Shown here: positions 1-42,124 of the stretch, piece after piece | How the letters are laid out: the number at the start of each line of letters is the position of its first letter | Numbering within the stretch: the first letter of the stretch is position 1 | DNA from: Nanobdellota archaeon | GTDB lineage: Archaea; Nanobdellota; Nanobdellia; SCGC-AAA011-G17; ARS1403 | Assembly: GCA_002687825.1 (NCBI GenBank) | Contig: NZBI01000022.1 | Span: 1-42,124, forward strand | DNA: 42,124 bases | Reading direction: 5' to 3' | Position numbers and translations under genes: made by a program | Notes under the pieces: model-generated | What the model saw: the letters and a program-made list of their open reading frames with translations, nothing else | What the model was told of the DNA's origin: nothing | Database searches by the model: none

Positions 1-243
1 GATAATAGTGGTAATTTTTATTTAGGAGAAATTGGTATAAATTCTATTGACGATCCTATACATGAAGGAGAATTTAATACCTATATTCATGAAGGAACTC
101 ATGGTATGGGATTTACTCATCCTTATGATGAGGCGAATTATGAAGATGATAAAACTATTTTTATGGGTGCTAGTAATTTATTAGATGCTAATACTTTGGA
201 TAAATATATAATAAATACATTTTATGAAACAAAAAGAAGGTAA
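1..243 (+). CDS. C-terminal end of a zinc metalloprotease (metzincin-like), 5' truncated by window
   Basis: The frame is open from base 1 and ends at TAA 241-243, so only the last 80 residues are visible. Residues 30-40 (bases 88-120) read HEGTHGMGFTH, an exact HExxHxxGxxH zinc site: three His ligands plus the general-base Glu, the signature of metzincin proteases. Fifteen residues later a Met (FMGASN) could form the Met-turn that metzincins need under the zinc. The body and any signal peptide lie outside the window. The gene is convergent with the large surface protein that starts at the very next base, so a secreted or surface protease acting near that protein is a fair inference, not a demonstrated fact. 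Substrate unknown. The zinc motif is clear; assignment to a named family is not possible from this fragment. Confidence 0.75.
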   Translation, partial: DNSGNFYLGEIGINSIDDPIHEGEFNTYIHEGTHGMGFTHPYDEANYEDDKTIFMGASNLLDANTLDKYIINTFYETKRR

Positions 244-3200
244 TTATCCGGAGGTTACTTCTTCTGATTTTGGAAATTCTACTTGTACTAAATCACGAGT
301 AAATCTTCCTGTTTTAATGCAAATCTTTTTTAGGGTTCTATCGAAGCATAAGTCACTTGCAAAATATTGACTTGATTCATCTATAATATCATAAGGACAA
401 TCGGCACAAAAATCTAAATTTCTTTTTTCACAATCTGCCCCATTCCAATATTCTCTTTCTTTACAACAACGTCCTGTTGACAACTCGTTTTGTTTTCCTT
501 TTGAGCAGCTAAGTTTTACTGGGGTTTCTACACATTCTGCATCTGACGTGCATTCTCCATCTTCTTGTACGCTTTGACATACTTGAACACCACATGCCTG
601 AGTAGAACCTTTATCGAACATTTGTCTAAAGCACCTATTGTCATAACCTCTAACTGAAGTTGCTTCTTTGTTTATCCATTTTTGTACTTCTCCTCCTGTT
701 ATTTCGTGATCGCTGTTCAAGTCAATTTTATTTATAACTTGTTGAGTGCAACCTCCATGAGGTAATTGTCCTCCTCCTATAGCTGCATAATCCATACAAT
801 CATAAAAAATAAATGTGTCATCGAAATTCTCATTACCATCATTATTTAAGTCGAAAGTTGTTACTACATCAATTACACCATTATCATCCCAATCCATTTT
901 ATTGAATACTGTCGCACTACATTCAGCATCAGGTTGTGTTTTTGGTCCTGTACCTGCATCAAAGCAATCTCCGAAAATAAAGAAGTCTTGGAATTCTACT
1001 TTACCGTTTCCATCTAGATCAGCACAACCCCCACAGTTTTCGTCTACTTGTCCATTGTTATTATCATCTTTATTATTCCAACATATATCTGGGTTTCTTG
1101 AGCAAGATCCAGATCCAACCCCATTACAGGCAAAACCAGGTTCTACAGTACATGTAGCTGAACAGCCGTTTTCTGAAGTTGTATCTCCATCATCACATTC
1201 TTCACTTCCTTCTCTAACACCATCTCCACAAACTATTTGACCTATAGTACTATCTGCATAAATTTCTATTTCCGCTACTCCTCCTTGACCATTACGAACA
1301 GCATCTATTGTGAATTTTACTTCCTTTGCGAACATTGGAGTTCCTTGCAAGCTTGTTGAAAATCCAACAGGTATTGAAATCATGCTAGATGGTAAAAATT
1401 CAGGGGCTAGATTGTCATCAAGTTGTCCCCAATGGAAAGGCAACCAACCTTTTATTGGATCTAGGACCGAGATTTTATATTTCCATGTTCCGTAGGTTCC
1501 ACCTTCTAAGTTTAACCATTTAATTTCTTTTATAGCAAATGCTGCATCTGTGGAGGATGTATCCAAATCAATAGTTATGCTGTCTCCTGCTGATCTTCCA
1601 TCCCAAGCTGCTCTTGTTCCATCTATTATTCTTGGGTCGGATGTGCTTTTGCCTCTTGCTATATTATCAACAGAGGTGAAAGTTACTGGATCTACAAAAG
1701 GGATGTCTTTTATCCATCCAAATTTAAGGTGTGAATCGCCGTTATTATCATAATAATCTACTCTTATTTCTTGAGTCCCAGGGAATACTCCTATTTTTCT
1801 CTCTACTCTTCCGCTACCAGCAGACCATTTGTCTAATTGTAAAGCGTTATTAATATATAGTCTTGCTCCGTCATTGCTTTCTAGGAAAAAATCATAATCT
1901 ACTCCCCCTTCAAAATCGAAATTTCCTTTATATCTCATTGAGTAACCTTGATCTCCTAAAGAACTTCTATCTGGAGAGTCAAAAGCTCCCCAATGTTGGT
2001 TGAATTCAATAGAATCATGAGGGCCTTTTCCTGTGCCTTGAGCATATTGTCCTGTGAATTGTAAGTTGGAAAAACTTGTTCCATCATAATAATTTACATT
2101 AAATTCTCCGTTTCCTGGAGATGTTAATTCTTGTAATTGACCGGTTATTACTAGTTTGTTTAGTTTTTGTCCCCAATATAGTTGATTTACTTGAGAATCT
2201 GTTGGCCATCTGTTTAAAATTCTTCCAAATCTACTTTTGATTTCATCTCTGCTACATGCAACTGGGTTAGTGAATCCCATGTTAAACATGCTGAACTTAA
2301 TTGGTAAATCACTTTCACGGGGCCAGGTCCTAGGATCTAAGTCACATGAGAAACCAATTGGAGCGAATGTTATTGGTCCTGGTCCTTGAGGATGTCCGCT
2401 ACAAGAGGCATGTAATCTTCCTCTTTTTCCACCAGAACAAGGGTTTCCACAGTTAGCTGAATTAAATAAGTAGTAAGCGTTATTTCCAGACCTAATGGTA
2501 TTTCCAGAATTACAAACACCAGATACCCATGGACTACAATAATAGGTTGCTGTTGTTCCTACGATTGATTCGCCGGAGGGACATGTAACAGCTGCCATTT
2601 GGTTGTCTCCAACATCATGTTGTAAACCTGGAGCTCCTGGATAACATTGAGTGTCTGAAGAACAAGTGTCTGCACCGTCTCCTGGAACTTCTACACAAGC
2701 ATAATTTTGACATGCTGCATGAGTTGCTGGGGGTGCTGGTGGAGGAGCAGGCGAAGCACTATAAATTTGAGATACTTCATTTGAGGTTAAAGCCCGATCA
2801 TATACTCTAACTTCATCTATAATTGCATCTATATGTTCTCCCCAAGGTCCGGGGTTTCGGCCAATTGCTACATTGTTGTCGCTTCCATCATAGCTTATTC
2901 CACTAAATCCTGTTTGTTGACCGTTGAAATAAAATTTTGCTTGACCATTACTTTTGTCATAAACAACGGCTACATGTTGCCATGTGTTTAATTGTGAATG
3001 AACTCCTCCATAAGCGCTTCCATGGTTGGTGAAAAATTGCCAATTATGAGCTTCTTGTAATAGTGACCAATCAAAGCCTCCGTTATCTGTTGAGATTACA
3101 TGCCTTCTTCCACCTTGACTTCTTGGGTATACCCATGCAGAGAATGTAATTGATGAGCCACCTCCTTGATCTATGTTTAAAGGGGTAGAAACACTGTTAC

Positions 3201-3735
3201 CGTTAAAACTTAATCCTGAGCCAAATTTTCCTGTGGTCCATTGAGCTCCATGAACTGTTCCATGTCTATTATTTCCTGAAGAATCTGAAGCTTGAGAGCC
3301 TGAGTTTTCATCGAACTTATAATGAAGAATTAAACCCTGAGTAGGTCCTTCTGAAACTGAACTAGAAGATTTGGCTGATAAATAAATCGCGTTTTGCCAA
3401 CCATCTCCCATTGCGTCTCCGTTGCTGTTAAATCTTGAACAACTTCTTGAGCCATATTTGTCATAATCTCCATTATTGCCTGTAAAACATTCTGCATTGT
3501 CAATTCCTGGGCTTCCTTGGGGATGTTGCATTCCAAAATATTTGTGACCGTTGCTTTGAGCTTTTTGTCCACAATAATCTAAATTTCTGTGTCCATGACC
3601 ATCAGATAAAGCTCTATTTCCACCATCACCAAAACATCCAATAAATGGGTAACCTTCTGCTGAAGTTTTCGCAGTTACTGATATTGCAAATAAAGATAAA
3701 ACTACTATAGATAGTATGAAAAGTTTTAATTTCAT
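244..3735 (-). CDS. Giant mosaic secreted surface protein (WSC, LamG, PA14, Cys-rich and dockerin-like modules)
   Basis: 1163 residues. Signal peptide at 1-22 (MKLKLFILSI...). Modules seen: a Cys-rich WSC-like domain (about 29-120, starts YPFIGCFGD); a LamG/concanavalin-type lectin domain (131-328; GLILHYKFDE, IDEVRVYDRAL); a Pro-rich hinge (328-338); a Cys-rich segment (341-470); a PA14-like carbohydrate-binding domain (about 540-680; YDFFLESNDGARLYIN); a discoidin-like sandwich (about 685-830); a DUF4215-type Cys repeat (836-880; CGDGVREGSEECDDG); and three Ca-binding dockerin/EF-hand-like loops (903-1015; DLDGNGKVEFQDFFIF, DLNNDGNENFDDTFIF, DLNSDHEITGGE), then a Cys-rich tail. No C-terminal membrane anchor is visible. 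It probably binds glycans on the cell's own or another cell's surface. Its ATG overlaps the stop of the upstream lipoprotein gene by 4 nt, so the two are translationally coupled. Confidence 0.85.
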   Translation of the reverse strand: MKLKLFILSIVVLSLFAISVTAKTSAEGYPFIGCFGDGGNRALSDGHGHRNLDYCGQKAQSNGHKYFGMQHPQGSPGIDNAECFTGNNGDYDKYGSRSCSRFNSNGDAMGDGWQNAIYLSAKSSSSVSEGPTQGLILHYKFDENSGSQASDSSGNNRHGTVHGAQWTTGKFGSGLSFNGNSVSTPLNIDQGGGSSITFSAWVYPRSQGGRRHVISTDNGGFDWSLLQEAHNWQFFTNHGSAYGGVHSQLNTWQHVAVVYDKSNGQAKFYFNGQQTGFSGISYDGSDNNVAIGRNPGPWGEHIDAIIDEVRVYDRALTSNEVSQIYSASPAPPPAPPATHAACQNYACVEVPGDGADTCSSDTQCYPGAPGLQHDVGDNQMAAVTCPSGESIVGTTATYYCSPWVSGVCNSGNTIRSGNNAYYLFNSANCGNPCSGGKRGRLHASCSGHPQGPGPITFAPIGFSCDLDPRTWPRESDLPIKFSMFNMGFTNPVACSRDEIKSRFGRILNRWPTDSQVNQLYWGQKLNKLVITGQLQELTSPGNGEFNVNYYDGTSFSNLQFTGQYAQGTGKGPHDSIEFNQHWGAFDSPDRSSLGDQGYSMRYKGNFDFEGGVDYDFFLESNDGARLYINNALQLDKWSAGSGRVERKIGVFPGTQEIRVDYYDNNGDSHLKFGWIKDIPFVDPVTFTSVDNIARGKSTSDPRIIDGTRAAWDGRSAGDSITIDLDTSSTDAAFAIKEIKWLNLEGGTYGTWKYKISVLDPIKGWLPFHWGQLDDNLAPEFLPSSMISIPVGFSTSLQGTPMFAKEVKFTIDAVRNGQGGVAEIEIYADSTIGQIVCGDGVREGSEECDDGDTTSENGCSATCTVEPGFACNGVGSGSCSRNPDICWNNKDDNNNGQVDENCGGCADLDGNGKVEFQDFFIFGDCFDAGTGPKTQPDAECSATVFNKMDWDDNGVIDVVTTFDLNNDGNENFDDTFIFYDCMDYAAIGGGQLPHGGCTQQVINKIDLNSDHEITGGEVQKWINKEATSVRGYDNRCFRQMFDKGSTQACGVQVCQSVQEDGECTSDAECVETPVKLSCSKGKQNELSTGRCCKEREYWNGADCEKRNLDFCADCPYDIIDESSQYFASDLCFDRTLKKICIKTGRFTRDLVQVEFPKSEEVTSG

Positions 3736-4079
3736 TCGTTACTCCTTAGACAAATTTCTCTAGATAATTGGTTTTCTATAAAATCGCAGAAAGCTAAGTT
3801 ACTAGTTCTTCTGGCTTTCATAATATAATATCCTTCTAAGCATTTTTCTGTTGATATTGCGTTTGAGGCTACGTTACAATAAGTTGTGTCATCTAAATCA
3901 ATTGCATGAGCTAGTAGAACACCGTCTTGACAGTTAGATTTTAAGTCTTGAGAGTTGCAATCTTGCATTTCCTTTGCCATTACATTTATTGGAGTTTCTT
4001 CTACATCTACTATTCTATTTTCTGTTGTACAGCCTATTACTAAGGCTAATGCTAGAACTAATATCACCTGTTTAAACAT
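3732..4079 (-). CDS. Small Cys-containing lipoprotein
   Basis: 115 residues with a hydrophobic leader ending in a lipobox (VIGC, Cys 17), so it is expected to be lipid-anchored outside the membrane. The mature part has six Cys (DCNSQD, SNCQDG, TYCNVA, EKCLEG, AFCDFI, EICLRS), compatible with three disulfides. No known domain recognised. It overlaps the giant surface protein gene by ATGA and has its own TATA box in front, so it probably anchors, chaperones or accompanies that exoprotein; this role is inferred from context only. Confidence 0.75.
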   Translation of the reverse strand: MFKQVILVLALALVIGCTTENRIVDVEETPINVMAKEMQDCNSQDLKSNCQDGVLLAHAIDLDDTTYCNVASNAISTEKCLEGYYIMKARRTSNLAFCDFIENQLSREICLRSNE

Positions 4080-4099
4080 AGGTTTTTGAAAGATTGTTT

Positions 4100-4110
4100 T
4101 TTATTTAAAT
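4100..4110 (-). promoter_or_regulatory. TATA box of the lipoprotein / giant surface protein operon
   Basis: On the minus strand ATTTAAATAA lies about 26 nt before the ATG at 4079, the spacing expected for a leaderless transcript. It overlaps the 3' end of the CYTH gene. Confidence 0.5.
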
Positions 4111-4629
4111 GTTATGGATTAGTAATTTTTTATAATTAAATCTGTTTAAATTTTCTTCTATGTCTTCGTAACTTTTTCCGCAAATCATTCCTCCTGCTAT
4201 GAATTCTTCATGAGTTATTTCAGTTAAACAAAAATCAGGGATCGTGAATGAATTTTTTTCTTCATTAGTGTCAAATTCAAAATCAACTAAGATTAATCCC
4301 TTTAATTCACCTTGGAAAACATCTATTTCTGCCATGTTTCCATTATGGTTGTAGTAATATCTTATTTTGTGTATTTTTTTGCCGTTTAGATTTGAGATGA
4401 AATCAAATTCTTCTTTGGTTAAAATAATGGTTTGTTCTTCTAATTCTGTTGAATCTTTTCCTTCTATTGGTTGTTTTTTTGTTACTTCGTATTTATCTCC
4501 GTTTTTTCTTATTCTTATTTTTGGATGGTTTTCTTCTAGAGGAATGTAGATATCTATTATTTCTTTAGATTTACAATTAGTTAAATCTGGTATTGTTTTT
4601 GCTAAATATGTTCTTTCTAGCTCTATCAT
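4105..4629 (-). CDS. CYTH domain protein (adenylate cyclase / thiamine triphosphatase superfamily)
   Basis: 174 residues from the ATG at 4629. This start is chosen because the protein then begins MIELERTYLAK, the ExExK-type signature with which CYTH proteins open; a TTG 45 nt upstream would add a non-homologous tail that overlaps the previous gene. The rest alternates charged strands (KIRIRKNGDKYEVTKK, EQTIILTKEEF, HKIRYYYNHNGNMAEIDVF, GLILVDFEF), as expected for the triphosphate tunnel fold. CYTH enzymes bind triphosphate-containing substrates with divalent metal; the substrate here (cyclic AMP synthesis, ThTP or polyphosphate) cannot be decided. It follows the SAHH-like gene closely and is probably in the same operon. 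Confidence 0.8.
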   Translation of the reverse strand: MIELERTYLAKTIPDLTNCKSKEIIDIYIPLEENHPKIRIRKNGDKYEVTKKQPIEGKDSTELEEQTIILTKEEFDFISNLNGKKIHKIRYYYNHNGNMAEIDVFQGELKGLILVDFEFDTNEEKNSFTIPDFCLTEITHEEFIAGGMICGKSYEDIEENLNRFNYKKLLIHNI

Positions 4630-4670
4630 TATAATTTTAAATAGGTAAAAAGTTAAAAAAGTTTTCTTTT

Positions 4671-5795
4671 TCAACTAAAAACGAAATTCTTTAACCAATT
4701 CGAAGCTATTTCCCTCCTTGTTTCATTATCTATTTCTATGAATTCGTTTGAGAAATTTTTTGAAGATAGTGTTTTTACTGCGAATAATATTTCGGCTTGT
4801 ATGAGAAAGATGAAGTTTCCTACGACTGCTTTATGGAGAAAATTGACTGCATTTCCACCATTAACTAAATGTATTTTACTTCCATTTTTAGAAAGAGTAA
4901 TTCCCTTTGGAGAAAATTTGCTTTTGGTAAATCCTGGAAAATTTTCATCTAAATAGAATTCATCATCAGAAGAAGTTATAGAGAAGATGAAGCATTCTTT
5001 TTTTATCTTTTTAAAATCTGCATTACTGAGAGATTTGTTACCAGTTATGCAAAATAGTAAATCGCTATCTTTCAATGCTTGATTTTTTGTCACAATTTCG
5101 TTCCCTTCTGCTATTCCATGAACCATTTTTAACATATCATTGTCATATATAGAAACTCTTACTTTCCTTGCTATTAGATCTCTAACTATGTGCTGCCCAA
5201 TCTTTCCATATCCAATAACTGTGGCTTTTTTCCCCACAAGAATTTCATTTCTTTCTCTAAGCACCGCTTCTGCGGAATAAACCGTTGAATACCCAACTAA
5301 TATGTCCTCTGGATACTTTAGTGGACTTCTTGCTACTGAAAAAACTGGACAGGGAAGATATTCTAAATCCTGATACTTTAGATGCCCATTTTCAGTATCT
5401 TCAATAACTCCTAAGAATCTTCCTTCGAATTCATTTGAAATAATTTCGGCATTTTTTGAGAAATATCCTCCCATATCCGCTATAATGAATTTTTCATGCC
5501 CTACCAATTCTTCTACCAATTCTATTGAAAATTCTGGGTCTTTCAATTCTTCTCTATTTACCCTTACCACATTGTACTTCTTTTCTATTGCTTTCAAGCA
5601 TTTATTATCTATAGACTTTGGTTTGGGAATTATTCCTACAATATCTACGATTTTTGATAGTGCTTCTAGGAAAAAAGGTCTATCTGGAAGTAAGTGAGTA
5701 ACAAGAATTAGTTTGATTTTTCTATCTGAATGATTAGGAATTAATTCATTGAAAAAATTTTCAATTCTTTCTTTTTTGGTTTTAGATTGTCCCAT
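4671..5795 (-). CDS. Adenosylhomocysteinase-like NAD-binding protein
   Basis: 374 residues. The central part has a Rossmann motif inside a typical SAHH-type segment (KKATVIGYGKIGQHIVRDL, about 190-208, then RVSIYDND). Other SAHH-like landmarks are GVIEDTENG (compare the GVTEETTTG region of true SAHH), VARSPLKYPEDILVGYS and VNGGNAVNF near the C-terminus. It is shorter than the usual ~420 residues and the substrate-domain signatures are weak, so it may be a paralogue with another substrate rather than a true S-adenosylhomocysteine hydrolase. The N-terminal half (KLILVTHLLPDRPFFLEALSKI) looks like a redesigned substrate domain. The start is fixed by a strong AGGAGG five nucleotides before the ATG. 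Confidence 0.7.
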   Translation of the reverse strand: MGQSKTKKERIENFFNELIPNHSDRKIKLILVTHLLPDRPFFLEALSKIVDIVGIIPKPKSIDNKCLKAIEKKYNVVRVNREELKDPEFSIELVEELVGHEKFIIADMGGYFSKNAEIISNEFEGRFLGVIEDTENGHLKYQDLEYLPCPVFSVARSPLKYPEDILVGYSTVYSAEAVLRERNEILVGKKATVIGYGKIGQHIVRDLIARKVRVSIYDNDMLKMVHGIAEGNEIVTKNQALKDSDLLFCITGNKSLSNADFKKIKKECFIFSITSSDDEFYLDENFPGFTKSKFSPKGITLSKNGSKIHLVNGGNAVNFLHKAVVGNFIFLIQAEILFAVKTLSSKNFSNEFIEIDNETRREIASNWLKNFVFS

Positions 5796-5800
5796 TGGAT

Positions 5801-5806
5801 CCTCCT
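5801..5806 (-). promoter_or_regulatory. Strong Shine-Dalgarno site of the SAHH-like gene
   Basis: AGGAGG on the minus strand, 5 nt before the ATG at 5795. It is one of few good ribosome binding sites in a window where most genes look leaderless, and it fixes the start. Confidence 0.75.
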
Positions 5807-5852
5807 AATACCATCCTCTTTAGATTTTTTAATAAAAAGCTGTGTCGTTTTT

Positions 5853-6758
5853 TTACAATTTAATAACCATATTTTCTTCACTTAGATTTTTAATTAAGTG
5901 TAGAATTGTATCTAAATTGCTCAAAATCTGTACTTCAATGCTGTTATTTTTTTTGTAGCTGTTTTTTAATTTCTCTAAAGTGTTGTTAGCTTTTTTGTAG
6001 AATTCTCTTAGTTTTTCTTTATCAAATTTATAATATAAATTATTGAAACTTACTAATAATTCATTCACTCCTTCGAAGGCCTCTAAAATATCTTTGTTGA
6101 CTTTTTTACCTACTCTTGTATATACCGAACTCAATCTCCTGTATTCATCCCCTATTTCTTCTAATAAAGATATTACTTTGTAGACTGAATAAGCTTTTTT
6201 GATGTCTTTATATCCATGGATGTTTAATAATCTTATAGATAAATTTGCGAATTTGTTTATGTTAAAGTCTTGGTAAGGAATATTTTCTAATCCTGCTTTG
6301 TCATTGTTTTTTATTGCTTCTAAAGCGTTATCACTTAAATCTATTAATAGAGTGAATATTTTTTTTAATGAGGCGTCAATATTTGTTTTCTCATCACTAA
6401 ACATATCTTTCATTATTAACGTGTTTTTGTATTGTCTAATAACAACCATACCAAGTAAATCCTTTGTTAATTGTTGTAAAATTTTCAAATCCTTTTTATT
6501 TCTGAAATGGATTGTTATGCTTTTAGTTCCTTTCCTGTAGGCAGCTATTAAATATCTCCAAATTAAATCTTGATCTAATTTAGCTACGTCTATTGTTACT
6601 TTAGAATCAATTTTTCTTATTGCGTTTATAGATAAGGCCGTTCCATGCTCTTCTATTTCTAGAGTGTTACCCTTTTTTAAGCTATTTTCTATAGTCCATT
6701 TTCTAGGCAAAGTTATTGCTTTAGTTGTATCGGCCAATTGTAGTATTTTTCTTTCCAT
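5853..6758 (-). CDS. PhoU-like regulator with N-terminal AbrB/SpoVT-type DNA-binding domain
   Basis: 301 residues. Residues 1-50 (MERKILQLADTTKAITLPRKW...LKKGNTLEIEEHG) match the swapped-hairpin AbrB/SpoVT pattern: a 'LPRKW' strand-turn followed by 'KKGN.LEI'. Residues about 125-295 are all-helical, resembling the PhoU three-helix bundle (repeated LLIDLSDNALEAI, YKVISLLEEIGDEYRRLS, ILSNLDTILHLIKNL). Archaeal proteins of this architecture are annotated as phosphate uptake regulators; binding of DNA and metal is expected but no Pst transporter lies nearby here. It has its own upstream region with an SD-like GGGGGTG and an imperfect palindrome, so it may autoregulate. Confidence 0.8.
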   Translation of the reverse strand: MERKILQLADTTKAITLPRKWTIENSLKKGNTLEIEEHGTALSINAIRKIDSKVTIDVAKLDQDLIWRYLIAAYRKGTKSITIHFRNKKDLKILQQLTKDLLGMVVIRQYKNTLIMKDMFSDEKTNIDASLKKIFTLLIDLSDNALEAIKNNDKAGLENIPYQDFNINKFANLSIRLLNIHGYKDIKKAYSVYKVISLLEEIGDEYRRLSSVYTRVGKKVNKDILEAFEGVNELLVSFNNLYYKFDKEKLREFYKKANNTLEKLKNSYKKNNSIEVQILSNLDTILHLIKNLSEENMVIKL

Positions 6759-6766
6759 TTTAAAAG

Positions 6767-6773
6767 CACCCCC
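6767..6773 (-). promoter_or_regulatory. Shine-Dalgarno-like GGGGGTG of the PhoU-like gene
   Basis: GGGGGTG on the minus strand, 8 nt before the ATG at 6758. It matches the archaeal anti-SD with one mismatch. A TATA-like CTTAAAAAAG lies about 20-30 nt further upstream (around 6790-6800). Confidence 0.5.
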
Positions 6774-6822
6774 ACGCTTTTATCAACACTTTTTTAAGAC
6801 CCTAAGAAATTTGGGCGTTACT

Positions 6823-6855
6823 AACACCTCTATCATATATGTTATAGATGATGTT
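6823..6855. promoter_or_regulatory. Imperfect inverted repeat upstream of the PhoU-like gene
   Basis: AACACCTCTAT and ATAGATGATGTT flank an A+T core (CATATATGTT). The arms match except for an indel and one mismatch. It lies about 65-100 bp before the ATG, a place where an operator would fit. It could equally be a weak hairpin. Confidence 0.3.
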
Positions 6856-6907
6856 TTTAAATGTATCGTTTCTTTAAATTCTTAAAGGAATTATAAGGTT
6901 ACTTATA

Positions 6908-6952
6908 TTTTTGAAAAAACTTTAAAGAAATTATTTTTTGAAAAAACTTTAA
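6908..6952. repeat. Two direct copies of a 17-bp A/T-rich sequence after the S51 peptidase gene
   Basis: TTTTGAAAAAACTTTAA occurs twice (about 6909 and 6936), just downstream of the minus-strand peptidase stop. On that strand it reads AAAGTTTTTTC, so it could act as tandem U-rich termination signals. Confidence 0.4.
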
Positions 6953-6958
6953 GGAGAG

Positions 6959-7561
6959 TCATTTGAACATATAGACCTTATTTATTGGTTTTATTTTTTT
7001 ATTTTTTACTAAAATTCCTGAGTCATTTGGTAAAGCTATCATTGGAGTTTTAGTTCTTTTAATGTGTCTTAAAATTAAAGATTTTTCTTTTGAGTAATAG
7101 TGGCATTGTAAATTGTAATTGTTTATTAAATTTAAACCTTTTAAGTCTTTTAATTTTACTTTGTTTTTATCTTTTAGAGTTCCGAAACCTGCTGCTGAAA
7201 TATCTTTAGCGAAAATTATAGCTCCTGCGGATCCTCCAGCTATAACTCCTTTGAATTTTTTAAGTTTAGAAACCCATTTGTTATCTTTAATTTCTTTTAG
7301 TAATTTGAAAGTGTTTCCACCACCAATATAAATTCCCTTGAATTTAGATAATGATATTTTTTTAGAAAAATCTGAAAGCATTGTGATTTTTTTATGTTTT
7401 AGAGTTTTATTAATCCATTTTTCACAATTAGGATAGTTTTTAGGTTCCATTGCAATTGGAATATAAAGAATTGGAGATTTTTTTACTATACTTAGAAATA
7501 TATCATTAATCTTTTTTTCATTATCTTTTCCAGCTCCACCAGATAAAATTAAAGTAGGCAT
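6959..7561 (-). CDS. Peptidase S51 family protein (dipeptidase E / cyanophycinase type)
   Basis: 200 residues. The nucleophile elbow GGSAGA sits at 109-114 (Ser 111), the family signature, preceded by GIYIGGGNTFKLL (76-88), which S51 enzymes also conserve. His 154 (LQCHYYS) is the likely catalytic base. S51 enzymes are cytosolic serine peptidases that clip Asp-X dipeptides or cyanophycin-type products; the substrate here is unknown. The gene starts directly after the hisS stop (TAA then ATG without a gap), so it is translated from the same message as hisS. Confidence 0.85.
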   Translation of the reverse strand: MPTLILSGGAGKDNEKKINDIFLSIVKKSPILYIPIAMEPKNYPNCEKWINKTLKHKKITMLSDFSKKISLSKFKGIYIGGGNTFKLLKEIKDNKWVSKLKKFKGVIAGGSAGAIIFAKDISAAGFGTLKDKNKVKLKDLKGLNLINNYNLQCHYYSKEKSLILRHIKRTKTPMIALPNDSGILVKNKKIKPINKVYMFK

Positions 7562-8788
7562 TTATTCAATTTCTTTTATTACTTTATCAACTGAGATTAA
7601 TTTTTCTTCTCCGGATGTCATGTTTTTGAATTTAACTTTGTTTTTTGATAATTCATTTTCACCAACAATTAGAACGTAAGGGATGGATTGTTTGTCTGCG
7701 TAATCTAAATTTTTTGATATTCCCTTTTCTTGTAAATCTACACTAACATTAATACCTTCTTGTCTTAGTTGTTCTGCTATTGGGATACATTTTTCTAAAT
7801 TATCAATTGGGATTATGAATAAGTTTGTTGTGTTAGCTTGAGATGGTAATTTGTTTTTTTCTTTTAGAAACGTTTCCAAAACAATATCTCCAAAACCATA
7901 ACCGATTCCTGGAGTTCCGGCTAAGTCATCGTATCTACCTCCACCAGCAATAGCTCTAAAATCTCCTTCTTTGTCGAAAGCTTCGAAGACTGTACTAGTG
8001 TAATAATCAAAACCTCTCATAATTGATAAATCTAATTTGATATATTTTTCAACTTTATATTTTTTGAAAATTGAGAATAATTCTTTTAGTTCTTCTAAAC
8101 CTTCGCTTTTTATTTCTATCTTTGATAATGAATCTGTTTTTAGTAACTTAAGAACGGAGGTAATTTGTTTTTCATTTAACTCTAAATCTTTTAATCCTTG
8201 TTTTAGAGTTTTATCAGTTAGTTTGCATCTTTTATCTAACAATCTTGCCATTTCTTTTACGTTAGTAATTTTTAAATCTTTGAATAGATCATTGATTAAT
8301 CTTCTGTTGGAAATTCTAATGTAGAAATCTTTTTCAGTTAAGCCGCATGAATTTAAAATTTTAATTAGAGTGGTTATTACTTCTGCATCTACTTGCATGC
8401 TTTTGGAGCCTATATAATCTAAATTATATTGATAAAACTCTCTGGATCTTCCTTTTTGTAATCTTTCATATCTGTAACATTGAGAAATTGAGTACCATTT
8501 AAGAGGTTTTTTTAAATCTGGTTTTGATCTGACCATTCTTGCTACGGAAGGTGTTGTTTCTGGCCTTAAGGCTAAATCTCTATCTTTTTTATCTTTGAAT
8601 CTGTAAATTTGAGTTGGGATTTCATCTCCCGATTTATTGTATAGTTTTGTTAGTTCTAAAATGGGGAGATCTATTTCTTCGTAACCGTATAGTTCTGCTA
8701 TGTTTTTCCAAATTGAGAAAATGTAATTAGAAGTTCTTTTATCTTCTGGGTAAAAATCTCTGAATCCTTTAACTTTTTCTTCTGTCAT
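7562..8788 (-). CDS. hisS: Histidyl-tRNA synthetase
   Basis: 408 residues from the ATG at 8788 (MTEEKVKGFRDFYPED). An in-frame extension to 8830 is rejected because it runs into tRNA-His. Class II synthetase landmarks: motif 1 region in the first 50 residues, LALRPETTPSVAR (about 72-84), motif 2 QCYRYERLQKGRSREFYQYN (103-122), the histidine-binding HisRS signatures IMRGFDYYTSTVFEA and GGGRYDDLAG, motif 3 GIGYGFGDIVLE, and a C-terminal anticodon-binding domain (FIIPIDNLEKCIPIAEQLR...YVLIVGENEL). It charges tRNA-His, whose gene ends 9 nt upstream on the same strand. The S51 peptidase follows without a gap. Confidence 0.96.
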   Translation of the reverse strand: MTEEKVKGFRDFYPEDKRTSNYIFSIWKNIAELYGYEEIDLPILELTKLYNKSGDEIPTQIYRFKDKKDRDLALRPETTPSVARMVRSKPDLKKPLKWYSISQCYRYERLQKGRSREFYQYNLDYIGSKSMQVDAEVITTLIKILNSCGLTEKDFYIRISNRRLINDLFKDLKITNVKEMARLLDKRCKLTDKTLKQGLKDLELNEKQITSVLKLLKTDSLSKIEIKSEGLEELKELFSIFKKYKVEKYIKLDLSIMRGFDYYTSTVFEAFDKEGDFRAIAGGGRYDDLAGTPGIGYGFGDIVLETFLKEKNKLPSQANTTNLFIIPIDNLEKCIPIAEQLRQEGINVSVDLQEKGISKNLDYADKQSIPYVLIVGENELSKNKVKFKNMTSGEEKLISVDKVIKEIE

Positions 8789-8797
8789 TTTTTTAAG

Positions 8798-8873
8798 GGT
8801 GGAAGGGGAGATTTGAACTCCCGATCTCAAGCTCCACAGGCTTGCGTGTTAACCAAACTACACCACAACCACC
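8798..8873 (-). tRNA. tRNA-His (GTG), G-1 encoded
   Basis: Minus-strand cloverleaf: D stem GTGT/ACAC, anticodon arm CAAGC-CTGTGGA-GCTTG giving anticodon GTG, T arm GGGAG-TTCAAAT-CTCCC. The extra 5' G (G-1, base 8873) that marks tRNA-His is encoded and faces C73. Oddity: in the acceptor stem, GTGGTTG against CTTCCAC leaves two adjacent U:U mismatches (positions 5-68 and 6-67). CCA is not encoded. hisS starts 9 nt downstream. Confidence 0.92.
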
Positions 8874-8898
8874 ATAAACCTCCTGAACTTTTTAAGAG

Positions 8899-8911
8899 TA
8901 TTTAAAATTAT
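8899..8911 (-). promoter_or_regulatory. TATA box for the tRNA-His / hisS transcript
   Basis: ATAATTTTAAATA on the minus strand, centre about 32 nt before the tRNA 5' end. No other promoter-like element lies before hisS, so the tRNA and hisS are probably one transcript. Confidence 0.5.
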
Positions 8912-8940
8912 AGAATTCTGACTAACAATGAATACAACCA

Positions 8941-8954
8941 GCGTTAGTAAACGC
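8941..8954. other. Short perfect hairpin in the spacer upstream of tRNA-His
   Basis: GCGTT-AGTA-AACGC is a perfect 5-bp stem with a 4-nt loop, G+C-rich inside an A+T-rich gap, nested inside a looser AACAAT...ATTGTT pair (8924-8929, 8965-8970). The gap between tRNA-His and the next gene (8874-9193) holds otherwise only promoter-like sequence: TATA-like stretches near 9003-9010 and 9034-9043 and the palindromes listed separately. No small gene is seen in it. Confidence 0.35.
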
Positions 8955-9033
8955 ATTATCCTTAATTGTTAAAATCATACTTTAATATAAGTTATAGTTG
9001 TTTATAAAGGTTATGTTGTTTGTTAATCGGAAG

Positions 9034-9043
9034 GTTTATATAG
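9034..9043 (+). promoter_or_regulatory. Candidate TATA box upstream of the small membrane protein gene
   Basis: GTTTATATAG would give a leader of about 125 nt before the ATG at 9194. An alternative TATA-like TCTATAAGT at 9134-9142 would give a leader of about 30 nt. The sequence alone does not decide. Confidence 0.35.
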
Positions 9044-9111
9044 GGTAGAATTAACATATTATATGTAATTCTGAGTGTTTGTATAGGAATAATTTATACC
9101 TGATTTAATTT

Positions 9112-9127
9112 TTAGAATGTATTCTAA
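9112..9127. promoter_or_regulatory. 16-bp palindrome in the leader of the small membrane protein gene
   Basis: TTAGAAT-GT-ATTCTAA has perfect 7-bp arms. A second palindrome, CTATA-AG-TATAG, follows at 9135-9146. Both lie between the far TATA box and the AGGAGG, where operators or leader hairpins would act. Confidence 0.4.
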
Positions 9128-9193
9128 GATTTTTCTATAAGTATAGACAAGTTATGCAACGACGGAGTTATAGAAATTTATAGGAGGATTAAA

Positions 9194-9520
9194 ATGAGAG
9201 ATAATGAAAAGAAAGAAAGGATTTGGCCTTTAACATTAGGTTGTGCTGTTTTATATGCGGCTAATATTGCACTTGCAAGCTATTTTTTAGGAGAAGGTAT
9301 AAAGGCTGAAGAAGACCAGTATACCAAGATTGGCTTTGAAAATGTTGGTCAACCCATGATTAAGGTAACATATAAAGATATTGATCATGATGGTATTCCA
9401 GATACTAAAAGTGTAGAAACAACATTTCTAGGGCCATATACAAGTAGCAATACTGTAGAGGCTAAATGTTGTACTGATGAAGAGATTAAATGGTTTCAAG
9501 AAAAGAATTCTAAACATTGA
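9194..9520 (+). CDS. Small single-pass membrane protein with Ca-binding-like loop (unknown)
   Basis: 108 residues. A hydrophobic segment at about 12-33 (WPLTLGCAVLYAANIALASYF) is a signal anchor or uncleaved signal. The outside part contains DIDHDGIPDTKS, a D-x-D-x-D-G loop like those of thrombospondin type 3 or dockerin calcium sites, and a CC pair near the end. No family recognised. The start is fixed by AGGAGG (9182-9187) 6 nt before the ATG, unusual for this window. Its own upstream region has palindromes, suggesting regulated expression. Confidence 0.65.
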   Translation: MRDNEKKERIWPLTLGCAVLYAANIALASYFLGEGIKAEEDQYTKIGFENVGQPMIKVTYKDIDHDGIPDTKSVETTFLGPYTSSNTVEAKCCTDEEIKWFQEKNSKH

Positions 9521-9524
9521 AAAG

Positions 9525-9534
9525 GTTTTTAAAG
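9525..9534 (+). promoter_or_regulatory. TATA box, leaderless promoter of the 9556 gene
   Basis: GTTTTTAAAG, centre about 26 nt before the ATG at 9556. Confidence 0.5.
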
Positions 9535-9555
9535 AATTATTTCCGGTTTTAAGAT

Positions 9556-9861
9556 ATGCATACATCTACTGAAGCTACTATGAGGAATCGGATTTCTGGA
9601 ACAGATGCATATCTTTGTGGATTTGAAAAAGTTGCTCGATACAAATACGGAGAAGAAGTTAAGTTTAGCTTAATCTATCGTGTTCGTGGAGATAATTGGG
9701 TTGCTACATATGGGGTTGATATAAACCCTGTAGATACTTTATTGCTTGGAAGAGACATTGAACATTTTATAGATCATGAAGGATTTATTGATTATTTGAT
9801 TAGAAAAGTGGAAATAGATTTTAGAGAAAAAATGCATCAAAATGAAAATGCTTCGAATTAA
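9556..9861 (+). CDS. Unknown 101-residue cytosolic protein
   Basis: No signal peptide or membrane segment. The middle looks like a small beta sheet (EEVKFSLIYRVRGDNWVATYGVDI), followed by helices (DTLLLGRDIEHFIDHEGFIDYLIRKVEIDFREKM). No family recognised. A TATA box at leaderless distance supports expression from this ATG. It sits alone between two unrelated units and 40 nt before the tRNA pair. Confidence 0.55.
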   Translation: MHTSTEATMRNRISGTDAYLCGFEKVARYKYGEEVKFSLIYRVRGDNWVATYGVDINPVDTLLLGRDIEHFIDHEGFIDYLIRKVEIDFREKMHQNENASN

Positions 9862-9868
9862 CCGATAT

Positions 9869-9877
9869 CTTTAAATT
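9869..9877 (+). promoter_or_regulatory. TATA box of the tRNA-Glu / tRNA-Ser pair
   Basis: CTTTAAATT, centre about 29 nt before the 5' end of tRNA-Glu. Confidence 0.45.
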
Positions 9878-9901
9878 CTTGATTTTTGTTAATTTCTTTA
9901 T

Positions 9902-9976
9902 GCTCCTGTAGTGTAGCCCGGTCAATCACCATGGGTTCTCAGCCCGTTAACCTGAGTTCAAATCTCAGCAGGAGCG
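9902..9976 (+). tRNA. tRNA-Glu (CTC)
   Basis: Acceptor GCTCCTG/CAGGAGC pairs perfectly, D stem GTGT facing TCAC, anticodon arm ATGGG-TTCTCAG-CCCGT with anticodon CTC, T arm CTGAG-TTCAAAT-CTCAG, discriminator G. No intron. Seven nucleotides separate it from tRNA-Ser, so the two are co-transcribed. Confidence 0.94.
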
Positions 9977-9983
9977 ATTCTTT

Positions 9984-10102
9984 GCCAACGTTGGGCAATC
10001 TGGTGGTCCGGAAGTCTCGAATAAACTTTTGAGAAAAGTTTAATCAAAAGGAAAAGAAAACTTCTGTCGTAAGACGTGTAGGTTCAAATCCTGCCGTTGG
10101 CG
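9984..10102 (+). tRNA. tRNA-Ser (CGA) with an intron in the anticodon loop
   Basis: Acceptor GCCAACG/CGTTGGC is perfect; D stem GGGC/GTCC; long type II variable arm (stem GTC/GAC); T arm GTAGG-TTCAAAT-CCTGC; discriminator G. The anticodon stem halves GAAGT and ACTTC are split by an insert. With the canonical site after position 37 the intron is about 10022-10058 (37 nt), leaving loop CTCGAA+A and anticodon CGA. The intron carries its own 8-bp hairpin (AAACTTTT-GAG-AAAAGTTT, 10023-10041). The gene's last base touches the stop of the convergent propeller lipoprotein gene. Confidence 0.93.
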
Positions 10103-12508
10103 TTAAAAAGGGGACCAATGAGGATTATAATCTTTACTTGAATTTTTTGTTAATGCTTTATGGTTATTTCCGTCACTATCGATAATAACTATCTCCGAAT
10201 CTCCAAGGAGAGAGGTGTAGATTATCTGATTTCCATCAGGAGACCAAATAGGGGAGCCTTTTGGTGCACCATCTCTTGTTATTCCAATTCGGTTAGTTCC
10301 ATCTGAATTCATAGTGTATATATCATTATATGATACAAAGGCTATTTTATTCCCATCAGGAGACCAGGATGGTAAAACTTCCGATAGAAAATTGTTTGTC
10401 AAATTTACCTGATTATTTCCATTAGCATCCATTACATAAATTTCTTCATTTTGACCTGGTTGTTCTGTATAAACTATTTTATTCCCATCAGGAGACCAAG
10501 ATGGATATGTGGCCCAGGATTCATGATATGTCAACCTTGTTTGGTCACTCCCATCATTGTTCATTATATAAATCTCTTTATGACGGCTCCTATTTGATTC
10601 AAAAACTATTTTACTTCCATCAGGAGACCAAGACGGGTTCGAGTCATCTCCAGGACTATTTGTCAACCTTGTTTGGTCACTCCCATCCTTGTTCATTACA
10701 TAGATTTCAGATTCGGAACCTCCATCTCTATCTGAAGTAAATGCTATCTTGTTTCCATCAGAAGACCATGTAAAATCTGCTCCAAATAAATTTCCATTTG
10801 TCAATCTTGTTTGGTCACTCCCATCCTTGTCCATTACATAAATATCTGGGACGTTATTTCTAACTGATATAAATGCTATCTCCCTTCCATTGGGCGACCA
10901 AGTAGCATAGTTATCCATACCATCATTAAAAGTCAATCTTTTTACATTGTCTCCATTAGCACTCATTACATATATTTCATTATTTCCATCTCTATCTGAA
11001 GTAAATGCTATCTCCCTTTCTAGATCTACTTCTTCTTCTATTGCGAATGTTGTTTGATCTGATGATGTGTTTCCTACTTCATCAGTTACTAAAACTTCTA
11101 GACTATAACTGCCTTCTGCGAGATTTGAGAAATCAATAGAATTTTCTGTTGTTGTACCTCTGCTTTCAACTTCTCCTTCTTTTTCGAGTGTATATGAAAA
11201 TATTAAATCTGATTCTTCTGTTGGCCCTAATTTAATTGTTACATCTTCTTTAGCAGGTAACCCAAATGGAAGTTCGTAAAATTCTTTATCTGATGCAGTT
11301 ATATTTACTGATACGTTGCTTCCATTAATTTCCACACCTATTTCTTCTATTGTTGGAATGTTGCTAGGAACTATTTCTATATCCATAAATCTTTCTGGAG
11401 CAAAAGTAATTAGAGAACTTCTTTCATAAACATCCCATCTTTGTGATTTTACTTCTCTATCATCTAGAGGGTTTATCGTTTCTGCTAAAGTCCCTATGGA
11501 TATTGGAAATTGCACCCCTTGAGAACTTATACTTGGATCTACTCCTAGTTCAGCTACTTTAATCATAGTTATAATTGCTTGGTTGATATTGTCTTTTTCT
11601 ATTCTTGTTGAGTCATCTATTGTCTCTTTGTATGTCCATTTTGTGGATGGATTTGCTGGAAACCCAGGATGGCTTTCCCATAAATAGAATGCTTCTGCAC
11701 CTTCTTCGTCATTAATTATTTGAGTTAATACATTCCCATTTCTTACTGATGCTGTGGGTATTATATCAGAAGAATTATGAGGGCGGATCCATCTTGTTGG
11801 CAATAATTGTGGTGGTTCTCTTGTATCTATAGCAGTGAATACTTTTGAATTTGAATGATCTTCATAGAAAACTTGCATATCTTGAACTGGCTCTTGTGTT
11901 TCTTCATCTATTACTTTTATTGCCGCTACACCGTCTGCACTTGAAGTATCTATGAAAGCGACCTCTCCTTGAGAATTTGTTGAAGCTTCATATATAGTTG
12001 TTGTTTCATTCGTTTCTGAGTTTGTTATAACTTCTATTGGCTCTGTTGTTATTTCTTCTTCACAGCTTTCAACTTGAACATTATAACCAAATCTATCAAC
12101 GAATAAAAAGAAATCATCGAAATTTACGTTATCATTTTCATTTAAATCACTATTACTTTTTCCAATATAACCAAAATTATCCATGAACAAAAAGAAATCA
12201 TCAAAGTTTATGACATTGTCATTATTTAGATCTCCTGTCTTTTCTCCACATTCAAAATTTAGGGTTCCTGGAGAAGCTAATTTACTTCTTTTGTTAAGAC
12301 TATTAAGGGCATTATGTATTTTATTTTCAAATTCAGGATTATTAGTATAATTATTTAATTTTTTTCTGGCATCTTCTATAGCATATTCTATTTTTGTTGG
12401 ATTTCCAATTGGTTCTGTAGGTCTCTTTTTATCTCCGCAACCCAAAATAGAAGTTCCTACAATTAAAGTTCCTGTTAGAAAATTTCTTAACTTTCTTTCT
12501 AAAGACAT
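10103..12508 (-). CDS. Lipoprotein with dockerin-like repeats and C-terminal TolB-like beta-propeller
   Basis: 801 residues. Leader with lipobox LGC (Cys 24), then a short helical region. Two dockerin-type calcium repeats at 93-142 (DLNNDNVINFDDFFLFMDNFGY and a near copy). A middle part (150-490) of beta-rich domains, ending in an Ig-like segment (GSYSLEVLVTDEVGNTS). At 498-801 seven PD40/TolB-like blades, each ending in a WSPDGN.I-type motif and containing EIYVM..DG..Q.RLT, enough for one closed propeller. It is expected to be lipid-anchored outside the cell and to bind a partner protein or glycan. The dockerin-like repeats closely resemble those in the 244-3735 and 37071 proteins. It shares a divergent 54-bp promoter region with the radical SAM gene. 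Confidence 0.85.
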   Translation of the reverse strand: MSLERKLRNFLTGTLIVGTSILGCGDKKRPTEPIGNPTKIEYAIEDARKKLNNYTNNPEFENKIHNALNSLNKRSKLASPGTLNFECGEKTGDLNNDNVINFDDFFLFMDNFGYIGKSNSDLNENDNVNFDDFFLFVDRFGYNVQVESCEEEITTEPIEVITNSETNETTTIYEASTNSQGEVAFIDTSSADGVAAIKVIDEETQEPVQDMQVFYEDHSNSKVFTAIDTREPPQLLPTRWIRPHNSSDIIPTASVRNGNVLTQIINDEEGAEAFYLWESHPGFPANPSTKWTYKETIDDSTRIEKDNINQAIITMIKVAELGVDPSISSQGVQFPISIGTLAETINPLDDREVKSQRWDVYERSSLITFAPERFMDIEIVPSNIPTIEEIGVEINGSNVSVNITASDKEFYELPFGLPAKEDVTIKLGPTEESDLIFSYTLEKEGEVESRGTTTENSIDFSNLAEGSYSLEVLVTDEVGNTSSDQTTFAIEEEVDLEREIAFTSDRDGNNEIYVMSANGDNVKRLTFNDGMDNYATWSPNGREIAFISVRNNVPDIYVMDKDGSDQTRLTNGNLFGADFTWSSDGNKIAFTSDRDGGSESEIYVMNKDGSDQTRLTNSPGDDSNPSWSPDGSKIVFESNRSRHKEIYIMNNDGSDQTRLTYHESWATYPSWSPDGNKIVYTEQPGQNEEIYVMDANGNNQVNLTNNFLSEVLPSWSPDGNKIAFVSYNDIYTMNSDGTNRIGITRDGAPKGSPIWSPDGNQIIYTSLLGDSEIVIIDSDGNNHKALTKNSSKDYNPHWSPF

Positions 12509-12526
12509 GATTTTGGTAAGTAGAAT

Positions 12527-12540
12527 AGCTTTAAAAAGCT
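12527..12540. promoter_or_regulatory. Symmetric TATA box shared by two divergent leaderless genes
   Basis: AGCTTT-AA-AAAGCT reads as a TATA box on both strands. Its centre is about 25 nt from the ATG at 12508 (minus) and 29 nt from the ATG at 12563 (plus). The whole spacer is 54 bp and holds no second TATA-like element. Confidence 0.55.
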
Positions 12541-12562
12541 TATTTTTACTCTAAAATAGATA

Positions 12563-14101
12563 ATGTACACTATATTAGATTGTTATACGGATGAAGCAGC
12601 TGGATTAGGGGTTCCACCTTATTTAGGGACTTATCCTAGGTATGTTTATGGTTATTTGAATAAGAAAAATACTAAATATATTACAATAGATGATTTGAGG
12701 TTGTTTAAGAAATATGAAGGTAAAGAGAAAGAAATTACATTAAAAGATAAAAGTCAAATTTCTACATATAATTTGACTAAGAATGATATTAAAAAAGTTT
12801 TGGAGAAAACTAAGACTTTAATTGTTATTGTTGGAGTTCATGTTCCTGGAAAATATTTAAGTGCGTTACCTGGGACTTTGAAAGAAGTTAGTGAGCTAAT
12901 TAAAGATATTAAATGTTTTAAGATTTTGACTGGTCCTGCTGTTTATGGTAATCAATTATTAGGGGGGAAGTTTTCAGAATCTGTACCTCTTTTAAAAAAA
13001 GACGTTCACGAGAAAAATCAAGGAGTATTTGATGAAGTTAGTGTAAATCAAGGAGTATTTGATGAAGTTAGTGTAAATCAAGGAGTATTTGATGAAGTTA
13101 GTGTTAATTTTTTTAGATTTGGTTATGATGAAGTTTCTAAAATTTCAATTAAAGGAGCTGAGATATTAAAGCAAATAAAAGATCCTAGAGTTATTGAAAT
13201 TGAAACTGGGAGAGGTTGCGACATTGGCAAATGCAGTTTTTGTACTGAACCAATTAAAAATAGAGTTGAGTATAGAGATAAAAAAGATGTTTTAAATGAA
13301 ATTAAAGAATTTTATAAATTAGGGGCGGAGTATTTTAGATTAGGGAAGAATACTTGTTTTTATTCTTATCCTGAAGCTGTTTCTCTTTTGAAAGATTTGA
13401 AAAAATTAAAGTTAAAAGTGTTACATATAGACAATGTTAATCCTGTTAAAGTTATGATGGATAAAAATGATGAGATAACTAAAACTATAGTTGATGTTTG
13501 TACTTCTGGAAATATTGCAGCTTTTGGTGTTGAAAGTTTTGATTCTAAGGTTGTTAAAGAAAATAATTTAAATTGTAGTCCTGAAGTTGCGTTAAAAGCT
13601 ATTAAGAAAATTAATGAAATAGGTGGAGAAAAAGGAGAAAATGGATTACCTAAGTTTTTACCTGGGATAAATATTATATTTGGGTTAATTGGAGAAAGTA
13701 AAAAAACTCATAAAGAAAATATGAAGTATTTGAAAAAAATATTAGATAGTAATTTGTTGTTAAGAAGAATTAATATTAGACAAGCTGCAGTTTTACCAGG
13801 GACGCAGTTAATGAAAGAAGCTGGAAATAAGTTTTTGAGGAAAAATAAAAAATATTATTGGAAATGGAGAAATGAAATTAGAAGTAAAATAGATAATGAA
13901 ATGTTAAAGAAAGTTGTTCCTAAAAATACTATTTTAAAAGAATGTTATGCTGAAATTTATGATGGCAATAAAACATTTTTGAGACAATTTGGAACTTATC
14001 CATTAGTTATTGGTGTTGAAGGTAGACTAGAATTGAAGAAGTTTTATAATGTTAAAGTTTTAGAACATATGCAAAGAGGGCTTGGTGGAGAAGTAATATG
14101 A
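12563..14101 (+). CDS. Radical SAM protein, resembles the COG1031 Fe-S oxidoreductase group
   Basis: 512 residues. The opening (ILDCYTDEAAGLGVPPYLGTYPRYV) and GPAVYG near 124-129 match my memory of the archaeal COG1031 radical SAM group. The cluster motif is GCDIGKCSFCTEP (Cys 219, 224, 227): spacing C-x4-C-x2-C, one residue longer than the canonical C-x3-C-x2-C. Downstream are FGVESFDSKV and INIRQAAVLPGTQL, usual for SAM barrel strands. Substrate unknown. Two oddities: three perfect in-frame 10-residue repeats NQGVFDEVSV at 152-181, just before the barrel; and a C-terminal tag LEHMQRGLGGEVI whose coding DNA recurs at the next two gene junctions. It overlaps the next gene by ATGA. Confidence 0.8.
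   Translation: MYTILDCYTDEAAGLGVPPYLGTYPRYVYGYLNKKNTKYITIDDLRLFKKYEGKEKEITLKDKSQISTYNLTKNDIKKVLEKTKTLIVIVGVHVPGKYLSALPGTLKEVSELIKDIKCFKILTGPAVYGNQLLGGKFSESVPLLKKDVHEKNQGVFDEVSVNQGVFDEVSVNQGVFDEVSVNFFRFGYDEVSKISIKGAEILKQIKDPRVIEIETGRGCDIGKCSFCTEPIKNRVEYRDKKDVLNEIKEFYKLGAEYFRLGKNTCFYSYPEAVSLLKDLKKLKLKVLHIDNVNPVKVMMDKNDEITKTIVDVCTSGNIAAFGVESFDSKVVKENNLNCSPEVALKAIKKINEIGGEKGENGLPKFLPGINIIFGLIGESKKTHKENMKYLKKILDSNLLLRRINIRQAAVLPGTQLMKEAGNKFLRKNKKYYWKWRNEIRSKIDNEMLKKVVPKNTILKECYAEIYDGNKTFLRQFGTYPLVIGVEGRLELKKFYNVKVLEHMQRGLGGEVI
13016..13105 (+). repeat. Three tandem copies of a 30-bp in-frame repeat
   Basis: Copies at 13016-13045, 13046-13075 and 13076-13105; the only difference is the last base of copy 3. 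Each encodes NQGVFDEVSV. Near identity in a coding region suggests a recent expansion or an ongoing variable site. Confidence 0.95.
14048..14091 (+). repeat. Junction repeat, copy 1 (end of the radical SAM gene)
   Basis: 44 bp encoding the tail VKVLEHMQRGLGGE; 39 of 44 bases equal copy 2 by hand alignment. It ends in GGTGGAGA just ahead of the next gene's ATG. Confidence 0.9.
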
Positions 14102-14484
14102 GTGACCATGATAAAGAAGAAGGAGATAATTTAGTAGTTGTAAGAGCTATTCAAGATCTTGGGCTTAGAAAATTGGATCAAAATTTTTTTGATGAGCTTG
14201 AAAGACTATACGAGAAACCAAGTATCGATGAGGTTATCACGGAAGAAGTCCCTCTGATTAGAACAAGATCTCCTTATTTTTTTGAGAGACATCTAATAGA
14301 TTTAGGAAACATAGATGAACGTCTAAAGGACCTTTACCCAGATGATTATGACAATGTTTCTTATTGTTTTAAGGTTCGATTAAGACAAGCAAGATATCTT
14401 TTATTAGAAGAACCTGATAAAACAGAAGCACTAAATGAAACTGTTCGTGGTTTAAAGAAAATTCTTGATGGGGGAAACGTATGA
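14098..14484 (+). CDS. Unknown 128-residue protein, first insert of the junction-repeat array
   Basis: Acidic, helical, no signal peptide or membrane segment. Recognisable blocks: LVVVRAIQDLGLRKLDQNFFDELERLYEK, then IDLGNIDERLKDLYPDDYDNVSY and a helix FKVRLRQARYLLLEEP. No family recognised. The ATG overlaps the stop of the radical SAM gene (ATGA), and its own stop overlaps the ATG of a 19-codon reading frame that carries junction repeat copy 2. Its 3' end itself lacks the EHMQRGLGGE tail. Codon use looks slightly less A+T-biased than that of the radical SAM gene. Confidence 0.6.
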   Translation: MSDHDKEEGDNLVVVRAIQDLGLRKLDQNFFDELERLYEKPSIDEVITEEVPLIRTRSPYFFERHLIDLGNIDERLKDLYPDDYDNVSYCFKVRLRQARYLLLEEPDKTEALNETVRGLKKILDGGNV

Positions 14485-14540
14485 GAAATATTAAAGTTTT
14501 GGAACATATGCAAAGAGGTTTAGGTGGAGAGATATGTTAG
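14481..14540 (+). CDS. 19-residue reading frame carrying junction repeat copy 2
   Basis: ATG 14481 to TAG 14540 encodes MRNIKVLEHMQRGLGGEIC. It begins inside the ATGA stop of the upstream gene and ends over the start of the next. It is almost exactly the C-terminal tail of the radical SAM protein. It may be a leftover of a duplicated gene end, or a coupling peptide that carries ribosomes to the next start. Expression is unproven. Confidence 0.4.
   Translation: MRNIKVLEHMQRGLGGEIC
14487..14530 (+). repeat. Junction repeat, copy 2
   Basis: 44 bp matching copy 1 at 39 positions. It lies between the two unknown genes and is followed by the ATG at 14534. Confidence 0.9.
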
Positions 14541-15001
14541 AAGAAAATTTAAGATATTTATTATGTGATAGGGGTTTGGAATTATTTCAAAATGGTGATC
14601 TGGATTCTGAGCATTTGCGAGAAATGGGTGATTTATTTGGATATAATATTGATTCCTATGCAAAATTTTCTAACAATTTGAAGATAAAGAGGCTAATAGA
14701 CAAGAAACGATATGATGTTTTTAGACATTTTTATTTGGGTAATCAAAATGGAATTAGATCTTGGATTGAGGGATTGTCAAGAGGTTATTATAAAAAAAAT
14801 ATGAATAAATTTTTTGATGGAGTTTATGGTCTATTTGACACTCTTGAAGTAGTTAGGCTTCCTATGATTTTTGGTTTTATTAGACAATTATCTGAAGAAA
14901 ATGATATTGAATATGAAAATTTGTTAAGAGAATTTGAGGAAAGTTGGGATGATTTTAAAACTGAACATATGGAAAGAAGTTTGGGTGGAGAAATAATATG
15001 A
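14534..15001 (+). CDS. Unknown 155-residue protein, second insert of the junction-repeat array
   Basis: Helical protein without signal peptide (MLEENLRYLLCDRGLELF; NLKIKRLIDKKRYDVFRHFYLG; GLFDTLEVVRLPMIFGFIRQLSEEND). No family recognised. The last residues, TEHMERSLGGEII, match the tail of the radical SAM protein although the rest of the two proteins is unrelated, because the gene ends in junction repeat copy 3. The stop overlaps the next ATG (ATGA). Confidence 0.6.
   Translation: MLEENLRYLLCDRGLELFQNGDLDSEHLREMGDLFGYNIDSYAKFSNNLKIKRLIDKKRYDVFRHFYLGNQNGIRSWIEGLSRGYYKKNMNKFFDGVYGLFDTLEVVRLPMIFGFIRQLSEENDIEYENLLREFEESWDDFKTEHMERSLGGEII
14963..14991 (+). repeat. Junction repeat, copy 3 (end of the 14534 gene)
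   Basis: 29 bp matching copy 2 at 26 positions, read in the same frame (EHMERSLGGE). It is shorter and more diverged than copies 1 and 2. Confidence 0.8.
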
Positions 15002-15579
15002 CTACTTTAGTTGAAAAAAATTGTTTGGATAATGCTGCTAAATGGAACTCTATGCATACTGAGAAAGGAAGAGTTGAAAGAACATTTGGCGAACACTTTC
15101 ATGAATTTGAAGGCGCTAATATTCTTGATGCTGGATGTTCTGTAGGATTTACTACTTTGGAAATTGGAAGACATTCTAGAAATTCAACTGTCACTGGATT
15201 AGAGGATAACTACATCTGTAATTTGTTTGGAGATCAATTAATCCATAGTAGAAATGTAGATGTTAGATTTAGGATAGGAAATTTTTATAAACTTGATGAA
15301 TTATTTCTTCCTGAAGATTTAGATGCTATTTTCGCTATGAATAATTTAGTTCCTTGTTCTACTTCAAATTTAACTTTTAGACAACAAGAGGCAATAGCTA
15401 GAAATTTTAATACTTGTCTTGTTGAAGGTGGGGAACTTTATTTATCTTCTTTAAGGAATTTTGCTATACTTTCTAAAAAGGGAGATAAGTTTTTGGAGAA
15501 AGAAGTTGTTGGAGATTTTAGAGATTCCGATTGTTATGGTCATTTACAAGAAATTTATGGAATAGAATGTTATACTTAA
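14998..15579 (+). CDS. Class I SAM-dependent methyltransferase
   Basis: 193 residues. Motif I is ILDAGCSVGFTTLEIG (about 42-57), the glycine-rich SAM loop, followed by the acidic end of strand 2 (VTGLEDNY). DLDAIFAMNNLVP is the motif IV region and CLVEGGELYLSSLRN the motif VI/VII region, the usual order of Rossmann methyltransferases. The substrate is not evident; the lack of an NPPY motif argues against DNA-amino or glutamine methylation. It begins inside the ATGA after junction repeat copy 3 and its end overlaps the dphB start by 13 nt. So it is translated as part of the array and could modify a translation component together with dphB. Confidence 0.75.
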   Translation: MTTLVEKNCLDNAAKWNSMHTEKGRVERTFGEHFHEFEGANILDAGCSVGFTTLEIGRHSRNSTVTGLEDNYICNLFGDQLIHSRNVDVRFRIGNFYKLDELFLPEDLDAIFAMNNLVPCSTSNLTFRQQEAIARNFNTCLVEGGELYLSSLRNFAILSKKGDKFLEKEVVGDFRDSDCYGHLQEIYGIECYT

Positions 15580-16289
15580 TTGGATTAGGATTAGGGAATG
15601 AGAAGAGTTTAAGTTTAGAAGGGTTAGAAGCTATAAAAAATTGTGATAAAGTGTTTTTGGAATGTTATACTTCTAAGATTAATTGTAGTGTTGAGGATTT
15701 AGAAGAATTAACTGGGAAAAATATTATTAGAGTTAATAGAAATGTTGTTGAGGAAGAGTTAGATGTTAAAGATGCTAAAGAGAAAAACATTGCGTTATTA
15801 ATAATTGGAGATGTTTTTTCAGCTACTACCCATATAAGTTTGTTTAAAGATTGTACTGAGAAAGGCGTTGAGGTTAAAATAATTAATAATGCTTCTATAT
15901 TAACTGCTGTTGGTATTACGGGGTTGGAATTATATAAATTTGGGAAAGTTGCTAGTATTCCTTTTGAAAATGAAAATGTTAAAGGACCTATTAAAATATT
16001 AGAGGATAATCAGAAAATAGATGCTCATACTTTATTTTTATTAGATTTAAAACCTTTAGAGAATAAATATTTAAGTATTAAAGATGCGATTGAGTATTTA
16101 GAGAAAAATAATGTTAAAGAAAAAGTTGTTGGTTGTAGTAGATTAGGCCAAGAAAATTATAAAATTAAATATGGAAAAATGGAAGAACTTAAAAATGAAG
16201 ATTTTGGAGAAGGACCATATTGCTTAATTATACCAAGTAAAAAATTACACTTTGTTGAAGAAGAAATGTTAGAAAAATTTAAAATTTAA
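15567..16289 (+). CDS. dphB: Diphthine synthase
   Basis: 240 residues from the ATG at 15567 (MLYLIGLGLGNEKSLSLEGLEAI), chosen because the family starts exactly with MLYLIGLGLG; a longer frame from 15531 adds residues overlapping the methyltransferase. Further signatures: CDKVFLECYTS, LLIIGDVFSATTHISLF, INNASILTAVGITGLELYKFGKVASIPF and LFLLDLKPLENKYLSI. The enzyme methylates the modified histidine of translation elongation factor 2 with SAM, a step of diphthamide synthesis found in archaea and eukaryotes. Length is near normal. Its TAA shares bases with the stop of the convergent 16286 gene. Confidence 0.95.
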   Translation: MLYLIGLGLGNEKSLSLEGLEAIKNCDKVFLECYTSKINCSVEDLEELTGKNIIRVNRNVVEEELDVKDAKEKNIALLIIGDVFSATTHISLFKDCTEKGVEVKIINNASILTAVGITGLELYKFGKVASIPFENENVKGPIKILEDNQKIDAHTLFLLDLKPLENKYLSIKDAIEYLEKNNVKEKVVGCSRLGQENYKIKYGKMEELKNEDFGEGPYCLIIPSKKLHFVEEEMLEKFKI

Positions 16290-17221
16290 GCTGCTTTCTG
16301 TTGTTGAACTATAGTATCTAGATCAGGGGCGTCTTCATATACACTTCCAGTATATTGTTCTACCACTCTTTTTTTGTCAATTGGATCATATACTACTCTT
16401 GCGCCAAAGAACTCATCTTCTTCTAAAGCATGATTTTTTTCAACCACTGCTTCGACTCCACCTATTTCAAGTCTTGTTCCACTTCTTACAAAATCATAAA
16501 TTTCAACTCCAAATCCAAAATCATTATTATTTACAGCATCTCCATAGTCGAATATGCCTTTGGCTGCCCTATAATAATCTTGAGCTCTTTTTTCTAATTT
16601 ATGTGCTGCCATGGGACTTTTTGTATTTCTAATTCCTGTTATTAGTTTTTGTAAGGTTTCTCTATTGTCAACATGGAGTAATTTCGGTAAAGTCATCTTT
16701 AAACTTTTTAGAATTGCTTTTAATGCGGGTTTACCTATTTCACCTGAGATGCCGTCTATTATTTCTTTTGCGATAGGTAAAGATGCCTCAACTGAATCGT
16801 TGTAAGCTTGTGTTATTCTTTCTCTTTCTGATTCATCGTATGTTGCTGTAGTAACTAAAGTAGAATAGTTAGAGGGATTTCTATTAATTACACTTGCAAG
16901 TTTCATACCTTCTTGTGCTGTGACTGTGGAATTTTTTATTTCTCCACTTGCATAAACTCTTTTTCCGGTTAGTTTATTATGGACAGAACCTTCAGCAAAC
17001 CATAAATTCTCAAATGCTACCAAGCCAGGAGTTGTACCATTACAGTTAGAAGCTCCTTTCATAATAGCTAGATTTTCTGCTGTTATCGTTTCCTTTACTA
17101 ACGGAACGGTTATTTTATATGATCGAGATTGATCTTCAAGCGATTGTATATCTTGATCTGGATCATCTACAGTTTCCATATGCATTGAAGGGGTTGCCTC
17201 CATGGTGGTTATTTGTTTCAT
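16286..17221 (-). CDS. Unknown 311-residue protein
   Basis: No signal peptide or membrane segment. The N-terminus is Met/Thr/Glu-rich and polar (MKQITTMEATPSMHMETVDD), the centre is helical (ERERITQAYNDSVEASLPIAKEIIDG...PALKAILKSLKMTLPKLL) and the C-terminal part beta-rich (FGFGVEIYDFVRSGTRLEIGGVEAVV). It ends VQQQKAA. No family recognised. Its amino-acid use, with many Thr and fewer Lys, differs from the neighbours and may mark a transferred gene. It is monocistronic with a leaderless promoter, and its stop shares the TTAA with the dphB stop. Confidence 0.6.
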   Translation of the reverse strand: MKQITTMEATPSMHMETVDDPDQDIQSLEDQSRSYKITVPLVKETITAENLAIMKGASNCNGTTPGLVAFENLWFAEGSVHNKLTGKRVYASGEIKNSTVTAQEGMKLASVINRNPSNYSTLVTTATYDESERERITQAYNDSVEASLPIAKEIIDGISGEIGKPALKAILKSLKMTLPKLLHVDNRETLQKLITGIRNTKSPMAAHKLEKRAQDYYRAAKGIFDYGDAVNNNDFGFGVEIYDFVRSGTRLEIGGVEAVVEKNHALEEDEFFGARVVYDPIDKKRVVEQYTGSVYEDAPDLDTIVQQQKAA

Positions 17222-17243
17222 TTGTAACCTTTAGAATGGTTAT

Positions 17244-17256
17244 TTTATTTATATAG
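17244..17256 (-). promoter_or_regulatory. TATA box, leaderless promoter of the 16286 gene
   Basis: CTATATAAATAAAA on the minus strand, 25-31 nt before the ATG at 17221. Confidence 0.5.
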
Positions 17257-17344
17257 TTTTCGGGTGGTAATTTTGAAAAATATGGGTTAAATGTTATATT
17301 TTATAGTTAGAGGCTTTGTAGCTATTAAATTCTAGGATAGTAAT

Positions 17345-17355
17345 GTTTAAATAAA
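17345..17355 (+). promoter_or_regulatory. TATA box, leaderless promoter of the 17376 gene
   Basis: GTTTAAATAAA, centre about 26 nt before the ATG at 17376. Confidence 0.5.
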
Positions 17356-17375
17356 TTGGAGTAATAACAATAATA

Positions 17376-17915
17376 ATGGTTACTAAGATGGATTTGTTAA
17401 GATTTTTAAGGTCTAATAAGAATGTGAGAAAAATATTTGGGGAGAAAGAGTTGAGGATTATAGAGAAACAACTTTTTGGAAGTGATTTAACCCAATCTGA
17501 GAAGAATAGACTTTCAAGAGATGTTAGGAAGAAGTTTAATTTTATTCAAGAGGCTAGTAAATTTGATATGGATACGTTTAAATTGAAAAAAGGGTCGTTA
17601 ATACAAGAGATAATAGATGAATCTGTTAAGGTTATTAAAAATGATGAATTAAAAGAAAAATTGAAGAGGATATTATTATATAATTCTAGTGAAGAAAGTA
17701 GTGTAACAGATGTTTTTGTTGAGTTTTTAGATATTAATGATAAAGAAGTGGTTGAGTTTAGAAGGAGGATGTTAGATAAAGTAAATTCTAGAGTTAATAT
17801 TAGAGTTTTTAATTTTTTATCTAGTAAAATAAAAGAAAGTATTAATGAAAAGGGGAAAGTGTTATATGAAATTCCCGGTAGAAGTTTTGGTCAAGAAAGG
17901 TTCTATAGAAGATAA
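17376..17915 (+). CDS. Unknown basic helical protein
   Basis: 179 residues, rich in Lys/Arg and predicted helices (MDLLRFLRSNKNVRKIFGEKELRIIEKQLFG; RRRMLDKVNSRVNIRVFNFLSSKIKESI). No signal peptide or membrane segment. The charge would suit nucleic-acid binding, but no known domain is recognised. The start is supported by a TATA box at leaderless distance. The stop overlaps the promoter of the HEAT/caspase-like gene. Confidence 0.6.
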   Translation: MVTKMDLLRFLRSNKNVRKIFGEKELRIIEKQLFGSDLTQSEKNRLSRDVRKKFNFIQEASKFDMDTFKLKKGSLIQEIIDESVKVIKNDELKEKLKRILLYNSSEESSVTDVFVEFLDINDKEVVEFRRRMLDKVNSRVNIRVFNFLSSKIKESINEKGKVLYEIPGRSFGQERFYRR

Positions 17916-17916
17916 A

Positions 17917-17925
17917 TTTATATAA
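17917..17925 (+). promoter_or_regulatory. TATA box, leaderless promoter of the HEAT/caspase-like gene
   Basis: TTTATATAA, centre 26 nt before the ATG at 17947 and directly behind the stop of the previous gene. Confidence 0.55.
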
Positions 17926-17946
17926 TTCTAAGCTATTAATTTCTTT

Positions 17947-20790
17947 ATGTATTTTAAAAGAGGTTTGTTAGTTTTACTAGTATTAACTTTATTTAGTTTA
18001 GTAGGAGTTATAGCTGATGAAACAAGTCCAAGTGATCTTTTAGTGGATGAAGCTCCACAATGTTTAGTGGTTACTCCAGATTCTTCGGATGTTGTTTTGA
18101 TGGAGGTTGTGAAAAATACAAGACGTCTTGTTCCCCATTTCGGATTGGAAAATAGTTTGATAATGGTCGATACAAGTTCAACATTTACTGAAGAACAAAA
18201 ATTATTTATAAAAGCTGAATTGCAAAAACCAGTTGAATGTATAGATCCTTATTCTTTATTTGATAAAAATGATTGTTGGATAAAGGAAAAGTTGTGTGTT
18301 GATGCAGATGATTGTTGGGATGATGATGATCCATTATGTGCAGAATATGGAAACTGTGTTAAGTTTGAAGATATGGGGTGGGATGAAGAAGTATTGGAAA
18401 ATGTTCAGACAATAAAAAGGACAGTGTATGAAATAAGTAGGTCTAATGCAATAAAGGCATTGAAAGAAATAAATTCTCCTGATTTTATTTTTATTTTTAG
18501 AAAAGTAATAGAAGATTCTTTTGATGAGAATTCAGTTGAAGAAGCTTTATTTGCTTTAAAAGAACTAGAAACTCTTGAGGCAATTCAAGTAATAATGAAG
18601 GTTGCAGAAACTCATTCTTCAAGTAGGGTAAGAACCACAGCTTTAGAAATTTTAGGAGATTTGGAATCTTTAGAGAGTGTTCCAACATTGAAAAGAATTG
18701 TAGAAAATGATCAATCTGTCCCTATAAGAATTCTTGCTTTGGAAGTACTAACTAAATTAAATCCTCCAGAACTTACTGAAATACTGAAAAAATTAACTGA
18801 AGGAAATGCTCCTTTTGATGTAAGAATTGAAGCACATTTTGATTTTGTAAAGATTGCTCCTGATGAATTTTATGAGTCTTCTAAAATACTTATTCAAGAT
18901 TTAATAGAGGTCTTAGAAAATAATCCATTTGATCAAAGAAGATCGGAAGCTGCAGCTCATTTAGGAAGAATAGGGGCTTTGAGCGCTGTTCCTGAATTGA
19001 TAAAGGAATTCGAGAATGAAGAGAATCCTACTACACTTAGAATTAATTTATTAGCAGCGTTGATAAAACTTGGTTCTCCTGAAGCTATTTTGGCAGCGAA
19101 AAAAGGTTTTAGTGATGATATTCCTTCTGTAAGATTTACAGCGATTGATAAATTTGGGAAAGAATTGGGTAAAAATCAAGATGAAGAATTAATAAATAAT
19201 TTTATTTTTGCTTCAACATTTGATTCTGATCTGGAAAACAGAATAGCCGCATCCGCTCAATTGTTTTATTATTTGGATGCTGAAAGATTAAGGGAGATTA
19301 AGAGTTTAGAATTGTTTATGGAAGATATAATAAATGGTTATATTTCTTCTCCAAATAAACTTCTTGAAAGAAGTTTGACTACTAATTTGGAAAAACTTTC
19401 TGAGGCAGAATATAATTTGATGACAAATTTATTAGTGGAAAGATTAGGAAATGAAGATTATACTCAAAGAGAAAAGAGAATTTTAGCAAAGTTAATAGAA
19501 ATTAGAATAAATGAATTTTTTGGATTTTATGATGAAATCTTTCGGAAAAATGCTCATCTAATTTTAAAATTGGAAGAAGTTGCTAATGATGGTAATTTAA
19601 TCTATGTTGGGCCGTTGCTTGCTATATCTGCAGAACAAATATATCATGGTGGATTAGATGTTGATCTGGTTGATAATCCTCCCATTATAAATGAAGAGCT
19701 TTTAGAAAAAATTGATAGATTAGATAAAGTTTATTTTGGTGGAGTGGAGCAATCTTTGTCATTTGATGACAAAAGAGATTTACCTTTTTTATCTGAAATA
19801 TTTTTCGAGGCTTTTTCTATTATTAATTGGGAAAATAATGACTTTGGTATTGAGAATGTCTATTCTACTGCCTTATCTGCTTATAGGTATAACTTAGAAA
19901 ATCCTGAGAAAACAGTTGAAGAATCTGTAGATTTTATATTAGAGGAGCAAGTAGATTTTAGAGATGAAGTAATTATAGGGGATGATACAAAGTTAATAGT
20001 TTTGACTAATTCTGAACTAAGAGAGGTTAAACTTAAAGGTACATTACGTACTTGGATGACTTATAGATTTAATTATTTTGAAATTGTTAATTTTTCTAAA
20101 TCTCTTGTAAATAATCCAGAAGAATTATTGATGGAGAATGAGGATAATTTAATTGGAGATGACCATTTACCTAAGGCATTAGAATTATTAGAGGAAAGTT
20201 CAGGTAGTCAAACTGTATTTTGGTTTGCAGGGCATGGAGATTTGAGTGAAGGGGAATATGTTGTTTCTATAGGATCTGGAAGTTCAACTACAAATGAATA
20301 TGTTGTTTCTACAGGGTCTAAGAAAATTAGAACTTCTGAACTTTGTGAGGTACTTAAATCAAGAGGAAATATAGAGGAAGTTACTTTGATAATCTCTGCG
20401 TGTTTTAGTTATAATTTTATAGATAAATTAAATGATTGTTTATTAAGTGGAGACGATAAATTAAGTAGTACGCCTCTTGCTATAACTTCTGCAGGTAAAA
20501 ATACTGTAGGTCTTACGGATTATGGAAATTTTGATCCTGGATTTCAAGATCCTGAAAATGTAGCTTTTGTTCCTGAAAAAAGTATAAATGTTTTTCTTAA
20601 TTCTTTGATTCAAACTTGTAAAGATGAAAATTGTAAACCCCTTTTGGGAAGTGATGTTTTAGCTTCTGAAGTTTATTCTCATGAGGATCAAGATATGGGA
20701 GTGTTCCCTAGAGGTGTTAATGGAATTAAACCAAATCCAATAGCTTATTTAGAACCTAGTAGTTCTTGTCCTATCCAAATAGATGTTTAG
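17947..20790 (+). CDS. Secreted HEAT-repeat protein with C-terminal caspase-like (clan CD) domain
   Basis: 947 residues. Signal peptide 1-23 (RGLLVLLVLTLFSLVGVIA). A Cys-containing N-domain to about 140. HEAT-type helical repeats at about 160-450 (ALFALKELETLEAIQVIMKVAE, TALEILGDLESLESVPTLKRIV, RSEAAAHLGRIGALSAVPELIKEF, NLLAALIKLGSPEAILAAKKG). A helical linker to about 700. The C-terminal domain holds VFWFAGHGD (His 763) and VTLIISACFSYNF (Cys 819), the hydrophobic-strand HG plus (S/A)C pair that marks caspase-like proteases such as CHAT, metacaspase or gingipain types. So it is probably an extracellular cysteine protease with a protein-binding solenoid. A 14-residue duplication (EYVVSIGS / EYVVSTGS) follows the His. 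No membrane anchor seen; the family placement is by motif only. Confidence 0.75.
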   Translation: MYFKRGLLVLLVLTLFSLVGVIADETSPSDLLVDEAPQCLVVTPDSSDVVLMEVVKNTRRLVPHFGLENSLIMVDTSSTFTEEQKLFIKAELQKPVECIDPYSLFDKNDCWIKEKLCVDADDCWDDDDPLCAEYGNCVKFEDMGWDEEVLENVQTIKRTVYEISRSNAIKALKEINSPDFIFIFRKVIEDSFDENSVEEALFALKELETLEAIQVIMKVAETHSSSRVRTTALEILGDLESLESVPTLKRIVENDQSVPIRILALEVLTKLNPPELTEILKKLTEGNAPFDVRIEAHFDFVKIAPDEFYESSKILIQDLIEVLENNPFDQRRSEAAAHLGRIGALSAVPELIKEFENEENPTTLRINLLAALIKLGSPEAILAAKKGFSDDIPSVRFTAIDKFGKELGKNQDEELINNFIFASTFDSDLENRIAASAQLFYYLDAERLREIKSLELFMEDIINGYISSPNKLLERSLTTNLEKLSEAEYNLMTNLLVERLGNEDYTQREKRILAKLIEIRINEFFGFYDEIFRKNAHLILKLEEVANDGNLIYVGPLLAISAEQIYHGGLDVDLVDNPPIINEELLEKIDRLDKVYFGGVEQSLSFDDKRDLPFLSEIFFEAFSIINWENNDFGIENVYSTALSAYRYNLENPEKTVEESVDFILEEQVDFRDEVIIGDDTKLIVLTNSELREVKLKGTLRTWMTYRFNYFEIVNFSKSLVNNPEELLMENEDNLIGDDHLPKALELLEESSGSQTVFWFAGHGDLSEGEYVVSIGSGSSTTNEYVVSTGSKKIRTSELCEVLKSRGNIEEVTLIISACFSYNFIDKLNDCLLSGDDKLSSTPLAITSAGKNTVGLTDYGNFDPGFQDPENVAFVPEKSINVFLNSLIQTCKDENCKPLLGSDVLASEVYSHEDQDMGVFPRGVNGIKPNPIAYLEPSSSCPIQIDV
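20254..20323 (+). repeat. 42-nt-spaced direct repeat inside the caspase-like domain
   Basis: GAATATGTTGTTTCTA recurs after 42 nt (starts 20254 and 20296) with similar flanks, giving EYVVSIGSGS and EYVVSTGSKK in the loop after the catalytic His. It looks like a local duplication. Confidence 0.7.
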
Positions 20791-20801
20791 AAAATAGAAA
20801 T

Positions 20802-20811
20802 GTTTATTAAG
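20802..20811 (+). promoter_or_regulatory. TATA box, leaderless promoter of the Era-like GTPase operon
   Basis: GTTTATTAAG, centre about 27 nt before the ATG at 20833. Confidence 0.5.
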
Positions 20812-20832
20812 AATTTCTAGTTTTTTTTAGGT

Positions 20833-21468
20833 ATGTTTGATGATTTAAAAAATTTTTTTGCTAAATTATTTGCTTTTGACCTTTTTGGCGGTAAGAAAAA
20901 ATTAAAATTAGGACTTTATGGTCCTCCGAATGCTGGTAAAACTTCTTTAGCTAATAGAATTTGTCAAGATTGGTTAGGAGAAGAAATGGGAGCTGTTAGT
21001 AAAGTTCCCCATGAGACTAGGCATGTTCAAGAGAAAGAAAAAGTAACTGTTGAAAGCGGTAAGAAAAAATTAACTTTTAATTTGGCTGATACTCCTGGAA
21101 TTGCAACTAAAATAGATTATGAAGATTTTATAAAAAAAGGTATGAAGAAAAAAGAAGCGCAAGAAAGAGCTAAAGAAGCTACTAAAGGAATTATTGAAAG
21201 TATAAAATGGTTAGATGATATGGATGCAGTTATTATTGTATTGGATTCTACTATAGATCCTTATTCTCAAGTTAATATTACTATTATTGGAAATTTAGCT
21301 GCTAGAGATATTCCTGTTTTGATTGCTGCTAATAAAGTAGATTTAAAGAAATCAGATATTAAAAAAATTGAAGCTGCTTTTCCTCAGTATCCAGTTATTG
21401 GTGTAAGTGCTGAATATGGGGATAATGTTGAGGGATTTTATGAAGAATTAACAGGATTGATGAAGTAA
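20833..21468 (+). CDS. Archaeal Era-like GTPase
   Basis: 211 residues. G1 GPPNAGKTS (30-38), G3 DTPG (86-89), G4 NKVD (167-170), G5-like VSAE (191-194). The TPG and switch region resemble Era/Der GTPases, but the KH domain of bacterial Era is missing. A G2 Thr lies in the HETRH region. The N-terminal amphipathic stretch (MFDDLKNFFAKLFAFDLFGG) could contact membrane or a partner. It heads an operon with a DUF2073 protein and a Zn-ribbon protein, an arrangement I recall as conserved in archaea; a role in ribosome assembly or in RNA handling is plausible but unproven. Confidence 0.88.
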   Translation: MFDDLKNFFAKLFAFDLFGGKKKLKLGLYGPPNAGKTSLANRICQDWLGEEMGAVSKVPHETRHVQEKEKVTVESGKKKLTFNLADTPGIATKIDYEDFIKKGMKKKEAQERAKEATKGIIESIKWLDDMDAVIIVLDSTIDPYSQVNITIIGNLAARDIPVLIAANKVDLKKSDIKKIEAAFPQYPVIGVSAEYGDNVEGFYEELTGLMK

Positions 21469-21469
21469 A

Positions 21470-21847
21470 ATGTTAACATTACAATATGTTCCATCAGATG
21501 AATTAATTAATTTAGATAGTGAGAGAAAAGTTGGTAAATTACTTAAAATAATAAAACAAGATAAAATCGTGCTTATGGAAGGAAGATTGAGTAGTAAAGA
21601 GGAAGCTGAGTTAATTGAAAAAACTATGGAAGAAATTGATAGAAAATTTAAAGGAATTGAGATTGCTAGTTTAGAACCACAGATAAAAAAAGATTTTGCT
21701 AGTGTTTTAAGAGATAGTATTTTTAAGATGTTTTTTGGAAATAAAAGGGGTATGACTGTTATGGGTCCAGCAAATATTATTAAGGAAATTAAAAAAGATC
21801 CAAATAAATTACAATTGTATACCTCTAATAGAAGAGGGAGAAAATAA
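21470..21847 (+). CDS. DUF2073-type protein, partner of the Era-like GTPase
   Basis: 125 residues. Start MLTLQYVPSDEL, then an acidic helix and KKDFASVLRDSIFKMFFGNKRGMTVMGPANIIKEIKKDP, which fits DUF2073 (COG3365 as I remember it). Only 1 nt separates it from the GTPase stop and none from the next gene, so the three are one transcript. No catalytic motif is visible. It is presumed to be a dedicated partner of the GTPase. Confidence 0.75.
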   Translation: MLTLQYVPSDELINLDSERKVGKLLKIIKQDKIVLMEGRLSSKEEAELIEKTMEEIDRKFKGIEIASLEPQIKKDFASVLRDSIFKMFFGNKRGMTVMGPANIIKEIKKDPNKLQLYTSNRRGRK

Positions 21848-22225
21848 ATGCATCAATGTGTAAAATGTAGTAAAACTTATCCTGATGGAAGTAATGAGTT
21901 GTTAAAAGGTTGTAGTTGTGGTGGGAGATTCTTTTTTTATTCTAGGAAAAATTTGAAAGATGTTAAAGAGGAAGTTGTGAAATTATCTAAAAAAGATAAA
22001 GAACAGATACAGCAAGATGTTTTTGACATTGTTGGAGGGAAATTAGATGATGATAATCCTGTTATATTAGATTTGGAGAGTGTTAAAGCTATAAAACCTG
22101 GGAAATTTGAGGTTGATGTTGTTAGTTTAATGAAAGGAAAGCCTGTAATATTCAGGATGGAGAAGGGTAAATATATTATTGATTTAGCAAGTACATTTCA
22201 GCAAAATAAGAAGAATTCTGGATAG
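21848..22225 (+). CDS. Zn-ribbon protein of the Era-like GTPase operon
   Basis: 125 residues. An N-terminal zinc ribbon built from CVKC (4-7) and CSCGG (about 27-31), followed by a helix-rich linker and a small beta domain (GKFEVDVVSLMKGKPVIFRMEKGKYIIDLAS). It matches the archaeal OapC/COG3364-like Zn-ribbon proteins found beside DUF2073; I am fairly sure of the type, less of the label. It starts directly after the previous stop. Probable nucleic-acid or protein adapter for the GTPase. Confidence 0.72.
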   Translation: MHQCVKCSKTYPDGSNELLKGCSCGGRFFFYSRKNLKDVKEEVVKLSKKDKEQIQQDVFDIVGGKLDDDNPVILDLESVKAIKPGKFEVDVVSLMKGKPVIFRMEKGKYIIDLASTFQQNKKNSG

Positions 22226-22230
22226 AAAAG

Positions 22231-22240
22231 CTTATAAATA
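22231..22240 (+). promoter_or_regulatory. TATA box of the 22269 gene
   Basis: CTTATAAATA, centre 33 nt before the ATG at 22269. A TTG start at 22245 would lie only about 9 nt from it, upstream of the expected transcription start, so that start is rejected. Confidence 0.5.
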
Positions 22241-22268
22241 GTATTTGTCACTTCTAAGTGGTATTAAA

Positions 22269-22658
22269 ATGGTTAGTAGATTTGAACAGAGTGAAGCGGA
22301 TAGAAAAAAGAAAGAAGCTATGAAAAAAGCTCAGAAAGCTAGAAAGGACTATCTAAAGAGACATCAGAAAGGAGAAAATATAGCATATGCGGGGGTTTCT
22401 TCGGCTATGTCTGCTTTGTCTGCTTTTTGGTTAGATGCGACTTTTTCAAATGCTCTTGCTGACACTAGGATTGGTGAAGAGCTAGTAAATGGGTTTCCTT
22501 TGGATGAATATCAGGCAATGGCTTCTTTAGCTACTGGAGTTGGTGTGGGATTTTTAGGTCATTGTTATGATCGAAATCCTTATTTAGGAATTCTTTATGG
22601 TATAGCTGGATCTGCAGTTGGACATTTGATTCATAATGGTCTGGAAAGTTTAATTTAA
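22269..22658 (+). CDS. Small membrane protein with basic N-terminus (unknown)
   Basis: 129 residues. A Lys-rich cytosolic helix (ADRKKKEAMKKAQKARKDYLKRHQKGE), then two or three hydrophobic stretches (IAYAGVSSAMSALSAFWLDA; MASLATGVGVGFLGHC; YLGILYGIAGSAVGHLI). Gly/Ala-rich helices allow close packing. No family recognised. The ATG at 22269 is chosen over an upstream TTG because of the TATA position. Confidence 0.6.
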   Translation: MVSRFEQSEADRKKKEAMKKAQKARKDYLKRHQKGENIAYAGVSSAMSALSAFWLDATFSNALADTRIGEELVNGFPLDEYQAMASLATGVGVGFLGHCYDRNPYLGILYGIAGSAVGHLIHNGLESLI

Positions 22659-22682
22659 TTAGATTCTTTACAATAATAAACG

Positions 22683-22690
22683 TTAAAAAG
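22683..22690 (+). promoter_or_regulatory. TATA box, leaderless promoter of the epimerase gene
   Basis: TTAAAAAG, centre about 25 nt before the ATG at 22712. Confidence 0.45.
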
Positions 22691-22711
22691 AGTTTTATAG
22701 CTATTTTCTTT

Positions 22712-23644
22712 ATGAAAGTTTTAGTTACAGGCGGAGCTGGATTTATAGGAAGTCATATTGTAGATTCTTTAATTAAAAAAAATAATGAAGTTGTTGTAAT
22801 TGACAATTTATATTCTGGAAAAGAAGAAAATATTAATGAAAAAGCTAAGTTAGTAAAAGTAGATATTAATGATAATTTAGATGAAGTTTTTGATAAGGAA
22901 AAGTTTGAAATAGTAATTCATGCAGCTGCTCAAGTTAAGTTAAGAGATTCTTTTGAAGATCCTGTTTTTGATGCTAAGACTAATGTTTTAGGAACTATTA
23001 ATGTTTTAGAAGCTTGTAGAAAATTTAAAGTTAGGAAAGTGATTTACATTTCAACTGGAGGAGCTAGAGTTGGAGAGCCCGAGTATTTACCTGTAGATGA
23101 AAATCATCCATTGAATCCAAGTTCTCCTTATGGGATTAGTAAACATAGTGGGGAACATTATTTTAAGATGTATTATGATCTTTATAATTTAGATTATATT
23201 GCTTTTTGTTTTGGGAATGTTTATGGTCCGAGAGATGATCCTAAATGTAAAAGGGTTATGGCTATGTTTATTACTAGTATATTAGAAGGAGATAGCCCTA
23301 AAATCTTTGGTAGTGGAGATAATACTAGGGACTACATATATGTTAAGGATTTAGCTGAGTTTGTTGTTGAAAGTATTGATAAAAAACCTGAGCATAAATT
23401 ATTTCATTTGGCTAATGGAGAACAGAAGAGTGTTAATGAACTTTTTAAGATTTTAAAAGATATTTCTGGATTTGAGAAAGACGCTGAACATATTGAAGCT
23501 GTTAAAGGTGAAGTGAAAGATTGTGTGTTAGATACAACATTAGCTAAAAAAGAATTGAATTGGGAAGTAAAACATAGTTTTGAAGAAGGAATAAAAGAGA
23601 CATTTGAGTGGTTTAAAACTAAGGGAAAGAGTTTTAAAGGGTGA
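22712..23644 (+). CDS. NAD-dependent sugar-nucleotide epimerase/dehydratase (extended SDR)
   Basis: 310 residues. N-terminal NAD loop TGGAGFIGSHIVDSL (GxxGxxG, residues 6-20), the acidic strand VIDNLYSG, VIHAAAQVKLRDS, the catalytic Tyr-Lys pair in SPYGISKHSGE, and FGNVYGPRDDPKCKRVMAMF plus the C-terminal substrate region GSGDNTRDYIYVKDLAEF. This is the GalE/RmlB-like family; the UDP-glucose 4-epimerase type is most likely, judged from the start and from YIYVKDLA. It supplies precursors for glycans, fitting the surface-protein genes in the window, but no glycosyltransferase lies next to it. Confidence 0.88.
   Translation: MKVLVTGGAGFIGSHIVDSLIKKNNEVVVIDNLYSGKEENINEKAKLVKVDINDNLDEVFDKEKFEIVIHAAAQVKLRDSFEDPVFDAKTNVLGTINVLEACRKFKVRKVIYISTGGARVGEPEYLPVDENHPLNPSSPYGISKHSGEHYFKMYYDLYNLDYIAFCFGNVYGPRDDPKCKRVMAMFITSILEGDSPKIFGSGDNTRDYIYVKDLAEFVVESIDKKPEHKLFHLANGEQKSVNELFKILKDISGFEKDAEHIEAVKGEVKDCVLDTTLAKKELNWEVKHSFEEGIKETFEWFKTKGKSFKG
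23631..23640 (+). promoter_or_regulatory. TATA box, leaderless promoter of the 23661 gene
   Basis: GTTTTAAAGG, centre 25 nt before the ATG at 23661, inside the 3' end of the epimerase gene. Confidence 0.4.
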
Positions 23645-23660
23645 ATTTTTAAGTTTTAGG

Positions 23661-23879
23661 ATGCCAGAAAGACAATTAGAACCCTATAGAGAACATATAG
23701 AATCTAAAGACTATGGAAAAGCAGCTGAGTTATTAGCAGAATATGGAGTAGGTTTGATGAGATTATTAATGCCTCTTGAACTTATTCAACATCAGTTAGC
23801 TTTTGATTCCGAAGGGTTTGATCATGAAGCGAGAATGTTGGAAAAAACTGTAGAAGTTTTACCTTACATAAGAGATTAA
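23661..23879 (+). CDS. Unknown 72-residue helical protein
   Basis: Starts MPERQLEPYREHIESKDYGKAAELLAEYGVGLMRLLMPLELI. It reads as TPR-like or helical-hairpin sequence. The ATG at 23661 is preferred over an in-frame GTG at 23604, which would lie inside the epimerase gene, because a TATA box stands 25 nt before it. No family recognised. Confidence 0.5.
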   Translation: MPERQLEPYREHIESKDYGKAAELLAEYGVGLMRLLMPLELIQHQLAFDSEGFDHEARMLEKTVEVLPYIRD

Positions 23880-23938
23880 TTTACTACTAGAATGTTCTAA
23901 ATCCCTTTTGTAATTTTTATGTAGTGTAGTATAATAAT

Positions 23939-23948
23939 GTTTATATAT
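23939..23948 (+). promoter_or_regulatory. TATA box of the anchored protein / AAA+ ATPase operon
   Basis: GTTTATATATTG-like element about 61 nt before the ATG at 24005, giving a leader of about 35 nt. The leader carries AGGGGG (23992-23997) 7 nt before the ATG, so this operon is not leaderless. Confidence 0.5.
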
Positions 23949-24004
23949 TGCGACTAATTTGTTATTCTTGTTGAAAAAGATTATTAATATAAGGGGGAAA
24001 TAAA

Positions 24005-24688
24005 ATGAGAACATTCGGTATCATATTTGCATTATTGATTTTAGTTTTTAGTGTTAGCGCTATTGATTTTGATTTATCCAAACAAGATTCTGGAATTGTA
24101 TCTGGATTAGAAGGGAAAGTTTTAATTTTGACTGTAGATGGTAGTGAAGAGATTAAAATGACTTTGGATGTAGTTGGTAGTACTAGAATACAAGCTTCTT
24201 TAGAACCTATAAATAAGGTTTTAGTTTTAGATATTGGTCAAGAACAGAGAATTGATTTAGATAAAGATGGAGAAGATGATGTTAAAATAAGTTTAAATAA
24301 TATTATAGATAAACTTGCTAGCTTTAAGCTTGAGAGTTTAAATATTGAGGAAGAAGTTGTAGAAGATGAAATAGTAATAGAAGAGGGAGAGGAAATAGTA
24401 ATAGAAGAGGAAGTTGAGACTCAGATAGATTTTTCTAATGACCTAACAAATAGATTGAACTCCTATAGTAGATGGGTAATAGGTGCTGTTGTATTGGTTG
24501 TTATAGTTATTTTGATATTTGTTTTTAGAAGTCCAAAAGATCCTGATAAGTTTTACTCAAAAGCTATGGACTTACATAGAGAGGGTCAGGAATTCCATTG
24601 GGATGGAGATGATGAGACTGCTGAAGAACTATATGATAAAGCTAGTGAATTGAGAGAAAAAGCTAGAGATTTAGAGGGAGGATTTTAA
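24005..24688 (+). CDS. Type I membrane protein with acidic extracellular part and small cytosolic helical tail
   Basis: 227 residues. Signal peptide 1-19 (MRTFGIIFALLILVFSVSA). The outside part has a D-x-D-x-D-G loop (DLDKDGEDDVKISL), then an acidic Glu-rich stretch with a duplicated EIVIEEGEEIVIEEE (about 121-136). One membrane helix at about 156-175 (RWVIGAVVLVVIVILIFVF), then a cytosolic TPR-like tail (FYSKAMDLHREGQEFHWDGDDETAEELYDKASELREKA). The cytosolic tail next to an AAA+ ATPase gene one base downstream suggests the two proteins interact at the membrane. No family name assigned. Confidence 0.7.
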   Translation: MRTFGIIFALLILVFSVSAIDFDLSKQDSGIVSGLEGKVLILTVDGSEEIKMTLDVVGSTRIQASLEPINKVLVLDIGQEQRIDLDKDGEDDVKISLNNIIDKLASFKLESLNIEEEVVEDEIVIEEGEEIVIEEEVETQIDFSNDLTNRLNSYSRWVIGAVVLVVIVILIFVFRSPKDPDKFYSKAMDLHREGQEFHWDGDDETAEELYDKASELREKARDLEGGF

Positions 24689-24689
24689 A

Positions 24690-25595
24690 ATGGTTGAAGA
24701 AAACGGTGATTTGTGGTATAGAAAAATTGGCTTTTATAATAATCCATTTAGTATAAAACCAGCACCTTTTGATTTTAGAATAATTGGACAGGAAGAATTA
24801 TTAGATGATTTAACATATAAAGTTCCTTCTGGAACTATTAGCTTTATAGAAGGTCCTTTAGGTTCTGGAAAATCAACATTGATGAAGCATTTGATTCATA
24901 AATTTAAAGGGAAAGGACAAGTAATATTTTTTAGTTGTAATAGGATAGATAGTCATTTGAATATTGAGAAATTATTGATCGATAAATATGGTTTTTGGGG
25001 TAAGATGTTTAAAATACATCCTAAAAATATGATTTTATTATTAGATGAAGCTCAAGAATTAACTTCAGAAAATACTGAGAGGATAAAATATTTCTTTGAT
25101 AGTGGAAATATCAAATCCATTGTTTTTGCTGGTACTGATTATGCATCTATTAATTTGCATGAGAGTATTAAGGAAAGAATTGGAGATGGAGTCTTAAAAG
25201 TTAAAGAATTGAGTGATGAAGAGGCTATAAGTATAGTTAGAAATAGGATTGGCGATTTGAATTTATTGAATGACGATATTGTTAAGAAATTATTCAACTT
25301 AGCTGGAAAAAATCCTAGAAGGTTGTTGCAGAGATGTGATAAAGCTTGTAGATTTTTAATTGAGAATGGATATAATGAATTCACTGAAGATCATTATAAA
25401 CAATTATTTAGTGATGAAGAGAAGCTTTTGGAAAAACCTTCATCAAAAGAGAAGCCTGCTCCAAAAGCTCCTAAGAAGGAAGCTAAGAAAGAAGATAAAA
25501 AGGAAACTAAGAAAAAATCAAAGAAAAAACCAGGTAAGAAGAAAAAAGAAGAAGATAATCCTGAAGAGAATTTGTATGATGAGGAGAAAGCGTGA
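24690..25595 (+). CDS. AAA+ ATPase (ExeA/Orc-like) with Lys-rich tail
   Basis: 301 residues. The N-terminal YRKIGFYNNPFSIKPAPFDF is the aromatic lead-in typical of ExeA-like AAA proteins. Walker A GPLGSGKST (55-63), Walker B MILLLDEAQ (114-122), sensor-1-like IVFAGTD, and an arginine-finger/sensor-2 region NPRRLLQRCDKA. The last about 55 residues are an Ala/Lys/Glu/Pro tail (KEKPAPKAPKKEAKKEDKKE...) that would be disordered and strongly basic. ExeA-type ATPases energise surface export or peptidoglycan-crossing structures in bacteria; here the signal-anchor protein in front (1 nt gap) and the small protein behind (3 nt gap) may be its partners. Confidence 0.75.
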   Translation: MVEENGDLWYRKIGFYNNPFSIKPAPFDFRIIGQEELLDDLTYKVPSGTISFIEGPLGSGKSTLMKHLIHKFKGKGQVIFFSCNRIDSHLNIEKLLIDKYGFWGKMFKIHPKNMILLLDEAQELTSENTERIKYFFDSGNIKSIVFAGTDYASINLHESIKERIGDGVLKVKELSDEEAISIVRNRIGDLNLLNDDIVKKLFNLAGKNPRRLLQRCDKACRFLIENGYNEFTEDHYKQLFSDEEKLLEKPSSKEKPAPKAPKKEAKKEDKKETKKKSKKKPGKKKKEEDNPEENLYDEEKA

Positions 25596-25598
25596 TTT

Positions 25599-25856
25599 AT
25601 GGATTATGAACCTTATATGCTTGGATTTGTAAGGGGTCTTTCTAAAGAGGAAGTATTAAGTGAATATTATTATATTGATGAAAAGATTGTTGTTTCTAAA
25701 GAGGGAAGTATTGAGACTGTAGGTCTTGATAAAAAATTAAGAGTTTCTTCAGTTAAACTGGGAAGGGATTCTTCATGTGCAACAATTGAAATTGTTGTTT
25801 GTGACTCGGAAGATAAAGTAGAGTTTACTGGAAGGGTAGAGTGTTCTTTTAATTAA
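25599..25856 (+). CDS. Unknown 85-residue beta-rich protein after the AAA+ ATPase
   Basis: Starts MDYEPYMLGFVRGLSKEEVL; the rest alternates hydrophobic strands (EKIVVSKEGSIETVGL, KLRVSSVKLG, ATIEIVVCDSEDKVEFTGRVECSF). No signal peptide. Follows the ATPase after 3 nt, so it is in the operon. Its TAA shares TTA with the convergent XPD stop. Confidence 0.6.
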   Translation: MDYEPYMLGFVRGLSKEEVLSEYYYIDEKIVVSKEGSIETVGLDKKLRVSSVKLGRDSSCATIEIVVCDSEDKVEFTGRVECSFN

Positions 25857-27682
25857 TTCTCTTTAAAAAATTCTCCAATTCTTTTTAATGGCAACATTGT
25901 TGTGTGGATATTGAAATCTGGTGGGAAACATTTGTAATAGTTTTCCCAAGAATATCTCTCATCTAGAAAAATAATAACTCCTTTGTCTGTTTCTGATCTT
26001 ATACATCTGCCTGCTGCTTGTATTGTTTTTTGCATTGCAGGAATTGTGTAACCGTAATCCCAACCTTTTGAATATTTGTTATCATAATAATTGATTAATT
26101 CTGTAGTTTCTAAATCTGGTCTTGATAAAGGTAGGCCGACAACTACAACAGCTTTTAGTAGATCTCCAGGCAAATCAATACCTTCTGAAAAGTTACCTCC
26201 AGAAACAGCCATTAAAACTGCACCTTGATTCTTATCTTTTTTGAAGTTTTCTAATAAAATATCTTTTTCTTGCTTTGAGATTCCTTTTTGTTCGTAGTAA
26301 GTGGTTTTTTTACATAGGTTTTTGAAGAATACATCTATTGAGTCCCTTAGAACATAAGAAGGAAAGAATACTATTGTGTTTCCTGGGATTGTATTAACGA
26401 TTCCAGCACATTCTCTTGCTATGTCTTGGTACATCCCCATAGATCTTTTTGTGAATTTTGTAGATGTTTTTGGGATTATTAGTGCTAAACGATTTTTTTT
26501 TGGAAATGGATTTTCATAAGATTTCATTAAAGGTTGTTTGAAGCCTAGGATATCAGAATACATTTCTAAAGGTGTTAAAGTTCCGGACATACAGATAACA
26601 TTATGGGCTGTGTCTATTACATCTGTTGATAGTAAAGAAGGATCTAAACATCTGTATGATAATGAAATAAAAGTTCTGTCATCTTTTTTATTTTTTGAAA
26701 TTACTCTTGCGAATCCTTCATCTTGTCCTTCCCATAATTGTAAGAATGTTGCTACAGTGGAAATGTAAGAATATTGTTTCTGTTCTCTAATGTCTTCTCC
26801 AACTTTTTCTAAGTTTTCTACTATGTCTTCGTAATTATCAAAATTAAACTCTTGTTTTTTTACTAATCTTTCCTCTTCTAAATTTTCAGATAAATTAAGT
26901 AAAGAATCTCTAATTTCTTCTAGATAAATTATTGTTTGTTCATAGTATTGAGCTTCTTTTATTGCTCTTTCTATTGTTGTTAATGTAAGTTTTGAAGATA
27001 ATGAATCACGCATTCTTATTGGTAAATTATGAGCTTCGTCTACTATTATTATTGAGTTGTCTAAAGTTTTTTCAGTTTTTTTTAAGAAAGCTGCAGATAT
27101 TGATGGAGAAAAGACATGATAATAATCCATGATTAAAACATTAGCTTCTCTCGCTTTTAGGATTGAGATTTCATAAGGACATAGCTCACATAATTTTGAT
27201 GTTGTGATTATATCTTGTACATCTAAGATTTCAGTTTTTGTATCTTTTAATAATTTAGAAGTTTCAAAAGATAATTTTGTGTTGTTTCTTAGTTTTGTAT
27301 AATATTGACAAGTTTTTTTATCAACCATTTCTCTACAGTAATCTGTAAATTGTTGAGATGTTAAAGTTTCAACTTCTTGTAAGCACATATGTTGTTTTCC
27401 TATTAAGTCTACAACCTTTAATTGGGGGTTGTGTAATTCTTTTATTTTTTTTAAAGTTTCAATTGCTATTTTATGTTGGGTGTGTCTTGAAGTTAAGAAG
27501 AAAATACTTAATCCATTTTCCAATGCGTATGGGATTACAACGCTTAGAGTTGCTGAAGTTTTTCCAATTCCTGTTGGTGCGTGAGCTAATAAATGTTTTT
27601 TCTCTTTTAACGCTGTTTTGATATCATTAATGAATTCTTCTTGAGTCTTTCTGATATTTTCATGAGGGAAAAGAACATTCAT
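25853..27682 (-). CDS. xpd: XPD/Rad3-type superfamily 2 DNA helicase with Fe-S cluster cysteines
   Basis: 609 residues. Motif I HAPTGIGKT (34-42), Q-like lead RKTQEEFI, motif II VDEAHNL (214-220), and helicase C-terminal motifs GNFSEGIDLPG, VVVGLPLSRPD and QAAGRCIRSETDKGVIIFLDERY. Between motif I and II lie five Cys (100, 116, 125, 165, 168; MCLQE, DYCRE, KTCQY, KLCELCPY), which supply the four ligands of the XPD 4Fe-4S cluster plus one spare. XPD unwinds DNA 5' to 3' in repair; in archaea there is no TFIIH, so a role in replication or repair alone is expected. DinG is the alternative, but the Cys set and DEAH order favour XPD. Divergent from the homing endonuclease gene. Confidence 0.86.
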   Translation of the reverse strand: MNVLFPHENIRKTQEEFINDIKTALKEKKHLLAHAPTGIGKTSATLSVVIPYALENGLSIFFLTSRHTQHKIAIETLKKIKELHNPQLKVVDLIGKQHMCLQEVETLTSQQFTDYCREMVDKKTCQYYTKLRNNTKLSFETSKLLKDTKTEILDVQDIITTSKLCELCPYEISILKAREANVLIMDYYHVFSPSISAAFLKKTEKTLDNSIIIVDEAHNLPIRMRDSLSSKLTLTTIERAIKEAQYYEQTIIYLEEIRDSLLNLSENLEEERLVKKQEFNFDNYEDIVENLEKVGEDIREQKQYSYISTVATFLQLWEGQDEGFARVISKNKKDDRTFISLSYRCLDPSLLSTDVIDTAHNVICMSGTLTPLEMYSDILGFKQPLMKSYENPFPKKNRLALIIPKTSTKFTKRSMGMYQDIARECAGIVNTIPGNTIVFFPSYVLRDSIDVFFKNLCKKTTYYEQKGISKQEKDILLENFKKDKNQGAVLMAVSGGNFSEGIDLPGDLLKAVVVVGLPLSRPDLETTELINYYDNKYSKGWDYGYTIPAMQKTIQAAGRCIRSETDKGVIIFLDERYSWENYYKCFPPDFNIHTTMLPLKRIGEFFKEN

Positions 27683-27703
27683 AGATAATTTTTAATCATG
27701 GTT

Positions 27704-27713
27704 AGATATAAAG
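27704..27713 (-). promoter_or_regulatory. TATA box, leaderless promoter of the XPD gene
   Basis: CTTTATATCT on the minus strand, centre about 27 nt before the ATG at 27682. Confidence 0.5.
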
Positions 27714-27768
27714 ATTTATGTTTTAAAGTTACTTTTCACTCGACATACTCGCCATACCCCCGTGAGAC

Positions 27769-27779
27769 TTATAAATAAA
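27769..27779 (+). promoter_or_regulatory. TATA box, leaderless promoter of the homing endonuclease gene
   Basis: TTATAAATAAA, centre 26 nt before the ATG at 27799. Just upstream (27741-27757) are two near copies of CGMCATAC, G+C-rich in an A+T-rich spacer. Confidence 0.5.
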
Positions 27780-27798
27780 ACTTGGTTAATTATATGTT

Positions 27799-28770
27799 AT
27801 GAAAAGATGGTCTAAGCAATTGATAATTGAAGAACTTTTGAAAATATCAAGACAATTAAGACATTCCCCTTCTTCTAGAGAAATTCCTCATACTTTATGT
27901 CAAGCAAGCACGAGATATTTTGGTTCTTTTAATAATGCTAAGAAAAAAGCTGGTTTGGATACAAACAAGATAAAATACAACAAAATTAGAAAATCTGCTT
28001 ATAATATTAGTGAAGATTTTGCTTACGTTTTGGGTGTTGAAAAAGGAGATGGACATTGTTTTCTTAGAAGATCTGAACACGGAACGACAGCTGGAATAAC
28101 TTTGAAAGTCAAAGATGTCGATTTTGCTGATCATTTTAAAAAGGTTGTAGAAAGGTGGAGTGGAATAAAATCTAGATTGTATAAAGTAAAAAATAGTAAT
28201 TTGGTAAGGGTTGACTTATCTTCTATTGAAGTGGCTAAATTTATTAAATCTTTTGATATGAAGAATATACTAGGTGCAGACAAGAGAGTTAGGAATAAAT
28301 TTCTTCAAGGTTTATTTGATTCTGAAGGGGGAGTTGTTAGTAAAAACCTTGATAATCGGAAATATGCTATAAGAAGGATACATTTCTTTAACTCTGATAA
28401 AACCCTCATTGACATCATTTCTTTTCTATTAAATGAGTTGAATATAAGACATAAACTCAAAAAGAGACGTAACTCTGGATTTGGTAGCAAAAAGTTACAA
28501 TATAGTATTCTGATACATGACAAGAATAGCATTTATAATTACTTTAGAAATGTTAATTTTAATATTAAAAGAAAAAAATATAAACTAGAAGAAATTTTAA
28601 AATCTTATACAGTTTATCCTGTGAGCATGTATAAAGAAGCTAAATTATTACATAAATCTATGGGATACAGAAAAGTTGCTCAGAAACTGGGTTTAAATCC
28701 TGGGATTACTTATGGATGGTTGTTTAAAAATAATAAAAAACAAATTGTTAATTGGGGGAAATTAAAATGA
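27799..28770 (+). CDS. Free-standing LAGLIDADG homing endonuclease
   Basis: 323 residues. The N-terminal 53 residues (SPSSREIP...STRYFGSFNNAKKKAGL) match the homing-endonuclease-associated repeat. Two LAGLIDADG-type helices follow: FAYVLGVEKGDG (74-85) and FLQGLFDSEGG (168-179), the second acid-glycine rich as in active enzymes. The C-terminus holds a helix-turn-helix (YRKVAQKLGLNPGITYGWLF). It is not inside an intron or intein: the neighbours are intact and divergent or coupled. Its TGA overlaps the glutaredoxin ATG (ATGA), so it is the leading gene of that unit. Confidence 0.85.
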   Translation: MKRWSKQLIIEELLKISRQLRHSPSSREIPHTLCQASTRYFGSFNNAKKKAGLDTNKIKYNKIRKSAYNISEDFAYVLGVEKGDGHCFLRRSEHGTTAGITLKVKDVDFADHFKKVVERWSGIKSRLYKVKNSNLVRVDLSSIEVAKFIKSFDMKNILGADKRVRNKFLQGLFDSEGGVVSKNLDNRKYAIRRIHFFNSDKTLIDIISFLLNELNIRHKLKKRRNSGFGSKKLQYSILIHDKNSIYNYFRNVNFNIKRKKYKLEEILKSYTVYPVSMYKEAKLLHKSMGYRKVAQKLGLNPGITYGWLFKNNKKQIVNWGKLK

Positions 28771-29021
28771 CTGAAAATAATGAACATACGATTACAGTAT
28801 ATAGTACGCCTACATGTAGCTACTGTGTTAAATTGAAAGAATTTTTTAAAGAAAACAATGTTGAGTTTACGGAGAAAGATGTTACTAAAGATCAAGCTGC
28901 TATGCATGAACTAATGGAAAAGAATCCTGCTGGTAGTGTGCCGGTTATAGATATAGATGGGGAGATTATAGTTGGTTTTGATGAAGGTAAGATAAAGGAA
29001 AAGTTGAATATAGCTGGCTAA
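28767..29021 (+). CDS. Glutaredoxin-like thiol-disulfide protein
   Basis: 84 residues from the ATG at 28767. ITVYSTPTCSYCVKL puts the CxxC redox pair in the usual place after strand 1, and GSVPVIDIDGEIIVGFDEGKI is the family's cis-Pro and glutathione-site region. A likely cytosolic disulfide reductant. The start is supported by GGGGG (28754-28758) 8 nt before the ATG; a TTG 15 nt upstream is not needed. Overlaps the endonuclease stop by ATGA. Confidence 0.88.
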   Translation: MTENNEHTITVYSTPTCSYCVKLKEFFKENNVEFTEKDVTKDQAAMHELMEKNPAGSVPVIDIDGEIIVGFDEGKIKEKLNIAG

Positions 29022-29050
29022 TTTTTATTATCTAATTGAAACACGTAAAG

Positions 29051-29058
29051 TATAAATA
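29051..29058 (+). promoter_or_regulatory. TATA box, leaderless promoter of the 29081 gene
   Basis: TATAAATA, centre 26 nt before the ATG at 29081. Confidence 0.5.
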
Positions 29059-29080
29059 GTGAAGCTACTTATACAAGATT

Positions 29081-29281
29081 ATGTCTTTAAATTGGTATGA
29101 CGAGAAGCATATAGAAGAAGTTCTTGAAGAAGGAAGGGACATATCTGATGAAGAACTAGAATTCCTAAAAGATTGGCAAAAATCAGGGATGGGTTCTTCT
29201 GGATGTAAAATGGTAAATCTAAATACAGGTCAAGTGTACACTGATGAACAAATAGAAGAAATCTTAAGAATGTATGATTAG
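29081..29281 (+). CDS. Unknown 66-residue acidic protein
   Basis: Starts MSLNWYDEKHIEEVLEEGRDISDEELEFLKDW, then GMGSSGCKMVNLNTGQVYTDEQIEEILRMYD. Two acidic helices joined by a Gly/Ser loop with one Cys. No family recognised. It has its own leaderless promoter and ends 2 bp before the convergent mini-AbrB gene. Confidence 0.6.
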   Translation: MSLNWYDEKHIEEVLEEGRDISDEELEFLKDWQKSGMGSSGCKMVNLNTGQVYTDEQIEEILRMYD

Positions 29282-29283
29282 TA

Positions 29284-29448
29284 TTAATCAACAGATCCAT
29301 GATCTTTTTTTACTAAAATTACCTTAACTAGATCGCTTTTTTCAAAATCACCATGTCTATCCTTTGGGACTTTAATTACTAAATTTGGGCCCATTTTAGA
29401 GATTCTTTTGATGAATTCTTCTTGTACAGGTATATGTTCTTTATCCAT
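29284..29448 (-). CDS. 54-residue AbrB-like transcription factor
   Basis: ATG 29448 to TAA 29284. The protein (MDKEHIPVQEEFIKRISKMG, then PNLVIKVPKDRHGDF and LVKVILVKKDHGSVD) has the AbrB/SpoVT order: a short strand, 'G.NL.IKVPKD' and a Lys/Val strand after 'SDLVKV'. So it is expected to dimerise and bind DNA. Its ATG lies 25-29 nt behind a TATA box, and a perfect palindrome stands between them, so autoregulation is likely. AbrB-like antitoxins look similar, but no toxin gene is beside it. Confidence 0.7.
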   Translation of the reverse strand: MDKEHIPVQEEFIKRISKMGPNLVIKVPKDRHGDFEKSDLVKVILVKKDHGSVD

Positions 29449-29451
29449 AAT

Positions 29452-29468
29452 GTATACAAAAAGTATAC
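29452..29468. promoter_or_regulatory. Perfect palindromic operator GTATAC-N5-GTATAC at the mini-AbrB start
   Basis: GTATAC repeats after five A (29452-29457 and 29463-29468). GTATAC is itself palindromic, so the sites form both a direct and an inverted repeat. They lie over the expected transcription start of the mini-AbrB gene. Confidence 0.65.
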
Positions 29469-29471
29469 CTA

Positions 29472-29482
29472 GTATATAAATT
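29472..29482 (-). promoter_or_regulatory. TATA box of the mini-AbrB gene
   Basis: TTTATATAC-type element on the minus strand, centre about 28 nt before the ATG at 29448. Confidence 0.5.
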
Positions 29483-29506
29483 TATGGGTTTATTTATAAG
29501 GAGAAT

Positions 29507-29515
29507 GTTTAAAAG
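29507..29515 (+). promoter_or_regulatory. TATA box, leaderless promoter of the 29536 methyltransferase
   Basis: GTTTAAAAG, centre 26 nt before the ATG at 29536. This decides for the ATG over the GTG at 29515, which lies inside the TATA box. Confidence 0.5.
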
Positions 29516-29535
29516 TGGTAAAAACACTATATTTT

Positions 29536-30141
29536 ATGAAAAAAGCTAAAGAAATAATGAAATATTTTCAAGAAAGAGTTAGATATAGGAATAATTATAC
29601 TGAAATGGGGTTGTATATGCCTTCTGAATTGAGTGAGTTAAATGAAGGAATTGCAATTCTATTAGAAGCGGGTATATTGGGGAAGGATTCTGTTTTTTGT
29701 GATGCAGGTAGTGGAGATGGAAGAGTTAGTGCTTTGATAAGTGGTGGATATAGAATTCCCTCTCTGGGAGTTGAGTTTGATAGAGAATTAGTTGAGACTT
29801 CTAGGCAAAATATGGAAAATTTAAGGGAGTTAGGTTTGTTAAATGGAGTTACTCCTAGAATTACTAGGGGAGATTTTACTTTGGATGAAACGTATGGATC
29901 CGCTGAAGAAGACTTTAAAGATGTAAATGTTTTTTTTAATTTTTGGAATAATCCTTATGATATAGCTAGAAAAATAGCTTCAGATTCTCCAAGAGATACA
30001 TTTTTCTTACTTTCTTATAACACGTTTCTTAGTCATAAACCTCCTGAGTTTGATGGATTAGAGTCTGAAGGAACATTGGATATAACTATTTCAGATGAGG
30101 CTTCTGCTAAATCTCTTTTGGGCGTTTATAGAAAGAATTAG
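29536..30141 (+). CDS. SAM-dependent methyltransferase-like protein
   Basis: 201 residues. Motif I FCDAGSGDGRVSALIS (about 56-71) with the strand 2 acid in GVEFDREL and the motif IV region DFKDVNVFFNFWNN. The fold is the class I methyltransferase; DAGSGDGR is common in protein-lysine or histone-methyltransferase-like (DOT1-like) archaeal proteins, but the target is not evident. Convergent 4-nt overlap with the U32 gene. Confidence 0.72.
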   Translation: MKKAKEIMKYFQERVRYRNNYTEMGLYMPSELSELNEGIAILLEAGILGKDSVFCDAGSGDGRVSALISGGYRIPSLGVEFDRELVETSRQNMENLRELGLLNGVTPRITRGDFTLDETYGSAEEDFKDVNVFFNFWNNPYDIARKIASDSPRDTFFLLSYNTFLSHKPPEFDGLESEGTLDITISDEASAKSLLGVYRKN

Positions 30142-31319
30142 ATATCTTCAAATAAATAAACTTCATCATTAACTCTAACTTTAGAGTCTAATTTAACTCC
30201 AACTAAGCCTTTTTTGATTTCTTTTACTTTTTTATGTTCTACTTCTAAACCTAGAGCTGTAGTTTCTATTGTTCCAGTTTTGTTTCCAATTATTAGTAAA
30301 GAATCTTTTAGTTTAATTGGATTAGCCTGCACATTAAAGACAGCTACTTTTTGCTTATCATAATAATTTTCAATTTTTCCAATAAATTTTTTGCTTTTTG
30401 TTGCTTTACTTCCGGTGTTGTTTGAAAAAGAATCTAAAGGTTTTCCGAAAAAGAATCCTTGATTAAACTCTCTATGGTAAACTGTTTTTAATTTTTTCAT
30501 TAACTTTTCTTTTAATTTATCATCTAACTTATTTTCATAATAAGAATCAATTGCTTCTCTATAAGCTTCTGTAACTGCTTTGATATATTCTGGTTTTTTG
30601 TTTCTACCTTCTATTTTAAAGGAATCAATTCCTGCTTCGATTAATTTTTCAATGAATGGCAATGTGCATAAATCCTTAGCGTTTAGAATGTAATTGTCAC
30701 CTAAGATCATTTCTTCTCCCCCTTCTTGTTTATCTTTAATTGTATATTCTCTTCTGCAATTATTAAGGCATTGTCCTCGGTTAGCTGATTTTTTGAATAG
30801 ATCTTGAGAAATGAAGCATCTGCCAGAAACGGCCATACACATACTTCCATGGATAAAAACTTCTACAGGAATATCTGCACGTTCTTTTACTTTTTTTATT
30901 TGTTCTAAAGTTAATTCACGAGCTAAAACTATTTTCTTTGCTCCTAATTCTTTGTAAAATTTAGCGGATTCTGAGTTTGAGATAGAAGCTTGGGTTGATA
31001 TAAAGAAAGGTAAATTGTTTTTTTTAAGTAGCTGAATTGTGGCTAAGTCCCAACAGATGTAAGCGTCGATATAATCTTTAGTTTTTTCAATGACATTTTT
31101 TAAATTTTCTAATTGAACATCATAGTAAATTGAATTTAGAGTTAAATATTTTTTAATTTTGTATTTTTTTAAATTAGGTAAGTCTGAGATTTGAATATTT
31201 GATGTACGCATGTTTGAATTTAATTTTAACCCAAAATATACTGCATCTGCTCCTGCATCTATTGCGGTTTTCAAAGTAGCTAAACTATTTGCAGGCACTA
31301 ATAATTCTGGTTTTTTCAT
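30138..31319 (-). CDS. U32 family protein (RlhA/TrhP-type hydroxylation enzyme)
   Basis: 393 residues. A TIM-barrel start (PELLVPANSLATLKTAIDAGADAVYFGL) and the family signature EVFIHGSMCMAVSGRCFISQ (about 154-173) with the conserved Cys set continuing in GQCLNNCRREY, which can bind a metal or Fe-S cluster. U32 proteins such as RlhA and TrhP hydroxylate 23S rRNA or tRNA wobble uridines; once called peptidases, they are now seen as RNA modifiers. Here it fits the other RNA genes of the window. A C-terminal beta domain (ENYYDKQKVAVFNVQANPIKLKDSL) is present, as in longer members. It shares its TATA box with the 31371 gene. Confidence 0.87.
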   Translation of the reverse strand: MKKPELLVPANSLATLKTAIDAGADAVYFGLKLNSNMRTSNIQISDLPNLKKYKIKKYLTLNSIYYDVQLENLKNVIEKTKDYIDAYICWDLATIQLLKKNNLPFFISTQASISNSESAKFYKELGAKKIVLARELTLEQIKKVKERADIPVEVFIHGSMCMAVSGRCFISQDLFKKSANRGQCLNNCRREYTIKDKQEGGEEMILGDNYILNAKDLCTLPFIEKLIEAGIDSFKIEGRNKKPEYIKAVTEAYREAIDSYYENKLDDKLKEKLMKKLKTVYHREFNQGFFFGKPLDSFSNNTGSKATKSKKFIGKIENYYDKQKVAVFNVQANPIKLKDSLLIIGNKTGTIETTALGLEVEHKKVKEIKKGLVGVKLDSKVRVNDEVYLFEDI

Positions 31320-31340
31320 TTTGTTTTTTATATTGATAAT

Positions 31341-31350
31341 GTTTATAAAT
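31341..31350. promoter_or_regulatory. Shared TATA box between U32 and coiled-coil genes
   Basis: GTTTATAAAT; its centre is 26 nt from both ATGs (31319 minus, 31371 plus). The spacer is 51 bp and holds no second candidate. Confidence 0.6.
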
Positions 31351-31370
31351 GCTGTTTTTATTAGGTTTTT

Positions 31371-31622
31371 ATGGCATTTAAGAATTTAAAAGAATTGGAT
31401 TTTAGTTTAAAGAAATCCTTTGGGAAAATAAAAAAAGATATTAATGCTTTAGAGGAAAGTACTAAGAATACTATGGATGATTTGAGTATTATAAGACAAA
31501 ATTTATTAGAATTTAATTCTTTAAGATTAAGATTGGAAGAAGTAGAGAAGAAATTAGGAACATATACTGAAGAGGATGATAAAAAAGGATTTTTTGCTAG
31601 AATTTTTAAAAAAGATCAATGA
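31371..31622 (+). CDS. Small coiled-coil protein
   Basis: 83 residues. A heptad-like run at about 14-58 (FGKIKKDINALEESTKNTMDDLSIIRQNLLEFNSLRLRLEEVEKKL), then an amphipathic basic end (GFFARIFKKDQ) that could touch membrane. No family recognised. Convergent overlap of 7 nt with the PHP gene. Confidence 0.6.
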   Translation: MAFKNLKELDFSLKKSFGKIKKDINALEESTKNTMDDLSIIRQNLLEFNSLRLRLEEVEKKLGTYTEEDDKKGFFARIFKKDQ

Positions 31623-32293
31623 TTTTTCTTGAATATTTTATAAAATATTTTCTTTGAAAAGATTTTTAAGGGAAGTGGATAAAACATAGAAAATGGTGCT
31701 GGTTTAGTTACTACTTTTATTTTATTTCTTTTTATTGCATTTATTACATCTTCTTTATTTTTTTTCGAATCTATTAAAGAATAAGTTAAACTAAAACATT
31801 TTAAATCATGGACATCTGAAGTGCCTACGATTGTTTTATTGTGTTTTTTTGCTATTTTAATTGCTTTTTTATTGAAATTAATATATTTTCTGTAGAAAAA
31901 ATGATGTTCTATTCCATGAAATAAGTCAATGTTTTCTAATAATTTTTCCTTTAGGGATTGTAATAGTGGAAGAAAAGGATGAGCTGCGATGATTAAAGCT
32001 TCTTCTGGAAGTTTTTTTAGATCTTCTATTTTATTTAATTCTGGCAATTCTGTTAAACCTAAAATTAATACGTGGCTTTTTTCTATTGTTTTTTCTATTC
32101 CTGGAATTAGTAGAATATCTTTACTTTTTGCGTATTCTTGAATTTCTTGTGGATAGAATAATATATCATGAAATGTGAAAGCTATGACATCAAAATTTAA
32201 TTCTGAAGCTTTATCTATTACATCCTTTGCTGTATATCCCCCTCTATCTCGAGGATCTTCATGGGAATGTATGTGTAGTTGAGCTTTTAGCAT
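31616..32293 (-). CDS. PHP-domain phosphoesterase
   Basis: 225 residues. Metal motifs HIHSHEDP (7-14), Glu in PGIEKT, AAHPFLP and GTSDVHD in PHP order, enough for a three-metal site. The family includes histidinol phosphatases and nucleotide or DNA-end phosphoesterases; the substrate is unknown. The C-terminus is basic and aromatic (PLPLKIFSKKIFYKIFKKNH) and may bind membrane. Leaderless promoter. Confidence 0.85.
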   Translation of the reverse strand: MLKAQLHIHSHEDPRDRGGYTAKDVIDKASELNFDVIAFTFHDILFYPQEIQEYAKSKDILLIPGIEKTIEKSHVLILGLTELPELNKIEDLKKLPEEALIIAAHPFLPLLQSLKEKLLENIDLFHGIEHHFFYRKYINFNKKAIKIAKKHNKTIVGTSDVHDLKCFSLTYSLIDSKKNKEDVINAIKRNKIKVVTKPAPFSMFYPLPLKIFSKKIFYKIFKKNH

Positions 32294-32314
32294 TTTTATG
32301 GGGAATTAGGAGGA

Positions 32315-32323
32315 ATTTATAAA
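32315..32323 (-). promoter_or_regulatory. TATA box, leaderless promoter of the PHP gene
   Basis: GTTTATAAAT-type element on the minus strand, centre 26 nt before the ATG at 32293. Confidence 0.5.
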
Positions 32324-32389
32324 CTTATTTGAAAAGTTTGTAAAATTTCTTAAAAAATTAGATTAGAATTATTAGTTACTAAGGAATGG

Positions 32390-32599
32390 TTATTTCTTAA
32401 GGTTATGGGGAATGTTAGTTTTTTTAAATTCTACTGCCAACCATATTATTCCTATTGTGATAATCGCCCATGGCCAGAAGATTGGATTTTGAGTTTCAAA
32501 TTGGGTTGATAAGAGATAAAACCCTAAAATCATAACTAAAATTGGTATAATATATTTGATTGAAAAGCTCCAATTGATTTTGTTAACTTTTAATGACAT
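32390..32599 (-). CDS. Small two-helix membrane protein
   Basis: 69 residues with two hydrophobic segments (SIKYIIPILVMILGFYLL and IFWPWAIITIGIIWLAVEF) and charged ends, so both ends are probably cytosolic. No family recognised. It follows rlmE after 12 nt, but a TATA-like ATTTAAAG inside the rlmE end, about 26 nt before the ATG, allows its own start. Confidence 0.6.
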   Translation of the reverse strand: MSLKVNKINWSFSIKYIIPILVMILGFYLLSTQFETQNPIFWPWAIITIGIIWLAVEFKKTNIPHNLKK

Positions 32600-32611
32600 T
32601 ATATTTTTAAA

Positions 32612-33178
32612 TTATTCTTTCTTTAAATAATTTTTCGCTACTATATAAATTTCTTTAGAAGCTTTTCTTGTACTTTTAGGTTTGTAAGATTTACAAAATT
32701 CAAAACTTTTTTTAATAATTTTTAATAATTCTTCAAATTCTTCTCCTTGGAATACTTTGACTAAGAAATTTCCTTTTGGTTTTAATACTTTTTTTGCTAT
32801 TTCAAACGCCTTTTCACTCAATTTTAAACTTTGAAATGAATCTAAATCTTTATTTCCTGAAGTTGGGGGAGCTAGGTCAGAGATAACAATATCAAAGTTT
32901 CTTAATTTTTTGTAATCTAATTTGTTTATATCTTCTCTGATGAAAGTAAATTTATCATCTTTTATGGTAACATTTTTCAAGTCAATTCCAACTATTTCTT
33001 TTGCGTTTAATTTTAGACAAGCTTGAACCCAAGAACCTGGACTGCAACCTAGGTCTAAAACTTTTGAATTAGAATTAATTAAAGTATATTTTTTATTTAT
33101 TTCTAATAATTTATAGACGCTTCTAGCTAAATAACCTTCAGATTTTGCTTTTTTGAAATAGAAATCTTTACGATCCAT
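32612..33178 (-). CDS. rlmE: 23S rRNA 2'-O-methyltransferase RlmE (FtsJ family)
   Basis: 188 residues. SARVYKLLEI-like start (ARSVYKLLEI), SAM loop VLDLGCSPGSWVQ (40-52), ISDLAPPTSG (99-108). The K-D-K-E catalytic tetrad is visible as K23, D101, K141, E176. RlmE methylates the 2'-OH of U2552 in the ribosomal A loop, here of the 23S rRNA encoded at the end of this window. Length is typical. Its ATG overlaps the upstream 33168 gene by 11 nt, so the two are coupled. Confidence 0.93.
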   Translation of the reverse strand: MDRKDFYFKKAKSEGYLARSVYKLLEINKKYTLINSNSKVLDLGCSPGSWVQACLKLNAKEIVGIDLKNVTIKDDKFTFIREDINKLDYKKLRNFDIVISDLAPPTSGNKDLDSFQSLKLSEKAFEIAKKVLKPKGNFLVKVFQGEEFEELLKIIKKSFEFCKSYKPKSTRKASKEIYIVAKNYLKKE

Positions 33179-33425
33179 TTTTATCTAAATCTAGTTTAGA
33201 TAATTGACTATATAAAACCATCACGCTAGTGTGAAATTCTTGGTTTGTTGGATCTAAAATTCCGCCCTTTACTATTTTTTCTAATTTTTCTATACCTGCT
33301 TTAATATTATCTTCTTGAATTTGGCCTTTGTAACTTCTTAAGGTTGTTAGAACGTCTTCTCCTTTCTTTCCATTAGGATGATAGAGAGAAAATACATAAT
33401 CCGCCATTTCGGCAATAGAAACCAT
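33168..33425 (-). CDS. Unknown 85-residue protein coupled to rlmE
   Basis: MVSIAEMADYVFSLYHPNGKKGEDVLTTLRSYKGQIQEDNIKAGIEKLEKIV...: helical, soluble, without Cys. No family recognised. Overlaps the rlmE start by 11 nt and carries the operon promoter, so it may assist the methyltransferase or ribosome assembly. Confidence 0.65.
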   Translation of the reverse strand: MVSIAEMADYVFSLYHPNGKKGEDVLTTLRSYKGQIQEDNIKAGIEKLEKIVKGGILDPTNQEFHTSVMVLYSQLSKLDLDKNGS

Positions 33426-33445
33426 ATATTTTAGAGAACTTGATT

Positions 33446-33456
33446 ATTTTTATAGT
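33446..33456 (-). promoter_or_regulatory. TATA box, leaderless promoter of the rlmE operon
   Basis: ACTATAAAAATA-type element on the minus strand, centre about 25 nt before the ATG at 33425. Confidence 0.5.
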
Positions 33457-33478
33457 TTTAGATGTTATAAATCAATAG

Positions 33479-33487
33479 TTATATAAG
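33479..33487 (+). promoter_or_regulatory. TATA box, leaderless promoter of the cupredoxin-like gene
   Basis: TTATATAAG, centre 27 nt before the ATG at 33510. Confidence 0.5.
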
Positions 33488-33509
33488 TTTAAAAGTTAAA
33501 GTAAAGTAA

Positions 33510-33941
33510 ATGGTAAAAAAGAGGCATAGTGATGATTTAGATTTTGTTTCCAATTTAGAGAAAAGAGATTTAGTTATTGTTAGTGTTTTGGTTATTGCTT
33601 CTGCTTTGGTTATGGTTGGATTAGATCAAACGGCTTTTACTATTAAGGAAAATGAAATTAATGAAATTACGATTTTTGCTGAGAAATGGAGATTTTTACC
33701 TAATGAAATTAAAGTTAGACAAAATGAAAATGTTAGACTGAAATTGGTGACTGGTGAAGAAGATCAAGAATTTGGTTTTAAGATAAGTAGATATATGTAT
33801 GATGAAAATATTGTTATTAAACCTAATGAAGCTACGTATTATGATTTTAAAGCTCATACTAAAGGGGATTTTGTTTTTAGATGTGAAGAGCCTTGCGGAT
33901 TTGGGAAGAATTTAATGGAAGGGAGATTGGTAGTAGAATAG
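33510..33941 (+). CDS. Membrane-anchored cupredoxin-like protein (cytochrome oxidase subunit II-like), His ligands lost
   Basis: 143 residues. One N-terminal membrane helix (about 20-38, DLVIVSVLVIASALVMVGL), then a cupredoxin sandwich outside (ITIFAEKWRFLPNEIKVRQNENVRLKL). The C-terminal FRCEEPCGFGKNLMEG aligns with the CuA loop C-x3-C-x3-H-x2-M: Cys 125, Cys 129 and Met 136 are kept, but the His is Lys 133. The other CuA His (HSFxI in COX II) is Phe 88 in FGFKI. So a normal CuA site cannot form; the two Cys could make a disulfide or bind another metal. No other oxidase genes lie nearby. Confidence 0.75.
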   Translation: MVKKRHSDDLDFVSNLEKRDLVIVSVLVIASALVMVGLDQTAFTIKENEINEITIFAEKWRFLPNEIKVRQNENVRLKLVTGEEDQEFGFKISRYMYDENIVIKPNEATYYDFKAHTKGDFVFRCEEPCGFGKNLMEGRLVVE

Positions 33942-33972
33942 AACCTTTTTAGGAAAAACGTTCACGAAAAAG
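33941..33972 (+). repeat. Dispersed A-rich intergenic repeat, copy E1
   Basis: GAACCTTTTTAGG, then AAAAACGTTCACGAAAAAG. It aligns with the reverse complement of the repeat at 39482-39515. Its CCTTTTTAGG also stands at TATA distance (about 29 nt) from the ATG at 33978. Confidence 0.6.
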
Positions 33973-33977
33973 AAAAA

Positions 33978-34220
33978 ATGAAGAAACTAAATGAAAAAGC
34001 TTTAGGATTGAGTTTAGGAATTACTTTTGGAGCTGGAATGCTAATTACCGGGTTAATTTCTTTAACTGGATATGGGGTTGAGATTGTTAATTTAATTGGA
34101 ACTGTTTACAAAGGGTTTAAACCTAGTATTTTAGGAAGTTTGATTGGAGGAGTTTATGGATTTATAGATGGATTTATTGGTGGTTATTTAATTTCTTGGT
34201 TGTATAATTATTTTAGTTGA
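33978..34220 (+). CDS. Small Gly-rich membrane protein of the 'phage holin-like' archaeal/bacterial family
   Basis: 80 residues, two hydrophobic segments (LGLSLGITFGAGMLITGLISL; ILGSLIGGVYGFIDGFIGGYLISWLYNYF). It matches the small proteins often labelled 'bacteriophage holin' (LGSIIGAIWGFVDGFIGG), which are common in genomes without prophages, so a lytic role is not implied. Likely a helix-packing membrane protein; function unknown. Confidence 0.65.
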   Translation: MKKLNEKALGLSLGITFGAGMLITGLISLTGYGVEIVNLIGTVYKGFKPSILGSLIGGVYGFIDGFIGGYLISWLYNYFS

Positions 34221-34250
34221 ATCTTTTTAAGAAAAACCTTCACTAAAAAA
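34219..34250 (+). repeat. Dispersed A-rich intergenic repeat, copy E2
   Basis: GAATCTTTTTAAG then AAAAACCTTCACTAAAAAA, beginning at the stop of the 33978 gene. Same pattern as E1 with CCTTCAC in place of CGTTCAC. Confidence 0.6.
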
Positions 34251-34260
34251 TAAAGAAACA

Positions 34261-34270
34261 TTTATATTTT
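34261..34270 (+). promoter_or_regulatory. TATA box, leaderless promoter of the ZIP-like gene
   Basis: TTTATATTTT, centre 26 nt before the ATG at 34291. Confidence 0.5.
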
Positions 34271-34290
34271 CTAAAAGATAATTTGTAAAG

Positions 34291-34995
34291 ATGGTATTAG
34301 CGTTTGTGTTAGCTGGAATTATAGCATTGGCTAATTATTTAAGTGGAATGTTTTCAATTGAGGGTTCTGAGTATAAACCGAGCATAATTTCTTTTGTCGC
34401 TGGCATTTCAGTAGCTTATGTTTTTTTACATTTATTGCCAGGTGTTTATGAAGGAGTTAATAGTTTTAATAGATCTTTGTTTGTTTTTGTTTTGATTGGT
34501 TTTGTTGTGTTTCATGTTGTTGAGAGATTTATTTATAGATTTGTTGGAGAAGGAAAGATTTCTGAAGATTTGAAATTAAACCATTCTTTATGGTTGTTGT
34601 TATATGATTTCATTATTGGGATTGTGTTAGTTCAATTTTTTAGGATTGGTAATATAGAAGGATTTTTGTTTTTTGTTCCTGTATTTTTTCATGCGGCTTT
34701 GAGTAACTTATCTTTGCATAAAATACACGGATTTAATTTTAGGAAAAAACCAGAAGTTAAGAATGAATTGGTTAGGATTTTTTTAGCTGGTGGAAGCATT
34801 TATGGAGCTATAGTTGCTATACTTTATAATCTTAGTTCTAAAACTACATTTATCTTAACAGGGTTAGTTGCTGGTATATTGTTGTATATTGTTATTAGGG
34901 AAATGATTCCTAAGTATAAAGAAGGAAATCCTTTTTGGTTTGTAGTTGGAGTTTTTGTTTATTCCATATTGATATTTTTGATATGGAGTATTTAA
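34291..34995 (+). CDS. ZIP-like polytopic membrane protein
   Basis: 234 residues, about seven or eight membrane helices. IISFVAGISVAYVFLHLLPGVYEG resembles ZIP helix 2 (SFAAG...HLLPE), and FFVPVFFHAALSNLSLHKIHGF and LVAGILLYIVIREMIP resemble the later ZIP helices (ASG.FLY.A..ELIP). The ZIP metal pair HxxxE is only partly kept, so zinc or manganese transport is possible but not assured. Alone in its own leaderless unit. Confidence 0.55.
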   Translation: MVLAFVLAGIIALANYLSGMFSIEGSEYKPSIISFVAGISVAYVFLHLLPGVYEGVNSFNRSLFVFVLIGFVVFHVVERFIYRFVGEGKISEDLKLNHSLWLLLYDFIIGIVLVQFFRIGNIEGFLFFVPVFFHAALSNLSLHKIHGFNFRKKPEVKNELVRIFLAGGSIYGAIVAILYNLSSKTTFILTGLVAGILLYIVIREMIPKYKEGNPFWFVVGVFVYSILIFLIWSI

Positions 34996-35019
34996 TATAA
35001 CTATAGATAAATAAAAACC

Positions 35020-35029
35020 TTTTTAAGGA
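35020..35029 (+). promoter_or_regulatory. TATA box, leaderless promoter of the B12-binding radical SAM gene
   Basis: CTTTTTAAGG-type element, centre about 29 nt before the ATG at 35053. Confidence 0.45.
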
Positions 35030-35052
35030 TTCCAAATTTTGGTTTATTAACA

Positions 35053-36450
35053 ATGGTTAAAGTATTATTGGTAAATCCTTCTTTAGAAGATGTTTATGAA
35101 GGAACAAAAATAGAAGAGGCAGTTCCTCATTATCCTCCGTTGAATCTTTTGACGATTGCGGGATCTTTAATTCGTGATGGTCATGAAGCGGATTTAATAG
35201 ATTTTGACTTATTGGGTGCTAAAAATCAAAATGAGATTCTTAGGAAGAAACTAGAAGAAGTAAAACCTCAAATGGTTGGTCTTAGTTTTGGTTCTCCTAC
35301 CTATAATCAATGTAAAAATATGGCTAAAGTTGTTAAAGAATTTGATAAAAATATTTTAGTTATTGCTGGAGGAAGCCATCCTAGTGCAGATCCTAAGGGT
35401 GTTTTGAAAAACCCAGAAATAGATATTACTATATGTGGAGAAGGTGATTTTTCTATTTTGGAAATTTGTAATTCTAAAGATTATAGTAAGATATTGGGAA
35501 TAGGATTTAAAAAAAATAAAAAAGAAATTTTTACTCCAACTAGGCCGTTTCTTAAGGATTTAGATGAGTTACCAATGCCCGCGTTTGAGCTTGTTGATAT
35601 CCATAAATACAAAATGCCAGCTGCTTTTTCTAGGAAGAGGCCGACTGTAATGATTGAGACTAGTAGGGGTTGTGCATGGGGATGCACTTATTGTACTAAA
35701 GCTGTTTTTGGTAGGAATTTTAGATATAAATCTCCGAAAAGAGTTGTTGAAGAATTTAAATATATGAAAAAATTAGGATATAAAGAAATTCATATAATCG
35801 ATGATATGTTTACTACAAGTAAAGAAAGAGTTAAAGAGATCTGTAGATTGTTAAAAGAAGAGAATGTTGGACTTTCATGGGCATGCTCTAATGGAATTAG
35901 GGTTGATAAATTAGATGAGGAACTTGCTCAACTTATGTATGATACTGGATGTTATAGAGCCTCTTTTGGTGTTGAATCTGGAAATCAGGAAATTTTGGAT
36001 GGTATAGAGAAACAGCAAACATTGGAACAAGTTCGTAATGCTTTTAGAATTTGTAATAAAGTTGGTATGGAAACTACCGCATATTTGATTTTGGGATTAC
36101 CTGGAGATACTGAAGAGACTATGAGACAAACTATAGATTTTGCAAAAGAAATAAAACCTTCAATTGTAAAATTTGATATTTTGGTTCCTTTACCTTCTAC
36201 TCCTCTGTATGAAAAATGGAAAGGGAAATACTTTAAGGAAGAGGATTGGGACAATTTTAATTTTCACAATGCAAAGAATCTTTACAAACATCCAAATCTT
36301 TCATGGGAAACTCTTGAAAAATATTACAATAGGGCTTATTTTGAGTTTTATTTTAGACCTTCATATATGGTAAATCGTTTTTTTGATAGTTTGAAAAAAG
36401 GAAAATTGTTGATTGATTTGAAATTATTATTGAAAACTAAATGGAATTAG
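35053..36450 (+). CDS. B12-binding-domain radical SAM enzyme
   Basis: 465 residues. A Rossmann-like N-terminal domain (1-145; VLLVNPSLED, YPPLNLLTIAGSLIRDGHE, VIAGGSHPSADP, GEGD) of the cobalamin-binding type. The radical SAM barrel has C-x3-C-x2-C at Cys 207, 211, 214 (ETSRGCAWGCTYC), IDDMFTTS, FGVESGNQEILDGI and YLILGLPGDTEETM. This class makes C-methylations, cyclisations or lipid and hopanoid/tetrapyrrole changes; the substrate cannot be told. The usual base-off DxHxxG is not evident, so cobalamin binding is uncertain. Convergent 4-nt overlap with the nuclease gene. Confidence 0.85.
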   Translation: MVKVLLVNPSLEDVYEGTKIEEAVPHYPPLNLLTIAGSLIRDGHEADLIDFDLLGAKNQNEILRKKLEEVKPQMVGLSFGSPTYNQCKNMAKVVKEFDKNILVIAGGSHPSADPKGVLKNPEIDITICGEGDFSILEICNSKDYSKILGIGFKKNKKEIFTPTRPFLKDLDELPMPAFELVDIHKYKMPAAFSRKRPTVMIETSRGCAWGCTYCTKAVFGRNFRYKSPKRVVEEFKYMKKLGYKEIHIIDDMFTTSKERVKEICRLLKEENVGLSWACSNGIRVDKLDEELAQLMYDTGCYRASFGVESGNQEILDGIEKQQTLEQVRNAFRICNKVGMETTAYLILGLPGDTEETMRQTIDFAKEIKPSIVKFDILVPLPSTPLYEKWKGKYFKEEDWDNFNFHNAKNLYKHPNLSWETLEKYYNRAYFEFYFRPSYMVNRFFDSLKKGKLLIDLKLLLKTKWN

Positions 36451-37022
36451 CATCCTGAGAATTCTTTATCTGGAGTTGTTTTATGGCAAATTTTGTTTTC
36501 TTGTTTAATTTTTTTAGCGTATTTGCAATTTGGAGTGTGATATTTTTCTGAATTTTTTGAGGAAACAAATAGACAATCTTGTTTTTCGCAAGACCAAACT
36601 CCTAAGTTGTTTTTGATAGCTATAGCTTCTAATTTTTTTAGTTCGGGATATCTTTTAGTGTCTGCTTTATATTTATCGTAGACTTTAGCGTAACCTTCTT
36701 TTACTAAAATGTCATTTGCTATTTGATCATTAATATGAATATATCTTAGTTTTCTTCCATATTTTCCTTCATCACTGCGATCTTTTTCTAAAAATACTTG
36801 TTTGTTTAAAACTAATGAAGATAGGAAATCTTTAGCTTCTTGATAATAACATTCACCAGTTTCTGGAGTGTTAATTCCCGAAAATCTAACTCTATCTCCA
36901 TTAGATAAATCTAAAGTGTCTCCGTCTACAACTTTTGTAACTGTGAAAGGACCTTCTAGTGTAGCGTTTCCTGTTATAGAACAGCCTGTTAAAAAAATTA
37001 AAGTTAAGATTAGAAATTTCAT
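36447..37022 (-). CDS. Thermonuclease-family (SNase) lipoprotein with C-terminal Cys/His zinc-like domain
   Basis: 191 residues. Lipobox LTGC (Cys 14). SNase core: VVDGDTLDL (31-39, Asp 33), R46 and GINTPETGE (49-57) and GKYGRKL (R90), corresponding to Asp21, Arg35, Glu43 and Arg87 of the staphylococcal enzyme; the Asp40 place holds Asn 51. After the core, SSKNSEKYHTPNCKYAKKI...ENKICHK resembles the metal-binding domain of Ada-type proteins. Expected to degrade DNA or RNA outside the cell, possibly for nucleotide salvage by a host-dependent archaeon. Confidence 0.88.
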   Translation of the reverse strand: MKFLILTLIFLTGCSITGNATLEGPFTVTKVVDGDTLDLSNGDRVRFSGINTPETGECYYQEAKDFLSSLVLNKQVFLEKDRSDEGKYGRKLRYIHINDQIANDILVKEGYAKVYDKYKADTKRYPELKKLEAIAIKNNLGVWSCEKQDCLFVSSKNSEKYHTPNCKYAKKIKQENKICHKTTPDKEFSGC

Positions 37023-37034
37023 TGTGATAAATAA

Positions 37035-37046
37035 AGTTTTTATATT
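37035..37046. promoter_or_regulatory. TATA-like element between the nuclease and the 37071 gene, possibly shared
   Basis: GTTTTTATATTA stands about 29 nt before the ATG at 37071 (plus) and about 20-24 nt before the ATG at 37022 (minus). The spacer is only 48 bp, so sharing is likely, though less symmetric than at 12527 and 31341. Confidence 0.4.
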
Positions 37047-37070
37047 ATTAAATGTTGTTAAAGTCTAAGT

Positions 37071-37944
37071 ATGAGTATAAAAAGAGGAATGATCTTGATA
37101 GTGTTTTTGTTAGTTGTACCTTTAGTTAGTTCTCAGTTTGATGATCTTGGCTGTGGAGATGTGGAATTAGGGGAATGTAGTGGTGGAGAGTTGTGCGCTA
37201 TTGATGAGAATTTAATTCAGAATAATGAAGTTAGTTTGAATGCTGAGAAAGAATATTTGTTTTTTGGAGAAGTATGTACTGATTCTGTTATAAATTTTTG
37301 GGATAAAGGTATTAATCTAGAAATAACTAATGAAAAATTTGTTGCACAATTTAATGGAACTAGTTATAATGGAAGAGTAAGTTTTCCTTGTAGTAGGAGC
37401 TATTTGGGAGAGGTTTCTTTGGATTTTGAATTGTATGAAGATGATTATTGTACTCTGGATGAGTTTTCTAGTTATGCTCAAAGATACTTAGAAGCTGATG
37501 AAGATGAGAGAGAAGAATTAAGGGAAGAGATGAGAGAGTTATTTGGGACGGAAAGTAGTTTCTTTCAAAGTTTAACTGGAAATTTTTTAAGATTTATTAC
37601 TGGGAGTGTAGTAGAGGAAAATATTTGTAATGATTTTAGTGGTAATGGTGTTGTAGATTTTGATGATTTTTTTGTTTTTAATGATGTATTTGGTTTAAGT
37701 GAAGGTGATGAAGGTTTTGATACTAAATTTGATATATTGGATATTAGGAATTTTAATTGTTATAATTATATTTTTTATATTTAAGAACAAAGATAAATTT
37801 AAAAGAAAACCAATTTCAAACACAGAAAAACAATTAAAAAATTTCATAGAAAAAGCAGAAAACCAAGGACAAAGTAAAGAACAACTAAAACAAGGATTAA
37901 TTAAAAGCGGATGGCCTAGAAGATTGATTGATAAATATTTATAA
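37071..37944 (+). pseudogene. Secreted dockerin-like protein with its membrane anchor in another frame (probable frameshift)
   Basis: Frame 1 (37071-37784) encodes 237 residues: signal peptide 1-21 (GMILIVFLLVVPLVSS), a Cys-containing beta domain with likely disulfides, an acidic helix (DEDEREELREEMRELFG), and one dockerin-type repeat DFSGNGVVDFDDFFVFNDVFG (188-208). It then ends abruptly in NYIFYI. Frame 2 (open 37699-37944) encodes a membrane helix LIYWILGILIVIIIFFIFK, a basic stop-transfer and a tail ISNTEKQLKNFIEKAENQGQ...SGWPRRLIDKYL. Together they make a standard type I membrane protein; a +1 slip between 37699 and 37784 would join them. Whether it is a mutation, a sequencing error or a programmed slip is open. 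Two overlapping genes are the less likely reading. Confidence 0.6.
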
Positions 37945-37953
37945 AAATCGAAA

Positions 37954-37961
37954 GTTTTAAA
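37954..37961 (+). promoter_or_regulatory. TATA box of the vapBC operon
   Basis: GTTTTAAA, centre about 30 nt before the ATG at 37987. The region between, ATGTGTACATATATGTGTAT, is an ATGTGT-rich microsatellite-like run with three other ATGs. Confidence 0.45.
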
Positions 37962-37986
37962 TATGTGTACATATATGTGTATGTGT

Positions 37987-38244
37987 ATGGGAACTAAAAC
38001 AATTTCTATAATGGATGATGCATATAATATTTTGTTGAGTAGAAAACATGAAAATGAGAGTTTTTCAGAAGTTATTAGAAAGTTGGTTGGAAAAAAGACG
38101 GATATTATGGAATTTGCTGGAGCGTGGAAAGATGTTCCTGATAAAGAAATAGAAGGTATGAAGAAGAGAATAAACTCTATAAGAAGGAAAGCTACTGTAG
38201 ATTTATTAAAAAAACTGGAAAAAGATGATATGCATAGACACTGA
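37987..38244 (+). CDS. vapB: VapB-type antitoxin
   Basis: 85 residues from the ATG at 37987 (MGTKTISIMDDAYNILLSRK). This is the archaeal ribbon-helix-helix/DUF217-type antitoxin start: a strand TKTISI followed by helix DAYNILLSR and NESFSEVIRKLVGKK. The C-terminal acidic-basic helix (KEIEGMKKRINSIRRK...LLKKLEKDD) should wrap the toxin. Upstream in-frame ATGs would add MCTYMCMC only; they are closer to the TATA box but not homologous. Overlaps vapC by 20 nt. Confidence 0.85.
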   Translation: MGTKTISIMDDAYNILLSRKHENESFSEVIRKLVGKKTDIMEFAGAWKDVPDKEIEGMKKRINSIRRKATVDLLKKLEKDDMHRH

Positions 38245-38611
38245 TTGTATTATTGATTTTTTAAAAGATAAAGAAGGAGCAGTTAATTTTGTCGATAGTT
38301 ATAAGGATGAGATTGTTACTACTGAAATTAATGTTTTTGAAGTTTTTATCGGTATTTATACAAAAGATGATCATTTAAGAGAAGAAGAATCTGCTATAAA
38401 ATTTTTTGATTCTATAGAAATTTTAAGGATTCATGGTTGGGGGATGAAAGCTGCTGAAATCTTAGCTAATTTGATTAAAAACGGTAATGTAATAGAGGAA
38501 AACGATTGTTTTATTGCCTCAATTATTTTGCTAAATGGTTGTAATAAGATAATAACCAGAAATGAAAAACATTTTTCTAGGATTGAAGGAATAGAAATTA
38601 TAAAATATTAA
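38225..38611 (+). CDS. vapC: VapC-type PIN-domain toxin
   Basis: 128 residues. PIN acids: D5 (MICIDTDCIIDFL), E34/E39 (TTEINVFEVFIG), D94 (EENDCFIASI), and ITRNEKHF near the end, where many members have D and this one His. A Mg-dependent RNase that usually cuts tRNA or rRNA when VapB is degraded. The operon order VapB then VapC and the overlap are standard. Convergent 4-nt stop overlap with the TGS protein. Confidence 0.9.
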   Translation: MICIDTDCIIDFLKDKEGAVNFVDSYKDEIVTTEINVFEVFIGIYTKDDHLREEESAIKFFDSIEILRIHGWGMKAAEILANLIKNGNVIEENDCFIASIILLNGCNKIITRNEKHFSRIEGIEIIKY

Positions 38612-39450
38612 TTTTTTTCAATATGAAATTCTACAATATCATCATCTTTTAAGATATGTTTAAGCCCAACTCTTTGATTTTTAAATTTTCCAGAAGGTCC
38701 GTTTACAACAGAATATTTAAATTTTTTAATGAAATCTTTATGTACTTTAACGCCTAAATCTCTAACATTACTTTTTTTATCTAAAGCTACTGGAGGATAA
38801 GCTTTTTCTTTACCTGGCTCTTTTGTATAGACTTTAATTAAATTTAAATTTTTCCAGATTTTTTCTTTTATATCTTCTTTTTCAATGTAAATAATTTTTT
38901 TTATTTTTAAAGTTGAAAGCTCGCGATCCAATAAATTTTTTTCTGAAGGATCATTAAATAATAATAAAATTAAATCGCAAGTTTCTATTATAGAAAATAA
39001 AGATGGGCCTAGTTCTGTTTCTAGAAAATTTTTAACAACAGCTGGAATTTCAATTATTTGGATTTTAACTCCTTGATAGTCTAAAATACCGTATTCTGGT
39101 TTTTTGGTTGTAAATTCATAAGAAGCAATTTTAACATTAGCGTTGGTTAATTCTTTTAGTAAAGTACTTTTGCCACTATTAGTAACACCTAATAAAGCAA
39201 CAGAGGCAGCACCTTCTTTTTTAAAGGAAATTTTTTGGAAGCCACCTTTTTTTAGCTCTTTTTGTTTTGTTGTACTAAATCTAAGTTTAGCTATTTTTGT
39301 TTTAATATTTTTTCTCAGAATTTCTGCTCCCTTATGGGAAGGCGCTAAACTGAGCATTTTTTTTAGTGCATTTATTTTTTCTTCATCTGTATTAGCGTTA
39401 TGATAATCTTCTTCTGCTTTTTGATAATGAATGTCTGGGTTGACTGGCAT
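38608..39450 (-). CDS. DRG/Obg-like GTPase with C-terminal TGS domain, degenerate G3
   Basis: 280 residues. A helical N-domain with a TPR-like HYQKAEEDYHNANTDEEKINALKKM; G1 GVTNSGKST (about 88-96); C-terminal TGS domain (YSVVNGPSGKFKNQRVGLKHILKDDDIVEFHIEK). The G3 motif is EIPAVV instead of DxPG, and G4 (NKxD) is not evident, so GTP binding may persist with weak hydrolysis. DRG-type proteins act on ribosomes. The short length compared with normal DRG (about 365) fits a reduced form. Leaderless promoter. Confidence 0.75.
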   Translation of the reverse strand: MPVNPDIHYQKAEEDYHNANTDEEKINALKKMLSLAPSHKGAEILRKNIKTKIAKLRFSTTKQKELKKGGFQKISFKKEGAASVALLGVTNSGKSTLLKELTNANVKIASYEFTTKKPEYGILDYQGVKIQIIEIPAVVKNFLETELGPSLFSIIETCDLILLLFNDPSEKNLLDRELSTLKIKKIIYIEKEDIKEKIWKNLNLIKVYTKEPGKEKAYPPVALDKKSNVRDLGVKVHKDFIKKFKYSVVNGPSGKFKNQRVGLKHILKDDDIVEFHIEKN

Positions 39451-39472
39451 AGTAAAAGTATTAATAGTTTGG

Positions 39473-39482
39473 TTTTAAATAT
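39473..39482 (-). promoter_or_regulatory. TATA box, leaderless promoter of the TGS protein gene
   Basis: TATTTAAAAC on the minus strand, centre 27 nt before the ATG at 39450. It abuts the inverted repeat pair at 39482-39556. Confidence 0.5.
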
Positions 39483-39556
39483 TTTTGGTGAAGCTTTTTG
39501 TTAAAAAAGGTTCTGTGATTAAAAGAACTTTCTTAAAAAGAACCTTCACTAAGAAA
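39482..39556. repeat. Dispersed A-rich repeat, inverted pair E3
   Basis: Minus-oriented half 39482-39515 (TTTTTGGTGAAGCTTTTTG, then TTAAAAAAGGTTCTG) and plus-oriented half about 39524-39556 (AAAGAACTTTCTTAAAAAG, then AACCTTCACTAAGAAAT). AAGGTTCT and AGAACCTT pair perfectly, and GGTGAAG faces CCTTCAC, so the pair can fold into a hairpin. It sits in the divergent spacer before both flanking genes. Confidence 0.65.
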
Positions 39557-39570
39557 TTAAGAGTAAAAAG

Positions 39571-39580
39571 CTTTTTAAAG
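39571..39580 (+). promoter_or_regulatory. TATA box, leaderless promoter of the MscS-like gene
   Basis: CTTTTTAAAG, centre 26 nt before the ATG at 39602. Confidence 0.5.
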
Positions 39581-39601
39581 TATATTTTCTAAAATACAAG
39601 T

Positions 39602-40156
39602 ATGGTAGATATAACTCAGATAAATGTGTTATTCAATGAAAGGTTAGCAAAATTAGTGGCAGCTATAGCTATTTTGTTGATTGGAATTTTGTTTGCGAGA
39701 TTTTTAAGTAAATTGACGAATAAGATTTTGAAGGAAGTTAAGTTAAATGATATATTAAAAGAGGAATTTGGTATAAAATTACCATTGGAAGAGTTTTTTT
39801 CTAGGGTTATAGAATATTTGATTTATTTTGCGACGATAATTATGGCTTTGAATCAGTTAGGGTTAACGACGATTATTTTATATATAATTTTAGTAGTTAT
39901 TTTAGTTATTATTATTGTGTTGATTATTTTAGCTTTTAAGGATTTTATGCCTAATTTGACCGCCGGATTTTATATTAATCAGAGGAAGAATTTTAAGAAA
40001 GGAGATAATATTGAGGTTGATACAGTTATGGGTAAAGTTTTAGATATTAATTTGGTAGAGACTAAGATTAAAACTAAAGAAGGGGATGAGATTTTAGTTC
40101 CGAATTCTTTTTTATTGAAGAGAAGTATTAGGAAAAAAAGAAATAGAAGCTATTAG
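39602..40156 (+). CDS. MscS-family mechanosensitive channel (short form)
   Basis: 184 residues. Three hydrophobic segments (KLVAAIAILLIGILFARFLSKL; VIEYLIYFATIIMALNQLGL; IILYIILVVILVIIIVLIILAF), then the MscS neck and beta domain: DFMPNLTAGFYINQRKNFKKGDNIEVDTVMGKVLDINLVETKIKTKEGDEILVPNSFLL. The C-terminal alpha/beta cage of MscS is missing; the end is basic (KRSIRKKRNRSY). A tension-gated safety valve is expected. It stands between two inverted repeat pairs (39482-39556 and 40152-40228). Confidence 0.87.
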   Translation: MVDITQINVLFNERLAKLVAAIAILLIGILFARFLSKLTNKILKEVKLNDILKEEFGIKLPLEEFFSRVIEYLIYFATIIMALNQLGLTTIILYIILVVILVIIIVLIILAFKDFMPNLTAGFYINQRKNFKKGDNIEVDTVMGKVLDINLVETKIKTKEGDEILVPNSFLLKRSIRKKRNRSY

Positions 40157-40228
40157 AAAAACCTTCACCAAAATAAATATTCGTGGAAATTCTATTTTTG
40201 GTAAAGCTTTTTGTTAAAAAAGGTTTTG
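40152..40228. repeat. Dispersed A-rich repeat, inverted pair E4
   Basis: Plus half about 40152-40175 (TTAGAAAAACCTTCACCAAAA) and minus half 40195-40228 (TTTTTGGTAAAGCTTTTTG, then TTAAAAAAGGTTTTG). Arms match at about 15 of 18 positions and can fold into a hairpin. The minus half equals the one at 39482 at 32 of 34 positions by eye. It lies between the convergent MscS-like gene and 23S rRNA, so here it could act as a two-way terminator. Confidence 0.65.
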
Positions 40229-40284
40229 CAACTAAAAAAATAAATTTCACAATTCAAAATATAAGTTTAACATTGGTTTTGTAA

Positions 40285-42124
40285 GAATGAGTTGTTAGTA
40301 ACCGCACGCTAAATTTCTCGCCGGAGCTTGAAACTTACACGCCAGTCCTATCGAACCTGTCTTTTACAGGTACTCTAAGATGTTTCTTTTCTAGGTCAGC
40401 TTCGTGCTTAGATGCTTTCAGCACTTATCCAATAAAGGCGTAGCTGCTCTGCCTGCCCTGTCGGACAACAGATACACCAGAGGCCTCGAACCATTGTTCC
40501 TCTCGTACTAAATGGTCCTTCCTATCAAACATCAACACTTCCAGTAGATATCATACATACTGTCTCACAACGTATTAAACCCAGCTCACGATCCGTTTTA
40601 ATGGGTGAACACCCCCACCCTTGGTCGCTTCTGCACAACCAGGATACGGAGAGCCGACATCGATGTAGCAAGCCGCGCCGTCGATTTGAGCTCTTAGGCG
40701 CGACGACTCTGTTATCCCCGAGATAGCTTTTCTGTCATCTCTAACCCCCATCAAGGAGGTTTAGAGGTTCGCTAGACCTGACTTTCGTCTCTGGATTCTT
40801 TGTTTGTCAGAATCCAGTCAGGCCGGCTTTTGCTCTTGCACTCTTCACAGGAGTTCTAAACCTGTTGAGCCGACCTTTGGGCCCTACTGATATCTTTTCA
40901 GCAGGGGCCGCCCCAGCCAAACTACCCGCCTATAAATGTCCTAGATTTCTAGTTAGTGAAGCAGGTTTTATTGGGTGGTATCTCACTTGAGTCTACACTT
41001 TTCCCGAAAGAAAAGTTTGAACGACTCCCACCTATACTGAGCAATGAAACCTACCTCACACTCATAGGTTGTAGTAAAGTTCTACGGGGTCTTCGCTTCC
41101 CACTGGAAGTCACTGGCCTTTGCACCAGTAAAGTGTGTTCGGGGGATTTTAGCTAGGGACAGTGGAAGTCTCGTTGCGCCTTCATGCGAGTCGTCAATTA
41201 AACGACAAGGTATTTCGCTACCTTAAGAGAGTTATAGTTACCCCCGCCGTTTACTAGCTCTTACTTCAGTTGAAACTGAGATTTGAGTACTAGCACTGGG
41301 CAGACGTCACCTTCTATACAAGTCCTTTCGGAGTAGCAGAAGGTTAAGTTTTTATTAAACAGTCGGACCTCCTTTGTTATTGAATCCTGTAATCGCAATC
41401 ATATGATTACAAACACAGGAACAGCTTAAACCGAAGCTACGCTGCTAATTTGCTGAATTCCCTTAGCTAAATTGGTCCCACATACCTTGGGCTATTCACC
41501 CTGGGCACCTGTGCTGGTTCTGGGTACGATTATTCAAGTTACTTACCAATTCTATTTTTACGAAATCCTGGCATCAACCAAATCGACTCAAGGTCGACAC
41601 ATCTTAAGTTTAAGCAGGTTCTCACCATTACGGTACTTCCCTGCCTTATCTTAATTGATCTTAACGACGATTAAGATTGATTTAGCCAGAACTGTCTAGA
41701 ATTGGTCTTACGTTACCGTGTGTACTTAAATAGTAAAGGAATTTTAACCTTTTTCCCTTTCCCCTTGTCCAAGTTATGGACTTGGTTAGGATCGACTTAC
41801 CCTCAGCTGAATTCCAGTGCTGAGGAAACCTTGCCCTTTCGGTATTAAGGATTCTCACCTTATTTAGATCTTACTACCACCAGGATTTTCATCTTTACTA
41901 GGTCCATCTTTTCTTGCGAAAAAACTTCTACCCTAACAAAGCGCCTGCCTACTACACATCCACTATAAGCGGATGGTTTGCAATATCGGTAATCAGTTTA
42001 GTCCCGTCCATTTTCAGGGCTTAATGTCTTGACAGGTAAGCTATTACGCACTTTTTAAAGGATTGCTGCTTCTGAGCATACCTTCCTGCTGTCTATGATG
42101 TTAAACACCTTTCACCCTTTAACA
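40285..42124 (-). rRNA. 23S ribosomal RNA, 3' two thirds, truncated by the window
   Basis: Minus strand. Recognised segments: the GTPase centre (AGAAGCAGCAATCCTTTAAA, near 42055), the peptidyl-transferase and domain V stretches, the sarcin-ricin loop (AGTACGAGAGGAACAATGG, about 40495-40510), and the 3' region GGATAAGTGCTGAAAGCATC (about 40420-40440). The 5' third lies beyond base 42124. The 3' end is placed near 40285 by comparison with remembered archaeal ends (ACTAACAACTC) and is uncertain by some 20 nt. From the GTPase centre to the 3' end the length agrees with E. coli, so no large intron is present in this part. Higher G+C than the protein genes around it. Confidence 0.96.

Follow-up and report, generated by a model that had tools for sequence, protein, structure and literature searches.

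Two orphan genes in the genome of a Nanobdellota archaeon (here called G000; an assembly of 25 contigs, 87% complete) stand between copies of the 3′ end of their upstream neighbor, a pattern that we attribute, with a probability of about 0.77, to repeated insertion with variable-length target duplication at packed gene junctions. The observations behind this reading are the repeats themselves, uninterrupted (empty) sites in relatives, and the recurrence of the same pattern at other junctions, for which we give statistics. The window, i.e., the whole 42,124-nucleotide stretch of DNA analyzed, is contig C22 of G000; the congener used for comparison is G001.

Table 1. Features of the radical SAM–DPH5 region, with their positions in the window
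Feature	Position	Strand	Basis or remark
Radical SAM protein, 512 aa; upstream host gene and source of the repeat	12563..14101	+	Pfam Radical_SAM, 9.5e-11
Repeat copy 1, in use as the 3′ end of the radical SAM gene; contains the ribosome-site-like stretch GGTGGAG before X	14048..14091	+	
Inserted orphan gene X, 128 aa	14098..14484	+	Start overlaps the radical SAM stop (ATGA); stop lies 2 nt before copy 2
19-codon frame MRNIKVLEHMQRGLGGEIC formed by copy 2	14481..14540	+	Sequence
Repeat copy 2	14487..14530	+	39/44 versus copy 1; last 29 nt equal the single tail of G001
Inserted orphan gene Y, 155 aa, continuous in frame with copy 3	14534..15001	+	No homologue found in the searches given in the text
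Repeat copy 3, presumably older, with greater divergence; forms the end of Y and the methyltransferase leader	14948..14991	+	26/29 versus copy 2
Inserted SAM methyltransferase-like gene, 193 aa	14998..15579	+	Methyltransf_25, 8e-5, below the cut-off
DPH5 diphthine synthase; ancestral downstream neighbor	15570..16289	+	TIGR00522, 4.9e-73; adjoins the radical SAM gene in G001, G012, and G043

Within the window, the genes are ordered radical SAM, X, Y, methyltransferase-like gene, DPH5 (Table 1). A sequence-only reading of this DNA had proposed that the end of the radical SAM gene occurs there three times, and it does. Copies 1 and 2 agree at 39 of 44 bases, and copy 3 agrees with copy 2 at 26 of the last 29; the best unrelated matches on either strand of 763 kb of G000 reach 28 of 44 for a whole copy and 20 of 29 for a 29-mer. 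Chance falls far short of explaining copies 1 and 2 and the 29-nucleotide core of copy 3. Outside this core, copy 3 is only weakly similar, its first 15 nucleotides not rising above background. As had also been proposed, copy 2 forms a 19-codon frame (probably a by-product), copy 3 is the end of Y, and each copy runs into the next ATG. Every copy contains GGTGGAG, with the next start codon directly after it (ATG at 14098, 14534, and 14998), and GGTGGAGA lies immediately before every start codon at the radical SAM/X/Y/methyltransferase boundaries. The rest of Y is indeed unrelated to the radical SAM protein, the BLASTP match being limited to the last 12 residues. One detail of the sequence-only reading needs correction: the peptide LEHMQRGLGGE of the radical SAM end is not identical in all copies, since copy 3 encodes TEHMERSLGGE.

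The C-terminus ..VTGHMLRSLTGEVV is conserved in ~50 radical SAM homologues. Because the tail is the native C-terminus of these proteins, it is the copies following X and within Y that are derived. Over its last 29 nucleotides, copy 2 differs from the G001 tail at none, and copies 1 and 3 differ from it at three positions each. Over the full length, the greatest change is seen in copy 3, which supplies the in-frame end of Y. Elsewhere in the radical SAM gene (window 13015-13108), there are three in-frame 30-bp tandem repeats encoding NQGVFDEVSV; this region coincides with a gap between matched segments in several relatives and looks like an in-frame repeat expansion.

Neither X nor Y had a match in Pfam, NCBIfam, PHROGs, PADLOC, IMG/VR, or 60 related genomes, and neither matched a recombinase or transposase family; no recombinase was found at the window locus. 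Both proteins are predicted to be helical, at low confidence (pLDDT, 54; AlphaFold2 run on single sequences). Codon usage is slightly atypical in X (z, -1.7) and typical in Y. Among X, Y, the methyltransferase, DPH5, and the radical SAM protein, BLASTP found no mutual similarity except that of the last 12 residues of Y to the radical SAM protein. By analogy with the cargo of such insertions elsewhere (see below), X and Y may together be an addiction module. We considered the end of the methyltransferase gene (..GHLQEIYGIECYT) as a fourth copy of the tail and rejected it. It resembles the tail of G001, but the resemblance is not significant, with 278 of 906 gene ends as good at the DNA level and 45 of 906 as good at the protein level.

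A check for empty sites had been suggested, and such sites were found in the congener G001 and in G012 and G043, which are less closely related. In G001, the radical SAM gene overlaps DPH5, with a single tail and no insert (..GGTGGAGAAATATGCTC.. / ..GGTGGAGAAATATGCTCTATTTAATAGG..); in G012, it overlaps or abuts DPH5; and in G043, the two genes are directly adjacent. X, Y, and the methyltransferase gene were not found in the assembled part of G001, which is ~73% complete and in which the junction itself is intact. Other sequence lies between radical SAM and DPH5 in G004, G005, G015, G032, G033, and G059, none of it with copies of the tail. Since relatives have empty sites or different genes between radical SAM and DPH5, we conclude that this junction is repeatedly used for gene gain and that three genes were gained in the lineage of the window.

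We scanned 762,688 of the 775,340 bases of G000 (all except C21:20001-32652) for the same footprint. In the flank test, the 5′ flank of each ORF was compared with its own 3′ flank at a threshold score of ≥16, with shuffled pairs as the expectation. The threshold was reached by 13 genes, versus 0.75 expected, and about half of them (~7) are clear insertions on inspection: X; an ATP-grasp gene on C25 (33 bp, exact); and genes encoding 71 aa on C5, 167 aa on C12 (22 bp, exact), 83 aa on C9, 123 aa on C23 (18 bp, exact), and 66 aa on C13. Y and a locus at the EF-2 gene were detected by a gene-end scan. Part of the flank signal had other sources and was set aside: promoter or ribosome-site similarity (C7 and C18), tandem paralogues with shared ends (C13, 4463-6870), repetitive protein sequence (C17), and a repeated intergenic hairpin, CTTTTTGTTAAAAAAGG, whose 16-base core occurs with ≤2 mismatches in 24 places, about half of them intergenic.

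The hairpin family has the form GGTRAAG/GCGTTT + CTTTTTGTTAAAAAAGG + TTCTG/AACAG, with arms that appear to covary. Its sites in G000 include window positions 39480-39512 and 40193-40225, C4 at 1.2-2.5 kb and 18.7 kb, and C5 at 31.1 kb and 51-55.2 kb. The hairpins often lie just 3′ of genes, in runs 0.6-1.4 kb apart, and may be terminator-like or a separate class of repeat. An 80-aa membrane gene (window 33942-34290) lies between two similar hairpins (CCTTTTTAGGAAAAACGTTCACG / ATCTTTTTAAGAAAAACCTTCAC), which explain why the flank test flagged it. The window also contains two adjacent ORFs (37963-38611) that by eye resemble a VapB/VapC toxin-antitoxin pair and the 3′ part of an archaeal 23S rRNA gene (40275-42124, minus strand), cut by the window end.

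At C22, C23, C9, and the EF-2 locus, the inserts are flanked by direct target repeats, and the repeat is single at the uninterrupted sites of relatives. On C23, the 123-aa orphan stands between NusA and rpsL, flanked by two exact 18-bp copies of TATAATTGTAAGATGAGT (the NusA end plus the rpsL start); NusA and rpsL overlap by ATGA, with no insert, in G004, G005, G009, G016, and G030. On C9, the 83-aa orphan that precedes eS17 has a complete copy of the junction (last codon, stop, TTTAAA box, ATGGG) on either side; G005 has this junction once, without the 83-aa gene. The EF-2 gene is followed by a VapB/PemK pair and then by a second, decayed copy of the EF-2 end, 107 bp long; six relatives lack this second copy. 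For the C5 locus, the comparison is with G001, where the glycosidase gene and the gene after it overlap, unlike in G000. The junction of TrmI and the PIN gene is a second insertion hotspot: a NUDIX gene and the 167-aa gene are inserted there in G000 (C12, reverse complement, 23.5-25.3 kb), a different 72-aa gene is inserted in G001 (C16, reverse complement, 8.4-9.7 kb), and copies of TTAAGAAAGGTTTAAAAGTTTA mark the insert boundaries in both genomes.

Repeat length varies from 18 to 107 bp between loci. Each repeat is the local gene's own end, and no sequence core is common to the gene-end repeats of different loci. Identity between the copies is ~90%, and not complete, at C22 and the EF-2 locus; the copies at C25 (33/33), C23 (18/18), and C12 (22/22) match perfectly. 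For X and for the inserts on C12, C23, and C25, the second copy starts at the stop codon of the insert or no more than 2 nucleotides from it.

Similar arrangements were found in related genomes. In G004 (L028, 8441-9003), just upstream of an Era-like GTPase gene, a ParE-type toxin gene and an antitoxin-like gene lie between exact 31-bp copies of a gene end (AAAATAATCTCTGTAAAATAGAAATGTTTAT). In the single-contig genome G037, gene-end copies bracket pairs of a nucleotidyltransferase gene and a second gene, one of the partners being HEPN-like, as well as the gene for a Fic-like protein (assigned by eye; no Pfam match). For a pooled test of six sequence sets with simple longest-ORF calls, gene ends were compared with the downstream 2 kb and gene starts with upstream sequence, and matches scoring ≥18 were counted. 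Matches were obtained for 21 of 2929 gene ends (including a few tandem paralogues and ribosome-site repeats), 6 of 2836 gene starts, and 3 of 4807 gene interiors. As screening statistics, the P values are 7e-7 for ends versus interiors and 0.006 for ends versus starts.

From these observations we infer the order of events, the step at the DNA level, and the role of selection. The radical SAM gene and DPH5 would originally have been adjacent and overlapping, so that a new gene would have had no room between them. Non-homologous insertion would have brought genes into this junction and duplicated the target, placing the last 30 to 50 nucleotides of the radical SAM gene, the ribosome-site-like stretch, and the start codon on both sides of the insert. 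Copy 1 would have been retained as the end of the upstream gene, the insert would start on the duplicated start codon, and the displaced copy would serve as the leader of the next gene. The simplest history would comprise at least two such events, each with its own duplication: insertion of Y (copy 3, fused into the Y frame), followed by insertion of X (giving copies 1 and 2, with 89% identity). Other junctions of G000 and of related DPANN genomes would have undergone this process as well.

Because the repeats range so widely in length and no common site or recombinase was found, staggered-break repair or replication template switching would be plausible at the DNA level; these two and a single crossover of a donor circle are our candidates for the primary step. 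Variable length without a common sequence speaks against the action of a transposase or site-specific recombinase. Every duplicated segment holds the upstream stop codon and, where the genes are packed, the downstream leader and start codon. Since an unduplicated insertion at a packed junction would damage a neighbor, selection alone can explain why survivors are found with junction duplications and gene interiors are found without them. On this argument, selection would keep only junction-preserving insertions.

Homologous or one-sided recombination offers another route to the same layout, though we consider it rather unlikely. Here, a donor circle, or a fragment homologous at one end, would have carried the new gene together with a radical SAM tail and crossed over within the tail. 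The identity of the last 29 nucleotides of copy 2 to the G001 tail, from which copy 1 is off at 3 positions, fits such a donor, as does the imperfect likeness of the copies at C22 and the EF-2 locus; however, synonymous drift of copy 1 gives the same pattern, and the repeats at C25, C23, and C12 are perfect. Such recombination also requires a donor with the gene already in the same junction, and none was seen. A site-specific cassette system, in which a recombinase adds circular units of gene plus tail at the tail, as in integrons, is very improbable. The sequence-only reading had raised a cassette-like array arising by insertion into the 3′ end of a gene. Insertion at the radical SAM 3′ end with duplication of that end is borne out by the empty sites and the recurrence, but an array in the integron sense is not, there being no common repeat and no recombinase-family match for X or Y. 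The likeness to an integron consists in single genes in an array with a repeat after each, a clean empty site, and three genes in one place. Unlike in integrons, the repeats are ends of the local host genes, with no attC-like site or core common to the loci, and the recommended integrase search found none at the locus. A motif search of 906 ORFs, drawn from the assembled sequence outside C21:20001-32652, returned one Xer-like tyrosine recombinase, on another contig of G000 (C18, 9.6-10.2 kb); it is split by a frameshift and is possibly broken or an assembly error. Elements with tyrosine integrases likewise regenerate the 3′ end of the target and leave a displaced copy on the far side, but the inserts here are 0.2-1.2 kb long, lack an integrase, and have a different target at every locus. 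As to insertion sequences and transposons, neither X nor Y belongs to a transposase family, no inverted repeats were found at insert ends among those listed, and the duplications are long and variable, in contrast to the fixed short target duplications of such elements.

Tandem duplication of a unit of tail plus gene, followed by extreme divergence of the copied gene, would also repeat the tail. True tandem paralogues with shared ends do exist on C13, but X, Y, the methyltransferase, and DPH5 are mutually dissimilar, only the end of Y resembling the radical SAM protein, and the cargo elsewhere is clearly foreign in kind (VapB/PemK and ATP-grasp), that of the EF-2 locus contradicting the idea; we regard it as extremely unlikely. 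We give almost no credence to a functional or convergent repeat, in which the tail persists because it serves as a leader for ribosome binding or because its peptide is a substrate of the radical SAM enzyme. The position of GGTGGAGA directly before each start codon and the minigene encoding the tail peptide would suit such a role, but the tail is an ordinary C-terminus family-wide, the DNA identity extends well past the ribosome site, and the empty sites and other loci would be left unexplained. A ribosome-site or peptide function may account for the copies having stayed conserved and is compatible with insertion by target duplication. Equally negligible is an assembly artefact: an incomplete metagenome-assembled genome in 25 contigs invites the suspicion, but the copies have diverged by different substitutions, their frames are intact, and the same pattern occurs in independently assembled genomes, G037 among them.

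Insertion with target duplication has precedents. The sequence-only reading knew of no described element with this layout, which was too strong a statement: insertion with long target duplication in Helicobacter pylori was described in 2000, reportedly by Nobusato et al. in Gene 259:99. Such insertion was reportedly found by comparing two H. pylori genomes and was linked to restriction-modification genes (Nobusato et al. 2000, as cited in PMC1643837); the Helicobacter target duplications are described as long and variable (PMC3031569). The two cases share genes other than those of insertion sequences, direct target duplication of variable length, an empty site in a relative, and addiction-type modules among the cargo. 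They differ in that the Helicobacter events reportedly concern restriction-modification genes and strains of one bacterium, whereas ours concern a DPANN archaeon, analyzed with one genome per species. The cargo in DPANN archaea comprises orphans, toxin-antitoxin pairs, enzymes, and ATP-grasp, versus restriction-modification systems as reported for Helicobacter. In the DPANN case, moreover, the duplicated stretches extend across gene junctions and keep overlapping genes whole, and a single junction served at least twice. By analogy, the window case appears to work like the Helicobacter mechanism, differing in organism, cargo, and position. In Arabidopsis, transposed ordinary genes have direct target-site repeats, the repeat is also present at the empty orthologous site, and recombination through circles has been proposed (PMC2869330). 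The likeness to our case lies in direct target repeats around ordinary genes, and the difference lies in the plant genome and in positions that are not operon junctions (PMC2869330).

Our findings bear on how very small genomes admit orphan genes to their overlapping operons while the neighboring genes stay intact. A mechanism put forward for restriction genes of bacteria is thereby carried over to archaea, with orphans and toxin-antitoxin pairs as its cargo. Each duplicated junction leaves a footprint that can be read and paired with an empty site, and the rate of insertion, the cargo, the donor, and the mechanism could be counted on this basis across thousands of DPANN genomes. More speculatively, and on balance doubtfully, gene gain in DPANN archaea may follow a dedicated or semi-dedicated route that is used again and again, by which small modules (toxin-antitoxin pairs and orphan genes, with X and Y perhaps one such module) insert at gene 3′ ends and at junctions that overlap, duplicating targets of variable length. 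If so, this route would be an uncharacterized mechanism of mobility and a main path by which orphan genes enter packed operons.
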